Assembly: GCA_944376065.1 (NCBI GenBank)
Contig: CALWBL010000001.1
Location: 1-64,000 of the forward strand
Source of the DNA: an uncultured Butyricicoccus sp.
GTDB lineage: Bacteria; Bacillota; Clostridia; Oscillospirales; Butyricicoccaceae
Direction: 5' to 3'
DNA length: 64,000 nucleotides
Positions within the stretch are counted from its first letter, which is position 1; each line of letters begins with the position of its first letter. Of the stretch, positions 1-64,000 are shown piece after piece. The notes below the pieces were generated by a model. It made no database searches. It was not told the DNA's origin and worked only from the letters and a program-made list of their open reading frames with translations. Both the position numbers and the translations under genes were made by a program.

Positions 1-77
1 AATGGGCTTTCTCCTAACCAGATGGAATCTCTATTCTTTAGTTAATTTTACTTGTCCACTTTATTGACTATAGTCCA
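1..77 (+). mobile_element. 3' end of an IS3-like insertion sequence (transposase tail plus right terminal repeat)
   Basis: Seen: plus-strand frame 1 reads NGLSPNQMESLFFS and stops at 43-45. A GLSP-x-Q motif close to the stop is common at the C-terminus of IS3-family OrfB (rve integrase) proteins. It is followed by TGTCCACTTTATTGACTATA...TCCA (53-77), a terminal-repeat-like sequence with the CA-3' end typical of IS3 elements. The hsdR reading frame becomes recognisable immediately beyond 77, so 77 is the likely element boundary. The rest of the element lies left of the window. The family is inferred from these two short motifs only. Confidence 0.5.
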
Positions 78-2840
78 TCTACTTGTAATGTGGCTTTGAT
101 GTCCTCTCTGGTAGACCAATCTGTGTATTTTGCCTTGTCATCCACAATTTGTTTAATGCGTTTGGAGAGCTCAAGCATTTTATCATCGGGATACTCAAAT
201 TCAAACTTCTTGGCTACCGCCTTCAGTATATCATAGAAAGCTTTTTCTTCGTAGTCAATACCCATATCCTTAAAGGAGTTTTTCTCTTGTTTTAATGCCT
301 CCAACAACTGAGCAAGCTGTTCTGCTACATCATCAAGAACATCATTTGCAAGTGTTTCATCTCGTCTGCGGTTATTGTAATCATCTACAATTTGTTTTAG
401 ACGCTCTGAAAATTCTATGCCCATAATAATGTATGCATTCTTTTTCACTATAAGAAATTGAATCATTGGAACCGCAGAGATTAAACGCTTGTTTCATTCG
501 TTTTACAGCAGCCATAAAACGAAGTTCCAGCTCCTCACTTAATTGAACATACTCTACTGCATGTTTTAAACAGTCAAGTTGTTCTTTTGGTGTACCATGA
601 AAAAAGTTTTTGCTATTGAAATTGTGAAACATTTTCTCTAATACGTCCAGTTGGTCTTTCACAATGATAACAGCCTGTTCAACCCCTTCAAATTCATTAC
701 TTTCAAAATTGGTGTACTTTTGAAGGGCGATATTCATATTCTTCTTAATTCCAATATAATCTACAATCAAACCCTTATCTTTATTAGGATAGACACGGTT
801 TACACGGGAAATTGTTTGAATTAGTGTGTGCTGTTGAATCGGCTTATCAATATAAATTGTATCCAGTGCAGGCACATCAAACCCAGTAAGCCACATATCC
901 ACTACAATAGCAATTTTGAAATTAGACTTTATGTTTTTGAATTGGCGATCATATTCCTTGCGGTCATCCTTTGTACCAAGCATTTCATAAAGAGCTGGCT
1001 CATCATCTTTGTTTCTGGTCATGATGAGCTTTATTTTTTCAATAGGTTTTAACTCTTTTTTCTCCTTATCAGATAGCTGAGTACCATCTGGGCACACCTT
1101 TTTTACTGCCCATTCCGGTCGCATATCAATGATGATTTTATAAAGAGCATAGGCAATTTTTCTGTTAGAACATACAAACATCGCTTTACCCGCTACCGTT
1201 CCACCCTCTGCAACACGGGTTTCATAGTGGCAAATAAAATCTTCTGCAACCACCCTAAGTCTATCAGGGTCGCCAATAATGGCATCAATGTTGGCAACAG
1301 CTTTTTTGCTTTCCTCAATTTGATGATTATTTGCACCTTCCAGTGCACACCGGTCATAGTAGTCCTCAATTTCCTGTACTTTTGCCTGATCCAGTGTAAC
1401 TTTTGCAGCTCGTCCATCGTAAACCAGATTGACTGTGATTCCATCTTTAACAGATTCAGTCATGGTGTAGGAATCCACCACAACACCAAATACTTCAATT
1501 GTTCCATCTACCGGTGTTCCTGTGAAACCAACATAAGTAGCATTGGGCAGAGAATCGTGTAGATACTTTGCGAATCCATAAGAGCGTTCCACACCATCAG
1601 CAGTAACCTTTACTTTCTGATTGAGATTGATTTGACTGCGATGTGCTTCATCAGAAATACAAATAACATTTGAGCGGTCTGTCAACACCTCTAAATCCTC
1701 AGTAAACTTTTGAATGGTAGTCATATACACGCCGCCACTGGTTCTGCCTTGCAGCTCTTTACGAAGTGTATCACGAGAATCAATACTTACAACTGTTTCA
1801 TCCCCGATATACTTTTTAGAAGCAACAAACTGCTTGGAAAGCTGGTCATCTAAATCGGTGCGGTCTGTGATAATCAAAATCGTTGGACTGTGAAAATCAG
1901 CACTTTTCATTAACATACGGGTAAGAAACAGCATGGTATAGCTTTTTCCGCATCCAGTTGCTCCAAAATATGTTCCGCCTTTACCGTCACCCTCTGGTCT
2001 GCGGTGCTTCTTGATATTTTCAAATAGCTTTGTTGCTGCAAAAAACTGAGGATAGAGGCATACAATTTTGATATCTCTGTCTGAGCTATCAGGAAAATAT
2101 ATAAAGTCTTTAATAACCGCTAATAATCTATCTTTTCGGAAAAGACCACTGACCATTGTCACAAGCGAGCTAATGCCGTCCAGTTCCCTATCATCATCTT
2201 CAATTTTTCTCCACGCATAAAAGAAGTCATAAGAGGTAAAAAATGAGCCGTATTTATTATTAGCACCATCACTGATGACCAAGAAAGCGTTATATTTGAA
2301 CAGCTCAGGAATATCTCTGCGGTAACGCACAGTAAGCTGTTTGTAGGCATCCATAATGGTGGTATTTTCTCTGGTTGCACTCTTAAATTCCAAAACAACA
2401 ACAGGGATACCATTGACAAAAATAATACCATCTGGAATACGCAGCTGACCGCCAACACCCTCAATTTCAAACTGATTTACAATCTTGAAGCTGTTATTTT
2501 CCGGTTTCTCAAAATCAATGAGCTGTATATATAAATCCTTTTGAGTGCGGTCTTCTCGGTTGAAAATAAAACCGTCGCAGAGCAGTTTGCAAAATGCTTT
2601 ATTAGCTTCATAAATAGTGCCAGAAATAGATTTCAGCATAAGAAGAATGCTGTCTACTTCTGCGATAGTCAAACCATTAGCAGAATATCGACTGAGCAGG
2701 TACTGCCGTAAATCCTCTATCAGCAAAACTTCCGACCTCTCCCGATGAATTTGTTCCCCATTCAAATGAATGTAGCCTTCATCTTGAAATAACTCTATAA
2801 TTGCCATTTCCAGAGAATGTTCGTTAAAGTTTATCATCAT
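78..2840 (-). pseudogene. hsdR: Type I restriction enzyme R subunit (HsdR), broken
   Basis: HsdR is the ATP-dependent translocase and nuclease subunit of type I restriction enzymes. Seen: an N-terminal PD-(D/E)xK nuclease core (RIPDGIIF...VVVLEFKS, about residues 136-156), Walker A (GATGCGKS, about 297), DEAH box (ISDEAHRS, about 400), and a GFTGTP motif. The main frame ends near 381 with a nonsense tail, while the family C-terminal helical region resumes in another frame (ERLKQIVDDYNNR to about 78). About 80-100 residues usually found between these blocks are absent, so the junction at about 422-430 is a deletion plus frameshift. The 3' end is cut at 78 by an IS. The start is taken as ATG 2840, or 2837, behind AGGTGA; an overlapping GTG at 2846 is less likely. 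Restriction activity is probably lost. Confidence 0.85.
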
Positions 2841-2867
2841 ATTCACCTATTTTCACAATTAAATTCA

Positions 2868-3923
2868 TCACTTTAAATATGATTTCACAATTTCAACAAA
2901 TTCACCAATATCTGAAAAATAGTTAGGATATGCTTGTTTTAAATCTTTAAATGATGAAACTCTAACAAGAACAGTATCAACTTTAGATTCAGCTCTTGTG
3001 CTTTCAATTGAATTATAAACAATATTTGCATCCTCTATTTCACTTGATTTAAAATATTTAATCCTTAGCCGTCTGGTATCATAATTTAGGATTAAAATAT
3101 AGTAACCCATATGAGGATTTTTCTTAATTATCTTATTCTCGGTATCTATTGCTACACGAACACCACTCAAAAAATCAAGATAATTATTTTTAGCATTGAT
3201 ACTCTCTATTTCTGATATAATTTCATCTATATCATCAATTACATCAGGTGGAATGGGTTTTTTTTCTTGCTTTGCAAATAATGCTGACACCAAAACAAAA
3301 AATCGTTTTACATCTTCTGATCCTTGACCAGCTTTAATTGCTTGTTTTGTAAATAGTCCCATAGTTTCTACAGCTGTAGCCCATAAATGTTGCAAATGTG
3401 TCCTATATTGAATTTCTATAAGCATATTCCTGTTATATGTATCGGTAGTATCACTATGATATTCATACACTACATGAAGACTTCTATAACCAGATGGTTT
3501 TGGATTTTTAATATAATCATATTCTTTCTTTTTTAAATGCCTCTTTCTTGATTCGTCATATTTTGATTTGTATTCGTATACACTATAGATATTTGGAAGA
3601 ATAACACGACATCCTCCAAGATCCTGCATTGTCCATAAATTCATATTATTCTCTCTTGCTAATTTCTTCACAATAGAATCTAATCGTTTCAATCGTTCCG
3701 CAACAATTATATTGCTGTTCCACGAACACATACGTCGCAAATGTGTATAGATTATATGTAAAGGAAACGCATGTGCCGCTCTCCAATTGTCAACAACTGC
3801 AACAGCTTGCTTGTAATTATCTGTATCTGGATTTTCCTGCCTTATAATTTTCCCAGCGTTTACAATTTGGCTTCTTGAGTATTCAACTTTTTTCCATCGT
3901 GGTTGTTTTATTATACTATTCAT
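2868..3923 (-). CDS. RelA/SpoT-domain nucleotide pyrophosphokinase in the type I RM operon
   Basis: A 351-residue protein with a RelA/SpoT synthetase domain at about 70-190. All landmarks I can check are present: R77-x-K79 with S83 (ATP binding), D101 and R106 in MQDLGGCR (metal/catalysis), the G-loop GYRSLH 145-150 with its tyrosine, E170 in EIQYRT, and W181. There is no HD hydrolase domain and no TGS/ACT regulatory region, so it resembles a small alarmone synthetase with an extra C-terminal domain (about 240-351). ATG 3923 is chosen over the upstream in-frame ATG 4043 because AAAGGTGA precedes it and the longer form would run into hsdS. It lies 29 bp after hsdS and 28 bp before hsdR. Synthesis of (p)ppGpp or tRNA pyrophosphorylation (toxSAS type) are both possible; the defence role is inferred from context. 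Confidence 0.85.
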   Translation of the reverse strand: MNSIIKQPRWKKVEYSRSQIVNAGKIIRQENPDTDNYKQAVAVVDNWRAAHAFPLHIIYTHLRRMCSWNSNIIVAERLKRLDSIVKKLARENNMNLWTMQDLGGCRVILPNIYSVYEYKSKYDESRKRHLKKKEYDYIKNPKPSGYRSLHVVYEYHSDTTDTYNRNMLIEIQYRTHLQHLWATAVETMGLFTKQAIKAGQGSEDVKRFFVLVSALFAKQEKKPIPPDVIDDIDEIISEIESINAKNNYLDFLSGVRVAIDTENKIIKKNPHMGYYILILNYDTRRLRIKYFKSSEIEDANIVYNSIESTRAESKVDTVLVRVSSFKDLKQAYPNYFSDIGEFVEIVKSYLK

Positions 3924-3952
3924 ATATTTATCACCTTTATTTATAATAATTA

Positions 3953-5047
3953 TCAACTTGATAGCTGAGTTAAAAATATAGACTTCATGTCTTCCAGAAG
4001 TTGGATTTCTTTGACATTGCACTGAATATTTTTGTATGTGCACTTGGCTATCTCTCCAAACCTATTAAGAGACTGATCATCGGGGATAGGGATTTCAAAA
4101 GATTCAAGTTCTTGTTTGTTGATAGCTTCTCTTGTTGACCCAGATTGACCAATACCTAATAATTTTGATTTGTTATAAGCTGAACAAAGAGTAAACATAA
4201 TATAGTAACTCATGGTGATGCCCTTAATTGGACGTAAAATCATAACATGTTGATTTACTCTTGCAGGTAAAACATCATCTGGTACCATGCAACAGCGAGC
4301 CACAGATACACCTGTGATATTGAATAAAACATCATTCTGTTCTATTTTAACATTTGACAAAGCATCAGCTTGAGTTTGATTTATATGAGCTAAATCTGAA
4401 TATTCAAATCTGAAATCGAATACATTTGTACTTCTAACAAGTGAGATTCCTTCATCTATATAGGATGTTTTTCCACCTTTTGGTGTCGCACCACTACCGA
4501 TTTTTGTACAAATATTTTTCAGCGGAACATTTGGATATTGTTTATCAGAATCAATGAACATTTCTTTATAAACCGCCGATAGACTTGATATTAAATTCTC
4601 ATTTATCTTCTTTTTGAGTGCAATTCTGTCTGTAATCGTCTGATATGCCTTTACAATGCTACGCTGTTTTTCAATATCTGGAATAGGGAGTTCTACCTTG
4701 CACATTTCTTCCCAATCCATAACTTCACGAACACTTCCGTGAGATTTGAATCTTGCATATCGGTCAAAATCTGGTCTGCTAAACCATAGCATGAGATACT
4801 CTGGCATTAGCTGATTTTTGTCAATCACTTCAAAAACAGTATAAACATTGCTAACCAGTCCTTCCTCATAATCTTGTAAAAGAGCGATTCCAATTTTATC
4901 GCCACGGCGGGAGGTATCTGGAATGTATGTGAATGGAATAAATTGCTTTTGAACTGATACACCAAGCAAATTTTCTTCTTTACCCTCAACATTGCGAACA
5001 TCAACTTGTCGAATATATTGCCCTAACTGTTTATAATTCGATTTCAT
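3953..5047 (-). CDS. hsdS: Type I RM specificity subunit S (HsdS), probably with an internal deletion
   Basis: HsdS binds DNA through two target recognition domains (TRDs) joined by conserved helices and recruits HsdM and HsdR. Seen: 364 residues; TRD1 (1-155), a conserved helix with ELPIPDIEKQRSIV, TRD2 (about 180-330) beginning KNICTKIGSGATPKGG, and a closing ESFEIPIPD...FGEIAK helix. TRD1 reads FIP directly followed by FTYIPDTSRRGD; relatives usually carry about 25 more residues here (an N-x-I/V-G-T-D-x-S-x-Y segment). The short repeat ATTCCA on both sides fits a slippage-type in-frame deletion. The start overlaps hsdM by 17 bp and has AAGGAG upstream. Recognition function is uncertain. 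Confidence 0.85.
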   Translation of the reverse strand: MKSNYKQLGQYIRQVDVRNVEGKEENLLGVSVQKQFIPFTYIPDTSRRGDKIGIALLQDYEEGLVSNVYTVFEVIDKNQLMPEYLMLWFSRPDFDRYARFKSHGSVREVMDWEEMCKVELPIPDIEKQRSIVKAYQTITDRIALKKKINENLISSLSAVYKEMFIDSDKQYPNVPLKNICTKIGSGATPKGGKTSYIDEGISLVRSTNVFDFRFEYSDLAHINQTQADALSNVKIEQNDVLFNITGVSVARCCMVPDDVLPARVNQHVMILRPIKGITMSYYIMFTLCSAYNKSKLLGIGQSGSTREAINKQELESFEIPIPDDQSLNRFGEIAKCTYKNIQCNVKEIQLLEDMKSIFLTQLSS

Positions 5048-6596
5048 AACCTAACTCCTTAAAAACAGCCAATAAATCTGACTTTGACTTTTCTTCCTCC
5101 AAAAGTAGCTCTTTCAGCTCTGTCTGCAAGGTTTTCATTTTGGTGTCAAAGTCGATGTTTTCATCACGGTTGACAAACTCAATATAACGGCTTGGAACGA
5201 GTGTAAAGCCTTTTTCTGCGACCTCCTCAAAAGAAGCAGAATAGCAGAATTCCGGCACATTTTCATAAGGTTTGCCCTCTTGCTGCCAGTTGTGGTATAC
5301 GGCTGTAACTTTGGCTCTGTCCTCATCGGTCAGCTCAATATATTTTTTCTCGTAAGGGCTGCCCATCTGACGCAAATCCATGAAAAGAATTTCTTTTTCT
5401 CGGTTTCTATAATGTTTTACTTCACCGTTTTCTTCTACAACACGAGCCTTTTTATTTTTATTCAAAATCCAAAGGGTAACGCTGATATCGGTTGTATAAA
5501 AGAGATTTCGAGGTAAAATGATAATAGCTTCTACAAGGTTGTTTTCAATCAGCTGTTTGCGAATTTTCAGTTCTGTACCATCATCAGACAAAGCACCATT
5601 GGCAAGCAAAAAACCAGCCACACCATCTTGAGAAAGCTTTGAAACGATATTCAAAATCCAACCATAGTTTGCATTGCTTGTTGGTGGCACTTCGTAGCCA
5701 TTCCAACGAGGGTCGTCAGTCAGTTCATTGTCAGCTCTCCATTGTTTCTGATTAAATGGGGGATTTGCCATAATATAATCTGCTTTTAAGTCCTTATGCT
5801 GGTCATTTGTAAAGGTATTTGCAGCCATTTCACCCAAATTTGCAGATATTCCACGAATAGCAAGGTTCATTTTACATAGTTTATAAGTTGTATTGGTGTA
5901 TTCCTGCCCATAAATAGAAACTTTTTTCTTGTTACCGTGATGAGCCTCCACAAACTTCATGGACTGTACAAACATACCGCCAGAACCGCAACAAGGGTCA
6001 TATAAAATACCGTCATAAGGTTCAATAATTTCAGCAATCAGATTAACAATACACTTTGGTGTGTAGAATTCGCCCTTACCTTTACCTTCTGCCAGTGCGA
6101 ATTTGCTCAAAAAGTATTCATAAATTCTGCCAATGATATCGTTTTCTAAATCATCAGTACCAATTTTATCAATTTCATCAAGTAGTGATGCCAGTTTTGC
6201 AGTATCAATGTGAAGGCGAGAATAGTAGTTATCTGGTAAAGCTCCCTTCAAAGATGGGTTTGATTTTTCAATCGTATAGAGAGCAGTATCAATTTTCAGA
6301 GCAATATCATCTTGCTTGGCATTCTCCATTATATAACTCCAACGGCTAATATCTGGAAGAAAGAATACGTTGTCCTTGGTATAAAAAGCAACATTGTCCA
6401 AAAATTTCTCGCCGTATTTTTCTGCAATCAGCTTTCGCTGAGTTTCAAATTTATCACTTGCAAATTTCAGAAAGAACAAACTCAAAACAACATGCTTATA
6501 CTCTGCCGGTTCAACAGAACCACGGAGCTTGTCGGCACTTTTCCATAGTGCTTCTTCCATGCTGATTTCTTTTTTGGATTTCGCAGTTCTTGCCAT
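5031..6596 (-). CDS. hsdM: Type I RM DNA adenine methyltransferase subunit M (HsdM)
   Basis: HsdM methylates adenine N6 using S-adenosylmethionine, in a complex with HsdS. Seen: a 521-residue protein with an N-terminal helical HsdM_N region (1-150), the SAM-binding motif DPCCGSGGM at about 200, and the catalytic NPPF in MANPPFNQKQW at about 280. Length and motifs are normal for the family and no lesion is visible. ATG 6596 is preferred over ATG 6602 because AGGAG sits 7 nt before the former and only 1 nt before the latter. With hsdR broken, HsdM-HsdS could at most survive as a solitary methyltransferase, if the shortened HsdS still binds DNA. Confidence 0.95.
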   Translation of the reverse strand: MARTAKSKKEISMEEALWKSADKLRGSVEPAEYKHVVLSLFFLKFASDKFETQRKLIAEKYGEKFLDNVAFYTKDNVFFLPDISRWSYIMENAKQDDIALKIDTALYTIEKSNPSLKGALPDNYYSRLHIDTAKLASLLDEIDKIGTDDLENDIIGRIYEYFLSKFALAEGKGKGEFYTPKCIVNLIAEIIEPYDGILYDPCCGSGGMFVQSMKFVEAHHGNKKKVSIYGQEYTNTTYKLCKMNLAIRGISANLGEMAANTFTNDQHKDLKADYIMANPPFNQKQWRADNELTDDPRWNGYEVPPTSNANYGWILNIVSKLSQDGVAGFLLANGALSDDGTELKIRKQLIENNLVEAIIILPRNLFYTTDISVTLWILNKNKKARVVEENGEVKHYRNREKEILFMDLRQMGSPYEKKYIELTDEDRAKVTAVYHNWQQEGKPYENVPEFCYSASFEEVAEKGFTLVPSRYIEFVNRDENIDFDTKMKTLQTELKELLLEEEKSKSDLLAVFKELGYEIEL

Positions 6597-6613
6597 AATC
6601 ATTCTCCTGTTTT

Positions 6614-7516
6614 TTAGTTTTCGTTGTAGGCACGATCGAGCAGTGCCTTTGCTTTTTCGTAGTCTGCTCGATTACGAATAGTAACTTCTACATTTCCTGT
6701 TCCGTAATGTCCAATTTCGGTAGTATCCTGTGTAAAACCTTTTTCATAGTCAATCGTACTTGCATCCAGTTTCAGATACAATGTCAAATGGTTTTTCAAT
6801 ATCTCAATACATACGATGTTTTTTATCTTTTTAAATGCAACATAGTGTTTGAGCTGATTCTCAGTGATGTCATCGCCCAAACTGAGTATATAATTGCGTA
6901 TATCTTCGTACAATGTCAAAATTTCTGGTGAAGCATCATTTTTCTTTTCTATAAAGGATTTTTGTCCACCTTTTACCTTAACAATAGGTGTAAAATTGTT
7001 TTCATCATTCATATTAGCAGCAATATTCTCATTGATTTGTTCAAACATCAGCAAATCATCACCAAACTTTTTGTAGCGAATCAGCGTAATATTTCTGTTC
7101 ATCTGTTTGATGGCAGACTCATCATATTTTGTAAAATCACCAGCCACACATACAACACGGGGCATTGACCAGTCAATATCATCTGCGGCAGCCAGCCCCA
7201 GCTTTTCAATAACAATCACTTTGAAACTATCCTTATGATCGAGAAGCCAATTCAGATAAAATAGCCCCTGATTGATGACATTATCCTTTATGGAACGCTT
7301 GTATTCAAAGATAACAGGACAGTGGTTTTCATCAATACCAATACTGTCCATGCGACCGCCATCAGTTGTGCGATATTCGCTTGCAAGGAAAGTTACCCCG
7401 AAAAAGGTTTCCATATTCTGCTCAATAATGGTTTGTAACTCCTTTTCCAGCGTTACCGTACCACTTTGATACTCTTTTACATCACCTTTGATGTTGAATA
7501 GCTTAATATCAGCCAT
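6614..7516 (-). CDS. PD-(D/E)xK nuclease-like protein (DUF5655/NucS-like)
   Basis: A 300-residue protein. The N-terminal half carries a PD-(D/E)xK-like signature: a glutamate helix (KELQTIIEQNMETFF), MDSIGID, and then PVIFEYKRS (E-x-K), at about residues 25-77. The C-terminal half (about 190-300) resembles the DUF5655 domain in this family (YVAFKKIKNIVCIEILKN...LYLKLD). Such proteins often sit beside restriction or other defence genes and are sometimes misnamed transporters. It is 17 bp upstream of hsdM and overlaps the HTH gene by 8 bp, so it belongs to the same operon. A DNA-cleaving or DNA-binding accessory role is inference. Confidence 0.75.
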   Translation of the reverse strand: MADIKLFNIKGDVKEYQSGTVTLEKELQTIIEQNMETFFGVTFLASEYRTTDGGRMDSIGIDENHCPVIFEYKRSIKDNVINQGLFYLNWLLDHKDSFKVIVIEKLGLAAADDIDWSMPRVVCVAGDFTKYDESAIKQMNRNITLIRYKKFGDDLLMFEQINENIAANMNDENNFTPIVKVKGGQKSFIEKKNDASPEILTLYEDIRNYILSLGDDITENQLKHYVAFKKIKNIVCIEILKNHLTLYLKLDASTIDYEKGFTQDTTEIGHYGTGNVEVTIRNRADYEKAKALLDRAYNEN

Positions 7517-7721
7517 CTGTCTTACCTCTGTTATCCTTTGATTTGATATATTTACCAGATCTTATTTTGGCATCTACAGGCTTTGGGGTATCATCTGGAA
7601 TGGCCCACACATGACCAATTCGTATCGCAGCGTAAATGCGTCCTTCCCCACATAAAATCTGAATTCTTCTTTGAAAAATTCCCCATCTTTCTATGGTTTG
7701 GGTAATGGATAAATAAGTCAT
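7509..7721 (-). CDS. Small helix-turn-helix protein, first gene of the RM operon
   Basis: A 70-residue protein: LSITQTIERWGIFQRRIQIL (a winged helix-turn-helix of the excisionase/MerR-like type), CGEGRIYAAIRIGHVWAIP, and a basic tail with SGKYIKSK. Proteins of this pattern are very common at the head of accessory operons in Clostridia and probably bind DNA at the local promoter. It starts 47 bp downstream of a TTGATT-17-TATACT promoter, with AGGTAACTC before its ATG, and its last codons overlap the start of the nuclease-like gene. Autoregulation of the operon is an inference. Confidence 0.75.
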   Translation of the reverse strand: MTYLSITQTIERWGIFQRRIQILCGEGRIYAAIRIGHVWAIPDDTPKPVDAKIRSGKYIKSKDNRGKTDG

Positions 7722-7768
7722 GAGTTACCTGTCTTTTATTCCGTTGCAACAGTAAATCTTCACTAACA

Positions 7769-7797
7769 AGTATAGTCATCTATACGAATATAATCAA
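7769..7797 (-). promoter_or_regulatory. Predicted sigma-A promoter of the RM operon
   Basis: On the minus strand TTGATT (7792-7797), a 17-bp spacer and TATACT (7769-7774) precede the HTH gene. Four of six and five of six positions match the sigma-A consensus. It is the only good promoter seen close to the operon. Confidence 0.55.
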
Positions 7798-7824
7798 CAA
7801 TTTTATGCTCATTTTTTCCAAATT

Positions 7825-7990
7825 TCAGCAAAGATAAAGCCACCCATTGAACCTGCAATGAGTGACTTCGTCTCTATGTATTAATATTACAAATTTTCCT
7901 GCTTCTCTTCTTGCCATTTTCGTCTACCTTTCCTCTTTTATTATTGTATCAGCTCCCTCATTTTTTGTCTACTTTATTGTAACCGATCCA
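7825..7990 (-). mobile_element. Possible left-end relic of an IS3-like element
   Basis: Seen on the minus strand: a 25-bp sequence starting TGGATCGG and ending AATAAAGTAGACA (7966-7990), which matches the IS end at 53-77 at 17 of 25 positions. Then come TAGACA-17-TACAAT (7943-7971), an AAAGAGGAAAGG ribosome site, and a 30-codon frame (7825-7917) starting MARREAGKFVILIHRDE. This order (terminal repeat, promoter with its -35 inside the repeat, short leader, start codon) is typical of the left end of an IS3-family element. The frame shows no sure transposase similarity, so the identification is tentative. Confidence 0.35.
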
Positions 7991-8424
7991 GTTACCGCCC
8001 ATTATGTAGACGTGCGACTTGAACGGAAAAAGAAGTTTTGGACGCTTATCACAGCACAGTAGAAAAAGTATCTCTAGAGAAACCAAGGGAAACCGAGCCG
8101 AAAAAAGGAAAAAGTACAGCAAAGAAAAAATGCATCGAAATAGACCTTTACTGCTCTTTATAACCCTTTATACGACAGCGTGGAATTTAGACACCATTTA
8201 CGAAAAAATCACTATGAAAACAGAAGGCAAAAGAAACACCGCAACTCAAAAAACGTAATGCTTATACTGATTTTCGGCGTTTTCCTATCCCTTGACGAGC
8301 TTCTATTCATCTTGTGCGAGAGAGAAAATTTCTACTATTCTTTATTATAACATATAAAATGACAATGAATAAACACTGCCCCTTTAATTCAATATCTATT
8401 TATATTATTTATAAAACTTAAAAT
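7991..8424. other. Gene-free spacer between RM locus and SLH genes
   Basis: About 430 bp with no coding region I can support. The plus-strand frame at 8019-8258 has a very Lys/Arg/Thr-rich composition, no ribosome binding site and no domain, and I treat it as chance. The stretch is AT-rich and may be debris of the neighbouring insertion event. Confidence 0.5.
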
Positions 8425-8473
8425 AACCCCTAAAGTAGTTCGGCTATATTTTCCGTTTTCTACTTTAGGGGTT
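8425..8473 (-). terminator. Rho-independent terminator after the SLH genes
   Basis: A perfect 14-bp stem AACCCCTAAAGTAG (8425-8438) pairs with CTACTTTAGGGGTT (8460-8473) across a 21-nt loop. T-rich DNA follows on both strands, so it could act in both directions. It lies 20 bp past the stop of the SLH gene at 8494. Confidence 0.75.
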
Positions 8474-8493
8474 TTAATTATTTCAGTATAACA

Positions 8494-9150
8494 CTAATTA
8501 ATATTACCATACAAACTTATTACACGATTTAATATTGCTGCACATTGAGCACGTGTTAAACTATCATTTCCTCCATAATCTCCATTTCCATATCCTGTTA
8601 TAATGTTTATATCTACCATTAATTGAAGTGCAGCTTCTGGATATGCTCTCCAACCCTGCTCAAATTGACCATGTTTACTCTCATACTGACTTATTATATC
8701 TTCGTCAGATAATCCACTTGCTCTTAGTATAGTATAACATAATTCTTGTCTTGAAATAGGCGAATTAGGCAAAAACATTGCTCCTCCCTCATATCTATTC
8801 CAATGCACTGGAAAATATTCTCCACATTCCATTACAGCATTATAATACCATTCATTTCCATATATATCTATAAATTCATTAACATTTTTGTGTTTTACTC
8901 CACTATTATAAAAAATTTGTGCAACCTGAGCATTTGTTAAAACACCATTTGGATTAAATTTTTCACTACTTTCGCCATTCATTAGACCATAATTTACTAT
9001 AAATTGTACATCTTTATAGTACCAGTCACTAACATTCACATCAGTAAATTTACTTATTTTTTCACTATTTGAGTTTTCAAATGCATAAGCAGGTATTACA
9101 GAAAAAGTTAATGTACATGCAATAATTGCAGTTATTATACGTTTCATCAT
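8494..9150 (-). CDS. Secreted S-layer homology (SLH) domain protein
   Basis: A 218-residue protein with an N-terminal signal peptide (KR, then IITAIIACTLTFSVIPAYA with a cleavable AYA) and two to three SLH repeats: FTDVNVSDWYYKDVQFIVNYGLMNG with the T-N-A-Q-V-A-Q-I motif, a middle repeat (FIDIYGNEWYY...PISRQELCYTILRA) and a last one ending LTRAQCAAILNRVI. SLH domains bind pyruvylated cell-wall polymers. ATG 9150 is chosen because GGAGG lies 8 nt upstream; the codons before it come from the ribosome-site region. No catalytic domain is present. It sits 33 bp downstream of a second SLH gene and is probably co-transcribed with it. Confidence 0.85.
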   Translation of the reverse strand: MMKRIITAIIACTLTFSVIPAYAFENSNSEKISKFTDVNVSDWYYKDVQFIVNYGLMNGESSEKFNPNGVLTNAQVAQIFYNSGVKHKNVNEFIDIYGNEWYYNAVMECGEYFPVHWNRYEGGAMFLPNSPISRQELCYTILRASGLSDEDIISQYESKHGQFEQGWRAYPEAALQLMVDINIITGYGNGDYGGNDSLTRAQCAAILNRVISLYGNIN

Positions 9151-9183
9151 TTTATATTCCTCCATTAAATATTGTTAAATAAA

Positions 9184-10743
9184 TTATACCAATTCTATTT
9201 TTCTTATTCTTGAATTATATGGATAATATAAATAAAATACATCACTTCCAGCAGCTATTATACTGCACTCTTCACTTTGAATATTGGTATCTAATTGTGT
9301 GCTATCTAAAACTTTTATATTAGTTTCATCAATCAAACATTCAACTGTTTTATTTATTGGGTCAATTTCAATTATATTAAAATCAGGATATGATTTTGTG
9401 TAAAATTTACCATTATAACTTGATGATGCTGTTATATAAGTAGACCAGTTATAATTGTTATTTTCTAGTTTTATACTCTCCATTCCATTTATATAGTTGA
9501 AATAGACTACACTTTCACCTATACCATATATTTCACCATTACTATAACCAATGTGTAAATCATCTGTTGAAAGGTTATAATCAGCTTTACCTATATTTCT
9601 TACAGGTTCATTTTTTAAATCCCAATAAATTTCTCCATTATAATATAAAATATCACCTGAATCTGTGATTAAAGAGCTTTCTCTTCTAGCATTTTCTGGA
9701 GTTACAACAAAATGTTCATAATTAAAAATATCTGGCATATACTTTCCTAAAATTTGTCCAGTTTTTAAATCTATACACATAATAGCATTTTCACCTTTAT
9801 ATGGTATATAGCTATATAATAAAGCATATACTTTTTCATTTTTAGCATCTGTAAGTAAATTTGCTACCGACCAATTTTTAAATTCAAATTCCTCATAATA
9901 AGAAGAATTTGTTTGTTTTGAAATAGTGATTGGATAATTACCATCAAATAATATTTGACCATCTTTATATATCTCATTTTCTGTTGAGTAATATAAAGAA
10001 CCTTTATTATCAACCAACATACAATATACACCATCTTGCTTATATGCTGTTGTAATTTTATATGTTTGCTTTGGCAAAGTTATTTCTAAACGCATTGATT
10101 TATCAATCATTCTTACCAAAATTGTAGCAACTTCCGAGCGGGTTATATTTGAATATGGTTTAAATTCACCTGTTTCACCACTACCAGTTAATACTCCCGC
10201 ACGATAAAGCATATATATTCTATCTACAACATCTGAACCTAATTCTTCTTCTAATAAATCTGGTATATATCCATCTGGAATTTTATTTATTTCCTCATAT
10301 TCTAAATCAGGCAATGCTTTACTTAACCAATATGCAAAACTCCATCTAGTAGCTTTTGCATCTTTTATAACTCCATCTCCTTCATAATTTTCATCTATGT
10401 ATGCTTTTACATACTCGTAATAAGGAGCTGACCAGTCACTTGTCATTGCTGTATCAATTTGATTTCCATTATACTTAGCATGAATTCTAGCTAATAAAAC
10501 AGTTTTTTCTGCTTCTGTTAGTGTTTGATTTGGTGAAAATGTTGTTTCACTTGTACCATTTATAAGACCATATTCATAAGCATTTTTTACTGACTCATAA
10601 TACCATGAGCTAGACTGAATATCTTTAAATTGATTATTATATTGCATTTGTTTTTGAAATTTATAATATCCTGCATTTGCCATTACTAAGCTTAAAATAC
10701 ATAATAAAGTAGCGATTATAACTGTAAATATTCTTTTTTTCAT
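9184..10743 (-). CDS. SLH-domain surface protein with a propeller-like C-terminal region
   Basis: A 519-residue protein: an N-terminal membrane or signal segment (KKR, then IFTVIIATLLCILSLVMANAG), SLH repeats at about 38-225 (FKDIQSSSWYYESVKNAYEY...LTEAEKTVLLARI, and YSNITRSEVATILVRMID), and about 290 residues with recurring short strands (SLYYSTENEIYKDG, GDILYYNGEIYWDL, SNGEIYGIGESVVYF). The latter look like beta-propeller blades reading out values, as in DUF5050-like proteins. The family assignment of this part is uncertain. AAGGAGAAATGATGT precedes the start. Together with the downstream SLH protein it suggests a two-gene cell-surface operon. Confidence 0.8.
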   Translation of the reverse strand: MKKRIFTVIIATLLCILSLVMANAGYYKFQKQMQYNNQFKDIQSSSWYYESVKNAYEYGLINGTSETTFSPNQTLTEAEKTVLLARIHAKYNGNQIDTAMTSDWSAPYYEYVKAYIDENYEGDGVIKDAKATRWSFAYWLSKALPDLEYEEINKIPDGYIPDLLEEELGSDVVDRIYMLYRAGVLTGSGETGEFKPYSNITRSEVATILVRMIDKSMRLEITLPKQTYKITTAYKQDGVYCMLVDNKGSLYYSTENEIYKDGQILFDGNYPITISKQTNSSYYEEFEFKNWSVANLLTDAKNEKVYALLYSYIPYKGENAIMCIDLKTGQILGKYMPDIFNYEHFVVTPENARRESSLITDSGDILYYNGEIYWDLKNEPVRNIGKADYNLSTDDLHIGYSNGEIYGIGESVVYFNYINGMESIKLENNNYNWSTYITASSSYNGKFYTKSYPDFNIIEIDPINKTVECLIDETNIKVLDSTQLDTNIQSEECSIIAAGSDVFYLYYPYNSRIRKIELV

Positions 10744-10888
10744 ACATCATTTCTCCTTTTAATCATGGTTGTTATTATCTATTTTATAAATAATGAATAC
10801 TATTTTAGATAAAATATACAATTTTTTATTACATCATATTTTTCTTTTAATACATAAAAAATTCATTACTATATAACAGAAAACTCAA

Positions 10889-11674
10889 CTATAATTTTTC
10901 CTTGCAAGATACATCATTAGGTTCTAATATCTTAATTTGCATATAATCCAAAAATTCTCTTATAAATTGATTCGCTCTTTCTGCATTCCAATTATTACAT
11001 TTAGTATAAACTTTTATCATTTCATCTAATTCTGCCAATATAATTTCTGTTTTATTTTGTTTTTTAATATAACTATATATATTTTTGGCAGTATTGATTT
11101 CTTCTTCTTTATTTGCACAAATAGCAAATAAAAACAATAATCCAGCTATAACTACACACACTGATATACTTTTATAAGACATGGCATCCTTATAACCCAT
11201 TATTAAGTCAAACTCATTATCAACAACAAATTCATTTCCTAAAATAGCCATAATAGACTTTATACCACTTTCTATTATACTAGTACACCATATAGACAAA
11301 ATATACGAAAAATAAAAATAAGTCCAAACATCATTTAAATACTTATAAATTTTAGAAAAAGTTCTTACTTTTGACGGTGTGGTAAAAGTGATTACCGCCA
11401 TACTAATAAGTGCCATATATCCTAGTAATGTCAATATAAACGGACTACACACGTACAATGCTATTTTCCAGTCAAACATATAAATGTCTATTATATACTT
11501 ATTTATATCCTTAAACCAAGATATTACTTTAATTGTTAATATTGTAGCTAGAAATATTGCAACAATAACTCTTATTCTTAGTAATCTACCTACTACTTCT
11601 ATCACCTTTGATATGATACCTACAATAATCATTATTTTTATTGCATCTCCAATTATTGAACCCCAACTATCCAT
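10889..11674 (-). CDS. Multi-pass membrane protein of unknown function
   Basis: I do not recognise this 261-residue protein. Hydrophobic segments are seen at about 11-30, 34-53, 68-95, 115-135 and 171-187, followed by a charged cytosolic-type C-terminal region of about 75 residues (KKQNKTEIILAELDEMIKVYTK...FIREFLDYM) likely to be helical. AGGAGGGTAAA precedes ATG 11674. It is divergent from the XRE regulator at 11781 with about 107 bp between them, so that regulator could act on it. Strong A/T bias is shared with the SLH genes, unlike the core genes further right. Confidence 0.55.
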   Translation of the reverse strand: MDSWGSIIGDAIKIMIIVGIISKVIEVVGRLLRIRVIVAIFLATILTIKVISWFKDINKYIIDIYMFDWKIALYVCSPFILTLLGYMALISMAVITFTTPSKVRTFSKIYKYLNDVWTYFYFSYILSIWCTSIIESGIKSIMAILGNEFVVDNEFDLIMGYKDAMSYKSISVCVVIAGLLFLFAICANKEEEINTAKNIYSYIKKQNKTEIILAELDEMIKVYTKCNNWNAERANQFIREFLDYMQIKILEPNDVSCKEKL

Positions 11675-11780
11675 TTTACCCTCCTGTTTTAATACTTATA
11701 GATATCTTTTTATAATACTTATTGTAGTTTATTACATACTAATTGTCAAGATATGCTATTATCTAAAGGCAGGTGTTAAC

Positions 11781-12113
11781 ATGTATAATGAAATAAATGT
11801 TGGTGAAAGAATAAAATATTTTCGCACCAAAAACGGTTTAAGCCAAGAAAATTTAGCTTTGCAGGCAGAAATAAATCCTGCATTTCTTGGTCATCTGGAG
11901 CGAGGACTAAAAAATCCGACAATCAAAACGTTGGAGAAAATAACCCACGCATTGGGCATTTCACTGGCAGAGTTTTTTGAACCAAATACAGAAATTACAG
12001 ACGAAAAGCAAGCTGCACTTACACATATATATAATCAAATTAAAGATTTGCCTTTAGAAAGCGTTAATAAAATAAGCATTATCTTGCAAAATGTGTTAAC
12101 TCTCGAAAAATAA
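11781..12113 (+). CDS. XRE-family HTH transcriptional regulator
   Basis: A 110-residue protein with a Cro/CI-type HTH at residues 5-62: VGERIKYFRTKNGLSQENLALQAEINPAFLGHLERG...PTIKTLEKITHALG. The C-terminal 45 residues are helical and probably mediate dimerisation. ATG 11781 is used because AGGTG lies 6 nt upstream and the HTH begins just after it; a much longer in-frame extension (to 11484) is AT-rich, hydrophobic and not gene-like. It is the first plus-strand gene of the putative integrative element and a candidate repressor of its divergent and downstream promoters. Confidence 0.9.
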   Translation: MYNEINVGERIKYFRTKNGLSQENLALQAEINPAFLGHLERGLKNPTIKTLEKITHALGISLAEFFEPNTEITDEKQAALTHIYNQIKDLPLESVNKISIILQNVLTLEK

Positions 12114-12158
12114 AATCCGATTTGCTCCCACTCCACAACTACATACTATATATATGAA

Positions 12159-12182
12159 GCCACAAGGTGTATCCCTTGTGGC
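12159..12182 (+). terminator. Hairpin terminator or attenuator between XRE gene and DUF960 operon
   Basis: Perfect 9-bp stem GCCACAAGG (12159-12167) / CCTTGTGGC (12174-12182) with a 6-nt loop, followed by TATTTTCATTTTATT. The downstream gene starts only 31 bp later with no clear promoter between, so read-through or attenuation may control the operon. Confidence 0.65.
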
Positions 12183-12212
12183 TATTTTCATTTTATTAAG
12201 GAGTGATTTCAA

Positions 12213-12503
12213 ATGTTCGACAATCAGCACTTTATAACAAAAGGTATATCAGAAACTATACCCCCTTGGCTTGTAAACCTTATGTGGTTTATGATTTCCC
12301 AAATGGAAGTTGAGAGCAAAGACTATTTACAGGTATTTGAGCTTGAAAAGCAACCGGACGGAAAACAATACATCTGCCACAAACAAGAACAGCCACCATA
12401 CAAGTATGAAATTAGCTTGGTGTGTAAAACTGCTGTAACCGCTAAAATATTTGTAATTGATGACCAAACCCATAGCGCAATGCTGCTAGCCGAAGAATAT
12501 TAA
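12213..12503 (+). CDS. DUF960-family protein
   Basis: A 96-residue protein matching the DUF960 pattern: FDNQHFITKGISETIPPWLVNL at the start, a central acidic/aromatic stretch (DYLQVFELEKQPDGKQYI), and a C-terminal TAKIFVIDDQTHSAMLLAEEY. The family has no known function and is found on plasmids, phages and integrative elements of Firmicutes. AAGGAGTGATTTCAA gives a strong ribosome site. It is 14 bp upstream of the amidoligase gene and clearly in one operon with it. Confidence 0.75.
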   Translation: MFDNQHFITKGISETIPPWLVNLMWFMISQMEVESKDYLQVFELEKQPDGKQYICHKQEQPPYKYEISLVCKTAVTAKIFVIDDQTHSAMLLAEEY

Positions 12504-12517
12504 GGAGGAACTCAAAA

Positions 12518-13606
12518 ATGCAAGAAACTTTTGTTTGTAACAACTGTGGAGTAGAATTTCATATCGATGATGCTATTTATGTGGGTGATGACATACTATG
12601 CCCTGATTGTGCCGACAATTTAACAACTACCTGTGAGCATTGCCATGAGTATGTGTATATTGAGGACACAATAACCGATGGAACTGTAACTTTATGCAGA
12701 TATTGTTATTCAAATCACTATTATACCTGTGAAAATTGTGAAACCATAATTCATACAGACAACACTTACTATGCAAACGATGACCCCGACCGTCCTTTGT
12801 GTTATGACTGTTGGCAAAGACATAGAAATACTATTCATGAGTATAGCTATGTACCTGATGATTTAATTTTCCATGGTAAAGGCAATAGATATTTTGGCGT
12901 AGAACTTGAAATTGATGACGGCGGAACCGATAACGATAATGCTCAGGCATTGCTTGAAGTTGCAAACGACAGAGCAGAAAACCTGTATATTAAAACCGAT
13001 GGCAGTTTAAACGAAGGCTTAGAGCTTGTAACCCACCCTATGACACTTGAATATCATATAAACGATATGCCTTGGGCTGACCTTTTATATGAAGCTAAAA
13101 GTCTTGGCTATCTCAGTCATAGCTCAGAGACCTGTGGATTACATGTACATATTAACCGAACAGCTTTTGGCTCAACATATACAGCTCAAGAGGAATGCAT
13201 AGCCAGACTTGTATTCTTTGTAGAAAAATTCTGGCCTGAACTTCTAAGATTTAGTCGCAGAACAAAAAGCCAGCTTAATCGTTGGGCAGCTCGCTATGGC
13301 ATGAAGCTCTGTCCTAAAGAGCAAATCGACCATGCTAAAAATTCATGTGCTGGCAGATACACAGCTGTAAATCTGACAAACAGTGAAACCGTGGAACTTC
13401 GCCTGTTTAGAGGCACACTAAAACTTAATACTTTAATAGCTACATTACAGTTTGTAAATCATCTGTGTGAGGTAGCTATTTCTTTATCTGACCAAGAACT
13501 TCAGGACATGAGCTGGTTTGATTTCCTCGATATGATTTCTGAACAAGAGATTATTCAATATCTAAAAGAACGCCGTTTATATGTAAATGAACCAGTAGAA
13601 CAATAA
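12518..13606 (+). CDS. Amidoligase-family enzyme with N-terminal zinc fingers
   Basis: A 362-residue protein. Residues 4-110 carry three tandem pairs of CxxC modules (CNNC...CPDC; CEHC...CRYC; CENC...CYDC), a treble-clef/LIM-like zinc region. Residues about 125-340 match the Amidoligase_2 family, a glutamine-synthetase-like ligase fold: RYFGVELEID, IKTDGSL, ELVTHPMTLEYH, CGLHVHINR, and TVELRLFRGTL. Family knowledge: these enzymes form amide bonds on peptides or small metabolites using ATP. AAGGAGGAACTCAAAA precedes the start, and the class II amidotransferase follows 13 bp later, suggesting the pair works together with glutamine as the nitrogen donor. The substrate is unknown. Confidence 0.85.
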   Translation: MQETFVCNNCGVEFHIDDAIYVGDDILCPDCADNLTTTCEHCHEYVYIEDTITDGTVTLCRYCYSNHYYTCENCETIIHTDNTYYANDDPDRPLCYDCWQRHRNTIHEYSYVPDDLIFHGKGNRYFGVELEIDDGGTDNDNAQALLEVANDRAENLYIKTDGSLNEGLELVTHPMTLEYHINDMPWADLLYEAKSLGYLSHSSETCGLHVHINRTAFGSTYTAQEECIARLVFFVEKFWPELLRFSRRTKSQLNRWAARYGMKLCPKEQIDHAKNSCAGRYTAVNLTNSETVELRLFRGTLKLNTLIATLQFVNHLCEVAISLSDQELQDMSWFDFLDMISEQEIIQYLKERRLYVNEPVEQ

Positions 13607-13619
13607 CAGGAGGTATTTT

Positions 13620-14552
13620 ATGTGCAGTTTATTTGGTCTTATCGATTTTGATAATGCATTGACCGCAAAAAAGAAAAACAAAATTTTAAACACACTTGCA
13701 ACAGTATGCGAATGTCGTGGAACAGATGCAACTGGAATAGCTTATAACCTAGGAGGAAAGCTCAAAATTTATAAACGCCCTGTTCCAGCTCATAAACTTA
13801 ACATCTGTGTGCCTGATAGTGTAAAAACAATTATGGGGCATACCCGAATGACTACTCAGGGTGATGCAAAGCATAACCAGAATAATCACCCATTTTCTGG
13901 ATATGCTAACGGAAAATATTTTGCCTTTGCACATAACGGCATGATTTGGAATGACTTGGAGTTAAGACTAACCGAAAGGCTACCAGTTACAAACATTGAA
14001 ACCGACAGTTATATAGCTGTACAGCTTATAGAAAAAGAAAATGCTCTTGACTTTAGCAGCCTCAAAAGCATGGCTGAAAAGGTCAAGGGTTCTTTTGTGT
14101 TTACAGTGTTAGATAGTGATAATTCAATTTGGTTTGTTAAAGGCGACAACCCGCTGAGCATATTTTACTATGATGGTTTTCTAATTTATGCATCGACAAC
14201 CGAAATACTAAACAGAAGCATAAAGCATTTAAAACTTGGTAAGCCTAAGAAAATTTATACTCCATCTGAAGGCGATATTCTTCATATAAATTCTAGCGGG
14301 CAAATAGAAAGCAGCTTCTTTACCCCTGACTTTAGCGGTTTGTTCTACAACTATAATTTATACGATTTTGGTATGTGTTATAGCACAAATTCTTATGATG
14401 AGCTTATATCGGTTGCAAGCTCAATGGGCATAAGCCCAGATGAAATTATGGCACTTATGGACTATGGCTGTGAACGTGATGAAATTGAAGAACTGCTATA
14501 TGACCCCTCACTCTTACATGAAATTGCAGCTGAACTGCTTTATGCTTACTAA
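13620..14552 (+). CDS. Class II glutamine amidotransferase (Ntn hydrolase)
   Basis: A 310-residue protein beginning Met-Cys (MCSLFGLIDFDN); Cys2 would become the N-terminal nucleophile. Other glutaminase landmarks: CRGTDATGIAY, GHTRMTTQGDA (glutamine-binding Arg), NNHPF, FAHNGMIWN (oxyanion Asn-Gly), TDSYIAVQLI, and a closing strand region to about 225. The usual synthase domain (as in GlmS, PurF or AsnB) is missing; the last 80 residues are a short helical tail. It would release ammonia from glutamine for a partner enzyme, most simply the amidoligase encoded just upstream. ACAGGAGG precedes the start. Confidence 0.9.
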   Translation: MCSLFGLIDFDNALTAKKKNKILNTLATVCECRGTDATGIAYNLGGKLKIYKRPVPAHKLNICVPDSVKTIMGHTRMTTQGDAKHNQNNHPFSGYANGKYFAFAHNGMIWNDLELRLTERLPVTNIETDSYIAVQLIEKENALDFSSLKSMAEKVKGSFVFTVLDSDNSIWFVKGDNPLSIFYYDGFLIYASTTEILNRSIKHLKLGKPKKIYTPSEGDILHINSSGQIESSFFTPDFSGLFYNYNLYDFGMCYSTNSYDELISVASSMGISPDEIMALMDYGCERDEIEELLYDPSLLHEIAAELLYAY

Positions 14553-14572
14553 TAAGAAAAGGAGGTGTGTAA

Positions 14573-14665
14573 ATGTTGCAATTAAAAGAGATATTTCGGG
14601 TTGTTGGTGTGTTGGTTGATTTGATAATCGAGATGGTTGAAAGCTCTAGTAAAAAAGGCAAGTGA
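14573..14665 (+). CDS. 30-residue hydrophobic peptide at the end of the amidoligase operon
   Basis: A short frame encoding MLQLKEIFRVVGVLVDLIIEMVESSSKKGK in two parts: a hydrophobic or amphipathic helix (about residues 7-22) and a Ser/Lys-rich tail (23-30). A strong AGGAGGTG site sits 7 nt before the ATG, the gene is 20 bp after the amidotransferase, and a terminator hairpin follows within 6 bp, so it is the last gene of the operon. It could be a small membrane peptide (toxin-like) or the substrate of the amidoligase pair. No homology is recognised; function is unknown. Confidence 0.6.
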   Translation: MLQLKEIFRVVGVLVDLIIEMVESSSKKGK

Positions 14666-14670
14666 TTGTT

Positions 14671-14702
14671 AAAGCCGTCTATTGTTCTATATAGGCGGCT
14701 TT
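14671..14702 (+). terminator. Terminator of the amidoligase operon
   Basis: AAAGCCGTCTAT (14671-14682) pairs with ATAGGCGGCTTT (14691-14702) with one G-U pair and an 8-nt loop, followed by ATACATTTTTT. It lies between convergent operons and may serve both. Confidence 0.75.
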
Positions 14703-14711
14703 ATACATTTT

Positions 14712-17009
14712 TTAAGCTCGGGTTCTTAATTTCTCTCCTATTTCTTTCAGTTTCTTTCTACTTTGTTCAACGTTTATATCTTTTAAACATTCTTCAATTG
14801 ATAATTTTATAATATCATCAGCTTTCATTCTAATCCAAGGTTTACTCTTTGACACATATTCATGTTTTTTTAACAATTTTCTGTATTTTCGATATTGCTT
14901 TATACGCTTAAATCCATCCAAATATTTACATGAATTTGCAAATTTACAGCTATCTAAATTGGCAATATTTTCTGATAATGATTCGTTAATACATTTGCAA
15001 ATATGTCTATCTTTGAATTTATTAGCACATTCGTATGGAATTAAATACCTATTTGCAATGTCGTTTATAAAAGCTCTATGGTCATCTTCATCCAAGATAA
15101 AATAACGTTTCTCTCTGTAAGCATGTGCAAATTCATCACAAATTTGTATAAAAAATTCCTTTACCTCCCTTTTGCTTCTTTTATATGAACCCTTGATATT
15201 TTCATATTCCTCATCCAAATTATGAACTTTATGCATTGTAATAAGCCCAAAATCTATATCATCCGTCCATTTTTTCTTAATATAGTCCAGAGCAAATATA
15301 TCTCCATCATAATCATTTTGATTGACATCGACAAACACCATATCAGAGTAACTGTATCCCGTCAAAACAACAAATATATCGTCCCAAATTTTTACTAAAT
15401 ACTGTTTTTGAGCGTTGCTAAGTTGTTTTGAAAACAATTCTCGCAACCTTATATAAAATCCTATTTTTCTACGCTTAGTACGATCATCATCATTTACAAA
15501 ATTCAAATCATGTACAATTTCTTCCTTAGACCATCCATATTCAACAGACATTTTTCTTATATCTGTTTTAGATGTAACCATACTATATACAATTATGGGA
15601 GCTAACACAATTCTTGATTTTGTTTTGTCTACATTTATATGTTCTAATACAGAGTCGAATATATTATCATTAAGTACAAATTTATATAGGTTGGTTATAA
15701 ATTTATCATTTATACTTATTTTCTTTGACTTATTATTCTGTTTATACTTATCTTCATAGTAATTTTCAATAATATTCTTAAGCTTATCTTCATTTTGTTT
15801 TAAATTATCACAATTTTCAGTTTTTCCATAAAGCAAAATATCAATCTTGCTATCTACTTCGATCTTTTCTAACGCTGACAGCATACTATTCAATAACTGT
15901 TCAGCTTTAATTTTATTTATATAATCAAAGTCTATAGTTATCTGTGGTTTTTTAAGAAAAACACAATTCAACTGTTCATCAGAGTATTTAGGAGTTTGAT
16001 TTACATCTGGCTCTTGAAATCCTTTTATAGAACGCATTTGATAATCCATCTTTGAAACAAAAACAGAAGCAATAGTGCTAATAATATCACGAACTGTTTT
16101 AATATCATGTATGCATTTTTTCTGGCTCCAATCTATCTGTGAAACAAAATTATTGTTAACAATATATTTGTTATCAGAACCCTTTTTTAAATAGTAATCT
16201 GTCTGATTCCCCTCAAAAAATTTATCACAAAGATTTTGATATAAACGCTGTTTCTCAGCTTCTGTTGTATCTTGCCCCGCTCCATATTTAGCATCTTTGT
16301 TAAATTGATTTATGACTTCTCTAAAGCTTTCCTGTATATGTTTTATTGGTTGACTTTTTATTTCACTCAGGCATTTATAATGCTCATAAACTATTTCATA
16401 CTTTTTGTTTGTTAAATTATCTGAAAAATTTTTATTTTCATCTCGTTTTATAGTGTATACAACTGCATCGCTATTGTTTTCTTCACTTCTATGATTCGTT
16501 AAACCCAAAGCTAATGCCAAATCTATGTATTTACCATAATTATGTTTTGAGGCTTTGCTTTTTTCAGATGCATATAAAAATTTTTGTCTGAATGAATAAA
16601 TTCCATCAGCACGATACTTATCTCGTGTTTCATGAAATAAAAACTCAAACCCAATCGATATATCTTGATATACCTTTTGAACTTTATCCAAGTCTGTAAA
16701 ATTATATTTTTCCACATAATCATACAATTTATCTATGAAATAGTGTGGTGAGTAAAGCAATAAGTCTAATATATCAACACCAAAAACTCCATCTACATCC
16801 TCACCTTTCAAAGGAAAAATCTGTGATACATCCTCTCTAAACTGTTTATAAAATGTATGTGCTTTTTTCGACATCTTTCGGTCTTTTGTTTCCTTTATAT
16901 CTCTAGTATTTTCCGTATATATAAGGTTTATAAATTCATCGGATTTTGGTTTGGCACCGTTTATTAACTCATCTTTGATTTGAGTTATAAAATCATCATA
17001 ATTGTACAT
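14712..17009 (-). CDS. 765-residue orphan protein of the integrative element
   Basis: I do not recognise this protein. ATG 17009 is chosen because GAGGAG lies 8 nt upstream; an in-frame ATG at 17054 lacks a ribosome site. It is soluble-looking, rich in Lys/Asp/Asn/Tyr, with helical predicted segments throughout. Near the C-terminus there is a cysteine cluster (HICKCINES...DSCKFANSCKY, about residues 672-700) that could bind zinc or an iron-sulfur cluster, then a very basic stretch (KRIKQYRKYRKLLKKHEY). No Walker, nuclease, HTH or transmembrane motif is visible. It is transcribed opposite to both neighbouring operons from its own upstream region, a common placement for a self-contained accessory gene. 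A defence role is possible but unsupported by motifs. Confidence 0.6.
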   Translation of the reverse strand: MYNYDDFITQIKDELINGAKPKSDEFINLIYTENTRDIKETKDRKMSKKAHTFYKQFREDVSQIFPLKGEDVDGVFGVDILDLLLYSPHYFIDKLYDYVEKYNFTDLDKVQKVYQDISIGFEFLFHETRDKYRADGIYSFRQKFLYASEKSKASKHNYGKYIDLALALGLTNHRSEENNSDAVVYTIKRDENKNFSDNLTNKKYEIVYEHYKCLSEIKSQPIKHIQESFREVINQFNKDAKYGAGQDTTEAEKQRLYQNLCDKFFEGNQTDYYLKKGSDNKYIVNNNFVSQIDWSQKKCIHDIKTVRDIISTIASVFVSKMDYQMRSIKGFQEPDVNQTPKYSDEQLNCVFLKKPQITIDFDYINKIKAEQLLNSMLSALEKIEVDSKIDILLYGKTENCDNLKQNEDKLKNIIENYYEDKYKQNNKSKKISINDKFITNLYKFVLNDNIFDSVLEHINVDKTKSRIVLAPIIVYSMVTSKTDIRKMSVEYGWSKEEIVHDLNFVNDDDRTKRRKIGFYIRLRELFSKQLSNAQKQYLVKIWDDIFVVLTGYSYSDMVFVDVNQNDYDGDIFALDYIKKKWTDDIDFGLITMHKVHNLDEEYENIKGSYKRSKREVKEFFIQICDEFAHAYREKRYFILDEDDHRAFINDIANRYLIPYECANKFKDRHICKCINESLSENIANLDSCKFANSCKYLDGFKRIKQYRKYRKLLKKHEYVSKSKPWIRMKADDIIKLSIEECLKDINVEQSRKKLKEIGEKLRTRA

Positions 17010-17289
17010 TAAAACACTCCTCAGACAAATATAAACATTTTCTATTTCTATCATTAATATTTGTTTGAATTTATCTCTTATATTTTGGTATATTTTTGTA
17101 TATATTCACCAATAAAATTGCTATTTTAAGTGCTTGTATCAGTTTTTATATTTTAATATTTATGACTTTAAGAAATTTTTGTGCATCACTCTTAGACACT
17201 ATTTTTATTATTGTATTTAAATGCAGTATACTTATACAAATTCATTGTTTATGCAATGAAATACAATTTTTCGACTGGAGGACATAAAA

Positions 17290-18906
17290 ATGAGTAAAAA
17301 ATTTTTGCGAAAGCAACGAGAGAAAGAAAATGAGTTTCTTAAATCTTGCCGTTCATCACTTGTAAATTCGTTATCTGGCAACCTTATGGAAAAAGCAATA
17401 GAAGTGCATACTTCCTCACCGCCTTATAAGCTGATTTCAATAGCAAAAAAACGCCTTATTGCCTCTGATGATTATTCACTCTGTGATGATACGGTTTATA
17501 ATGTGTACGGCAACTCGGTAAATGCAATTGCTGTACGGGCTGGAATAATATGTGTTCACATTAGAAGCAAGCCTCATCGGTATAAGATTCTCGTTGTGTT
17601 TTACAACAGAAAGCACTATATATTCGCCATACCGATAAATATGGTGGATAAATCGTTTAAGCTCCCTGGGTTAGATTTTTCAAACGAAGAAATGGAACTT
17701 CTCCTAGCCATGGCGAACGATATTAGTCACCCTAACGAGAATGTTGAGGTTCACACTAAGGTAAAGCACCCCGCTAAGCAGCACATAACTTATCAGACGA
17801 GCCGATTCAGTCACGCTCGTGATAATAAAGCTTTTTTAGAAATGCTTATCGATGAACCGAATATACTTGAATGTTTACTACCTGCTCTAGATGTACAGTT
17901 GAGGTCTTTCAAACGCTTTAAATATGCACCATGTGGTGTATATAATTTTACATCAGGCTCCAGTGATATTCAAGATATTGACCAGCTCAAGAGCATTTTA
18001 ACTGCCGCCAACTTTGCTTACTCTGACAATTATGCAAATGCTAAACCGGCTGAGTTTAAAATAAAAGACGAAAGCGATTTGAACGTATTTAACAGATATT
18101 CAGACAGAATAATTCTGGCTCAGGTTGGCAACTCATCAGTAATAACCGATAAGCTCCTTGAGATTGTTGGTGAAAGAGAAATTCAACGCAAATTTTGCAG
18201 TAATTTACCGGATCGACTTGAAACCGTACCAATTCTACTCAGCAAAAGGTTACTGCCAAGCGATTATGTTTATAACATCGAAATATCGGGAGTTAACAAT
18301 CCGCTTGAATATCATGAATTGGATTTAATCAGAGCTACTTGCAAGTCCGTTCTTAACAGAGAAATCGCTCAAAAAGTGTATGATAACTGGAGATATATTA
18401 TGAGTTATGAGTACTCATACAACATCTCTACTTTTACCGCTTGGACTGATACTATAAAACGAACGGTTCTCCATTCTATAGCCGGTCAAGATCATGAGCT
18501 TTTGGAGCTTGCCGATGATATTATCGGCAACATTAAAACCCAAAGAAGAGATGAAGAAGAAAAGCGAACTGAGCTGATACAAAAGGCAATCGATAAGATA
18601 AAAGACTATGAGAGTTTTAAAGATAAAATCATAGACCGCCCTAAAACCAAAGCAATTGCCAATGACAAGCTCAGCGATGAAGCTTATGCATTTTGGTTTA
18701 CACCTCAAAAGGGTGCAGACCAAGGGCAAAAGTTTTTAGCATTTAATAAAATATCTCTCTTACGTTTGTTAAGGTCAATAGGTATTGATGAAGCTTTATA
18801 CGAGATGTTTCTGGAAAAGGCTGAAACAGCAGGTCTTTTACAGGATAAAAACAGGTCTATATCCCTATCGGGTGAGACATTCAATGCTATAACTTTTTGC
18901 ACCTAA
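17290..18906 (+). CDS. 538-residue protein of unknown function, first gene of the helicase operon
   Basis: I do not recognise the family. The N-terminus is basic (SKKFLRKQREKENEFLK). A central region has mixed alpha/beta character (IAVRAGIICVHIRS...ILVVFYNRKHYIFAIPI). A helical charged linker (RRDEEEKRTELIQKAIDKIK, about 415-435) follows, and the last 80 residues look like a winged-helix module (FLAFNKISLLRLLRSIGIDE...AGLLQDKNRSISLSG). CTGGAGGACATAAAA precedes the ATG. It is 57 bp upstream of a RecQ-like helicase and probably co-transcribed with it; a DNA-processing or replication role with the helicase is inference. Confidence 0.6.
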   Translation: MSKKFLRKQREKENEFLKSCRSSLVNSLSGNLMEKAIEVHTSSPPYKLISIAKKRLIASDDYSLCDDTVYNVYGNSVNAIAVRAGIICVHIRSKPHRYKILVVFYNRKHYIFAIPINMVDKSFKLPGLDFSNEEMELLLAMANDISHPNENVEVHTKVKHPAKQHITYQTSRFSHARDNKAFLEMLIDEPNILECLLPALDVQLRSFKRFKYAPCGVYNFTSGSSDIQDIDQLKSILTAANFAYSDNYANAKPAEFKIKDESDLNVFNRYSDRIILAQVGNSSVITDKLLEIVGEREIQRKFCSNLPDRLETVPILLSKRLLPSDYVYNIEISGVNNPLEYHELDLIRATCKSVLNREIAQKVYDNWRYIMSYEYSYNISTFTAWTDTIKRTVLHSIAGQDHELLELADDIIGNIKTQRRDEEEKRTELIQKAIDKIKDYESFKDKIIDRPKTKAIANDKLSDEAYAFWFTPQKGADQGQKFLAFNKISLLRLLRSIGIDEALYEMFLEKAETAGLLQDKNRSISLSGETFNAITFCT

Positions 18907-18963
18907 AAACGGCTTAATTTTGAAGTTTTTAAGTTTTAACGTTTTTTAGGAGTTGATGAATGT

Positions 18964-20217
18964 ATGAATATTAATAGTATAGCCTCCGAAAAGGTTTTGG
19001 CTAAACTTAGTGTTTCAAAACTTCGCCCACAACAAGAGCAGGTTCTCCCTGATGTACTGTCAGGCAAAGACGTTACCGTTGTGATGCCTACGGGCGGAGG
19101 CAAATCCTTGCTTTACCAAGCACCCGCTATAATGGATAATGACAGCGGTCTAACCGTTGTCATATCCCCCTTAAAGTCGCTGCAAAAAGACCAGATAAAC
19201 CACCTCAAACAAAAGGGGGTTAAAGCTGAGCTTCTAAACAGCACACTTAGCTCAAGCGAGCACAGCAAGGTTTTGCACGATATGTGTGAAAGCGGTGGCT
19301 TGCTTTATCTAGCACCTGAGCAGCTGCTGCGTGATGATGTAGCTAACGCTTTAAGAGCTTCAAAGCTCAAGCGTATGGTCATAGATGAAGCACATATTCT
19401 TGCGGAAGTTAAAAACGATTTCAGACCAGCTTACGGCGAAATTGGCAAGTTTATTTCCAGCTTGCAAGACCGCCCACAAGTTATTGCTCTAACCGCAACA
19501 GCTACTAAAGAAAATATAAGTGAGATAAAAAATTCGCTTAATATTGAGGAGTGTAATGACTTCCGTTTTCCTGTGCGACGTGAAAATCTAGAGCTTTACA
19601 TAAAGCGTATAGACAGTAACAAAAAGGGCAAGAAATCAAAAAAGCGTTTGAAAACCGTTCGATTTGATATGGTTGAAAATGCCGTTTCAGAGCTTAAAGA
19701 CGGTTCTGCAATAGTATTTTGCACAACAGTTAAAATGACCAAGCAGCTTTATAAGTTTTTAGATGCTCATGGCTATAAGGTCGGCAAATACCACGGCAAG
19801 ATGAAAAATGACAAACGTGAAAAGGCTCAACAGGATTTTATATCCGGCAAGACAAAGATTATGGTCGCAACCAATGCCTTTGGCTTAGGCATAGACAAGC
19901 CCGATATAAGGCTTGTAGTACACGCAAGTTTACCTCTTTCTATGGACGGATATATTCAGGAAATTGGACGTGCTGGACGTGACGGTGAAAAATCAAAATG
20001 CGTTCTTATATACGCAGATAGTGACTTTTTTCAGAATGAACGCATACTCAAAAGCGGAGATGAGCAGTCTGTAAAGCGAAAACTTAAAGGTCTGGCAAAT
20101 CTTAAAAAGTTTGTGAATACTCAAAAATGCCTCTGGCGTTTTATCGAAAAATACTTTGGTGAGTCTAAAAAGGATAGCTGCAAGAAATGCTGCAACTGTC
20201 GTTTGAAGAAATTATAA
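18964..20217 (+). CDS. RecQ-type ATP-dependent DNA helicase, short form
   Basis: A 417-residue superfamily 2 helicase. Seen: Q-motif-like LRPQQEQVLPDVLSG, Walker A VVMPTGGGKSLLYQ (about 40), DEAH box MVIDEAHIL (about 140), ALTATATKE (motif III), FCTTVKMT, VATNAFGLGIDKPDIR (motif V), QEIGRAGRDG (motif VI). The end (KCLWRFIEKYFGE...CKKCCNC) matches the RecQ zinc-binding motif. The RQC winged helix and HRDC domain of housekeeping RecQ are absent, which fits a mobile-element helicase. AGGAG lies upstream; ATG 18964 is the only workable start because the ATG 7 nt earlier meets a stop at once. Confidence 0.92.
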   Translation: MNINSIASEKVLAKLSVSKLRPQQEQVLPDVLSGKDVTVVMPTGGGKSLLYQAPAIMDNDSGLTVVISPLKSLQKDQINHLKQKGVKAELLNSTLSSSEHSKVLHDMCESGGLLYLAPEQLLRDDVANALRASKLKRMVIDEAHILAEVKNDFRPAYGEIGKFISSLQDRPQVIALTATATKENISEIKNSLNIEECNDFRFPVRRENLELYIKRIDSNKKGKKSKKRLKTVRFDMVENAVSELKDGSAIVFCTTVKMTKQLYKFLDAHGYKVGKYHGKMKNDKREKAQQDFISGKTKIMVATNAFGLGIDKPDIRLVVHASLPLSMDGYIQEIGRAGRDGEKSKCVLIYADSDFFQNERILKSGDEQSVKRKLKGLANLKKFVNTQKCLWRFIEKYFGESKKDSCKKCCNCRLKKL

Positions 20218-20246
20218 ATTTACACATTTTTAAGGAGGAAACTATT

Positions 20247-20504
20247 ATGTTAAACAACACTTTTAAGGAACTACCTGATATGCTCAGTGCAAAGGACCTA
20301 TTAGAGGTTTTGCCTATGTCCCGCAGCGGTATTTACAAGATGCTAAATACCCCAGGGTTTCCAGTCATTAAAATTGGAAAACGAAAGTTGATACCTAAAC
20401 ACGAGTTTTTGGTTTGGCTGTCAGAGAATATCGACCCTAGTTACCGAGCTTTTTGCCTATCAGCACAGGCTGAGAACGGCACTCAGAGCAATCTGAAAAG
20501 CTAA
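20247..20504 (+). CDS. Excisionase-like helix-turn-helix protein
   Basis: The gene starts at the ATG behind AAGGAGGAAACTATT and encodes MLNNTFKELPDMLSAKDLLE and onwards, 85 residues. The region LSAKDLLEVLPMSRSGIYKMLN followed by FPVIKIGKRKLIPKHEFLVWL is a MerR/excisionase-type winged HTH (HTH_17), as used by recombination directionality factors. It is 29 bp after the helicase gene and convergent with the integrase, which fits an Xis role in excision of the element. It could also be a plain regulator. A longer reading frame from 20187 overlaps the helicase and lacks a ribosome site. Confidence 0.8.
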   Translation: MLNNTFKELPDMLSAKDLLEVLPMSRSGIYKMLNTPGFPVIKIGKRKLIPKHEFLVWLSENIDPSYRAFCLSAQAENGTQSNLKS

Positions 20505-20527
20505 ACTTTAGCACCTTACTTAACCGA

Positions 20528-20553
20528 AAAGACCGCCATGCACGGCGGTCTTT
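20528..20553 (+). terminator. Bidirectional terminator between the helicase operon and the integrase
   Basis: AAAGACCGCC (20528-20537) pairs perfectly with GGCGGTCTTT (20544-20553) around a 6-nt loop, with TCATTTTG after it and A/T-rich DNA on the other side. It separates two convergent transcripts. Confidence 0.85.
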
Positions 20554-20576
20554 CATTTTGTATTCTATTTTTCAAT

Positions 20577-21962
20577 CTAAATATTTATTTTTTTAATCTC
20601 TTCTGCAATTTCTGTACACTCTTCCAGTGTTTTATTAAATGCTCTAGTGCCAAATGACTGTTTGAATATATCATAAATAAGCTTACCCAGCTCATCAGCT
20701 GTTATATTCACATTTATTTGACTGTTTATATCTTTAATCTCAATAGCATAGTCCGAGCAGCCCATAGGATTCCAAGCGTTTATTTGCTCTTCCACAGACT
20801 TTTTTAAATCCTCAAGAGATACTCCGCTTGCTTTTATCATAGCTTCATCTATAATATTTGCTACGCCTTCAACTGCTTGAGCGTGTGTACTGTCTAATAG
20901 ATGCGTATATATCTTCTGTGTAGTAGCGGGAGTTGAATGTCCCATAGCCTTGCCTATGTTATAAGATGTTATACCAGCCATATTGGAAAGTGAAGCAAAT
21001 GTGTGTCTAAGTTCATGTAAAACAATTTTAGGCAGCTCATTCTCTTCGATAAATTTTGCAAATAACTCTGATAGATAATTAGCCCTATATGGCTTACCGT
21101 TTTCCATTACCACAACATAATCACTGTCATAGTATTGATTTAAGATTTTAGCTTTTGTTTGCTCTTGTGCTTGCTTTTCATTTAAAAGCAAGGTATATAA
21201 CGCCTGTGGCAAATGCAAAGTTCTAACCGATGATTCGGTTTTTGTGTCTTTTACAACTTCTTTATTGCCCGCCTGTGTTCTGGTTTCATGTATGCTGATT
21301 GTGCGGTTATCAAAGTCTATATCTTTCCATTTTAAACCGCAAAGCTCTCCACGCCTTAAACCCAAATACAGACAGATATTTATAGGAAGCTCCAAACTTG
21401 AACCCTTAGCCGCTGAAAGCAGTTTAGCTGCTTGTTCTGGTGTATAATATTCGGCTTCTCTGCGTTTCTTTTTTGGCGGTGAAACAAACTTTGCCGGATT
21501 TTTATTTATACGTTCAAACCTTTCAGCTGCATTTAAAATATTGGTTATCAGGTTATGATGTTTTATAACCGTTGCTGCTGACAACCCCTCCTCATTCAAA
21601 AGCCATGTATAATATTCCTGTATATTATTTTGCGAAAGCTGTTGCAGCTTGTATTTGCCAAGCCTTGGCTCTAAATAGTTTTTAATAATGCTCTTATATC
21701 CATAAGCAGTGGTTTCGGCTATCTGCTGAGATATAATATTATTAAACCAGTATTCTATCCACTCGGCAAATGTTTCTTTACTAGGAAGCACACTGTTTCC
21801 TGCATCTACTTGAGACTTGTGTTTATTAAGTGCACGAACCGCCTCAGATTTAGTATTATAAGTTTCCTGTTTGCGAATACGTTTTCCGTTTACGTCCTTT
21901 CCGTAATCAAGTCTAAGGGCATATTTACCGTTTGGCTTTTTAGTGATTGTACCATATGCCAT
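20577..21962 (-). CDS. Tyrosine recombinase (integrase) of the ssrA-linked element
   Basis: A 461-residue tyrosine recombinase. Residues 1-60 form an AP2/Arm-type DNA-binding region (GTITKKPNGKYALRLDYGKDVNGK). The core-binding domain follows (about 60-165), then the catalytic domain with R in CLYLGLRRGELCGLKW (about 205), HELRHTFAS (H-x-x-R, about 315), the H in MGHSTPATTQKIY (about 340), and the active-site tyrosine in KIYTHLL. About 90 extra residues follow the catalytic domain. It starts behind GAGGTGAAGATAT, 24 bp downstream of a near-consensus promoter, and its start lies 149 bp from the 3' end of ssrA, a very common attachment site for such enzymes. Confidence 0.95.
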   Translation of the reverse strand: MAYGTITKKPNGKYALRLDYGKDVNGKRIRKQETYNTKSEAVRALNKHKSQVDAGNSVLPSKETFAEWIEYWFNNIISQQIAETTAYGYKSIIKNYLEPRLGKYKLQQLSQNNIQEYYTWLLNEEGLSAATVIKHHNLITNILNAAERFERINKNPAKFVSPPKKKRREAEYYTPEQAAKLLSAAKGSSLELPINICLYLGLRRGELCGLKWKDIDFDNRTISIHETRTQAGNKEVVKDTKTESSVRTLHLPQALYTLLLNEKQAQEQTKAKILNQYYDSDYVVVMENGKPYRANYLSELFAKFIEENELPKIVLHELRHTFASLSNMAGITSYNIGKAMGHSTPATTQKIYTHLLDSTHAQAVEGVANIIDEAMIKASGVSLEDLKKSVEEQINAWNPMGCSDYAIEIKDINSQINVNITADELGKLIYDIFKQSFGTRAFNKTLEECTEIAEEIKKINI

Positions 21963-21985
21963 ATATCTTCACCTCGTTTAGGGTT

Positions 21986-22014
21986 AGTATACATGGTCAC
22001 TTTTCATCTGTCAA
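21986..22014 (-). promoter_or_regulatory. Near-consensus promoter of the integrase flanked by direct repeats
   Basis: On the minus strand TTGACA (22009-22014), a 17-bp spacer and TATACT (21986-21991) give almost a perfect sigma-A promoter. A repeated AAAAGTG, each copy followed by a C two bases on, flanks the -35 box with starts 21 bp apart (two helical turns), a layout expected for an operator. Confidence 0.7.
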
Positions 22015-22072
22015 TGTCCACTTTTTGACCACCTATTTTTCTAAAAAGTTGCAAAAATAATATGAAAATAAT

Positions 22073-22100
22073 AAAACCGACAGCCTAAGCCATCGGTTTT
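22073..22100 (-). terminator. Terminator of ssrA
   Basis: AAAACCGA and TCGGTTTT form an 8-bp stem around a GC-rich 12-nt loop, followed on the minus strand by TTTTATTATTTTC. It starts 11 nt after the tmRNA CCA end. Confidence 0.75.
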
Positions 22101-22110
22101 ATTTTGAAAT

Positions 22111-22464
22111 TGGTGGAGACGAGGGGAGTTGAACCCCTGTCCGAAAGCATATTCACAGGAACCTCTACGGGCGTAGTTTATCTTTTTTCATTCCCTCCAC
22201 AGTTCGCCGACAAACAGGCTAACTGCTTTAGTAGAGTCATAATACATCATAAGCGCAACTCTTTGCATATGACGTTCACCACAAAATCGACGCCCTAATC
22301 CTAAGCCGTGGTACTCTTAGGCAGGACGGGCCAGCCTAATTAGGCAGCCTGTAAAGAATAATTGTTGTTGTTTAATTTATAAACATTTGAGGCTTTTAAG
22401 GAAGCGTCCTCACTTCCGCCCGCTATTCCTGCTTCAACACCCCCGTCGAAGCCAGTACGTCCCC
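22111..22464 (-). ncRNA. ssrA: Transfer-messenger RNA (tmRNA)
   Basis: tmRNA rescues stalled ribosomes and tags the unfinished protein for proteolysis. Seen on the minus strand: the 5' end GGGGACGTACTGGCTTCGAC with GGGGGTGTTGAAGCAGG, and the 3' tRNA-like end GGGGTTCAACTCCCCTCGTCTCCACCA with an encoded CCA. The size is 354 nt. The tag frame ends AAC-AAC-AAC-AAT-TAT-TCT-TTA-CAG-GCT-GCC-TAA (22340-22372), giving a tag ending NNNNYSLQAA; the resume codon is not certain (AAA, TTA or AAC near nucleotides 87-95). It begins only 9 bp after smpB, so both may share a transcript. The 3' end is the probable attachment site of the neighbouring element. Confidence 0.97.
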
Positions 22465-22473
22465 ATAATTTAT

Positions 22474-22944
22474 TTAATCACGCTGACGGTTTTTCATAGC
22501 TCTGTCAATTTCACGTTTTGCATCACGTTTTGCAATGCTATCACGTTTATCATGCAATTTTTTACCTTTACAAAGCCCGATTTCGACCTTAACGTGACTA
22601 TTTCTAAAGTAAACACTTAAAGGAACCACTGAATAGCCATCTTGTTTTGTTTTACCAAACAATCTCAAGATTTCCTTTTTGTGAAGCAACAGTTTACGAA
22701 CACGCAAGGGGTCTTTATTAAATATATTGCCCTTTTCATAAGGGCTTATATGCATACCACGCACAAAAATCTCACCATTTTTAAAAGTGCAATAGGAATC
22801 TTTTAGATTCACTTGACCTTGACGAATAGATTTAACTTCTGTGCCTGCGAGCTCTATACCTGCCTCAATTTTTTCTTCTATGAAGTAGTCATGCCATGCT
22901 TTTTTATTGGCAGTGACCTGTTTTGTGCCTGCTTTATTTGCCAT
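22474..22944 (-). CDS. smpB: SsrA-binding protein SmpB
   Basis: SmpB binds tmRNA, helps its alanylation and brings it to stalled ribosomes. The 156-residue sequence has the family pattern: [30 protein letters not shown] at the start, [39 protein letters not shown], and a basic C-terminal tail ([20 protein letters not shown]) that reads the empty mRNA channel. Length is normal. AAAGGAGTTTGTC precedes the ATG. Its RNA partner ssrA lies directly downstream. Confidence 0.98.
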
Positions 22945-23077
22945 GACAAACTCCTTTCATAAAATAGACAATAATGCTTTATATATGATATCACGTTTTA
23001 AGCTATAAGTAAAGTGTTTTATAATGTTTTATTTGGGAAATTATATAAAAAACTGATAAATTCCCCAAACAGCATAG

Positions 23078-23881
23078 TTATTCAACTGCCATACCAAATT
23101 CATATATGTCTTTATACAAAATATATGATACCATATCTTGTCCATCAAATAGATTCATATGCAATATTCTTGGTATTTCATCGCTTATTTTATTAAAATC
23201 ATAAATTTCTGAATCTAAAAATATATTATCATTCATCTGCAAATAAATTTTTGCTTTACTTTCATAAAGTAACTTATAATCATCAGACAAATCAAGTCCT
23301 AAATAATCTGACCATTTTTTACTTGCAGTATTAAAACCAACACTTTCTGACCATTTTGTAATATTTTCGCTTTGTACACTATACATAAGAATTTTCCCTG
23401 TTTCATCGTCCATTTTTAAACTTACTGAAAAATCATTGGATATAGCCTCTATATCCCACAAAATCAAATTACAAGATGGGTCTTCATTATCCACAGCAAA
23501 TTCTATTCCGCCTATAAATAATTGCATCTCATCTGTACTCATATAAGCCTGGCTATTTTCGGGTAATAATCCAATGTTATATAAAATATCTATTTGCGCT
23601 TTTACATTTTCAATAGCAGTATTTAATGTTAACTTTAAGCCGCTATCCAAACCTAGTATTTGAACATCTCCTTTATATATTTTACTATTTATAAGTGATA
23701 TTCTTTTTGCAAGCGAAACTTGGTTATTATCCAGTCTTATTGGCTCAATTTCAGTCATGTTTACAGTGTTAATATACCTTAAATCTCTGGCTTTTATTGA
23801 TATAGTTGGTAATGCAACACAAACACTTACAACTAAAATTAAGATAATAAAAACTATAATTCTGCGAAATTTAGCAGTCAT
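23078..23881 (-). CDS. Membrane-anchored protein downstream of a sensor kinase
   Basis: A 267-residue protein with a short basic N-terminus and one hydrophobic segment (IIVFIILILVVSVCVALPTI, about 8-27). The remainder looks extracellular, with mixed alpha/beta character and no Cys-rich or catalytic motif. I do not recognise a family. It begins one base from the end of the histidine kinase gene, so it is translationally coupled to it. By analogy with membrane-anchored accessory proteins of two-component systems (for example YycH/YycI types) it may modulate the kinase; this is an inference from position only. Confidence 0.6.
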   Translation of the reverse strand: MTAKFRRIIVFIILILVVSVCVALPTISIKARDLRYINTVNMTEIEPIRLDNNQVSLAKRISLINSKIYKGDVQILGLDSGLKLTLNTAIENVKAQIDILYNIGLLPENSQAYMSTDEMQLFIGGIEFAVDNEDPSCNLILWDIEAISNDFSVSLKMDDETGKILMYSVQSENITKWSESVGFNTASKKWSDYLGLDLSDDYKLLYESKAKIYLQMNDNIFLDSEIYDFNKISDEIPRILHMNLFDGQDMVSYILYKDIYEFGMAVE

Positions 23882-25293
23882 TACATATCCTCCTTCCGCA
23901 AAACTATGCTAACTGTTGTGCCCTCTCCCTTTTTGCTTAAAAATGTCATTGTACCGTTATGTAGTTGTACAATTTGCTTACAAAGCTTGAGTCCAAGACC
24001 TGCACCGCCGCTTGCTCTCGCTCTGGCTTTGTCCACACGATAAAAGGCATCTGTAAGACGCGGTATCTCATCTTCTGGTATACCATAGCCTGTGTCTTTA
24101 ACTTCTATTTTCAATGTATCAACTTCTTTTTTAGTAGTCAGTGTTATTTCTCCTCCGTCTGGCATAGCTTTTCTAGCATTATCAAGCAAATTACTTAAAA
24201 GTGTTTTAAATAAATCTTGCTCTACAAACCAGATGCTGTCATCACAGCAAACTTCTATTTTTATATTTGATTCTGTCATACGTTTTTCAAGCAAACCGCA
24301 AACTTGCTCAATTAAATTTAATATTTTACATTTTTGCTTGTTAATATTGGTTTTCTGCAAAACTATTATATCAAGCAGCTTGTTTGATAGGCTTTCCAAA
24401 CGCTTACCCTCAGTGAAAATATACTTTGCTGCTTGCTGACGCATATCTGGCGGTAATTCTTGAGAACGCATTAAATCTGCATAACCAATAATAGACGTCA
24501 TAGGTGTTCGCATTTCGTGGGCAAATGATGCCATAAACTGCTCTTGACGTTCCATAGCTTGTTCAAGTTTATTTATATTTTCTGAAACTTGGTCTGCCAT
24601 TCTATTAAAATCGTTTGCAAGCTGTCCTATTTCATCATCACTTTTAATATAAACTCTTTTAGATAAATCTCCTCCAGCTATTGCACAAGCGGTTTCTGCA
24701 AGTCTTGTAAGTGAGCTTGTAATCCAAAATGATACTTTTCTTGCAACCAGAATACTTATTACAATAAGTACCAATGTTATTCCAATAAAGCTGCTTATCA
24801 TATAATCCCTTGACTTATACACACTTTCTATTGGGTAAATACTCTCAAGATAGTAAATATCTTCGCCATTGCTTATTGCTGACGCTATTTGTATTTCATG
24901 ATTATCATGACTATTTATCTGAATACGCCACGCCATTTTATCATCAGATACATTTTGGGTCATGCCTGGCTGAAACGATTGGTCATTATACTGGTTTTGA
25001 TAGACAACATGACCATTTTCATCGGTGAGTCGAAAACGTTGACCTACTTGATGCTCTAAAACTCTGAGTGTACCTGATAATCTGTTGTCGTTCCACTCTG
25101 AATTGCCTGCAGTTGATACTAGAGTATACATTGCCATACGCTGTGCATTTTGTGCAGCCTCTATTCTCTGACTTTTTGCACTTATAAATGATCTACTTAT
25201 AAGCCATGTACCACAAATACTGACAGAAATAGTGAGCATTAAAACAATTATAAGCTGTATTTTATCTCTAAAGCGCACATTATGAGTTTTCAA
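23881..25293 (-). CDS. Two-component sensor histidine kinase
   Basis: A 470-residue membrane kinase: TM1 at about 13-33, an extracellular sensor region, TM2 at about 165-185, HAMP (about 186-240, SLTRLAETACAIAGGDLSKR), phosphoacceptor helix SFAHEMRTPMTSIIGY (His about 257), N-box LLDNARKAM, G1 VKDTGYGIP, and G2 GGAGLGLKLCKQIV. It should phosphorylate the response regulator encoded just upstream, whose 3' end it overlaps by 14 bp. The ligand is unknown. Confidence 0.95.
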   Translation of the reverse strand: MKTHNVRFRDKIQLIIVLMLTISVSICGTWLISRSFISAKSQRIEAAQNAQRMAMYTLVSTAGNSEWNDNRLSGTLRVLEHQVGQRFRLTDENGHVVYQNQYNDQSFQPGMTQNVSDDKMAWRIQINSHDNHEIQIASAISNGEDIYYLESIYPIESVYKSRDYMISSFIGITLVLIVISILVARKVSFWITSSLTRLAETACAIAGGDLSKRVYIKSDDEIGQLANDFNRMADQVSENINKLEQAMERQEQFMASFAHEMRTPMTSIIGYADLMRSQELPPDMRQQAAKYIFTEGKRLESLSNKLLDIIVLQKTNINKQKCKILNLIEQVCGLLEKRMTESNIKIEVCCDDSIWFVEQDLFKTLLSNLLDNARKAMPDGGEITLTTKKEVDTLKIEVKDTGYGIPEDEIPRLTDAFYRVDKARARASGGAGLGLKLCKQIVQLHNGTMTFLSKKGEGTTVSIVLRKEDM

Positions 25294-25936
25294 ATCTATA
25301 ACCCACCTTATATACTGCTTTTATATTATTTTCCCAACCAACTTTTTTTCTTAGTCTCTGAACATGTAAGTCTACTGTCCTGCTGTCACCCATATAATCA
25401 CTTTCCCACACTCTTTCATATATGGTTTCACGATAAAGTGCTATATCTGGGTTTCTAACAAAAAGCAACATAAGTTCAAATTCTTTCTTTGTAAGCAATA
25501 TCTCCTTACCATCACGCGTTACAGTCCTTGATGATTTATCAATTGTTAGTCCCCCAACCTGCACTATTTTATCTAGCTTACGTGTGCGTCTTAAAACAGT
25601 TTCCACTCTTGCAAGCAATTCTATAACCTCAAATGGCTTTATTAAGTAATCCTCTGCACCCAATCTTAAACCCTTTACTCTGTCATTTACCGAAGTTCTA
25701 GCTGTTACAATAATTACAGGTATTTCTTTGGGTCTTATATAATCCATAAGCTCAAAGCCATCAACCCCTGGCAGCATTATATCAAGCAAAATTAAATCAA
25801 ATTGCTTTTTATCTATTATATCTGCTGCTTGAAGTCCATCATGCACACAAGTACACTCATATCCCGCAGATACAAGGCTCATATTTATTAAATCTGAAAT
25901 CGGCTTTTCATCTTCAACAATTAAAACACGCAGCAT
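25280..25936 (-). CDS. OmpR/PhoB-family response regulator
   Basis: A 218-residue regulator. The receiver domain (1-115) has the acidic pair in VEDEKPISD, phosphoacceptor Asp in FDLILLDIMLPGVDG (about 51), Thr in VIIVTART and Lys in DYLIKPFE. The winged-helix DNA-binding domain (about 125-218) includes LTKKEFELMLLF, SRTVDLHVQRLRKKV and YKVGYRFE. ATG 25936 is chosen because AAGGAG lies 7 nt upstream; ATG 25942 is too close to that site. It overlaps the kinase gene. Confidence 0.96.
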   Translation of the reverse strand: MLRVLIVEDEKPISDLINMSLVSAGYECTCVHDGLQAADIIDKKQFDLILLDIMLPGVDGFELMDYIRPKEIPVIIVTARTSVNDRVKGLRLGAEDYLIKPFEVIELLARVETVLRRTRKLDKIVQVGGLTIDKSSRTVTRDGKEILLTKKEFELMLLFVRNPDIALYRETIYERVWESDYMGDSRTVDLHVQRLRKKVGWENNIKAVYKVGYRFENS

Positions 25937-26148
25937 ATCCATTCTCCTTTAAACCCAAAACAATTTGTTTATCTTCTGGAATAATTTATATTATTATTGT
26001 ATCATAATTGCATATATCTTTTGTTAAAAAATTTTTTTAAAATTTATGGGCAATTTTTCCCAATCAAATCAAAAAATATGTTATACTATTAAAAACACTA
26101 TGTAAATTAAACAAGTGTGAAATTCCTATAAAACTGAGGAGGCTCATC

Positions 26149-27594
26149 ATGAAAAATATTTTATTCGTTGCATCAGAATGTGTTCCTTTTGTAAAAACAG
26201 GCGGTCTTGCCGATGTTGTCGGTGCATTGCCCAAATCTCTTGACCACGCCAAATATGATGTGCGTGTTATTTTGCCTGATTATACCTGCATTCCTCAGGA
26301 ATATCGCAGTCAATTTAAGTATGTTCATCATTTTTATATGGATTTAGGTCATCTTGGAAATATATATGTGGGTATTATGTCTTATTCCATGGACGGCGTT
26401 ACATATTATTTCATTGATAATGAGCATTATTTCTCCGGTGAAAAACCTTATGGTAATATTCATTGGGATATTGAACGTTTTTGCTTTTTCTCCAAGGCCG
26501 CGCTTTCAATTTTACCAGTTATTAACTTCCACCCAGATGTAATTCACTGCCACGATTGGCAAACCGGCGTTTTACCTGTATTTCTTCACACCTTATTTAA
26601 AGAAAATCCATTTTATCATGGTATTCGTACAATTATGACCATTCATAATTTGCGTTTCCAAGGCATTTGGGATATCCCTACACTAAAACTTTATACTGGT
26701 TTGCCTGATTATGTGTTTCTGCCTGACCGTATGGAATATAAACGTGATGCCAATATGTTAAAAGGTGGTTTAGTTTATGCAGATAGAATTACAACCGTTT
26801 CTGGTAGTTATGCAAACGAAATTAAAATGCCTTATTATGGTGAAGGGCTTGATGGTCTGCTTCGTGCAAAATCAGACACATTAAGCGGCATTGTAAATGG
26901 CATTGATTACGATATTTACAATCCTCAAACAGATAAATATTTGTACAAAAACTATAATACTAAAACTTTCCTAAAAGGCAAGGCTGAAAATAAGGCTAAA
27001 CTGCAAGAAGAGCTTGGTCTGCCAGTAGACCCTGAAGTTATGATGATTGCAATGATTACAAGACTCACTGACCAAAAAGGATTTGACCTTGTTGATTGGG
27101 CTCTAAATCGTATGCTTGATTCGCGTATTCAGTTTGTAGTTATTGGCACTGGTGAGCCTCGTTATGAAAACCTATTAAGACATTATGAATGGTCACGCAA
27201 AAACCAAGTATCTGCAAATATTTACTTTAATGAAGAACGTGCTCATCGTTTATATGCAGCAGCTGATGCTATGCTGATGCCTTCTATGTTTGAACCATGT
27301 GGTTTAACTCAGCTTATTTCACTTCGTTATGGCACAGTTCCTATCGTGCGCGAAACAGGTGGTCTACGTGATACTGTTGAGCCATATAATGAATATGCAG
27401 GCACTGGTACTGGTTTTTCATTTGCAAACTACAATGCAGATGAAATGCTTGGAACAATCTTCTATGCAGAACAAGTATTCTATGATAATCGTGATGCATG
27501 GAATGCTATGGTTAAACGTGGCATGAATATGGATTTCTCTTGGAAAGAATCTGCTAAAAAATATGAAGCTCTTTATGATTCTCTTTGCTGGTAA
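26149..27594 (+). CDS. glgA: Glycogen (starch) synthase, ADP-glucose type
   Basis: GlgA transfers glucose from ADP-glucose to the growing alpha-1,4-glucan. The 481-residue protein has the GT5 pattern: KTGGLADVVGALPKSL near residue 17 (sugar-nucleotide binding), VIHCHDWQTG, TIHNLRFQG, a catalytic VSGSY...MPYYGEGLDGLL region, the second Rossmann domain with TRLTDQKGFDL, and MPSMFEPCGLTQLISLRYGT near the C-terminus. TGAGGAGGCTCATC precedes the start. Other glycogen genes (glgB, glgC) are not in the window, so it stands as a single-gene unit between a promoter region and a terminator. Confidence 0.97.
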   Translation: MKNILFVASECVPFVKTGGLADVVGALPKSLDHAKYDVRVILPDYTCIPQEYRSQFKYVHHFYMDLGHLGNIYVGIMSYSMDGVTYYFIDNEHYFSGEKPYGNIHWDIERFCFFSKAALSILPVINFHPDVIHCHDWQTGVLPVFLHTLFKENPFYHGIRTIMTIHNLRFQGIWDIPTLKLYTGLPDYVFLPDRMEYKRDANMLKGGLVYADRITTVSGSYANEIKMPYYGEGLDGLLRAKSDTLSGIVNGIDYDIYNPQTDKYLYKNYNTKTFLKGKAENKAKLQEELGLPVDPEVMMIAMITRLTDQKGFDLVDWALNRMLDSRIQFVVIGTGEPRYENLLRHYEWSRKNQVSANIYFNEERAHRLYAAADAMLMPSMFEPCGLTQLISLRYGTVPIVRETGGLRDTVEPYNEYAGTGTGFSFANYNADEMLGTIFYAEQVFYDNRDAWNAMVKRGMNMDFSWKESAKKYEALYDSLCW

Positions 27595-27601
27595 AAATTT
27601 C

Positions 27602-27627
27602 AGCTCCTTGAAATAATTCAAGGAGCT
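27602..27627 (+). terminator. Terminator of glgA
   Basis: AGCTCCTTGAA (27602-27612) pairs with TTCAAGGAGCT (27617-27627) across a 4-nt loop and is followed by TGTTTTTATAA. Confidence 0.85.
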
Positions 27628-27667
27628 TGTTTTTATAATGCACTATGTCTTATATTGTAATAAACTG

Positions 27668-27695
27668 TTGACTGTTTATATCTTTCTGTTATAAT
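27668..27695 (+). promoter_or_regulatory. Promoter of the DUF2752/DUF4234 genes
   Basis: TTGACT (27668-27673), a 16-bp spacer and TATAAT (27690-27695) lie 16 bp before the DUF2752 start codon. Only a short leader is possible. Confidence 0.6.
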
Positions 27696-27710
27696 TAAGT
27701 CGGTGGTGTA

Positions 27711-28103
27711 ATGATTTCTAAAAATGGGGCTAAAGCAGTTATAACTATTTTTTTGTTTTATGTGGTTACTCAAACCCTTGGAATCACTTGTCCTATCAAA
27801 TTTTTAACAGGGGTTTCATGTGCTGGCTGTGGTATGTCAAGAGCCTTTTTGTCCGCTTTAAAACTGGATTTTGTTTCGGCTTTCAGTTTTCACCCTTTAT
27901 TTTGGCTCGTCATTCCATCTATAATTATTTTTCTACTTAAAGATAGGATACCAAAAAAAATTTTTAAAATCTGCTTTATTTTAATTGTTTCATGTTTTCT
28001 AGTCGTTTATTTTATTCGTATGTTTCAGCCATATGATAAAATCGTTGTATTTGAGCCTAAATCCGGGTTTATATATCGTATTTTAAATGGTCTGATTCTA
28101 TAA
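27711..28103 (+). CDS. DUF2752 small membrane protein
   Basis: A 130-residue membrane protein with the DUF2752 signature: CPIKFLTGVSCAGCGMSRAFLSALKLD followed by a helix containing FHPLFWLVIP. Three hydrophobic segments are seen (about 10-27, 56-80 and 88-105). The family is common in Bacteroidetes and Clostridia and has no established function; the C-P-x(8)-C-x2-C-G motif may bind metal. It lies 22 bp upstream of the zinc-ribbon/DUF4234 gene, so the two are probably co-expressed. The ribosome site (GGTGGTGTA) is weak. Confidence 0.8.
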   Translation: MISKNGAKAVITIFLFYVVTQTLGITCPIKFLTGVSCAGCGMSRAFLSALKLDFVSAFSFHPLFWLVIPSIIIFLLKDRIPKKIFKICFILIVSCFLVVYFIRMFQPYDKIVVFEPKSGFIYRILNGLIL

Positions 28104-28125
28104 AATTTATAAGAGGGGGAAATAT

Positions 28126-29442
28126 ATGTATTGCAGTAATTGTGGTACCCAGGTTTCTGATGACAGCCGTTTTTGTCATAACTGTGGTCATAATCTTCAA
28201 CAAAGCAATAACAATGATTTTTCAGAGCAAAATGAAAATATCGATGAAGCTCATGAAGAAAACAAATCTCAAGATTCTGAGTCAAACACAAACGAAAATC
28301 ATAACAGTGGTCATGATAATAAAGCATCACAAGACCATCAAAACCAAACACCTCCAAATCCAACAGAAAATAATTTCAATTCATTTGAGGTATTTGACAA
28401 AAAAACAGATAACAACGAATCTTTAAACCTTGTATTAAAGATTTTTTGTACCATATTTGCTGTTGTGTTTGCATTTCAAGGCTTAGCAAATTTATTTTCA
28501 GTTATCGTAAATTTAGATTCCTATGCCTATACTTTAAGGTTTAGTCCTTTTTTCATCTTTACTCTGCCACTTTCTTTTTTAAGTGGATTAGTTTATATCC
28601 TAACTGCACTTATCTTAGTTGTTTTTGCTTTTAAACGCACAACTAAAAACTCAACCGAATTATTTTTAGGCTTGGCTATATCTTGTGCTTTATGTGTTTT
28701 AATGGTTATTATTCGTCAGTTTTTCAACCTAGCTATTTTTGGCATAATGGCCCATGGAACATTCTTTTCTTTAATTTTACCTATCATTTGTGCTTTTGGC
28801 GCTTTTGTTCTTTTGCATGTTATGAATCAATCACCTGATTTTGGGCGTTTTGCACAGAACACAGGTGACAAGATTTTAAACATTATAAGAAGTATAAAAG
28901 ATGCCTTTTGTGAACTTATTTCTAGCTCTTCTCACTCATCACAAAGCACAAACCAAAACAATCAAAATTATAATCAATATAATACAGGATACAATATGAA
29001 TAATCAAGATAACAATTTCTCTCAGCCGCAGTATAATATTCCGTCTACTCCACTAAAACAAGATAGAAATATTTTAGTTTTTATAGTTTTAAACATTATC
29101 ACTTGTGGTATTTATGGACTTTATACAATATATTCACTTGCAAACGATGTGAACATTGCTTGTCGTGAAGATGGTCGAACAACTTCCGGTTTACTTATAT
29201 TTATACTTTTAAGTATTGTTACATGCGGCATTTATTCTTTTTATTGGTATTACAGCATAGCAAACCGCATTTCGGCGAATGGTCCACGTTATGGTATGAC
29301 TTTCCAAGAAGATGGTACATCGATTCTTTTATGGATGATTTTAGGCTCTCTACTTTGCGGAGTTGGTTACTGGATTGCTTATCATATAATTTTCAAAAAT
29401 ATGAATGCACTTGCCGCTGCATATAACAATAGAAGATTCTAA
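28126..29442 (+). CDS. Zinc-ribbon membrane protein with C-terminal DUF4234
   Basis: A 438-residue protein: N-terminal zinc ribbon (YCSNCGTQVSDDSRFCHNCG), a Gln/Asn/Glu/Ser-rich hydrophilic linker (25-100), four hydrophobic segments (about 103-245), a second Asn/Gln-rich linker (265-310), and a DUF4234 domain at the end (ILVFIVLNIITCGIYGLYTI and a repeat of the same TCGIY pattern in SIVTCGIYSFYWYYSIA). AGAGGGGGAAATAT precedes the start. Such zinc-ribbon plus DUF4234 proteins are frequent in Clostridia; function is unknown. Confidence 0.85.
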   Translation: MYCSNCGTQVSDDSRFCHNCGHNLQQSNNNDFSEQNENIDEAHEENKSQDSESNTNENHNSGHDNKASQDHQNQTPPNPTENNFNSFEVFDKKTDNNESLNLVLKIFCTIFAVVFAFQGLANLFSVIVNLDSYAYTLRFSPFFIFTLPLSFLSGLVYILTALILVVFAFKRTTKNSTELFLGLAISCALCVLMVIIRQFFNLAIFGIMAHGTFFSLILPIICAFGAFVLLHVMNQSPDFGRFAQNTGDKILNIIRSIKDAFCELISSSSHSSQSTNQNNQNYNQYNTGYNMNNQDNNFSQPQYNIPSTPLKQDRNILVFIVLNIITCGIYGLYTIYSLANDVNIACREDGRTTSGLLIFILLSIVTCGIYSFYWYYSIANRISANGPRYGMTFQEDGTSILLWMILGSLLCGVGYWIAYHIIFKNMNALAAAYNNRRF

Positions 29443-29448
29443 AATTTC

Positions 29449-29488
29449 AATAGGCGTGTTACAGATAATTCACTGCAACACGCCTATT
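29449..29488 (+). terminator. Bidirectional terminator between DUF4234 gene and nrdR
   Basis: AATAGGCGTGTT (29449-29460) pairs perfectly with AACACGCCTATT (29477-29488), followed by TTTTATTTATC. Both flanking genes end here. Confidence 0.85.
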
Positions 29489-29490
29489 TT

Positions 29491-29946
29491 TTATTTATCA
29501 CGAATAAGAGTATTTAATTCTTCCATAAATGTGTTTATGTCTTTAAATTGGCGGTAAACCGATGCAAACCTTACATAAGCGACTTCATCAATTTCCCTAA
29601 GTTCCTCCATAACCATTTCACCTATGGTTTTAGATGAAACCTCCGATTCCAGTGAGCCAAAAAGTTTTTGCTCAACATGGTCTACAAGCATTTCCAGCTT
29701 TTGTTGAGGAACGGGACGCTTTTCACAGGCTTTCATAACACCTGACAGTAATTTTTGGCGGCTATATGGCTCACGTGTACCATCACGTTTTATAAGCATA
29801 AGCGGCAATCTCTCAACGGTTTCATATGTTGTAAAACGTTTTCCACACTTTAAACACTCTCTACGACGGCGAATGCTTGCCCCTTCCTCTGCTGGACGAG
29901 AATCTACAACCTTGCTGTCATCATAATTACAAAATGGACACTTCAC
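29491..29946 (-). CDS. nrdR: Transcriptional repressor NrdR
   Basis: NrdR represses ribonucleotide reductase genes in response to ATP/dATP. The 151-residue sequence has the N-terminal zinc ribbon (CPFCNYDD...[12 protein letters not shown]) and an ATP-cone domain (about 48-138) with [25 protein letters not shown] and [11 protein letters not shown]. It is normal in length. No nrd gene is near, as is usual for this regulator. Confidence 0.97.
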
Positions 29947-30040
29947 AGGACAACACCTACCTTTTTCACCTTATTAAATCCTCTTGATATTTACATAGCA
30001 AACATTTCTTTTATCTATGATACCATTTTTTTAATTTATT

Positions 30041-30844
30041 TTAAAGATATTTATTTATATTATTTCTTAAAAAATCCGCTGAGTCTACAAGCTGTTGTTT
30101 TGTTTTATAGTTATCCCTATACACCTCTATGAGAACATCTCCTAAATAGTTATCCTTTTTAAGCCTTTTGAAAAACTCCGTATAATCAAAACTGCCTTCA
30201 CTTGGAAGTAAACAACTATGATTTTCGTCAAAATCATTTATATGTATATTTTTAAGCCTGTCAAAAATAATATCATAATATTCAGTCCATAAATGTCCAG
30301 CTCTGTGAGCTTGCTTTAAATCAAGTGTATATCTAAGCTCCGGAACTTCATTATATAGTCTTTTAATATATTTGGGATTGCTTGATTTACACCATGCCAC
30401 ATTTTCTTGAGCAACTGTAATATCATATTCTTTTCCAAGACTGCATAATTTATGATAACTCTCTATTTTCCTTTTCCAAACATCTGGATTATCCATTTTA
30501 CCATTTGGTGCAGTACGTTCTCCATGTAAAGTTAAATATTTTGCACCCAATTTTTTCGCAGCTTCGAAATATCTAATATATTGATTAAATCCATCATGTG
30601 TTCGTCGCTTATAGTCAGAAAATAATAACATGCCTTCCATAAGTGATGTATATGGGTGTATAGACACCACATCTAAACCACAATCGTCCACCATATTTGT
30701 TATTTCAGATATAAGTGGCTCATTAAGTTCACTTTCTGTATTAAAAAATATTTCTATTTTTTTAAAACCCATGTCTGCAATATGTTCAAATGTTTTCTCA
30801 AGCGCCTCTGGATAAAAACAAGCAGTAGATATTCCGACCTGCAT
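30041..30844 (-). CDS. Sugar phosphate isomerase/epimerase-type TIM barrel protein
   Basis: A 267-residue AP-endonuclease-2-like TIM barrel. It contains GISTACFYPEALEKTFEHIADMGFK at the start, VVSIHPYTS, YLTLHGE, TVAQENVAW (metal Glu), YTLDLKQAHRAG, NIHINDFDENHSCLLPSEGSFDYTEF, and GDVLIEVYRDNY (metal Glu). Metal-binding residues therefore look complete. The family contains xylose/myo-inositol-type isomerases and endonuclease IV; the substrate cannot be read from the sequence. It is a single gene between nrdR and purB. Confidence 0.85.
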   Translation of the reverse strand: MQVGISTACFYPEALEKTFEHIADMGFKKIEIFFNTESELNEPLISEITNMVDDCGLDVVSIHPYTSLMEGMLLFSDYKRRTHDGFNQYIRYFEAAKKLGAKYLTLHGERTAPNGKMDNPDVWKRKIESYHKLCSLGKEYDITVAQENVAWCKSSNPKYIKRLYNEVPELRYTLDLKQAHRAGHLWTEYYDIIFDRLKNIHINDFDENHSCLLPSEGSFDYTEFFKRLKKDNYLGDVLIEVYRDNYKTKQQLVDSADFLRNNINKYL

Positions 30845-30920
30845 AAAAAGCTGCTCCCTTCCAAATTTTAAACAATTTTATTTCTTAAATAGAATAACAT
30901 ATTTATATATACATTATCAA

Positions 30921-30958
30921 CAAAAAAAACATGAGGATATATAAATATATACCCTCAT
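30921..30958 (-). terminator. Terminator of purB
   Basis: On the minus strand ATGAGGGTATATA and TATATCCTCAT form a hairpin (30931-30958, one unpaired base), followed by GTTTTTTTTG. It lies about 100 bp past the purB stop. Confidence 0.65.
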
Positions 30959-31056
30959 ATAAAAAATATTATATCTTTTTAAATCTTCTTAATATTTGCA
31001 ATATGGTTTATTATACACTCATTTAGCTAGGTCTGATAAATTAAGTCTTAATATTA

Positions 31057-32487
31057 TTATAGATTGATTTCAACCTCTATATCTGTGCCATCAAGATATT
31101 TTTCAATCCTTGGTTTAACTTCAATAGATAGAAAATCATCAACCTGTGCTGGACAGCGACCAATATAAGCTGATGGGTCTAAGTGAGATAGAATTTCTTC
31201 TCGACTCATGCCAAACATTGGGTCGGCTGCAATGCGGTCAATAAGGTCATTTTCAAGACCTTCTTCCTTGATACGCTTACCTGCTGCCATAGAATGTTCA
31301 CGAATACGCTCATGTAAATCCTGACGGTTACCGCCACGTTTGACAGCACCCATCATAATATTTTCAGTTGCCATAAACGGCAGTTCGTTCATAACATGGC
31401 TTTCAATAACCTTTGGATATACAACAAGACCAGATACCACGTTAATCATGATATTTAAAATAGCATCAATAGCCAAGAACGCCTCTGGAACTGAAATACG
31501 CTTATTAGCAGAATCGTCAAGAGTTCTTTCAAACCACTGAGTGGCAGATGTGAACGCAGGGTTCAAACTATCACAAATCACATAACGTGCAAGCGCACAG
31601 ATACGCTCAGATCGCATTGGATTACGCTTATAAGGCATAGCAGAAGAACCAATCTGATTTTTTTCAAATGGCTCCTCTATTTCCTTTAGGTGTTGCAGCA
31701 AACGTAAATCTGTTGCAAACTTAGATGCAGACTGTGCAATACCAGAAAGGGTTGCAAGAGCTTGGGCATCAATCTTACGTGAATATGTCTGACCAGAAAC
31801 AGGAACAACACCAGCAAATCCAAAATCATCAGCAATACGCTTTTCCAGCTCCTTGACTTTTTGGTCATCTCCATCAAACAGTTCAACAAAAGATGCCTGA
31901 GTACCTGTTGTGCCCTTAGAGCCAAGCATACGAAGATTTTCAATGCGGTATTCAACCTCATCTAAATCCATTAGAAGCTCATTCATCCACAAAGTAGCGC
32001 GCTTACCAACTGTTGTAAGCTGGGCTGGCTGAAAATGAGTAAAACCAAGTGTTGGCTGTGACTTATGCTCAGAAGCAAACTTACCGAGCTTATCAAGTAC
32101 AACAACCAATTTTTTACGGACTAATTTCAAACCTTCACGCAGTTGAATAATATCAGTATTATCACCTACATAAGCACTTGTTGCACCTAAATGAATAATA
32201 CCTGCTGCTTTTGGAGCTACCTGACCATAAGCATAGACATGGCTCATAACATCATGGCGAACTTCCTTTTCACGCTTTCTTGCGACTTCATAATCAATAT
32301 TATCACGATTAGCCTCAAGCTCATCAATCTGCTCCTGTGTAATAGGCAGACCAAGAGCCATTTCAGCCTTTGCAAGGGAAATCCATAAACGACGCCATGT
32401 AGAAAACTTCATATCTGGAGAGAATACATAAAGCATCTCTGGTGAGGCGTAACGTGCAGAAAATGGGCTTTCATAAATATTGTTCAT
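31057..32487 (-). CDS. purB: Adenylosuccinate lyase
   Basis: PurB cleaves SAICAR and adenylosuccinate in purine synthesis. The 476-residue protein has the fumarase/aspartase fold signature in SSAMPYKRNPMRSERICALAR (about 295), TSAYVGDNTDI, and FTHFQPAQLTTVGKRATLW. Length fits the longer PurB form found in many Firmicutes. ATG 32487 is used because AAAGGAACG precedes it and the protein then begins NNIYESPFSARYASPEM; the upstream ATG 32526 adds a non-conserved basic stretch. Confidence 0.96.
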   Translation of the reverse strand: MNNIYESPFSARYASPEMLYVFSPDMKFSTWRRLWISLAKAEMALGLPITQEQIDELEANRDNIDYEVARKREKEVRHDVMSHVYAYGQVAPKAAGIIHLGATSAYVGDNTDIIQLREGLKLVRKKLVVVLDKLGKFASEHKSQPTLGFTHFQPAQLTTVGKRATLWMNELLMDLDEVEYRIENLRMLGSKGTTGTQASFVELFDGDDQKVKELEKRIADDFGFAGVVPVSGQTYSRKIDAQALATLSGIAQSASKFATDLRLLQHLKEIEEPFEKNQIGSSAMPYKRNPMRSERICALARYVICDSLNPAFTSATQWFERTLDDSANKRISVPEAFLAIDAILNIMINVVSGLVVYPKVIESHVMNELPFMATENIMMGAVKRGGNRQDLHERIREHSMAAGKRIKEEGLENDLIDRIAADPMFGMSREEILSHLDPSAYIGRCPAQVDDFLSIEVKPRIEKYLDGTDIEVEINL

Positions 32488-32628
32488 TTTTGTTCGTTCC
32501 TTTCCTATTCTGTGCAGAATATACACAGAGAATGAATCGGTATTTTGGCTTTTTTCTTTTTTGGTTAAAAAATCAAAAAATAGTTATCAGTTTTTGCTAT
32601 TTGCCTAAAAAAGCACAGTAAAAAGCAA

Positions 32629-32654
32629 AAGAACGGACAGAATTGTCCGTTCTT
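32629..32654 (-). terminator. Terminator of the aminotransferase gene
   Basis: AAGAACGGACA (32629-32639) pairs perfectly with TGTCCGTTCTT (32644-32654); on the minus strand TTGCTTTTT follows. Confidence 0.85.
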
Positions 32655-32697
32655 AGTTTACCACTTATATAGCAAATTTTCAAGAAAAACCGTATTT

Positions 32698-33903
32698 TTA
32701 GGCGTTTTTTATAAACTGCTCCAAACGGTCGAGTCCCTTGTTTATATCGGACATAGATGTTGCATAACTCCAACGCACAAAACCTGGAGCCGCAAATGAT
32801 TCACAAGGCACAGTTGCAACTTTACCCTTTTCTAAGAACAGTCTGGCAAAATCGCTGTCACTGTTTATAACTTCACCATACATCGTCTTACCAATAAACT
32901 TTTTCATATTCATCATCACATAAAATGCACCTTGAGGTTTAATGCAAGAAATACCCTCAATTTTATTCATACGTTCTACAAGGTGGTCCCGACGAGCCTG
33001 GAATGCCTTACGCATTTCCTCAATATCTTCCTGTGGGCCGTTTAAGGCCTCAATAGCTGCAATCTGTGAAATAGTAGATGGTGCAGAAGTTGAATGGCTT
33101 AGATAATTGCTCATAGCCTTTGCGATGAATGGCTCTGCACAAGCATAACCAATTCTCCAGCCAGTCATTGCATATGACTTGGAAACACCATTTATAACAA
33201 TGCATCTACGCTTAATTTCCTCGTTTAGTGCTGCAATAGATGTGTATTCTATTCCATCATAAACAAGGTTTGCGTAGATATCATCAGCTATAACATAGAT
33301 GTTATGACGCACACAAACCTCAGCTATCGCCTCAAGCTCATCACGGGAATAAACCATACCAGTAGGGTTAGATGGTGAGTTAAGCATAAACACCTTGGTT
33401 TTATCTGTAATCGCTCTTTCAAGCTGCTCTGCTGTGATTTTAAACTGACGTTCTTCATCTGCTGCAATTATAACTGGAACTGCGCTTGCCTGCTTTACCA
33501 TTTCACTATAAGACAGCCAATATGGAGCAGCAATCACAACCTCATCACCTGGGTCACAAAGCACCATTAGCGCAATATAAATTGCATGTTTTGCACCAGA
33601 TGCAACCACAACCGATTGTGGCTCATATTTCAAACCAAAATCCTGCTCTAAACGGTAACAAGCAGCCTTTCTAAGCTCCATCATACCTGCAGCAGGTGTA
33701 TATTTTGTTTTATTTCCTTCGATAGCAGAAATACCTGCTTGCTTTATATGCTCAGGTGTAGGGAAATCCGGCTCACCTGCGCCGAAACCTACAACGTCCT
33801 CTCCAGCTGCTTTCATTTCTTTGAACATACTGTCAATAACAATTGTTGTTGATGCCTGCACCTGCGCTGCGACCTTTGAAATTGGTTTTAATTCTTTTGG
33901 CAC
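32698..33903 (-). CDS. Class I/II PLP-dependent aminotransferase, aspartate type
   Basis: A 401-residue fold-type I aminotransferase. It carries VVGFGAGEPDFPTPEHI near the start, VASGAKHAIYIAL, NSPSNPTGMVYSRDEL (Asn binding PLP), VIADDIYANLVYDG, and SKSYAMTGWRIGYAC with the Schiff-base lysine. This pattern is typical of aspartate aminotransferase subgroup I-gamma. GTG 33903 is preferred to ATG 33921 because the best ribosome site (GAGGGGG) lies between them and would otherwise be inside the gene. It probably links aspartate and oxaloacetate, or glutamate and 2-oxoglutarate. Confidence 0.93.
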   Translation of the reverse strand: MPKELKPISKVAAQVQASTTIVIDSMFKEMKAAGEDVVGFGAGEPDFPTPEHIKQAGISAIEGNKTKYTPAAGMMELRKAACYRLEQDFGLKYEPQSVVVASGAKHAIYIALMVLCDPGDEVVIAAPYWLSYSEMVKQASAVPVIIAADEERQFKITAEQLERAITDKTKVFMLNSPSNPTGMVYSRDELEAIAEVCVRHNIYVIADDIYANLVYDGIEYTSIAALNEEIKRRCIVINGVSKSYAMTGWRIGYACAEPFIAKAMSNYLSHSTSAPSTISQIAAIEALNGPQEDIEEMRKAFQARRDHLVERMNKIEGISCIKPQGAFYVMMNMKKFIGKTMYGEVINSDSDFARLFLEKGKVATVPCESFAAPGFVRWSYATSMSDINKGLDRLEQFIKNA

Positions 33904-33934
33904 AATAAACGACCCCCTCATATATTACAAATTG

Positions 33935-33963
33935 ATTATACAATGATTACATATATTTTGCAA
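33935..33963 (-). promoter_or_regulatory. Promoter of the aspartate-type aminotransferase
   Basis: Minus strand TTGCAA (33958-33963), 17-bp spacer, TATAAT (33935-33940), placed 31 bp upstream of the GTG start. Confidence 0.55.
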
Positions 33964-34027
33964 GTATCAACGTCAAAAATTGCAAAAATGAGCTTATACA
34001 ATTTATATTTTTATATTGTTCAGTGAA

Positions 34028-34681
34028 TCAAGTTTTATCATCTGAAAAGATTAAAAGTGCTTTTCCAGACAGAATTTCAATAGAAATAGTGTCACAAATG
34101 GCCTCATTTGAAACAGAAATTATTTTTTTTCGTGTAAGTATTGCATTTTTAAGCGGATATTTTACACCCCTCATAGTTACACCTTTTAATGTTTGGTCGA
34201 GTGGAATAAGTGAGATGTATTTTTTTAGTCCTTGCCTTGCAAACTGCATCTGTCCACCGTTGTGAATCATAACAATATTCTGTTCATCTACAACAAACAG
34301 CCGTCCACCAAGTTCATCTATCTGTTCGCATAACAGTAAATTGGAAAGCATATGGTCAATGCGTCCACCAGTTGCACAAACCAGAATTATTTCTTTGCAC
34401 CCTCGTTCTATTGCAAGCTTGGCTGCATGCTGTGTATCAGTGTCATCTTTTTCAGGTGTAAGTTTTATGAGTTCACCGCACTCAATTTCTTTATCACTTG
34501 AATCAAAATCTGCAACTATAACATCAGGTTTTACATTTAGATTTTGCGCATATTTTGTTCCACCATCTGCACATATAATCACTATATCGGGGTATTTTTC
34601 TATAATTTTTTTAACATGGTCTAAATTTTCACATGGTGCAGCTGAAATTATTAACGCCCTACGTCCTTGCCAAGCTCCCAT
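34028..34681 (-). CDS. thiN: Thiamine diphosphokinase
   Basis: ThiN makes thiamine diphosphate from thiamine and ATP. The 217-residue protein contains VIICADGGTKYAQ, PDVIVADFDS(S)D, KDDTDTQHAAKLAIERG, ATGGRIDHMLSNL (nucleotide/thiamine-binding motifs) and the C-terminal beta-sandwich (GLKKYISLIPLDQTLKGVTMRGVKYPL, EAICDTISIEILSGKALLIFS). It is the last gene of the long minus-strand run and overlaps rsgA by 31 bp, so its exact start may lie slightly downstream. The yloN-like order prkC-rsgA-(rpe)-thiN is typical of Firmicutes; rpe is not present here. Confidence 0.93.
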   Translation of the reverse strand: MGAWQGRRALIISAAPCENLDHVKKIIEKYPDIVIICADGGTKYAQNLNVKPDVIVADFDSSDKEIECGELIKLTPEKDDTDTQHAAKLAIERGCKEIILVCATGGRIDHMLSNLLLCEQIDELGGRLFVVDEQNIVMIHNGGQMQFARQGLKKYISLIPLDQTLKGVTMRGVKYPLKNAILTRKKIISVSNEAICDTISIEILSGKALLIFSDDKT

Positions 34682-35547
34682 TTTTTCAAATCCTTTACAC
34701 TTTTGTATAACTTTTTATAACTTTCATGTCTTATTGATGAAATTTCACCATTTTCAACAGCCTGCAAAATAGCACAGCCTTTCTCCTTAATATGAGCGCA
34801 ACTTGTAAATTTACACTTACCTATATATGGTTCAAACTCTCTGAAAGCATACTGTAAATCCTCACTTAAAACGAGATCCATTTGTTCTGTATCGAAAGAA
34901 GAAAACCCCGGTGTATCAGCAATGTAACCGCCTTCAAATGGTACAAGCTCAATATGCCTTGTTGTATGCTTACCCCTGCCAATTTTGTTTGAGATGCTGC
35001 CAACTTGTGCTGAAAAATCTGGTATAAGCCTATTTAGCAAACTTGATTTACCAACACCAGAATTACCTGCAAACGCTGAAATTTTACCATTTAGCTTGTC
35101 CTTTAAAGCACTAACTCCATCACCTGTGCTTGCACTAACACAAAGAATATCAATTCCAGCTTGCTTGTAAATTTCAAACAGCTCTTTTCCGTTGTTTATA
35201 TCAATTTTATTTATAACCACCATTGGAGAAATATTTTTGTTTTCTGCAATAGCTATAACTTTATCTATAAGAAACGGGTCTGTTACAGGTGGAGCAGCGC
35301 TTACAACAGCAATAAGTAAATCAATATTAGCCAGTGCAGGACGAATAAGCTGATTTTTTCTTTGCTTTATTTCAAGAAGATAACCAGTTCCATCTTGCTG
35401 CACTCCAACAGTTACTTTGTCGCCAATGATAGGCTTTCCAACAGTTTTTCTAAATTTTCCACGAGCTTTACACTCCATAACGCCATCGGCGGTATCTACA
35501 TAGTAGAAACCGCCGATGCCCTTTATTATTGTTCCAGTAATATCCAA
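34651..35547 (-). CDS. rsgA: Ribosome small-subunit maturation GTPase RsgA
   Basis: RsgA (YloQ) is a circularly permuted GTPase acting late in 30S assembly. The 298-residue protein has an N-terminal OB fold (1-65), then the permuted G motifs: G4 VINKID (about 115), G1 GNSGVGKSSLLNRL (about 168), G2 around GRGKHTTRH, and G3 DTPGFSSFD (about 212). The C-terminal zinc site is CKFTSCAHIKEKGCAI. It follows the PASTA kinase gene by 14 bp, and RsgA is a known phosphorylation target of PrkC in Bacillus. Confidence 0.97.
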   Translation of the reverse strand: MDITGTIIKGIGGFYYVDTADGVMECKARGKFRKTVGKPIIGDKVTVGVQQDGTGYLLEIKQRKNQLIRPALANIDLLIAVVSAAPPVTDPFLIDKVIAIAENKNISPMVVINKIDINNGKELFEIYKQAGIDILCVSASTGDGVSALKDKLNGKISAFAGNSGVGKSSLLNRLIPDFSAQVGSISNKIGRGKHTTRHIELVPFEGGYIADTPGFSSFDTEQMDLVLSEDLQYAFREFEPYIGKCKFTSCAHIKEKGCAILQAVENGEISSIRHESYKKLYKSVKDLKKWELGKDVGR

Positions 35548-35561
35548 AACAATTCTCCCTT

Positions 35562-37685
35562 TTAATTAAATGTGTATGTGTTTGATGTCTTGTTGCCATC
35601 TATATAAATATCCAGCATTTGTTCGCCAATGGGGCCTGTTACATCTATTGTCTGTGTGCCGCCTGATGGTGAAAATGTCTTTTCTGCAAGTTTTTGAGTT
35701 CCCAAATAGATTACAACATGGCAAGATTCTGAATCGGGTAAAGCGACAGACACTTTAGCTGTACCTGTTTGAGATGTTGCAGGCGTATCATCTGTGTTTT
35801 CGCCGCTTTCATTGTTATCATTTGGCTCCTGAGGTTGTTCCTCTTGTTTTTTACCAGTGCTTATATACAAATCAATTGCTGTTCCCTTTTCAACTTCCGT
35901 ATTTTCAGCAACAGACTGCCTAAACACCTCACCAACTGGGCTGTCGCTTTCTTCATTTTTCGTTTGGCCAACAGTTAGACCGTAAGAGCTTAAAAGAGAT
36001 TTAGCGCTATCCAGCGTCATTCCTGTAACATTTGGAACCTTTACAGTTTCAATTTTCTTTCCAGTGCTGACATATATAGTGATTTCATCGTCGGCTGTCA
36101 CAACTGTACCCTTTGATGGGGTTGTGCGGATAACATATCCCTCTTCAACAGTATCACTTGATTCCTCCACAATTTCATATGCACCTTCAAGTCCATTCTG
36201 TTCTAAAAGACGTTCGACTTGCTCAAGCTCCATATCTGAGAAATCAATTAACTTATAGCCTTCCTCTTGTTGTTTTTCTTCGTCCTTCGGACCACAAACT
36301 GTTAACGTGATTCTAGTTCCCTTTTGTACCTTTTCATTTTCAGAGGGGCTTTGTCTAATAACTTCACCTTCTTCATATTGAGAGTCATATTCACGCATAG
36401 ACGACTCGACAATTTGAAAATCAGCATAATCTGTGTTTTGCTTTGATAGAATCGTATCAATATCTTGACCTATAAAACTTGGAACGGTTACAATATCATT
36501 ACCACTTCCACCCATTAGTATTATGCCACCCGCAACAAGGGCAATTACCGCAATTACTGCAACTACAACACCTGCAAACATCATAGAAGAGTTTTTCTTA
36601 CTTTTCTCTTTTCTGTATCTGTTAGAACTTTGATTGTTATTTTGACGCCTTGGAGCATATTCCTGCTGCCTTGCTGGCTGCTGCGGTCTTTGCATCTGCT
36701 CCCTCCTTTGCTGCTGTTGTTGATATGCCTGCTGTTGTGGTGGTCGCTGCTGAGACGGCTGTTGATTATAAACACTATTAGGGCTGATTGTACGAGTTTG
36801 ATCAAAAAGTGCGGAATCTCCTCTGCTATCATGTGCAGCATATCCAAATACTGTATGTGGATTTTGCTTTATACGCTCTAAATCCTGATAAAGCTCTTGG
36901 GCTGAAGCATATCTTCTTGTAACATTTGGACACATAGCATGCATTACAATATCGTCCATACCACGAGGAACACCGGGCATAACCTGACTTGGCATAGCTG
37001 GAACTGCATTTATATGCTGCATAACAATAGCCACTGCGCTGTCACCTTCAAATGGCAATTTACCCGTCAGCATTTCATACATTACAACTCCAAGAGAATA
37101 AAGGTCAGCTCTTGCATCAATAGAGGAACCTTTTGCCTGCTCTGGTGCTATATAATGCACAGAACCAATAGCTTCTTGTACAACTCTTGTTTCTTGATTG
37201 CTTTCAAGCCTTGCAATGCCGAAGTCTGTTACCTTAACGGTTCCATCACGAAGCAGCATAATATTATGTGGTTTAATATCCTGATGAATAATACCTCTGC
37301 TATGTGCATGGCTTAAACCTTTTGCAATCTGCTGAGCAAAAAACACTGTTTCCTGCCATGAAAGATGGCCTTTTTTCTGTAAGTATTCCTTTAGGGATAT
37401 ACCGTCTATAAGCTCCATAACAATATAGTCTTGAGTATCTGTTCGAGCAACATCATAAACAGCAACAATATTATTATGTGATAGCTTTGCAACCGCTTGT
37501 GATTCGTTATAAAACCTGCGACGAAATTCTTCGTCTTGAAGAAATTCCTCCTTTAACATCTTAATCGCTACATATCGATTAAGCACTCTACATCTTGCTT
37601 TATACACGATTGCCATGCCACCGACGCCGAGTATATCTAAAATTTCATATCGACCGCCAAGCAAGGTTCCAATGTATTTATCCAT
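35562..37685 (-). CDS. prkC: PASTA-domain serine/threonine protein kinase PrkC
   Basis: PrkC senses muropeptides or lipid II with its extracellular PASTA domains and phosphorylates cell-wall and translation proteins. The 707-residue protein has a kinase domain (1-270) with G-loop GVGGMAIVYKA, catalytic K42, HQD at 134-136 (usually HRD), DFG 154-156 and APEQAKG. A Gln/Pro/Arg-rich linker (about 300-355) follows, then a TM segment (MMFAGVVVAVIAVIALVAGG, about 370-390), three PASTA domains (about 395-610), and a Ser/Thr tail with a small beta domain. The HRD arginine is replaced by Gln; the catalytic Asp is retained. It sits 5 bp after its phosphatase prpC. Confidence 0.96.
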   Translation of the reverse strand: MDKYIGTLLGGRYEILDILGVGGMAIVYKARCRVLNRYVAIKMLKEEFLQDEEFRRRFYNESQAVAKLSHNNIVAVYDVARTDTQDYIVMELIDGISLKEYLQKKGHLSWQETVFFAQQIAKGLSHAHSRGIIHQDIKPHNIMLLRDGTVKVTDFGIARLESNQETRVVQEAIGSVHYIAPEQAKGSSIDARADLYSLGVVMYEMLTGKLPFEGDSAVAIVMQHINAVPAMPSQVMPGVPRGMDDIVMHAMCPNVTRRYASAQELYQDLERIKQNPHTVFGYAAHDSRGDSALFDQTRTISPNSVYNQQPSQQRPPQQQAYQQQQQRREQMQRPQQPARQQEYAPRRQNNNQSSNRYRKEKSKKNSSMMFAGVVVAVIAVIALVAGGIILMGGSGNDIVTVPSFIGQDIDTILSKQNTDYADFQIVESSMREYDSQYEEGEVIRQSPSENEKVQKGTRITLTVCGPKDEEKQQEEGYKLIDFSDMELEQVERLLEQNGLEGAYEIVEESSDTVEEGYVIRTTPSKGTVVTADDEITIYVSTGKKIETVKVPNVTGMTLDSAKSLLSSYGLTVGQTKNEESDSPVGEVFRQSVAENTEVEKGTAIDLYISTGKKQEEQPQEPNDNNESGENTDDTPATSQTGTAKVSVALPDSESCHVVIYLGTQKLAEKTFSPSGGTQTIDVTGPIGEQMLDIYIDGNKTSNTYTFN

Positions 37686-37690
37686 ATAGT

Positions 37691-38452
37691 CTAATCTCCT
37701 AATTGTTCTGCGAGGTCGCCACAGCTATAAAGTGCCACGGTAATATTATCAAGACCTCCATTATCACAGGCACGCATAATAAGCGTATTGACCGCCTGCT
37801 CTAGTGACTGTGCCTCACGAATTATACTTGCGATTTCATCATCTTCAACCATTCCAGTGAGTCCATCTGAGCATAAAAGTAAAACATCATCTTTTTCCAG
37901 TATGCAGTGGAATAAATCACTATCTACAAATGTATCAACACCAATTGCACGTGTTATTAAATTACGATGTGGGTGATTTCTAGCCTGTTCGGGCGTGAGC
38001 TTACCCTTACGCACCATTTCCTGGACAAAAGAATGGTCCTCTGTAAGCTGCTCAATGCTATCTTTGGTAATTCTATAGGCACGGCTGTCGCCAATATTTA
38101 TTAGAGTGATTTTTTGACCCTGTGCAATGGCGCCTACAAGTGTTGTGCCCATGCCACGACATTCAGGCTGTTTAACTGATATCTCATAAACTGCCTGGTT
38201 AGCATTTTGAGCACTTATACGAAGCATATCTTCGGTTGCAGTGTCGTCCATATCAGGTTCAAATTGGTCTTGCACTCTGCTAGAAAAGACTTCAAGTGCA
38301 ACGTGACTTGCAACATTGCCAGCATTTGCACCACCCATACCATCACATACAACAAGCAGCACTGTTTGCTGGTCATCGAATATTTCTATTACATAGCCAT
38401 CTTGATTATTTGACCTTATCATACCCTGATGAGTATCTCCATATGTTGTCAC
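37691..38452 (-). CDS. prpC: PP2C-family protein phosphatase (PrpC/Stp)
   Basis: The phosphatase that reverses PrkC phosphorylation. The 253-residue PPM protein shows metal-binding motifs RSNNQDGYVIE, VVCDGMGGANAGNVAS, INIGDSRAY, LTEDHSF, LLLCSDGLTGMVED and GGLDNITVAL, with all aspartates retained. It overlaps rlmN by 4 bp (ATGA type) and directly precedes prkC, the standard Firmicutes pair. Confidence 0.96.
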   Translation of the reverse strand: MTTYGDTHQGMIRSNNQDGYVIEIFDDQQTVLLVVCDGMGGANAGNVASHVALEVFSSRVQDQFEPDMDDTATEDMLRISAQNANQAVYEISVKQPECRGMGTTLVGAIAQGQKITLINIGDSRAYRITKDSIEQLTEDHSFVQEMVRKGKLTPEQARNHPHRNLITRAIGVDTFVDSDLFHCILEKDDVLLLCSDGLTGMVEDDEIASIIREAQSLEQAVNTLIMRACDNGGLDNITVALYSCGDLAEQLGD

Positions 38453-39504
38453 TTAGAATCACCTTCTTCTATAGTTCTGCGGCGAAGCTGTCCGCAAGCC
38501 GCATCTATATCCGGCCCCAGCCTACGGCGAACTGTAGCTGTTATGCCATTTTGTGTTAGAATCTGCTGGAATTTGCGCACAGCCTCCTTTGTTGATGGCT
38601 GTACTTCACTTTCTTTAACAGGATTAAGCGGAATTAAATTTACATGACATGGTCTGCCATGAAGGAGTTTTGCTAGCTGCTTTGCCTGCCAAGGACGGTC
38701 ACTTATATTTTTTGACATTGCATACTCATAAGAAATTCTGCGTCCTGTTGTGTCAAAATAATGCTGACAAGCCTTAATTAGCCGCTCCACTGGAAAACTA
38801 CGTGTCACTGGCATTATTTTCTGTCTGCTTTCGTTATCTGGAGCATGCAGTGAAATTGATAAAGTTATCTGTAATTTTTCCTGTGCCAACTCCTCTATTT
38901 TATCAGCTAAACCGCTAGTTGACAAGGATATATGACGCTGACCTATACAAATACCGTCACAGCTAGAAACTAAATGCAGAAATTTCAGCACATTGTTATA
39001 ATTATCAAGCGGTTCACCAGTACCCATTAGTACAATATTACTTATCTTTAAACCGGAATCTTTTTGAGCAAACAAAACCTGATCTAAAATTTCACCCGCT
39101 GATAGATTTCGTTTTAAGCCAAACAGACCAGATGCACAAAACTTACAGCCCATACGACAACCAACCTGAGTTGACACACAAATTGTGTTACCATGCTCAT
39201 AACGCATAAGCACACTTTCTACACAGTCGCCATCTTGCATACGCCATAAATATTTAATTGTGCCATCTAATTTTGAAATTTGTTTACGCTCAATATGCGG
39301 AACTGTGAGTATAAATTTTTCTGAAAGCCTTTGGCGTAAATCCTTTGATTGGTCGCTCATTTCATCAAATGAGCTTACTGGCAAATGCAGCCATTTAAAA
39401 ATCTGCTTAGCGCGAAAAGGTTTTTCTCCCATTTCATTCAAGGCCTGTTTTAGCTCATCTATATTAAGTGTTTTTATTTCGGTTTTACTTACCTGTTCGG
39501 TCAT
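38449..39504 (-). CDS. rlmN: 23S rRNA/tRNA adenine C2-methyltransferase RlmN
   Basis: A radical-SAM enzyme that methylates A2503 of 23S rRNA and some tRNAs at C2. The 351-residue protein has C116-x3-C120-x2-C123 (CRMGCKFC) for the 4Fe-4S cluster, GTGEPLDNY, SLHAPDNESR, and a C-terminal Cys (DAACGQLR, about 341) equivalent to the methylated cysteine; the partner Cys is in the SKLDGTIKYLW...DGDCVESV region. The start overlaps rsmB by 4 bp. Length is normal. Confidence 0.96.
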   Translation of the reverse strand: MTEQVSKTEIKTLNIDELKQALNEMGEKPFRAKQIFKWLHLPVSSFDEMSDQSKDLRQRLSEKFILTVPHIERKQISKLDGTIKYLWRMQDGDCVESVLMRYEHGNTICVSTQVGCRMGCKFCASGLFGLKRNLSAGEILDQVLFAQKDSGLKISNIVLMGTGEPLDNYNNVLKFLHLVSSCDGICIGQRHISLSTSGLADKIEELAQEKLQITLSISLHAPDNESRQKIMPVTRSFPVERLIKACQHYFDTTGRRISYEYAMSKNISDRPWQAKQLAKLLHGRPCHVNLIPLNPVKESEVQPSTKEAVRKFQQILTQNGITATVRRRLGPDIDAACGQLRRRTIEEGDSK

Positions 39505-40841
39505 GATTTTCTCCTTAATTTTGCGATAAAAAACCCATCTGTCATATGTATGTGCGGTAAAAGTGTTATCATTCCATCTGTTTTACCGCATATAGGGTGG
39601 TCAAATGCCTCTAATTCAAAATTACGATTTTCACTTAAAAAAGCATTAACAACATCTTGATTTTCTCTTTGCAAAATAGTGCAAGTAGAATATATTATTG
39701 TTCCACCTACCTTTACATAATTTGCACAATTTCTTAAAATATTAACCTGAATCTTAGGTAATTGGGATAGTTCTTCATCTGTTTTAAAGCGAATTTCCGG
39801 TTTTTTACGAATGATTCCAAGACCTGAGCATGGAACATCACAAAGCACCGCATCAGCCCATTTCTCAAATTGAGGCTGATAGACTCCTGAATCTGCAAGA
39901 CGTGTAGTTATACATGAAAAACCTAAACGCTTTGCACCCTCTTTTATTTTTTCCAGCTTATGCTCATAAATATCGCAGCTTATAAGCTCACCTTTATTTT
40001 GCATATTTTCTGCAATATAAAATGTTTTTCCTCCTGGTGCTGCACAGCAATCAATAATTTTCATATCTGGCTTTGGCTCTAAAATCTCAACTGCTGCTGC
40101 ACTTGCAGCATCTTGAATAGTTATTGTGCCGTCTAAAAACAGCCTATTTTTAGAAATATCGCCTCCACTGCAAAGCAAAATATTATTCATTGTAGGGTGA
40201 TATTCCACAGCAAAACCATCGCTTATAAGTGAGTTATAAACATCATCTTGAATATCCTTTAAACGGTTTATACGCACAGAAATTGGTGCGATTTCATTAT
40301 TTGCCTGTGCAATTTTCTGACATTCTTTTTGACCATATTGACTGCTGAGTTTTCGCATAAGCCACTCTGGATGAGTGTACTTTAGTGAATAGTAGCTTTC
40401 CTTATCTGGACAATCTGGGTGAGGAAGTTTATTATTTTCAGCATCTCTTGCAATAGAGCGAAGTACACCGTTTACAAACCCTGCCACTCTTTCATCAGAC
40501 TTACAATATTTGCGAACGAGCTTTATAGTTTCGCTTGTTGCAGCATGAGATGGTATTCTATCAAGCATTGTAAGCTGGTAAACGCCCATTCTCATAAGCT
40601 CCAAAACTCTTGGTGCAATTTTTGCAAGTCTAATTTTGGAATATTTTCTAATATAAAAATCACACATTGAGCGGTTTTGTAATGTGCCATATGCAAGCCT
40701 TGCAGCAAGTGCTGCATCACGACTTGATAGCTGTGCAAGCTGCAAGTAATGATGCAATGCACCCTCAGACCATGCTCCATTTTCTAACATATCAAAAAGT
40801 GTAAATGCGGCAACCTCTCTTGCATTTGTAGGTTTAGTCAT
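39501..40841 (-). CDS. rsmB: 16S rRNA cytosine-967 C5-methyltransferase RsmB
   Basis: A 446-residue protein: an N-terminal NusB-like domain (1-140) and a Rossmann methyltransferase domain (about 240-446) with IIDCCAAPGGKTFYIAE (SAM site), CDIYEHKLEKI, DAVLCDVPCSGLG (catalytic PC) and IIYSTCTILQRENQDVV (second catalytic TC). It makes m5C967 in 16S rRNA. It overlaps its neighbours on both sides (rlmN by 4 bp, the peptidase gene by 8 bp), so it lies in the same operon. Confidence 0.95.
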   Translation of the reverse strand: MTKPTNAREVAAFTLFDMLENGAWSEGALHHYLQLAQLSSRDAALAARLAYGTLQNRSMCDFYIRKYSKIRLAKIAPRVLELMRMGVYQLTMLDRIPSHAATSETIKLVRKYCKSDERVAGFVNGVLRSIARDAENNKLPHPDCPDKESYYSLKYTHPEWLMRKLSSQYGQKECQKIAQANNEIAPISVRINRLKDIQDDVYNSLISDGFAVEYHPTMNNILLCSGGDISKNRLFLDGTITIQDAASAAAVEILEPKPDMKIIDCCAAPGGKTFYIAENMQNKGELISCDIYEHKLEKIKEGAKRLGFSCITTRLADSGVYQPQFEKWADAVLCDVPCSGLGIIRKKPEIRFKTDEELSQLPKIQVNILRNCANYVKVGGTIIYSTCTILQRENQDVVNAFLSENRNFELEAFDHPICGKTDGMITLLPHIHMTDGFFIAKLRRKS

Positions 40842-41538
40842 CTCTATTGCCTCGACCTCCTAATAATAAAATCAGTCTTAAAAGCTGTGCAAGAGAAACT
40901 GCCAAAGCTGCAACATAGGTCATAGCCGCTGCCCAAAGTGTCTTTTTCGCCATTTTGTATTCATCTTCATAGAGCAAACCGCCATTTTCTATTGCAGCTA
41001 ACGCTCTGCGAGATGCATCAAGCTCCACAGGCAAAGTAATTAACTGAAACAGTGTAGCAAAAGCAAAGAATATAATGCCGAGCATTACAAGTCCACCAAA
41101 ACTAAAGACAAGCCCAATTAAAATAAGTGGCATAGCAAGGCTTGAACCTATGTTGGTAATCGGAATAATAGCAGCTCTTAATTTAATTGGTGCATAATTT
41201 CTTGCATATTGCACAGCATGCCCTGCCTCATGTGCTGCAACACCAATTGACGCAACCGAAGTTGAGCCATAAACACTATCAGAAAGGCGAATAACATTGG
41301 TTCTTGGGTCATAATGGTCGGTTAAATGCCCTGAAACACGCTCAACCCTAACATTATATACACCAGCTGCGCGAAGTACACTCTCTGCGGCTTGTGCACC
41401 AGTCAAATTTCTTCTGCTGCGCACAGCAGAATATTTTTTAAATGTGGAGTTCACTTTAAATTGTGCCCACATTGCAAAGAAAATACAAGGCAATACTAAA
41501 ACGATATAATAATAATCAAATCCGTATAAATACGGCAT
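40834..41538 (-). CDS. YugP-type zinc membrane metallopeptidase
   Basis: A 234-residue membrane protein with one N-terminal hydrophobic segment (YYIVLVLPCIFFAMWAQ), the zinc motif HEAGH in GVAAHEAGHAVQYA (about 102-106), three to four further hydrophobic segments (about 125-175 and 205-228) and the conserved FQLITLPVELDASRRAL. This matches the YugP/COG2738 neutral zinc metallopeptidase family, whose substrate is unknown. It is commonly found between fmt and rsmB in Clostridia, as here. Confidence 0.93.
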   Translation of the reverse strand: MPYLYGFDYYYIVLVLPCIFFAMWAQFKVNSTFKKYSAVRSRRNLTGAQAAESVLRAAGVYNVRVERVSGHLTDHYDPRTNVIRLSDSVYGSTSVASIGVAAHEAGHAVQYARNYAPIKLRAAIIPITNIGSSLAMPLILIGLVFSFGGLVMLGIIFFAFATLFQLITLPVELDASRRALAAIENGGLLYEDEYKMAKKTLWAAAMTYVAALAVSLAQLLRLILLLGGRGNRDD

Positions 41539-41571
41539 AAAAGCACCTACTTTCTATAAATAATAAGTTTA

Positions 41572-42495
41572 TTATTCCCCCAAGATGCTTCCCACTTCTA
41601 TTTTGTGTCCACGAAGATAATCTTTTGCATTCATACGTTTTCCACCAACCGCTTGAATTTCAATTAAAAGCATTGAACCCTCACCGCAAGCGACCAAAAG
41701 ACCGTTTTTAGCATCAGCTTGCAAAACCTCACCCGCTTTTCCGGTATCTCTTTGAGGAATTCCAGAATAAACCTTTAATCTCTCACCATTTAGCGTGGTC
41801 AGTGCTATTGGCCAAGGATTAAGTCCGCGAATTAAACAGTCAATTTCTTTATTAGATTTTGACCAATCTATCTGTGCCATTTGCTTATCAAGCATATGAG
41901 CATAGTTGGCAAGGCTTTCATCCTGGACTTCTGGAGTAATGTTGTCAATTTGCTCTATTGTATTGTGCAGAAGTTCTGCACCGATCAAAGCTAATCTGTC
42001 AAACAGTTCTCCTGCGGTTTCTGTTTCACCAATTTCTGTTTCATATTTTAGCAGCATATCACCAGTATCAAGACCTTCTGCCATTTTCATTGTAGTGACG
42101 CCTGCTGTTTTATCTCCTGCAATTATTGACCACTGAATAGGTGCAGCGCCGCGCCATCTTGGCAATAAAGAACCATGCACATTTATACAGCCGTATTTTG
42201 GAAAATCAAGCACATATTTCGGCAAAATTTTACCATAAGCTACAACAACAATAATTTCAGGTCGTTTTTCCTCTAAAAGTGGTTTTATAGCATCATTTTT
42301 AAGGCTTTCCGGTTGATATACCTCAATATTATTCTCAAGAGCAAGCTCTTTAACCGGTGGTGGTGTCAGCTTCATTTTTCTACCCTGTGGTTTATCTGGC
42401 TGAGTTAAAACACCAACGATTTCATGACCATCTTTAATGAGTCTTTCAAGACATGGAACAGCAAAATCTGGTGTTCCCATAAATAAAATTCTCAT
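41572..42495 (-). CDS. fmt: Methionyl-tRNA formyltransferase
   Basis: Fmt formylates initiator Met-tRNA using 10-formyltetrahydrofolate. The 307-residue protein has ILFMGTPDFAVPCL at the start, TQPDKPQGRK, the catalytic core INVHGSLLPRWRGAAPIQW (Asn and His about 107-110), ETGVT-like AGVTTMKMAEGLDTGDML and a C-terminal OB-like tRNA-binding domain (about 208-307). It overlaps def by 4 bp, the usual pair. Confidence 0.98.
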   Translation of the reverse strand: MRILFMGTPDFAVPCLERLIKDGHEIVGVLTQPDKPQGRKMKLTPPPVKELALENNIEVYQPESLKNDAIKPLLEEKRPEIIVVVAYGKILPKYVLDFPKYGCINVHGSLLPRWRGAAPIQWSIIAGDKTAGVTTMKMAEGLDTGDMLLKYETEIGETETAGELFDRLALIGAELLHNTIEQIDNITPEVQDESLANYAHMLDKQMAQIDWSKSNKEIDCLIRGLNPWPIALTTLNGERLKVYSGIPQRDTGKAGEVLQADAKNGLLVACGEGSMLLIEIQAVGGKRMNAKDYLRGHKIEVGSILGE

Positions 42496-42974
42496 TCTTC
42501 CTCCAGTTGTTCAATGTCTACATATTCTGTTACTTTTTCTGTAAATAGATGTCCGTCAAGATGCTCGGTTTCGTGGCAAAAGCATTGTGCAACAATTTCT
42601 TCACCCTCACGCTCGAACCAATTACCATACCTATCTTGAGCTTTGACTTTTGCCCAAGTAGGACGCATTACATAGCCATATTTTCCCGGAACCGATAAAC
42701 AGCCTTCAATAGTCTTTTCAAGCTCATTTATCTCAATAACTTCCGGATTTACAAGCTCGACAACCTCTTCAGGCTCTTTTTTAATATCAAGCAGCACAAC
42801 CACTCTGCGGAGAACACCAATCTGTGGGGCTGCAAGACCTACACCGTTAGAGTTTAGCAGTGTATCCCTCATATCATCGAGCAAAACGTGTAAACGTTCG
42901 TCAAACTCTGTAACAGTGCGACATTTTTTATTTAACATTTCGTCGCCCTTAGTTAGTATGTTACGAATTGCCAT
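42492..42974 (-). CDS. def: Peptide deformylase
   Basis: Def removes the N-formyl group from new proteins. The 160-residue protein has all three motifs: GVGLAAPQIG (about 45-54), EGCLSVPG (metal Cys, about 91) and CHETEHLDG (HExxH zinc/iron site, about 133-137). It lies 16 bp after priA and directly before fmt. Length is normal. Confidence 0.97.
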   Translation of the reverse strand: MAIRNILTKGDEMLNKKCRTVTEFDERLHVLLDDMRDTLLNSNGVGLAAPQIGVLRRVVVLLDIKKEPEEVVELVNPEVIEINELEKTIEGCLSVPGKYGYVMRPTWAKVKAQDRYGNWFEREGEEIVAQCFCHETEHLDGHLFTEKVTEYVDIEQLEEE

Positions 42975-42990
42975 TTTTAATGACTCCTTT

Positions 42991-45447
42991 TTATATAGAA
43001 TCCGGATTTAGCTCAATATGTAAGCTAACACCTTTATTTAATTTATCCTGTGAAAATTCACGTAAAACGCCATTTATAAGCTGCTTTCTTCGCTTGCTTT
43101 CCGGACACCTCATAGTTAAATGATAACGATATCTACCTGCAATGCGGACAACTGACGCCGCAGCCGGTCCCAGAACCGGATATGAAAAATCGGAAAATTG
43201 ACCATTCATAAGTCCATTTAAACGGCTTTTAAGTCTGATCAGCGAATCAATAACCATGCGTTCATTTTCACCGCTTGCACAAAGAAATAGAATCTGTGCG
43301 ATTGGTGGGCATTGTAATGCCTTTCGTTTTTCTATTTCTTGCCTATAAAAAGTTATATAATCTTGTCTGGCAGCATTTAGAAGCACTGGGTGATTTGGTG
43401 AAAATGTTTGAATAACAGCTCTACCATGATTATTTCTTCTTCCAGCTCTTCCTACAACTTGAGTTATAAGTGAAAATGTTCGTTCTTCAGCTCTAAAGTC
43501 TTGTGCATAAAGCGATTGATCAGACTCAAGTACTCCAACAAGTGTTACATTTTCAAAATCAAGCCCTTTTGTGACCATCTGCGTGCCTATTAAAATATCA
43601 GCCTCACCCTTTGAAAAGCTATCCAGCAGCATTTCATGTGAATTTTTTCCAGATGTTGTATCTGCATCCATTCTAATAATCTTAGCATTTTGGAAAATCT
43701 CAGATAATTCTTTTTCTACATGCTGAGTACCAGCGGTTTCAAAAAATAGATGATTACTTCCACACTCTTGGCAATTGTGCTTAATTTTAATAGATGCACC
43801 ACAATAATGGCACATTGCACGACCATTAACAGCATGATATGTCATAGTTGTTGAACATGATGGACATTCTGGCACCCAACCACACATTGCACAACCTACA
43901 ACCCTGCTGCTTCCTCTTCTATTTAAAAACAGAATTGTTTGCTCTTTATTTTCCAGGTTCTGCTGAATATGCTCTCTTAAAATTGGCCCTATTGAGCCTG
44001 TCATTCCTTGTCTTGACAGTCCTCGCATATCAGCAATAATAACATCTGGAAGAGAGCTATTTCCGTATCGCTCATTAAGCTCAAATAATTTGTATATTCC
44101 TTGCTCTGCCTTATAATAGCTCTCAACTGATGGAGTAGCAGAGCCAAGAAGTAATAAAGCATTGCTTTGCATCGTGCGGTATATAGCAATATCTCTTGCA
44201 TGATAGCGCGGTGACTGTTCAGACTGATATGCACTGTCCTGCTCCTCATCAATTATAATAAGACCAAGTGACTGAACTGGTGCAAAAACCGCTGAACGAG
44301 TGCCTATTACCACCCTGCTCATGCCCATTTTTATTTTTTTCCAACTATCATATCTTTCACCAACACCTAGAGCAGAATGTAAAACTGAAACTTCATTTCC
44401 AAATCTTGCAGTGAATATTTTAATAAATTGCGGTGTAAGACCAATTTCCGGCACAAGAACGATGGCTGACTGATTATTTTCAAGAACATTTTCTATTAAA
44501 TGCATATATATTTGTGTTTTTCCGCTGCCAGTTACGCCATAAAGCAAAGCAGTTTCACTTTTTTCATGTTCATATAGAGCTTTTATTCCATTATAAACAC
44601 TTTTTTGAATATCTGACAATGGATTTTGTGGTAAAATCTCTATATCTTCGTAATTTGGAGTTCTAAACTGTTCTTGCTCAGTACATTCAAGAATACCTTT
44701 TTGCACCATATTTCGCAAAATAGCATCAGAAACACCAGTCATATATTTAAGTTCCTGTTTACTCATCTGCTGACCATCAGAAAGACAAGAAATAACATCA
44801 AGTCTAACAGTTGTGCGTTTATTTCTGCTTTCTTTATCAATAGCTTCAGAAACATCGCACAAAAGCCTATACATTTTTGTTGTTTTGTCTGATACTTTTT
44901 GTGTTATTTTACTGTCATAACGCAAAATTCCCTGTTTACACAGGGCATCTAATTTTATTAGTATACTTTGGTTGCCCTTCATAGTTCTAATCTGTTCAAG
45001 AGTTAAACTTTTATTGTTTTCAAAGCATGAAAGAATACTAGCATATTCGGTTTTAATCATTGCAGCGACAGTCTTTTCATCTGCAATAAGTGTATATGTG
45101 TCATTTCTTCGAAACCACAAGCCAACTGGCAGCATTGCGTGTATACAGTCATAAAAGGTTGCCGCGAGCCTTTCACGAATCCAGATAGCAAGTTTTATTT
45201 GGTCTGCATCAAGCACAGGAGTAATATCTAACACATCATCAATAGGCTTTAATTTTTGAAATTCGCTTTTTTCACGAAATGCAAGAATAATTCCTTCTAT
45301 GTGTTTATTACCTCTGCCAAACGGCACCAGTACACGACAGCCTATTTGGGCTTTATGTACCAGTGCCGATGGCAAAGCATAATCGTAAAGTTTATCAATA
45401 GCAAATGTTGACGCTTCTATTGCGACAGCACAAATTTTTTGAGACAT
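42991..45447 (-). CDS. priA: Primosomal protein N' (PriA helicase)
   Basis: PriA restarts stalled replication forks. The 818-residue protein has the N-terminal 3'-DNA-end-binding domain (1-105), a helicase core with Walker A LLYGVTGSGKTQ (about 310), DEEQ box IIIDEEQDSAYQSEQ (with PRYHARD), and GSATPSVESY. Zinc-binding cysteines lie in VVGCAMCGWVPECPSCSTT and MCHYCG...CQECGSNH. Helicase motifs V/VI are ILIGTQMVTKGLDFENVTLVG and QVVGRAGRRN. ATG 45447 is chosen because AAAGGACTGA overlapping the coaBC stop provides its ribosome site; the in-frame extension to 45495 runs inside coaBC. Confidence 0.96.
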   Translation of the reverse strand: MSQKICAVAIEASTFAIDKLYDYALPSALVHKAQIGCRVLVPFGRGNKHIEGIILAFREKSEFQKLKPIDDVLDITPVLDADQIKLAIWIRERLAATFYDCIHAMLPVGLWFRRNDTYTLIADEKTVAAMIKTEYASILSCFENNKSLTLEQIRTMKGNQSILIKLDALCKQGILRYDSKITQKVSDKTTKMYRLLCDVSEAIDKESRNKRTTVRLDVISCLSDGQQMSKQELKYMTGVSDAILRNMVQKGILECTEQEQFRTPNYEDIEILPQNPLSDIQKSVYNGIKALYEHEKSETALLYGVTGSGKTQIYMHLIENVLENNQSAIVLVPEIGLTPQFIKIFTARFGNEVSVLHSALGVGERYDSWKKIKMGMSRVVIGTRSAVFAPVQSLGLIIIDEEQDSAYQSEQSPRYHARDIAIYRTMQSNALLLLGSATPSVESYYKAEQGIYKLFELNERYGNSSLPDVIIADMRGLSRQGMTGSIGPILREHIQQNLENKEQTILFLNRRGSSRVVGCAMCGWVPECPSCSTTMTYHAVNGRAMCHYCGASIKIKHNCQECGSNHLFFETAGTQHVEKELSEIFQNAKIIRMDADTTSGKNSHEMLLDSFSKGEADILIGTQMVTKGLDFENVTLVGVLESDQSLYAQDFRAEERTFSLITQVVGRAGRRNNHGRAVIQTFSPNHPVLLNAARQDYITFYRQEIEKRKALQCPPIAQILFLCASGENERMVIDSLIRLKSRLNGLMNGQFSDFSYPVLGPAAASVVRIAGRYRYHLTMRCPESKRRKQLINGVLREFSQDKLNKGVSLHIELNPDSI

Positions 45448-45451
45448 TTTA

Positions 45452-46660
45452 TCAGTCCTTTTTCTTATCAAGCTGCAAAAGTCTATCCAGCACAATACCC
45501 GCTAAATCATCCTTTTGCATAAGCTGTAAAGGTTCATGTGTGCCATCACGATAAAGGAGAGTTACAACATTGGTATCATGTGCAAAACCTGCACCCTCAG
45601 TTTTAAGGTTATTTGCCACAAGCATATCACAGTTTTTCTTTTCCAGCTTACTTCTTGAATTATTAAGTAAATCCTCCGTTTCCATAGAAAAGCCACAAAC
45701 TAGTTGATGTTTTTGCCTTTTAGTTCCTATTTCAGCCAAAATATCTGGATTTCGCACAAGTTCAACTGACATATCATTATCTTTTTTCTTTAGCTTTTCA
45801 CCTGCAACATTTGCTGGGCGATAATCACCAACAGCAGCCGATTTAATAACCCAATCTATATTATCAAGTCTTGAAATAACTGCATCGTGCATATCTAAAG
45901 CAGATATCACAGGAACAACCTCCACACCATAAGGAGCATCAAGAGATACTGGACCAGATACTAAAATAACTTTTGCACCACGCATTTGAGCGTTTTGTGC
46001 AATAGCATAGCCCATCTTGCCGGTTGAATGGTTAGAGATGAAACGAACTGGGTCAATGGATTCTCTAGTAGGACCTGCGGTTACAAGAATAGTTTTTCCC
46101 TTTAAATCTTGTTTCATAGCTGCTGCACAGATTTCATGCACTATCTGTTCTGGTTCTGCGAGTTTACCCTTTCCGCTGTCACCACAAGCTAGCCTGCCAC
46201 TTGCAGGCTGAACAAACCTAACACCACGCTTTTCAAGTATACTAATATTTTCCTGAACTACTGGATTTTCGTACATACCAGTGTTCATTGCTGGAGCAAT
46301 AACCATAGGTACTTTTGTCGCCATAAGGGTTGTTGTAACCATATCATCAGCAATTCCATGGGCTGCCTTACCAATAACATTTGCGGTTGCAGGTGCAATA
46401 GCAAACACATCTGCACGTTTTGCGAGAGAAATATGTTCAACCTCCCATGTAAAATCACGAGAAAACATATCAACTACCACACGGTTTCCTGACATGACCT
46501 CAAGTGTAAGCGGAGTTATAAATTCGGTTGCCGATTTTGTCATAATAACAAAAACATCTGCCCCTTTTTTACGCAGTCTTGAAATAATATCAGCCGCTTT
46601 ATATGCAGCTATGCCACCTGTAACGCATAACACAACTGATTTTCCCGAAAGTCCGGTCAT
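45452..46660 (-). CDS. coaBC: Bifunctional phosphopantothenoylcysteine decarboxylase/synthetase
   Basis: CoaBC joins 4'-phosphopantothenate to cysteine and decarboxylates the product in coenzyme A synthesis. The 402-residue protein has the flavin-binding decarboxylase domain (1-185: VTGGIAAYKAADIISRL, catalytic His in FTWEVEHISL, PAMNTGMYENP, ASGRLACGDSGKGKL with the catalytic Cys) and the synthetase domain (190-402: VTAGPTRESIDPVRFISNHSTGKMG, KSAAVGDYRP, LKKKDNDMSVEL). It overlaps rpoZ by 4 bp. Confidence 0.97.
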   Translation of the reverse strand: MTGLSGKSVVLCVTGGIAAYKAADIISRLRKKGADVFVIMTKSATEFITPLTLEVMSGNRVVVDMFSRDFTWEVEHISLAKRADVFAIAPATANVIGKAAHGIADDMVTTTLMATKVPMVIAPAMNTGMYENPVVQENISILEKRGVRFVQPASGRLACGDSGKGKLAEPEQIVHEICAAAMKQDLKGKTILVTAGPTRESIDPVRFISNHSTGKMGYAIAQNAQMRGAKVILVSGPVSLDAPYGVEVVPVISALDMHDAVISRLDNIDWVIKSAAVGDYRPANVAGEKLKKKDNDMSVELVRNPDILAEIGTKRQKHQLVCGFSMETEDLLNNSRSKLEKKNCDMLVANNLKTEGAGFAHDTNVVTLLYRDGTHEPLQLMQKDDLAGIVLDRLLQLDKKKD

Positions 46661-46992
46661 TGCCCATCAACCTCATCAGTGTTTTCATTATCTAAATCCA
46701 TTTCTTCATCGAGGTCGATTTCTTCTACATCTTCGTCCTCGTCATCAAAATCCAGAGTACCCATTTCACGAATCATTGGAATTTCTGGTGTTTCGGTTTT
46801 GGGACCTGGCTTATAAATAATGGTGCCAGCAGCAATTTCATCAAGAGCAAGTTTTACAGCCTTATCAGCAAGTGGTTCACCAGTCTGTTCTGCTTCTTGT
46901 GCAATATCTCTTGCTCTTTGTGCTGCAAGATTTACAAGAAGATAACGGTTACCTACCTTTTTCATAAGGTCATTCATAGATGGTCTTAACAT
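46657..46992 (-). CDS. rpoZ: RNA polymerase omega subunit
   Basis: Omega assists assembly and stability of RNA polymerase. The N-terminal 65 residues carry the signature MLRPSMNDLMKKVGNRYLLVNLAAQRARDIAQ split around KVGNRYLLV, then DKAVKLALDEIAAGTI. The 111-residue length includes an unusually acidic C-terminal tail of about 35 residues (DFDDEDEDVEEIDLDEEMD), longer than in Bacillus. Between gmk and coaBC, as usual. Confidence 0.95.
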   Translation of the reverse strand: MLRPSMNDLMKKVGNRYLLVNLAAQRARDIAQEAEQTGEPLADKAVKLALDEIAAGTIIYKPGPKTETPEIPMIREMGTLDFDDEDEDVEEIDLDEEMDLDNENTDEVDGQ

Positions 46993-47032
46993 AATTTTTT
47001 ACCTCTTTACTGTATATAGATTATTTATTAGC

Positions 47033-47611
47033 TTAATTTTTTTGAACTCTGCATCGTTCCGCTCTAAAAACTGCAAGCAAATCAGCAATCGCACAGTCCA
47101 AATCATCGTTTACAATAATATAGTCGAACTTATCAGCTTGTTTAAGTTCTTCTTTTGCAGTTTCCATGCGAGCTGCAATTTTATCTGTCTGCTCTGTTCC
47201 TCTGCCAACAAGACGTCGTTCAAGTTCTTGCATAGATGGTGGAGCTACAAAAATCATAACTGCATCTGGACGTTTTTCATGAATTTGCATTGCACCCTGA
47301 ACCTCAATTTCAAGCACAACATCGTTGCCCTGCTCTATTTGTTCATTTACTGGCTGCTCAAGTGTGCCATAATAATTTCCTACATATTGTGCATATTCTA
47401 AAAACTCGCTATTTTTTATTTTATCTTCAAATGTTTGCTTGTCCAAGAAATAATAATGTTCACCATGTGTCTCACCTTCTCTTGGTGTTCTCGTTGTTGC
47501 AGACACAGACAAAAACAGTTTTGCATCTTGTTGAAGAACTCTACCTAAAATCGTACCTTTTCCTGTACCAGATGGTCCTGTGAATACATATAACTTCCCC
47601 TTTTTACTCAT
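47033..47611 (-). CDS. gmk: Guanylate kinase
   Basis: Gmk phosphorylates GMP to GDP. The protein from ATG 47611 is 192 residues: P-loop [39 protein letters not shown] (GMP binding), [25 protein letters not shown], and [10 protein letters not shown]. An in-frame ATG at 47692 would add 27 non-conserved residues lying in remA; the chosen start overlaps the remA stop by 8 bp with AGGACAGGA upstream. The order remA-gmk-rpoZ is standard for Firmicutes. Confidence 0.96.
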
Positions 47612-47867
47612 TCCTGTCCTCACCTTCTGACACATTATCTGTACGCCCTGCAATGGTTTCCGGCTGAATTGCAGACAAAATAACATGGTCACTGTCTGTA
47701 ATTAGTACAGCTCTAGTTCGTCTGCCATAACTTGCGTCAATAAGTGCACCTCTATCTCGTGCCTCCTGAATTATACGCTTTATTGGAGCAGATTCCGGAC
47801 TTACAATGGCGATAAGCCTATTTGCAGACACCATATTACCAAACCCGATATTGATGAGTTTCATCAT
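47604..47867 (-). CDS. remA: RemA-family extracellular-matrix regulator (DUF370)
   Basis: RemA is a small DNA-binding protein that activates matrix and osmoprotection genes in Bacillus. The 87-residue sequence has [28 protein letters not shown] and [30 protein letters not shown], in two blocks typical of DUF370. GGAGGGAT precedes two consecutive ATG codons (47867 and 47864); either may be used. Its role in this organism is inferred from the family. Confidence 0.92.
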
Positions 47868-47882
47868 ATCCCTCCACTATTT

Positions 47883-48758
47883 TTATTCAATATTTTGAAT
47901 TTGTTCACGGATTTTTTCAATCTCAGCTTTTAAGGCTATAACATAGTTTGCAAGAATGCTGTCATTTGCCTTAGAACCGATAGTGTTAGCTTCTCTGTTC
48001 ATCTCTTGAACTAGAAAATCAAGTTTTCTTCCGACTGGGTTATTATCACTCAACATACAATCAAGCTGATTTAAATGACTTCTAAGGCGTACAGTTTCCT
48101 CATCAACTGCTGTTTTATCTGCAAAAATAGCAGCCTCCGTTAAAATTCTCTGGGGGTCGACTGTAACATCTTCCAAAATTTCATTCATACGCTTTTCGAG
48201 CTTTTCACGGTAAGCATCTACACGTTCTGGAGAGCGGATTTCTACTTTTTCAACGATTTCCTCTATAGTATGCATGCGATTTCTAATATCTTCAGCTAGT
48301 TTCTCACCTTCCACTTCCCGCATTTTATCAAACTGATTAACAGCCTCACTAAAAACAGCACTAACGCTATTTGTCAAAGCCTCTGCATCAACTTCCACAC
48401 GCTGGCTTACAAGGACATCAGGCATTTTGGCAATGCTCATAACGCTTATATCATCATGCAGATGCAGTGCATCTCTAAGCTCAACAAGCGCATCATAGTA
48501 ACTTTGCGCAAGCTCATGATTTAGTGTAATAGTTGTTTCCTCAGCAGACAAATCAACAATGCTAATATAAATATCAACTTTACCTCTTGAAATTTTACTA
48601 GCAGCAAGCTTCTTAATAGCCTCCTCTAAAAATCCATAGCCACGAGGAGCTTTCACATTAACATCTAAATAACGGTGATTGACTGCACGAAGTTCCACGA
48701 CAATTTCTCTGCCATCTGTCGTTTCCCTTGCTCTGCCATAACCGGTCATGCTTTTCAT
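47883..48758 (-). CDS. YicC-family endoribonuclease
   Basis: A 291-residue YicC-family protein: MKSMTGYGRARETTDGR at the start, EVRAVNHRYLDV-like VELRAVNHRYLDVNVKAPRG, a helical middle (60-210), and the C-terminal DUF1732 block (RLRSHLNQLDCMLSDNNPVGRKLDFLVQEMNREANTIGSKAND). Members cleave RNA and take part in RNA turnover and stress responses. It is the first gene of the long run ending at thiN, 15 bp upstream of remA. Confidence 0.94.
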   Translation of the reverse strand: MKSMTGYGRARETTDGREIVVELRAVNHRYLDVNVKAPRGYGFLEEAIKKLAASKISRGKVDIYISIVDLSAEETTITLNHELAQSYYDALVELRDALHLHDDISVMSIAKMPDVLVSQRVEVDAEALTNSVSAVFSEAVNQFDKMREVEGEKLAEDIRNRMHTIEEIVEKVEIRSPERVDAYREKLEKRMNEILEDVTVDPQRILTEAAIFADKTAVDEETVRLRSHLNQLDCMLSDNNPVGRKLDFLVQEMNREANTIGSKANDSILANYVIALKAEIEKIREQIQNIE

Positions 48759-48795
48759 TTGTTAATCAATCCCTTTCACCCCTATTTTAACACAT

Positions 48796-49299
48796 CTATC
48801 GTTTAAAAAAGATGATAAATAAGGCAATCATTTTGGAAAAAATAATATCGTAAATAATAAACGATACAAAAAATAAAAATACAAGTATAAAAACAGGCTG
48901 ATTTGACAATTTACTACCAAGTACAATTAGCCCCATCTTTAGTATAATCCATAATGCTGCCAAAGCAACAGCAGCATAAAGCATTTTTAAAAGCCATTCA
49001 AGTGGCAAATTATGAAACTGCTCAATTGCATATTTAATGAGCGGATAAATGCCGAAAAATAAAATATATGCAACCGCATATCGTTTTGATGGAACTAAAA
49101 TTAGAGAGAGCAGTGCGGCAGAAATATAGATTATAACTCCAGCTTTTACTTTTCTATGCGAAATCATAACAGCCGGTAAAACTCCTGCACAAATGCAGCC
49201 ACCCCAACCTATTGCCGGCACAGCCGCAGCAATCCAAAGTAGCACAACAGAAAGTGCCGTTAAGAGTCCTTCATATGCAATCTGTGCCGAACTTCTCAC
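48796..49299 (-). CDS. Multi-pass membrane protein after the J-domain gene
   Basis: A 167-residue hydrophobic protein with about five membrane segments (10-30, 32-48, 53-72, 92-118 and 128-160). It starts at GTG directly after the J-domain gene stop (TAAGTG), with GGAGG 9 nt upstream inside the preceding gene, so translation is coupled. No family is recognised with certainty. It ends the DUF5685/J-domain operon. Confidence 0.75.
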   Translation of the reverse strand: MRSSAQIAYEGLLTALSVVLLWIAAAVPAIGWGGCICAGVLPAVMISHRKVKAGVIIYISAALLSLILVPSKRYAVAYILFFGIYPLIKYAIEQFHNLPLEWLLKMLYAAVALAALWIILKMGLIVLGSKLSNQPVFILVFLFFVSFIIYDIIFSKMIALFIIFFKR

Positions 49300-49953
49300 T
49301 TAACACCCGCCTCCACAGCAACTATTACAACAGCAGTTCATACACATCATAGTTGTGCAGCAATCGCACATACTCATAGATGTCATTGGACGATAACCAC
49401 CATAACCCGCACCCATATTGAGCATATTAAGTGCATTTCTATACTCTGGATTGTTAGGCTCCATATCGCATGCTTTCATATAATACATTCTAGCTTCGTC
49501 GTACCAACCTTTGCGATAGTAAATAGTGCCTTTCAAAAAATGCCATTCAGCAGTTTTTGAAGGCTCTCTATTTAAAAGTTCCTCTGCAAGCGCAATGTTG
49601 CCTTTATTTATAGCATCTCTAACCTGGGTATATATTCCTCCGTTAGTGCTGCCATAACTGCTATAGGAACCACTTTGCTGATAGCCACCCCCATATGAAC
49701 CATAACCGCTTTGGTTATAAGTTTTTGATGATGAATCATTTCCAGCAGAACCAGATGCACCACCTGAACTGCGAGCATTCATAATCATATCATACGCTTC
49801 ATTTATTTCCTTCATGCGGGTTTCCGCAAGGTCTGCAAGCGGGTTTCCCACATAATTATCCGGATGAAATTTTCTGGCAAGCTCACGATATGCACGCTTG
49901 ACATCATCATCACTTGTTTGTGGGGTTACGCCAAGCACTTTATAAGGATCCAT
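49300..49953 (-). CDS. J-domain protein with TPR-like segment and Cys-rich tail
   Basis: A 217-residue protein: J domain at 1-65 with the HPD motif in LARKFHPDNYVG (Hsp70 stimulation), a Gly/Ser/Tyr-rich linker (66-105), a TPR-like helical pair (about 110-175, INKGNIALAEELLNREP and ARMYYMKACDMEPNNPEYR), and a tail with ten cysteines in its last 22 residues (CDCCTTMMCMNCCC...). It overlaps the DUF5685 gene by 14 bp. It probably recruits DnaK to a specific client; the tail could bind metal or anchor to membranes through lipidation-like modification, which is speculation. Confidence 0.9.
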   Translation of the reverse strand: MDPYKVLGVTPQTSDDDVKRAYRELARKFHPDNYVGNPLADLAETRMKEINEAYDMIMNARSSGGASGSAGNDSSSKTYNQSGYGSYGGGYQQSGSYSSYGSTNGGIYTQVRDAINKGNIALAEELLNREPSKTAEWHFLKGTIYYRKGWYDEARMYYMKACDMEPNNPEYRNALNMLNMGAGYGGYRPMTSMSMCDCCTTMMCMNCCCNSCCGGGC

Positions 49954-50827
49954 GCCTGTTTTGTCCTCCGTTCGATTGATAAGTTCCGTCTAGTACCTGC
50001 CGAGTTACAAGCGGCATACCAAGACAAATTATATTTTCCATCAGCTCATAGTCCCTTTTGACATCGAGCAGTTGAAATGCATTATAAATATCTACAAGAG
50101 AACGTTCAAGAGTTATTTCTAGCGGTTCTCTTACTTTTGATAAATCTGGTTCATCAAGCCCGAATCTAAGTGCAACCGGATTATATGAACCAGTTTTCAA
50201 ATCATCTTTTAAATCTGCACAAGCATCTATAAGATATATCCATCTTCCAGTATGATAAAAAAGTTGTTTTAAAACTCTAGCTGTGTAATCTGAAAAATCA
50301 TCTGAAACAACGCTTGTTGTAAGTCTTGCAAATGCATCTGCTGGAATATCGAGTGATGCAGTTTTAGATTTTTCAATTTGTGCTAGCTCATAAAGACACT
50401 GACGCATTACTTCGTCTTCTTTTGGATTTTTAGTCTGTGCTTTTTTATATGCATGTTTTGCCATAGTTTTCAATCCGTTAGCAGCTAAACGTTTAACACC
50501 ATGCTCATCTAATATTGTATCTTGTATTTTATGGTAATTGAGCAAAACGCTTAAATCTGCTGCTCGCTCTATGCCTTTATCTTTATTACAGCTTGGTTTT
50601 TTTACAATAGGGCTTGCAACGCATCTTCGATATGTCACATCTGGCTCACTTTCCTCAAGGCTGTTTAACAGCAAGGCCATAAAGGTCATGTCATAGCTTA
50701 AAAACATTGTATTAAAATTTCCGTATTGCTCTCTTATTGCGTGACAAAGGCCACAATACACAGATTTAAAGCGGTCAAGCTCACGCACTTTAAGCTCCGG
50801 TTTTACCGGACGGATAAAACCAAACAT
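49940..50827 (-). CDS. DUF5685-family protein
   Basis: A 295-residue protein matching DUF5685: FGFIRPVKPELKVRELDRFKSVYCGLCHAI at the start, NTMFLSYDMTFMALLL, RRCVASPIVKKPSC, LNYHKIQDTILDE, and a helical C-terminal half (FYHTGRWIYLIDACADLKDDLKTG). The conserved CGLCH cysteines suggest metal or cluster binding. The all-helical character with YDMTF and D-A-x-x-D-x-x-x-D motifs recalls terpenoid-synthase-like folds, but that is only a resemblance. Function is unknown; it heads the operon with the J-domain and membrane proteins. Confidence 0.85.
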   Translation of the reverse strand: MFGFIRPVKPELKVRELDRFKSVYCGLCHAIREQYGNFNTMFLSYDMTFMALLLNSLEESEPDVTYRRCVASPIVKKPSCNKDKGIERAADLSVLLNYHKIQDTILDEHGVKRLAANGLKTMAKHAYKKAQTKNPKEDEVMRQCLYELAQIEKSKTASLDIPADAFARLTTSVVSDDFSDYTARVLKQLFYHTGRWIYLIDACADLKDDLKTGSYNPVALRFGLDEPDLSKVREPLEITLERSLVDIYNAFQLLDVKRDYELMENIICLGMPLVTRQVLDGTYQSNGGQNRHGSL

Positions 50828-51094
50828 TTAAGCTCATCACCCTTGCTTTACATTTTTATCTACCGTATTCACTACATTTTACAAGATTTTTTGAAAAAAA
50901 ACAAGACTGCCTGCAAACAGCTTATACAGGCAGAATATATCTATAAATTATATTTTTATTATTAAAAATTTGATTTATAGAGCATTTTTTTATTTTTTAT
51001 ATAAATTATAAAACTTTTTAAACCATAAAATATGATATACAGTTTTTGCATTTTAAATACGTTTGCAATTTTTTAATCAAATGTTTAAAAAATT

Positions 51095-51505
51095 TTAACC
51101 TTTTTTTATAATAGTGAAAAAAGTCTTACCTTCTTTTTTAACCTTTTTATTATAAAAAACAGAAAAAATTATACCTATAACAATACCTACACAGCCAATA
51201 GCGGTTGCAATTCCTTCTTTCATTCCCGCAAGACTTGCAAGAATAACAAATATAAAAAACATAACAATCGGCATTGTATAAACGATTGCCGCCATTCTCA
51301 AAATTTGTTTATTTTCTCCTTCTATGGTTACAATATCGCCAACTTGTGCATTAGCTTTATTTATAGCAACTGCTTTTATGCGCTCTTGAGGTGCTCCACA
51401 GCCTCCACAGCTCGCACAGTCATGACCACAAGCACTTTGACGCTGAACCTCTATTTCTGCATGTGTATTATCTAAAATCTTCTTTACTAACGCTTTTTGA
51501 ATCAT
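51095..51505 (-). CDS. SoxR-reducing/RseC-family membrane protein
   Basis: A 136-residue RseC/MucC-like protein: N-terminal domain with a cysteine cluster (CGHDCASCGGCG, about 25-36) that may hold an iron-sulfur cluster, then GDIVTIEGENKQIL, and two membrane helices (about 75-95 and 100-118). The family is linked to electron transfer (with Rnf complexes) and redox signalling. It is the last gene of the cdaA operon, 14 bp after the flavoprotein gene, which suggests a redox partnership. Confidence 0.88.
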   Translation of the reverse strand: MIQKALVKKILDNTHAEIEVQRQSACGHDCASCGGCGAPQERIKAVAINKANAQVGDIVTIEGENKQILRMAAIVYTMPIVMFFIFVILASLAGMKEGIATAIGCVGIVIGIIFSVFYNKKVKKEGKTFFTIIKKG

Positions 51506-51519
51506 GCTAAATCCCTCTC

Positions 51520-53112
51520 TTAACCCTCTATTGGGGCATATTGCTCTAAAATACGGCTTGCAGCACGTACACCGTCCACTGCCGCGGACATAATTCCGCC
51601 TGCATAACCTGCACCCTCACCAGTTGGGATAAGACCATGAGCAGTCAGACTATATAAATCTTCGCCACGCACAATGCGAACAGGTGAAGATGTACGAGTT
51701 TCTGGTGCTGTAAGCAATGCATCTTTGTCGTCGAATCCACGAATTTTACGACCAAATATTCTGATACCTATTTTGAGCTGTTCAGTCACAAAATCAGGCA
51801 AACAATCAGCAACTCTGCCATATTCTACACCTATTGGATATGTTGGCTTAACCTCTCCGCAGCTTTTGCTTCTCCGGTTTTCAAAAAAGTCTGCAACCTT
51901 TTGGCATGGTGCTTTATATCCTCCGGTTGTTAAAAATGCTGCTCGCTCGATTTTTCGCTGAAAATCTATCCCACTAAGCGGTGTTCCATCTGCAAAATCT
52001 GACGGGTCAACCGACACAGCAAGTGCAGAGTTTGCATTAATCCCGTTTCTTGCATGATAGCTCATACCATTTGTAACAACTGTATTTTGCTCGCTTTGAG
52101 CTGCTACCACATGACCTCCTGGACACATACAAAATGAATAACATGCTCTATTATTTTCTCTATGTGACAAATTATATTCAGCTGGTGGGAGTTTTAATTT
52201 ATCTGCTGCATTGCCATAAAGTGCATGGTTAATCTTATTTTGCAAGTGCTCAATGCGAACACCCACAGAAAAAGGTTTTGGCTCAAGATAAATACCATCC
52301 TTGTTTAACATCTTAAATGTATCTCTTGCGCTATGACCGATTGCAAGCACGGCCTGCTGGCAAACAATCTCACCCTTTTCAGTTTGGATACTAACAAGTG
52401 AACCATTTTGTGTATTTATTCCTGTCAGTGATGTTCTAAACTTAACATCACCACCAAGGCGTATAATCTCCTCGCGCATAGCACGAACAACATTTTTTAA
52501 AACATCAGTGCCTATATGCGGTTTTGCTTGTGTACAAATTTCCTTTGGTGCTCCAAATCTTACAAGGATTTTTAAAACCTCATCACAGCGGCTGTCGTTT
52601 ATTCTTGTTGTGAGTTTGCCATCTGAGTATGTGCCCGCTCCTCCCTCACCAAACTGAATATTGGAGTTAACATCTAATGAGCCACCATTATAGAAGTCGT
52701 CAACTCGTTTGTCGCGCTCATCAATTTTGTCACCGCGCTCAATGACAATAGGTGCATAACCATATTTTGCAAGAATATATGCAGCAAATAAACCTGCTGG
52801 TCCAAAGCCTATGACCACTGGTCTATTTTTCAGTTTTTCTTTGCCAATGACTGGTTTAAACTCATCAGCCTTACGAAAACGTATTTGTGGGTCGTTTAGT
52901 TGCTCTGCTAATCTTTGTTCGTTTTCTATTCCCTCAAGAACAACTGTATAAACCTGAGTAATTCTGCCCCGTCTGGCGTCAATAGAAACGCGATAAACAA
53001 AAGCCTCTTTAACTTTTGTATGCGAAATCTTACAGCGTTTGTAAGCCTCATCTATTGCTGCATATTGCGGCTCACCAAACGGCAAACGTATACCTGATAC
53101 ATAGATACTCAA
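51520..53112 (-). CDS. FAD-dependent oxidoreductase (COG2509 type)
   Basis: A 530-residue flavoprotein. It has an N-terminal alpha/beta domain (1-90), a Rossmann motif VVIGFGPAGLFAAYILAKYG (about 97-116) with VIERG, FGEGGAGTYSDGKLTTRI, LAIGHSARDTF, FCMCPGGHVVAAQSE, and the closing LIPTGEGAGYAGGIMSAAVDG. The pattern matches uncharacterised FAD-dependent dehydrogenases of COG2509, often found near cdaA-cdaR in Clostridia. The substrate is unknown. It overlaps cdaR by 4 bp. Confidence 0.9.
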   Translation of the reverse strand: MSIYVSGIRLPFGEPQYAAIDEAYKRCKISHTKVKEAFVYRVSIDARRGRITQVYTVVLEGIENEQRLAEQLNDPQIRFRKADEFKPVIGKEKLKNRPVVIGFGPAGLFAAYILAKYGYAPIVIERGDKIDERDKRVDDFYNGGSLDVNSNIQFGEGGAGTYSDGKLTTRINDSRCDEVLKILVRFGAPKEICTQAKPHIGTDVLKNVVRAMREEIIRLGGDVKFRTSLTGINTQNGSLVSIQTEKGEIVCQQAVLAIGHSARDTFKMLNKDGIYLEPKPFSVGVRIEHLQNKINHALYGNAADKLKLPPAEYNLSHRENNRACYSFCMCPGGHVVAAQSEQNTVVTNGMSYHARNGINANSALAVSVDPSDFADGTPLSGIDFQRKIERAAFLTTGGYKAPCQKVADFFENRRSKSCGEVKPTYPIGVEYGRVADCLPDFVTEQLKIGIRIFGRKIRGFDDKDALLTAPETRTSSPVRIVRGEDLYSLTAHGLIPTGEGAGYAGGIMSAAVDGVRAASRILEQYAPIEG

Positions 53113-54362
53113 CTTCCTGTATTCTCCTCCTCTTTTGGCATAACCACTACCCCTAAAGTTGGGTTTTCAGTTAAGATTTTAACACCGCTTACATCACATG
53201 AAATTTGGCAAGGTACTTCATGTGTACCAACTTCCAGTGTTGACGAGTCAACCGTTACAGTTACATGTAAATTTTCCTGAGTTATATTTGCCATAATATT
53301 AGCTTTACCCTCTATTTCAACATCTAGTGAGGATTTTTCTAAATAAACTTGATTTTTATTTTCTGCTGTGTTTGTATCTGATAGCCTTACATCTGTAACT
53401 GTTAATGTACGAGTTATACCATCTTTCATAGTGAGCTTAACCCTTGCTTGTTTTGCTTCACCCTCCATAAGTTTCACACCATCAGGTAATTTTATTGTGA
53501 ATGTATGTTCTTCACCGTCTGCACCTACATTAGATAAATCGATAGTGCCAAGGCTTATTGAGTTTATGTCAGAAAGGGCATCTTCCTTTCCATAAATCCT
53601 AACCTCAGTTGGTGCGATTGTTGCTGTAACCAAATCTTTGTTTAACGTTGGAGAAGATACCAGTGTAACATTAAGTGGTACAGTCTTAACTTGGTTTAGA
53701 CCAACGGTTACATCAAGCGTTTCCTTTTCAGGCTTTACAAATTCTGAATCAACCAAAGCATCATCTTTAGTATAAAGAGCAACTCTGCAAGTCTGGGCTT
53801 TGTTTTTAGTGATATTCTCCAAATTTACTGTAAGAAGTGCATGGTCAACAGTGTTTACAACGCTTTCAGCCCCTGTAATATTTATGGCATCTTGACTTGG
53901 TGAAAGGTTATCAATAAGCTGATTTTCGCCAAGAGTATTCATTGTAGTGACCTCAACAGGTACCTCTTTTGTTATAATGTTTTCAACGGTTATTTGCAGT
54001 CTCCTAGGCTGAAATGATACAGATTCAATAGTTTTTTGCACAGAAATACCAGGCTGTATATAGTAAACCCCAGCCTCCTGAATATTTGATAAGTCTACCT
54101 GAGCCACAATATCAGATGCGGTAAGATTTGCCATATCTTTACTTGTGCCTGTTACTTTTAATGTTATTTTTGCTTGTTCAGTATTGACCATCATAAGTCC
54201 ACGTTCTGCTAGTGCCTCTGTTCCTATTTCTTGCACTGTTTGGTTAGCGAATGTCTGAGTTTTGATTGGATTCTCAGATAAAAGCACAAACGACCATAGG
54301 AAAATTGCTATAATCAAAGATAATATTTTCAAAAAAACATTATGTTCTTTCAAGAAATTCAT
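53109..54362 (-). CDS. cdaR: CdaA regulator CdaR (YbbR domains)
   Basis: CdaR is a membrane-anchored extracellular protein that controls the diadenylate cyclase CdaA. The 417-residue protein has an N-terminal TM segment (ILSLIIAIFLWSFVLLSE, about 13-30) and four YbbR-type beta repeats, each with a pattern like PVEVTT...I.GAESVVNTVDHALLTVNL and APTEVRIYGKEDAL. It overlaps cdaA by 4 bp, matching the conserved cdaA-cdaR pair; glmM is not next to it here. Confidence 0.94.
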   Translation of the reverse strand: MNFLKEHNVFLKILSLIIAIFLWSFVLLSENPIKTQTFANQTVQEIGTEALAERGLMMVNTEQAKITLKVTGTSKDMANLTASDIVAQVDLSNIQEAGVYYIQPGISVQKTIESVSFQPRRLQITVENIITKEVPVEVTTMNTLGENQLIDNLSPSQDAINITGAESVVNTVDHALLTVNLENITKNKAQTCRVALYTKDDALVDSEFVKPEKETLDVTVGLNQVKTVPLNVTLVSSPTLNKDLVTATIAPTEVRIYGKEDALSDINSISLGTIDLSNVGADGEEHTFTIKLPDGVKLMEGEAKQARVKLTMKDGITRTLTVTDVRLSDTNTAENKNQVYLEKSSLDVEIEGKANIMANITQENLHVTVTVDSSTLEVGTHEVPCQISCDVSGVKILTENPTLGVVVMPKEEENTGS

Positions 54363-55204
54363 TTTTTATCCTTCCTACCTGCCAGAATATTGCTTTTTTT
54401 CTTCTTTTTATCGGTTGTTTCTGTTGTAAGCTCTGTTTCCAGAATCTTACGCAAGGTTTCGGAATCTAGCTGACGTTTTAGCATGCCGCCAATAGCGACC
54501 GAAATAGCACCTGTTTCCTCAGAAACAATAACTACAACAGCATCAGAAACTTCACTCATTCCAACAGCCGAGCGATGTCTTGTGCCAAGCTCTCTGCTTA
54601 AATTTAAATTTTTAGAAAGTGGCAATACACAGCCTGCTGAATGTATTCTTCCATCTCGCAAAACCATTGCACCATCATGCAGCGGGGATTTTGGATAGAA
54701 TATATTTTTTATAAGTTCTTCTGATGGCTCTGCGTCGATACGTGTACCAGTTTTTGTAATTTCACCCAGTCTCTCCATTCTTTCAAAAACCATAAGTGCA
54801 CCAGTCCTTGACCAGCTCATAGATTCACATGCAAGCACTGTTTGAGAAATTGCATAATCTATTTCCGTTTGACCATTTTCACGGCGAACAAGCAATCTTG
54901 TTACATGTCCCATGCCAATCTGCTCCAGTAAGCGTCGGAGTTCTGGCTGGAAAACAATCAAAAGAGCAATAACGCCATAATAGAAAGTTCTTTCTAGCAC
55001 AAAACTTATAGTATTTAGATAAGCTCTTGAGGCAATAAGCTGTGCTGCCAGAAGAATTACAACACCCTTTAACAACCGCTCTGCACTTGTATTTTTTACA
55101 AAACGAATGAGATGATAAACTAAAAAAGCTACTATGGCAATATCTATTATATCTGTAACTGAGCCATTTTTAACAAGTAGCCAATAATTTTCCCAAAATT
55201 CCAT
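54359..55204 (-). CDS. cdaA: Diadenylate cyclase CdaA
   Basis: CdaA makes c-di-AMP from two ATP, controlling potassium and osmotic balance and cell-wall homeostasis. The 281-residue protein has three N-terminal membrane helices (about 12-75) and the DAC domain (about 95-260) with the DGA motif in SPLHDGAMVL and RHR in LGTRHRSAVGMSE. The basic C-terminal tail (KKKKSNILAGRKDKK) is longer than usual. ATG 55204 is preferred over the GTG at 55213 because AGGTG lies 6 nt before the former and overlaps the latter. Confidence 0.96.
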   Translation of the reverse strand: MEFWENYWLLVKNGSVTDIIDIAIVAFLVYHLIRFVKNTSAERLLKGVVILLAAQLIASRAYLNTISFVLERTFYYGVIALLIVFQPELRRLLEQIGMGHVTRLLVRRENGQTEIDYAISQTVLACESMSWSRTGALMVFERMERLGEITKTGTRIDAEPSEELIKNIFYPKSPLHDGAMVLRDGRIHSAGCVLPLSKNLNLSRELGTRHRSAVGMSEVSDAVVVIVSEETGAISVAIGGMLKRQLDSETLRKILETELTTETTDKKKKKSNILAGRKDKK

Positions 55205-55233
55205 TAAACACACCTATTTCATCATGTTCCATT

Positions 55234-55279
55234 GCTGTATACAACCTGCCGTAAATGAAAAAACGGCAGGCAATACAGC
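55234..55279 (-). promoter_or_regulatory. Long hairpin in the 5' leader of cdaA
   Basis: CCTGCCGT (55245-55252) pairs with ACGGCAGG (55263-55270) and an outer GCTGTAT (55234-55240) pairs with ATACAGC (55273-55279), with a small internal loop. It lies between the predicted cdaA promoter and the start codon. No T-run follows on the minus strand, so a leader structure is more likely than a terminator. Confidence 0.5.
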
Positions 55280-55358
55280 TTTATTTTTTCCGTAAAATTA
55301 CGGTTAAATCATACTAAGAAAAGTTAATTTTGTTTTACATTAAAATAAAACTATTTTT

Positions 55359-55387
55359 ATTTTATCACATAGTGGGCTTACTGTGAA
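55359..55387 (-). promoter_or_regulatory. Predicted promoter of the cdaA-cdaR operon
   Basis: Minus strand TTCACA (55382-55387), 17-bp spacer, TAAAAT (55359-55364), each box with five of six consensus bases. It gives a leader of about 150 nt containing the hairpin. Confidence 0.5.
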
Positions 55388-55419
55388 TAGATTTCACTTA
55401 CTTTTCACATTTTATCAGA

Positions 55420-56547
55420 TTATTCAACAAATCTACGCATTTGTAAAATAAATTCATTTACATCTCGGTTTGTATTATGAAAACCAAACGAAACACGGAC
55501 AGTTCCAGTTTCAAGTGTACCTGCCGATTTGTGTGCAAGTGGTGCACAGTGCAAACCCGCTCTAACACAAATTCCATTATCAGCTAGAAATTCCGCTATT
55601 TTTTCACATGCGATATTTTTATGCCTAAATGATAAAACACCGCATTGATTTTTATCGTTTTTACTTCTGAAAACCTGTATATCTTCTAGTTTTTCAAGTT
55701 TATCTGCCGTTTTTTGCATTAGCAGTTGTTCATGTCTGCCAATTTTATCTGCACCAGTTGATAATATTGCTCTCATACCAGCACCAAGGCTTGCAATTCC
55801 AACAACATTAGGTGTTCCGCTTTCCAGTCTGTCTGGGAGTATTTCTGGTTGATTTAGCTCATTTGATAAACTGCCAGTTCCGCCTTGCATAATAGGTGAA
55901 AAAGATTCATCTGTACAAACAAGCAAAAGCCCTGTGCCGCTTATACCTAATAATCCTTTATGCCCTGCCATACAAGCTGCTTTGATTGATTTTAGTTTTG
56001 AAACGTCTATATTTCTATTTCCTGCTGACTGAGATGCATCTAAAATCATACCTGCATTTGCATCATAAAGCAATTTATCAATTTCTTCTATCGGTGCAAT
56101 TTGACCAAAAACATTTGAAACATGGTTTATTATAAACAAATCACAGCCTTTATTAAGTGCTGCTTTGACACTTTCAAGCATGCTTTCAGTATTAAAGAGT
56201 TCGCTTTCTATTACAAAATAATCAATATTTCTTTCGTGAAGCGGTCTGACAACAGAATTATGCTCATAACCTGTTATTGCTACTTTTTTTGCCTTTGGCA
56301 CAAGAGAATAAATTGCTTGATTTAGTGCATGAGTTGCATTTAGCGTGAATATAACCTGCTCAGGAGCTTGCAAACTAAATAACTTTTGTGCCATCTCTCT
56401 GCACTCGTATACGATTTCACCTGCGTATATAGCTGGTTTATGCCCACTTCGACCATATCCACCTGCATAAAGCATAGCCTGTTTTGCCGCACGTATCACA
56501 CTTTTAGGTCTTTTTAATGATGTTGCTGCATTATCAAGATAAATCAT
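55420..56547 (-). CDS. Class V aminotransferase (cysteine desulfurase-like)
   Basis: A 375-residue PLP enzyme of the NifS/SufS type: IYLDNAATSLKRPKSV at the start, FTLNATHALNQAIYSL, GYEHNSVVRPL, INHVSNVFGQI, DASQSAGNRNID, the Schiff-base lysine in MAGHKGLLGISGTGLLL, and a C-terminal ICVRAGLHCAPLAHKSAGT with the reactive cysteine (LHCAP). This pattern fits the cysteine desulfurase-family proteins that sit with DUF3343. ATG 56547 is used because GTGAGG lies just upstream; an in-frame ATG at 56559 overlaps that site. It overlaps no gene and follows the DUF3343 gene directly. Confidence 0.92.
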   Translation of the reverse strand: MIYLDNAATSLKRPKSVIRAAKQAMLYAGGYGRSGHKPAIYAGEIVYECREMAQKLFSLQAPEQVIFTLNATHALNQAIYSLVPKAKKVAITGYEHNSVVRPLHERNIDYFVIESELFNTESMLESVKAALNKGCDLFIINHVSNVFGQIAPIEEIDKLLYDANAGMILDASQSAGNRNIDVSKLKSIKAACMAGHKGLLGISGTGLLLVCTDESFSPIMQGGTGSLSNELNQPEILPDRLESGTPNVVGIASLGAGMRAILSTGADKIGRHEQLLMQKTADKLEKLEDIQVFRSKNDKNQCGVLSFRHKNIACEKIAEFLADNGICVRAGLHCAPLAHKSAGTLETGTVRVSFGFHNTNRDVNEFILQMRRFVE

Positions 56548-56548
56548 T

Positions 56549-56773
56549 TTATGCCTCACTTTCTATTCGAATGGGCTTAAAATTTTTTTCCTGCATACGT
56601 CTTAGTGCGGTCTGCATATATTCATCACGGATTCTAACCCCCCATATACATGAGCCATCTTTTCCACGCCTAGGTGGTTTACATAACGAACCGCTTATTC
56701 CTGCTCCTTGCAACATTCTTAGGCAATTAAATGCCTCTGTCTGTGATTTACAAACTAAAATGGTCTTACCCAT
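56549..56773 (-). CDS. DUF3343 putative Se/S carrier-like protein
   Basis: A 74-residue protein of DUF3343: ILVCKSQTEAFNCLRMLQGAGI, LCKPPRRGKDGSCIWGVRI, and a C-terminal helix. Members are proposed to carry sulfur or selenium for a neighbouring cysteine desulfurase-like enzyme, exactly the arrangement here (1 bp upstream of the class V aminotransferase). Two to three conserved cysteines (in CKSQ, CKPP and SCIWG) are candidate carriers. The chemistry is inferred from context and family. Confidence 0.85.
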   Translation of the reverse strand: MGKTILVCKSQTEAFNCLRMLQGAGISGSLCKPPRRGKDGSCIWGVRIRDEYMQTALRRMQEKNFKPIRIESEA

Positions 56774-56858
56774 AAAAATCTCCTTTAAAAGTTATAATAT
56801 TATATTTGTTTTATTCATATCTTTATCCTATTTTCAGCTTATGCAAATTTTTATAAGG

Positions 56859-56887
56859 TTGCACACGTTTTAACTTTATGATATGCT
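56859..56887 (+). promoter_or_regulatory. Predicted promoter of the DUF815 ATPase gene
   Basis: TTGCAC (56859-56864), 17-bp spacer, TATGCT (56882-56887), 42 bp before the start codon. Confidence 0.45.
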
Positions 56888-56929
56888 AAAAGTAAGTATT
56901 AAACTATAAATTTAGTGGGGTAATTTAAA

Positions 56930-58129
56930 ATGGACTTTCAAACTTTAAATATTCGTCTTTCTTTTTTGTCTGTGTTGCGTAATTTGCTCGATACACCCAT
57001 AATTTCAGCATATAAAGAGGTTTTAAATTCCCAAACAGCTGATATTTTTGCAAACTCATATGCTAAACTCTGCAATCTTCTATATAAATATGGCGATGCT
57101 TGCGAAATAATTTGCCGTGATATTATCTGCGATAAAAACGCATTAACTGACTCACTAGACAATCCAAATGACATTGTAATGCAGTCTATTTCTCATGATT
57201 TGCAGTCCATTTCTGAACTTTTAAAGCTGAAAACAGAAGACTTTTCAAATTATATGAAAAATGCTTTTCCACATCTCAATACTTCTTTAGATTTTCTTCC
57301 TAAACTGCCAGAGTGCAAACCCTTTCCCTTTACTAAAAGCCAGGAGCTTTTAGAATATTACAAACAAAATGGATTCGGTTTTTTTGCAAAAGCATCTTCA
57401 TTTACAGTTGATGAAAATAATAAAATTATACCTGTTTTGTGCCCAGACCCGATTAAATTATCCGACCTTAAAGGCTATGAAAGGCAACGTGGGCAAGTTA
57501 TCTCTAATACACTTGCATTTCTTAACAAAAAACCTGCAAATAACATCTTGCTTTATGGCGATAAGGGTACAGGCAAATCATCAACCGTTAAAGCGATTGC
57601 ACATGATTATGCAGATAAAGGGCTTAAAATCGTTGAGTTGTCACCCAGACAGATTCATGTATTTCCAAAATTGTGTGAACTTGCACTAGATAGTCCGTAC
57701 CGTATTATTGTATTCATGGACGATTTAAGTTTTGACAGAGAAGACGATAATTTTTCCATTTTAAAGGCATTTATTGAAGGCGGTCTTACAGGCAAGCCAG
57801 AAAATGTGCTTCTCTATGCAACATCTAACAGACGCCATTTGATTCGTGAGAGCTTTTCCGACCGTCAAGGTGATGATATCCATGTTAGAGATACTCTTGA
57901 AACAATTACATCTCTTTCTGACCGTTTTGGTTTGGAAATCACATTTTCTGTACCAGATAAAGATGAATATTTGTATATTGTGGGCGAACTTGCACAAAGC
58001 TATAATTTAGATATATCTCAAGATAAACTAAACATGTTGGCAGAACGCTTTGCACTCAGAAGAAATGGACGCTCACCACGAACAGCTCAACAATTTATAC
58101 GATATATGCTCACACAAGAAAATATATAA
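56930..58129 (+). CDS. DUF815-family AAA ATPase
   Basis: A 399-residue protein. A helical N-terminal part (1-170) is followed by an AAA domain: Walker A LLYGDKGTGKSSTVKAI (about 205), Walker B RIIVFMDDLSF (about 260), sensor LLYATSNRRHLIRESF, and arginine-finger-like SLSDRFGLEITF. This is the DUF815 pattern (ATP-binding protein close to DnaA/Cdc48 types). Function is unknown. GTGGGGTAATTTAAA precedes the start, a modest ribosome site. Confidence 0.93.
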   Translation: MDFQTLNIRLSFLSVLRNLLDTPIISAYKEVLNSQTADIFANSYAKLCNLLYKYGDACEIICRDIICDKNALTDSLDNPNDIVMQSISHDLQSISELLKLKTEDFSNYMKNAFPHLNTSLDFLPKLPECKPFPFTKSQELLEYYKQNGFGFFAKASSFTVDENNKIIPVLCPDPIKLSDLKGYERQRGQVISNTLAFLNKKPANNILLYGDKGTGKSSTVKAIAHDYADKGLKIVELSPRQIHVFPKLCELALDSPYRIIVFMDDLSFDREDDNFSILKAFIEGGLTGKPENVLLYATSNRRHLIRESFSDRQGDDIHVRDTLETITSLSDRFGLEITFSVPDKDEYLYIVGELAQSYNLDISQDKLNMLAERFALRRNGRSPRTAQQFIRYMLTQENI

Positions 58130-58176
58130 ATTACACAAAATGCCAATAAATAAGTTATTTATTCAGTGCATTTTGC

Positions 58177-58206
58177 TTGCTATTTATTGTAAATCTATGC
58201 TATACT
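58177..58206 (+). promoter_or_regulatory. Predicted promoter of the NfeD-SPFH operon
   Basis: TTGCTA (58177-58182), 18-bp spacer, TATACT (58201-58206), 51 bp before the nfeD start. Confidence 0.5.
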
Positions 58207-58256
58207 GTCTGTAAGTAATTAGCTTTTGTTCTCATCTTGAAAGGAGGCGAATATTT

Positions 58257-58730
58257 ATGCCTGAATCCGAACTTGGATACACCGTTGTATGGATTGCAAT
58301 TTTAATCGGAGGCATAGCAATAGAAGTTGCAACTCTTAATCTTGTATCCGTTTGGTTTGCTGTTGGTGCATTAGCTGCATTTATTGCTTTAACACTCGGT
58401 GCAGGCTTTGTAGTTCAGCTTATAGTATTTGCAGTTGTTTCTGCAATAATGCTTTGTTTAATCCGCCCTCTGACAACCGATATTTTAAAGCCAAAAGGTG
58501 CAAAAACAAATGCAGATAGAATAATTGGTGAACTTGCACTTGTAACTGAAACTATTTCAAACGCTCAATCTAAAGGACAAATAAAAATCTCTGGTCAAAT
58601 TTGGTCAGCTAAAAGCAATGATGGTCAAATTATAAACGAAGGCAAAACTGTAAAAATTATAGCTATAAGAGGTGTTAAAGCGATTGTTGAACCGGTTTCT
58701 GAACCAATTTTTGAGGGAAAGGAAGATTGA
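58257..58730 (+). CDS. NfeD-family membrane protein
   Basis: A 157-residue short NfeD (no protease domain). Membrane helices lie at about 8-28, 30-48 and 52-70, followed by the C-terminal OB-like beta domain (85-157) with IIGELALVTETIS and GQIWSAKSNDGQIINEGKTVKIIAIRGVKAIVEP. NfeD proteins work with SPFH-domain proteins in membrane microdomains, and the SPFH gene follows 3 bp later. AAAGGAGGCGAATATTT is a strong ribosome site. Confidence 0.95.
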   Translation: MPESELGYTVVWIAILIGGIAIEVATLNLVSVWFAVGALAAFIALTLGAGFVVQLIVFAVVSAIMLCLIRPLTTDILKPKGAKTNADRIIGELALVTETISNAQSKGQIKISGQIWSAKSNDGQIINEGKTVKIIAIRGVKAIVEPVSEPIFEGKED

Positions 58731-58733
58731 TTT

Positions 58734-59648
58734 ATGGATTTCATAATCATTATTTTATGGGTTGTTTTATTTATACTGCTAGTTGGCTTTCTTGCATCTA
58801 ATATTGTTATCGTTCCGCAAGCTAAAGCATATATTGTGGAGCGCCTTGGTACATACCAAGGCACTTGGGAGACTGGCCTGCATTTTAAAATCCCACTTTT
58901 TGAACGCATCGCAAGAAAAGTCACTCTAAAAGAACAGGTTGTTGATTTCCCGCCTCAACCGGTTATCACCAAAGATAATGTTACAATGCAAATTGATACC
59001 GTTGTATATTTTCAGATTACTGACCCTAAACTTTTCACCTATGCTATTGAAAATCCTATGGCAGCTATTGAAAATTTAACAGCAACTACACTTCGTAATA
59101 TTATTGGTGATTTAGAGCTTGACCAAACACTAACAAGCCGTGATATTATCAATACAAAAATGCGCTCTTTGCTCGATGAAGCGACCGACGATTGGGGTAT
59201 CAAAGTTAATCGTGTAGAGCTTAAAAACATCATTCCACCTGCTGCTATTAAAGAGTCCATGGAAAAGCAGATGCGTGCAGAACGTGAACGCCGTGAAGCT
59301 ATTCTTGTCGCTGAAGGTAAAAAGCAATCTGCCATTCTGGTTGCTGAAGGTGAAAAAGAGTCTATGGTTCTTCGTGCAGAAGCCACTCGTTTATCAAAGA
59401 TTAAAGAGGCTGAAGGTGAAGCTGAGGCTTTGCTTGCTGTCCAAAAAGCACTTGCTGACTCCATTAGAATGCTGAACGAGGCTGACCCTTCTAACGGAGT
59501 TCTGAAAATAAAAGCACTTGAAGCCTTCGCTGCCGCTGCCAATGGTCAGGCGACAAAGATTATTATTCCAAGCGAAATTCAAAGCCTTGCAGGTCTTGCA
59601 ACATCGCTCAAGGAAACTATTGTTGACCCTGTAAATCTTAAGAAATAA
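58734..59648 (+). CDS. SPFH/stomatin-family protein (QmcA-like)
   Basis: A 304-residue protein: an N-terminal membrane segment (IIIILWVVLFILLVGFLASNI), the SPFH domain (about 22-185) with VPQAKAYIVERLGTYQGTWETGLHFKIP, QVVDFPPQPVITKDNV, TATTLRNIIGDLELD and WGIKVNRVELKNI, and a helical C-terminal region with repeats of AILVAEGKKQSAILVAEG. It is normal in length. It forms oligomers at the membrane with its NfeD partner. Confidence 0.95.
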   Translation: MDFIIIILWVVLFILLVGFLASNIVIVPQAKAYIVERLGTYQGTWETGLHFKIPLFERIARKVTLKEQVVDFPPQPVITKDNVTMQIDTVVYFQITDPKLFTYAIENPMAAIENLTATTLRNIIGDLELDQTLTSRDIINTKMRSLLDEATDDWGIKVNRVELKNIIPPAAIKESMEKQMRAERERREAILVAEGKKQSAILVAEGEKESMVLRAEATRLSKIKEAEGEAEALLAVQKALADSIRMLNEADPSNGVLKIKALEAFAAAANGQATKIIIPSEIQSLAGLATSLKETIVDPVNLKK

Positions 59649-59658
59649 ACAAAAATTT

Positions 59659-59684
59659 ATGGTCTGGATAAAACTCCAGACCAT
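59659..59684 (+). terminator. Bidirectional terminator between the SPFH gene and the MscS gene
   Basis: TGGTCTGGA (59660-59668) pairs with TCCAGACCA (59675-59683) with one extra A-T pair, followed by TTTTTTATTC. The genes on both sides converge here. Confidence 0.85.
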
Positions 59685-59691
59685 TTTTTAT

Positions 59692-60645
59692 TCATCCAAT
59701 CTTATTCATAACAACAAGATGAGGATATGCTATATCAACACCTTCATTTTCACAGCGTTCCTTAATTGACTTTAACAAGTCACTTCTCATTGGGAACGCT
59801 GTTGCGTTATCCTTTGCCCAAAGCTGAGCACGAATAATAACCGCAGAGTCTGCAAGCTCCTGTACTCTAACAACAACTGCAGGTGCACCATTTTTTATAT
59901 CTTCTTCTGTACGGTTGTCATAATAAGTTGGGTGATTTACAATTTCGTCACGCATAATATGCATTGCATGGCTTATATCAGATTCATATGTAATTCCAAT
60001 ATCAAGCATTAAGCAAACCTTAGTTTCTGCATAGTTTGCATTTTCAATTATAGCACTATTCATAGCATCGTTTGGAATTATGACACGTTTGTTCTCTGAT
60101 GTTCGTATAATGGTATGACGAAGGGTTATCTCCTCAACTGTACCCATAACATTATTAGATACAACATTGATAACATCACCAATTACAAATGGTTTAAATG
60201 CTAAAATCATTGCACCACTTACCATAGAACCCATTGCTTGTTGAGATGCTAAACCCACAACAACTGCAAGAACACCACCTGCTGCAAATAACTTGTTCAT
60301 TCCAGATGCAATCCAAGGTATATTACTAACAATAATGGCAATCGCTGCAAAATAAATGCCAGCGAGTGCTAAATATCTTAAATATGCAAATGCAGTAGCA
60401 GCGGGATTTTTTTCAGCAAGCATTTTATCAACTGTTTTCTTAAAGGCATTGTTTATAATACGAACTAAAAACAGGGTTAAAATAACAACAATAGCAATAA
60501 AAACTATAGTTACAATAACTCCACCAATCCATGTTGATGTAAAATCGCTTATCTTATCCCAAATGCTTTTAGGAACTATATTTTCAAGTTCTAAATCATC
60601 TACTACGCCTAAATTAGTCGATAATCTATTTATGGCAAAGTTCAT
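59692..60645 (-). CDS. mscS: Small-conductance mechanosensitive channel (MscS family)
   Basis: MscS channels open under membrane tension to release solutes. The 317-residue protein has three membrane helices (about 38-65, 87-110, 118-140). The pore helix region is GVLAVVVGLASQQAMGSMVSGAMILAFKPF, with the beta domain GDVINVVSNNVMGTVEEITLRHTIIRTSENKRVIIPNDAM and a C-terminal alpha/beta domain. ATG 60645 is chosen because GAGGGAGATGATAGA lies upstream; the extension to 60708 runs through the proS terminator. Confidence 0.92.
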   Translation of the reverse strand: MNFAINRLSTNLGVVDDLELENIVPKSIWDKISDFTSTWIGGVIVTIVFIAIVVILTLFLVRIINNAFKKTVDKMLAEKNPAATAFAYLRYLALAGIYFAAIAIIVSNIPWIASGMNKLFAAGGVLAVVVGLASQQAMGSMVSGAMILAFKPFVIGDVINVVSNNVMGTVEEITLRHTIIRTSENKRVIIPNDAMNSAIIENANYAETKVCLMLDIGITYESDISHAMHIMRDEIVNHPTYYDNRTEEDIKNGAPAVVVRVQELADSAVIIRAQLWAKDNATAFPMRSDLLKSIKERCENEGVDIAYPHLVVMNKIG

Positions 60646-60672
60646 TCTATCATCTCCCTCTATTTTAAAATA

Positions 60673-60697
60673 GGGGGAAACAACTTTTGTTTCCCCC
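60673..60697 (-). terminator. Hairpin terminator of proS
   Basis: GGGGGAAACAA (60673-60683) pairs with TTGTTTCCCCC (60687-60697) around a 3-nt loop; the T-tail on the minus strand is short (TATTTTA). Confidence 0.7.
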
Positions 60698-60720
60698 ATA
60701 AATGTCAAAACTATATTATA

Positions 60721-62160
60721 TTAGTATGCAATGCCCCAAACAATCATTTTCTTTGCAGGTTTTCCGCAAATTGGGCAAACGTCACCTAAGTTTTCTTGCT
60801 CGAGTGGCATACAGCGAGAAGGCATACCTGTTTCTTCCTTGACCTTCTCCTCACAAGCCAAATCTCCACACCACATAGACTTTACAAAACCAACATTCTT
60901 AGAGAGAATTTCCTTCATTTCTTCAAGAGAATGTGCAGTATAGGTATGCTCTTCACGGTTTTTCAGCGCCTTATTAAACAGAGCATTTTGAATTTCATCA
61001 AGCAGCTTCAAAGCAACAGTTGTTAAATCTTCAAACTTAACAAAGGTTTTCTCACGTGTATCACGGCGAACCAATACACACTGACCATTTTCAATATCAC
61101 GAGGGCCAACTTCAAGGCGAAGTGGGAATCCTTTCATTTCATATTCTGCATACTTCCAACCTGGAGTATTATCAGATAGGTCAATTTTTGCACGAATGCC
61201 AGCGTTTTTCAGTGTTTCAAGCAGCTCCTGAGCCTTTTCGGTAACACCAGGCTTATGAGATGCAACAGGAATAACAACAAGCTGGAATGGAGCAATTCTT
61301 GGTGGTAAAACCAGACCTTCATTATCACCATGGGTCATAATGATAGCACCAATCAATCGAGTCGAAACGCCCCAAGATGTCTGGTGCATATATTGAAGTG
61401 TATTAGTCTTGTCACTAAACTGCATGTTAAATGCACGTGCGAAACCATCACCAAAATAGTGACTAGTGCCAGACTGTAAAGCCTTACCATCATGCATCAT
61501 TGCCTCAATAGTATAGGTTTCAACAGCACCTGCAAAACGTTCCTTATCGGTTTTCTGTCCTTTTAGAACAGGGATAGCCAGATAATCTTCACAGAACTTA
61601 GCGTAAATATTAAGCATACGCATAGTTTCTTCACGGGCTTCTTCTTCGGTTGCGTGAACGGTGTGACCTTCCTGCCACCAGAACTCACGAGAACGCAGGA
61701 AAGGACGTGTGGTTTTTTCCCAGCGAACAACAGAACACCACTGATTATACAGCTTTGGCAGGTCACGCCATGAGCGAACAGTCTTAGCATAATGCTCACA
61801 AAATAGTGTTTCAGAAGTTGGACGGACGCAAAGACGCTCCTCCAGTTTTTCTGAACCGCCATGAGTTACCCATGCACATTCAGGTGCAAAACCTTCTACA
61901 TGGTCAGCCTCTTTAAGCAGCAGCGATTCTGGAATAAAAATAGGCATTGCCACATTTTCGTGACCTGTTTCTTTAAACATTCCATCAAGAGTTTTTTGTA
62001 TATTCTCCCATAAAGCCTGTGCATAAGGGCGCATAATAACACAGCCCTTAACCGAAGAATAATCTATCATTTCCGCTTTTTTAACAATATCAGTATACCA
62101 CTGTGCGAAGTCAACATCCATAGCTGTGATTTCGCTTACCAGTTTTTTCTTTTCAGCCAT
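60721..62160 (-). CDS. proS: Prolyl-tRNA synthetase, short (archaeal/eukaryal-like) type
   Basis: ProS charges tRNA(Pro). The 479-residue class II synthetase has motif 1-like region [36 protein letters not shown], motif 2 [48 protein letters not shown] (motif 3), an anticodon-binding domain, and the C-terminal zinc domain ([10 protein letters not shown]...[16 protein letters not shown]) ending WGIAY. No editing insertion is present, which marks the short type used by many Clostridia. Confidence 0.97.
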
Positions 62161-62204
62161 TTTTTCACCCTATATCTTAAATATATTTTATGGAGGTTAT
62201 TTTT

Positions 62205-62525
62205 ATGAATTATCATGAATCATTTTGCGTAAAACCTAATCCACATGAACGCATCGAAACAACTATACATTTACAAGCGGAACATCGTCCCGCACTGCTT
62301 GGAACAGTTCTAAGTGACACTGGCAAACCAGTAGAAAATGCACTTGTAACCATTTATAAGTCAGGTTGTGCAAGCCAAGATGACATGACCATTGGAACGG
62401 TTTATACCGATAACTTAGGTCGTTTCGCATTTGGCCCGCTAGAACCCAATCATTTATATGAAGTAAAGGTTTTCAAATACAATGAACATTCACGCATTTT
62501 AGAGCAAAGTATAAATAATCCTTAA
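62205..62525 (+). CDS. Small protein with carboxypeptidase-regulatory-like (transthyretin-like) fold
   Basis: A 106-residue protein: an N-terminal region (NYHESFCVKPNPHERIETTIHL), then a beta-sandwich pattern typical of carboxypeptidase-regulatory/CNA-B-like domains (LLGTVLSDTGKPVENALVTIYKS, IGTVYTDNLGRFAFGPLEPNHLYEVKVFKY). No signal peptide is visible. TGGAGG is 8 nt before ATG 62205; an ATG at 62190 is upstream of that site. It lies between minus-strand proS and thrS as a single plus-strand gene. Function is unknown. Confidence 0.75.
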   Translation: MNYHESFCVKPNPHERIETTIHLQAEHRPALLGTVLSDTGKPVENALVTIYKSGCASQDDMTIGTVYTDNLGRFAFGPLEPNHLYEVKVFKYNEHSRILEQSINNP

Positions 62526-62526
62526 A

Positions 62527-64000
62527 TTACTTTAGTTTATGGTTTACCTCATATGAGAGCTTTTCAATAAATTCAGACAAAGGCATAACAGTTGTTTTTC
62601 CGTCCTTACGGTCACGCATAGCAACTTCACCAGATTCTTGCTCCTTATCTCCTAGAACAAGCATATAAGGAACTTTTTCAAGCTGTGCCTCACGAATCTT
62701 ATAACCAATCTTTTCGCTTCTGCCATCAAGAGTTACTCTAAAGCCGTTCTTCTCAAGCTCGGACTTAATCTGCTCAGCATAATCACGGTTGCGGTCAGTC
62801 ATAGGCATTACACGTATCTGCTCTGGTGCCATCCAAGTGGGAAGTGCACCTGCATACTTTTCGATAAGTAAAGCTAGTGTACGCTCATAACAACCGATAG
62901 AAGTACGGTGGATAATATAAGGAGTTGCTTTTTTGCCTTCACTATCAACATACTCCATGCCGAACTTCTTAGCAAGCAGCATATCAATCTGAATAGTAAT
63001 TAGAGTATCCTCTTTACCAAATACGTTTTTAATCTGAATATCCAGCTTAGGACCATAGAATGCAGCCTCACCAACACCTACTTCGTAATCAATACCAAGA
63101 TGATCCAGTATATTACCCATAATTTTCTGGGCTTCATTCCACTGCTCTGCCTCACCCTCATACTTGTTAGATGGATTTGCTGGATCCCACTGAGAGAAAC
63201 GGAAAGAACAATCTTCCCATAAGCCCAGTGTTTCCATCATATCTTTGGCAAGTTCAAAACAATTTCTAAATTCTTCTTCAAGCTGATCTGGACGCAAAAT
63301 AATATGACCTTCGGAGATAGTAAACTGACGAACACGAATCAGACCGTGCATTTCCCCCGAATCCTCATTACGGAAAAGTGTAGAAGTTTCACCAAGACGC
63401 ATTGGAAGATCACGATAAGAACGTTGACGGTTTAAGAATACTTGATACTGGAATGGGCAAGTCATTGGACGAAGTGCAAAACATTCGCTTTGTTCATCAT
63501 GCGGGTCACCCATAATAAACATACCGTCAAGATAATGATCCCAGTGACCAGAAATTTTGTAAAGCTCACGCTTTGCCATCATAGGGGTTTTAGTTAGCTG
63601 ATAACCACGCTTTTGCTCCTCGTCCTCAACCCAACGCTGCAAAAGCTGAATAACTCTTGCACCCTTTGGCAGCAGAACAGGCAGACCTTGACCGATAGAA
63701 TCAACAGTTGTGAAATATTCTAGTTCACGACCTAATTTATTATGGTCACGCTTGCGAGCCTCAGCCTGAGCTGTTAAAAATGCATCGAGTTCATCTTTCT
63801 TAAGGAAAGCTGTGCCATATACACGCTGGAGCATTTTACGATTTGAGTCGCCACGCCAATAAGCACCAGTAGCGCTTGTAAGTTTTAAAGCATTTGCTTT
63901 TACTCGGCCAGTGCTGTCAAGATGAGGTCCTGCACAAAGGTCAGTAAATTCTCCCTGTTTATAAAATGAAATAACTGCATCTTCTGGAAGGTCATTGATA
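62527..64000 (-). CDS. thrS: Threonyl-tRNA synthetase, C-terminal part (runs off the right edge)
   Basis: ThrS charges tRNA(Thr) and edits mischarged Ser. The frame is open to 64000; about 490 residues are visible, starting INDLPEDAVISFY and including DLCAGPHLDSTG (end of the editing domain). The catalytic core follows with RELEYFTTVDSIGQGLPVLLPKG, RMGETSTLFRNEDSGEMHGLIRVRQFT (motif 2), GEAAFYGPKLDIQIKN, and YIIHRTSIGCYERTLALLIEKYAGALPTWMAPEQIRVMP (motif 3 and anticodon domain). The missing N-terminus (TGS and part of the editing domain) and any leader control lie outside the window. Confidence 0.97.
   Translation of the reverse strand, partial: INDLPEDAVISFYKQGEFTDLCAGPHLDSTGRVKANALKLTSATGAYWRGDSNRKMLQRVYGTAFLKKDELDAFLTAQAEARKRDHNKLGRELEYFTTVDSIGQGLPVLLPKGARVIQLLQRWVEDEEQKRGYQLTKTPMMAKRELYKISGHWDHYLDGMFIMGDPHDEQSECFALRPMTCPFQYQVFLNRQRSYRDLPMRLGETSTLFRNEDSGEMHGLIRVRQFTISEGHIILRPDQLEEEFRNCFELAKDMMETLGLWEDCSFRFSQWDPANPSNKYEGEAEQWNEAQKIMGNILDHLGIDYEVGVGEAAFYGPKLDIQIKNVFGKEDTLITIQIDMLLAKKFGMEYVDSEGKKATPYIIHRTSIGCYERTLALLIEKYAGALPTWMAPEQIRVMPMTDRNRDYAEQIKSELEKNGFRVTLDGRSEKIGYKIREAQLEKVPYMLVLGDKEQESGEVAMRDRKDGKTTVMPLSEFIEKLSYEVNHKLK

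What the first reader, a model, noticed from the sequence alone, without database searches (positions are those of the whole stretch)
2868..3923. Intact RelA/SpoT synthetase embedded between hsdS and hsdR
All catalytic landmarks of a pyrophosphokinase are kept while the adjacent hsdR has decayed. Small RelA/SpoT proteins in defence loci can be toxins (toxSAS, CapRel) that pyrophosphorylate tRNA or make alarmones when phage is sensed. Position inside a type I RM operon suggests a back-up effector linked to DNA surveillance. The C-terminal domain (240-351) is a candidate sensor or autoinhibitory part.
Basis: partly seen in the sequence, partly recalled or inferred. Interest (0 to 1): 0.65.

Follow-up and report, generated by a model that had tools for sequence, protein, structure and literature searches.

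The report
CapRel-type phage-defence toxin in restriction operon
The gene encodes a full-length relative of CapRel, a known bacterial self-inhibited toxin that phage proteins switch on, and it sits in a cargo slot inside a DNA-restriction operon whose cutting subunit is broken; it is a good new member of a known kind rather than a new system.

Summary
Window 3923-2868 (-) is an intact 351-aa RelA/SpoT synthetase between hsdS (5047-3953) and hsdR (2846-). The hsdR is decayed: it has a net 275-bp internal loss with a frameshift, and its 3' end is replaced by an IS3-type end at the contig edge. An 86%-identical hsdR elsewhere (L179) is intact.

The protein is a fused toxSAS of the CapRel family. 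It aligns full length to CapRel-SJ46 (E 2e-42) and hits PADLOC PDC-S33 (E 8e-117). Its AlphaFold model (pLDDT 92) has CapRel structures as its top PDB matches. The adenine-coordinating arginines, the G-loop tyrosine and the YXXY neutralisation motif are all kept. It is therefore most likely an autoinhibited tRNA pyrophosphokinase whose own C-terminal domain senses a phage protein.

The "back-up effector of DNA surveillance" reading is not supported. Nearly all relatives lie in prophages, phage-plasmids or alone; 2 of about 100 other loci are RM-embedded. The protein has no extra RM-contact domain. Related hsd loci carry unrelated defence genes in the same gap (AbiJ-like, TIR, KAP NTPase, HEPN). 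The gap is thus a general cargo slot, known from PrrC and DarTG2. I class it as a new member of a known kind.

The parts
2868..3923 (-). Fused CapRel-type toxSAS, 351 aa: toxSYNTH about residues 71-190, anchor-1 about 226-272, pseudo-ZFD about 273-322, YXXY (Y332-P-N-Y335) in anchor-2
   Evidence: phmmer to 7ztb/9erv, PDC-S33, residue map, AF2 model and Foldseek
3953..5047 (-). hsdS, 364 aa, two Methylase_S stretches
   Evidence: Pfam PF01420
5031..6602 (-). hsdM, 523 aa, N6_Mtase with HsdM_N
   Evidence: Pfam
381..2846 (-). hsdR main fragment, 821 aa, HSDR_N + SWI2/SNF2 + T1R_D3; C-terminal part lost by deletion and frameshift
68..466 (-). out-of-frame C-terminal remnant of hsdR, cut at its 3' end by an IS3-type terminus (about 1-74)
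6614..7516 (-). PADLOC candidate PDC-S18 (DUF5655) gene upstream of hsdM
   Evidence: a homologue lies upstream of hsdM in L181
7509..7721 (-). 70-aa ORF resembling a small helix-turn-helix protein, first gene of the same-strand run
   Evidence: the ORF listing; family assignment by eye only

Best explanation
The gene is a fused CapRel-type toxin-antitoxin, carried as cargo in the hsdS-hsdR gap of a type I RM operon. Inferred mechanism, by homology to CapRel-SJ46: at rest the C-terminal pseudo-zinc-finger docks on the synthetase so that the YXXY 3-10 helix (Y332/Y335) sits between R77 and R106 and blocks ATP binding. A phage protein, possibly a capsid protein, binds the variable anchor-1/pseudo-ZFD surface and holds the protein open. 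The freed enzyme pyrophosphorylates tRNA, stops translation and aborts the infection. It needs no intact HsdR. Shown here: homology over the full length, domain order, motif conservation, model fold, operon position and hsdR lesions. Inferred: enzymatic target, toxicity, trigger and present-day expression.
For: Full-length sequence match to CapRel-SJ46 structures 7ztb/9erv, E 2e-42 and 3e-42, versus E 2e-14 or worse for housekeeping SAS. PDC-S33 E 8e-117, a model that also captures SJ46 CapRel at E 7e-87. AF2 pLDDT 92, pTM 0.90, with strand-strand-helix-strand at 273-322 and a short helix at 333-336. Foldseek top three hits are CapRel, E 6.5e-23 to 1.1e-21, with a gap to 7.7e-8 for the next. 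R79, R116, Y155, A351, Y352 and Y355 of SJ46 are all conserved. Sensor regions diverge (21-32% mean identity) while the synthetase (50%) and YXXY segment (57%) are kept. CapRel biology from PMC9712102 and PMC11578894.
Against: SJ46 A341, where A341K made the protein constitutively toxic (PMC9712102), is R321 here; only 3 of 42 relatives are charged at this site. If R acts like K the protein would be leaky. The Foldseek superposition has rmsd about 10 A, so the domain arrangement differs from the open crystal form; I did not verify that the model is the closed form. No activity data exist. The nearest relative is only about 50% identical, so the trigger is unknown.
Confidence: 0.82

Rival explanations
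1. PrrC-like coupling: the RM complex (HsdM/HsdS/HsdR) holds or gates CapRel, and inhibition of restriction by a phage anti-restriction protein fires it as a back-up.
For: Same gene order as hsdM-hsdS-prrC-hsdR (PMC3014915). The arrangement recurs in L003 and L098; in L098 capRel overlaps hsdS by 17 bp and hsdR by 4 bp. Those two form a clade with 100 support.
Against: The protein carries its own YXXY autoinhibition and no extra domain. Most relatives live without any hsd gene. The window's CapRel groups with prophage copies rather than with L003/L098 (support 82). hsdR is broken here while capRel stays open.
Confidence: 0.1
2. Housekeeping small alarmone synthetase making (p)ppGpp that happens to lie in the operon.
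For: A RelA_SpoT domain with complete catalytic residues.
Against: Absent from all 86 other genomes of the family and from the order, class and phylum samples, unlike ordinary SAS. Housekeeping SAS align over the synthetase only. It has the CapRel C-terminal domain and YXXY. The genome has its own long Rel.
Confidence: 0.04
3. A decaying passenger: the whole operon is under relaxed selection and CapRel is no longer made or active.
For: hsdR carries two lesions, and R321 departs from the family.
Against: The 351-codon frame is intact at an AT-rich locus and all invariant residues are kept. A ribosome-binding-like AAAGGTGAT lies just upstream of the ATG.
Confidence: 0.12

Closest known systems
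CapRel-SJ46 (Salmonella phage SJ46; PDB 7ZTB, 9ERV; PMC9712102, PMC11578894)
   Same: Single ORF, toxSYNTH plus pseudo-ZFD plus anchors, R79/R116/Y155/YXXY all conserved, full-length homology
   Different: About 31% identity; chromosomal contig with an hsd operon instead of a phage-plasmid; A341 is R321; sensor region strongly diverged, so the trigger is probably different
PADLOC candidate PDC-S33 (predicted by guilt-by-embedding; PDC meaning from PMC10855318)
   Same: Model covers residues 10-350 at E 8e-117, and also matches SJ46 CapRel
   Different: A catalogue entry without experiments of its own; preprint 10.1101/2024.01.29.577857 not held, so its exact claim could not be read
DarTG2 in the EPEC type I RM operon (PMC12255303)
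   Same: Toxin-antitoxin placed between hsdS and hsdR, small regulator gene first in the operon
   Different: DNA ADP-ribosyltransferase pair, unrelated to RelA/SpoT; intact hsdR
PrrC in the EcoprrI locus (PMC3014915, PMC2610378)
   Same: Order hsdM-hsdS-effector-hsdR; effector acts on tRNA
   Different: Unrelated protein (NTPase/anticodon nuclease); kept silent by the RM enzyme, whereas CapRel carries its own antitoxin domain

Membership tests
CapRel (fused toxSAS) | N-terminal RelA/SpoT synthetase, no hydrolase domain | tested here: met
   Pfam: only RelA_SpoT, 76-183; synthetase residues invariant
CapRel (fused toxSAS) | C-terminal antitoxin (pseudo-ZFD and anchors) in the same ORF | tested here: met
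   Full-length phmmer 4-346, secondary structure, Foldseek top hits 7ztb/9erv over 355-358 columns
CapRel (fused toxSAS) | YXXY neutralisation motif | tested here: met
   Y332-P-N-Y335 aligned to Y352/Y355; Y332 invariant in 42 rows
CapRel (fused toxSAS) | Conserved docking-interface residues (A77, R116, V338, L339, A341, A351) | tested here: inconclusive
   Five of six conserved; A341 is R321
CapRel (fused toxSAS) | Pyrophosphorylates tRNA, toxic when released, triggered by a phage protein | not testable with these tools
   Needs bench work
PADLOC PDC-S33 | Match over the whole profile | tested here: met
   E 8e-117, profile 3-342 of 349
PrrC/EcoprrI-type RM-silenced effector | Gene between hsdS and hsdR | tested here: met
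   order as in PMC3014915
PrrC/EcoprrI-type RM-silenced effector | Homology to PrrC (NTPase + anticodon nuclease) | tested here: not met
   Only RelA_SpoT found
PrrC/EcoprrI-type RM-silenced effector | Silenced by an intact RM complex | not testable with these tools
   Silencing needs bench work; HsdR of this locus is truncated
Housekeeping SAS (RelQ/RelP) | Full-length match to RelQ/RelP | tested here: not met
   Matches cover only about residues 72-235 of 351 at E 2e-14 or worse; NCBIfam YjbM 56 bits against a cut-off of 320
Two-gene toxSAS (e.g. FaRel2) | Separate antitoxin gene beside the toxin | tested here: not met
   Neighbours are hsdS and hsdR with gaps of 29 and 21 bp

The most novel reading that the evidence does not exclude
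RM-embedded CapRels are doubly controlled: besides their own sensor they are gated by the HsdM/HsdS (or HsdR) complex, so that an anti-restriction protein or loss of restriction also fires tRNA pyrophosphorylation. L003 and L098, with intact hsdR and closely packed or overlapping genes, would be the best cases.
Probability: 0.1. Interest if true: 0.7.

Novelty: new member of a known kind. Interest (0 to 1): 0.38.

Why it matters
It links an experimentally understood phage sensor (CapRel) to the hsdS-hsdR cargo slot and gives three embedded examples, two of them with intact hsdR. That makes it directly testable whether embedding in an RM operon is only shared transcription and transfer, or true functional coupling. 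It also shows related hsd operons exchanging unrelated effectors at one position.

Tried and rejected
1) Looking for CapRel in the same family, order, class and phylum: only the window's own copy, so no close strains for selection tests. 3) Using a locus as the centre of the genome search: not accepted. 4) Promoter scan: as many hits as in shuffles, so no claim about a private capRel promoter. 5) Searching papers for PDC-S33: none; papers with CapRel and hsdR: none describes embedding of CapRel by title, abstract or the passages read. 6) IS end in the own genome: a single copy, so it was identified from copies in same-genus genomes next to an IS3-type transposase read by eye. 7) Housekeeping SAS and two-gene toxSAS readings rejected on domain coverage and gene context.

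Full report
OBSERVATION. The same-strand run is: a 70-aa ORF that looks like a small HTH protein (7721-7509), a PDC-S18/DUF5655 gene (7516-6614), hsdM (6602-5031), hsdS (5047-3953), the RelA/SpoT gene (3923-2868), then hsdR (2846-). Gaps are 29 bp or less, or short overlaps. The RelA/SpoT gene has GC 30.7% and GC3 19.3%, against 38% and 34-35% for hsdM and hsdR, which suggests a different history from its host operon.

DECAY OF hsdR. The main frame matches profile positions 1-793 of a 1029-position HsdR model, and positions 880-991 lie in a second frame. A virus-collection contig, L179, carries the same RM family with an intact 1049-aa HsdR, 86% identical over residues 4-808. Aligned to it, the window lacks a net 275 bp (11 bp left between window 439 and 427 versus 286 bp), which also shifts the frame. 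The last ~31 codons are missing after GTAGA. What follows contains GTCAATAAAGTGGACAAG, a motif found several times in same-genus genomes, often at contig ends, and in several cases beside an rve-type IS3 transposase frame. So an IS most likely ends the gene at the contig edge. The own genome has a second HsdR on contig 16, open from the contig edge (959 aa).

WHAT THE PROTEIN IS. Sequence search against solved structures gives CapRel-SJ46 first (7ztb E 1.9e-42, 9erv E 3e-42; residues 4-346), with ordinary SAS at 2e-14 or worse and limited to the synthetase. PADLOC PDC-S33 matches at 8e-117; the same model matches CapRel-SJ46 itself at 7e-87 and other relatives. The AlphaFold2 model on 42 relatives has pLDDT 92 and pTM 0.90. 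Its C-terminal part shows strand-strand-helix-strand (273-280, 285-292, 293-308, 315-322) and a short helix at 333-336. This is the topology described for the CapRel pseudo-zinc-finger and YXXY helix (PMC9712102). Foldseek ranks 7ztb_B, 9erv_A and 7ztb_A first (6.5e-23 to 1.1e-21); the next family is at 7.7e-8. The global rmsd of about 10 A fits a different relative placement of two domains; the crystals are open forms, and whether the model is the closed form was not checked.

KEY RESIDUES. SJ46 A77, R79, R116, Y155, V338, L339, A351, Y352 and Y355 correspond to window A75, R77, R106, Y146, V318, L319, A331, Y332 and Y335, all identical. Over 42 relatives R77, R106, Y146, E170 and Y332 are invariant. 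The one departure is SJ46 A341, here R321. In SJ46 A341K caused constitutive toxicity (PMC9712102). Most relatives have S (33) or A (6); window R, one K and one E are exceptions. Mean identity to the window is 50% in the synthetase, 57% in the YXXY segment, 32% in the pseudo-ZFD and 21% in anchor-1. That is the pattern expected if the C-terminal surface is the diversifying phage sensor (PMC11578894).

DISTRIBUTION AND CONTEXT. No other full-length copy was found in 86 further family members or in samples of 393 order, 390 class and 397 phylum genomes. Relatives come from scattered bacteria, plasmids and virus contigs. Among about 100 loci with flanks read, hsd genes were found next to only two others. 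L003 is an Oscillospiraceae MAG: hsdM (cut), hsdS, capRel, hsdR of 1049 aa. L098 is hsdM, hsdS, capRel, hsdR of 1079 aa, with capRel overlapping its neighbours by 17 and 4 bp and a TmtA defence gene downstream. This survey used queries from two hsd families and limited flanks, so divergent hsd genes could be missed. The closest relatives (about 50% identity, L086-L097) lie on virus contigs, and those examined have phage genes such as anti-repressor, terminase and portal nearby. On the tree L003 and L098 pair with support 100, while the window copy joins the prophage group (82) inside a 12-row clade (95); SJ46 is just outside (93). Two entries into RM operons are the simplest count, but one origin is not excluded.

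THE SLOT. The hsdS-hsdR gap of related operons holds other genes. L179 has a HEPN pEK499_p136-like protein (just under the Pfam cut-off). G398 has PDC-S32 (AbiJ_NTD4-like). G400 has a PDC-S35 TIR protein, a DUF4062 protein and PDC-S32. G316 has PDC-S32 plus a KAP NTPase (PDC-S49). G922 has a 470-aa unknown. On plasmids with the same HsdR family, three of five readable loci have genes in the gap and two have none. Published cases at the same position are prrC (order hsdM-hsdS-prrC-hsdR; PMC3014915) and DarTG2 in EPEC (PMC12255303). PADLOC's PDC families were predicted by guilt-by-embedding (PMC10855318). The preprint behind them (10.1101/2024.01.29.577857, cited in PMC12255303) is not held here.

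MECHANISM. The best-supported account is an autoinhibited fused toxin-antitoxin that is freed when a phage protein binds its C-terminal part, then pyrophosphorylates tRNA and stops translation. Homology, fold, motif and position are shown; the enzymatic target, toxicity, trigger and expression are inferred from CapRel-SJ46. Because inhibition is built into the protein, it can in principle work without HsdR and survive the loss of restriction. RM gating in the manner of PrrC remains possible but has no positive evidence beyond position.

VERDICT. It is a new member of a known kind in a known type of location, with the extra value of two further embedded examples that have intact hsdR.

Noticed in passing
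L179:2776-6981: Same RM family with a partial hsdS, a second inverted hsdS-like frame, a tyrosine recombinase (4317-5300) and a full hsdS: looks like an invertible, phase-variable specificity locus, with a HEPN-like gene in the hsdS-hsdR gap.
   Followed up: partly
window 1-74: Contig begins inside an IS3-family end that cuts hsdR; the same end is multicopy and at contig edges in same-genus genomes.
   Followed up: partly
window 6614-7516: PDC-S18 (DUF5655) gene leads the hsd operon; a homologue lies upstream of hsdM in L181 of the same genus, so it may be a stable partner of this RM type.
   Followed up: partly
window 12518-14552: Amidoligase_2 gene followed directly by a class II glutamine amidotransferase gene, possibly a peptide-tagging or modification pair.
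   Followed up: no
window 8494-10743: Two adjacent S-layer-homology proteins with signal-like N-termini, next to the defence operon in an AT-rich stretch (28.6% GC).
   Followed up: no
L183:6887-8299: 470-aa protein in the hsdS-hsdR gap with no Pfam or PADLOC match: a candidate unknown defence effector.
   Followed up: partly
L196:5084-5932 and L198:5054-5917: Proteins of 282 and 287 aa without Pfam match in the hsdS-hsdR gap of Psychrobacter plasmid RM loci.
   Followed up: no
L080:135-7666: CapRel of Aliarcobacter faecis plasmid next to a SIR2, DUF87 ATPase, AAA ATPase and SbcCD-type nuclease cluster, probably a defence island.
   Followed up: no
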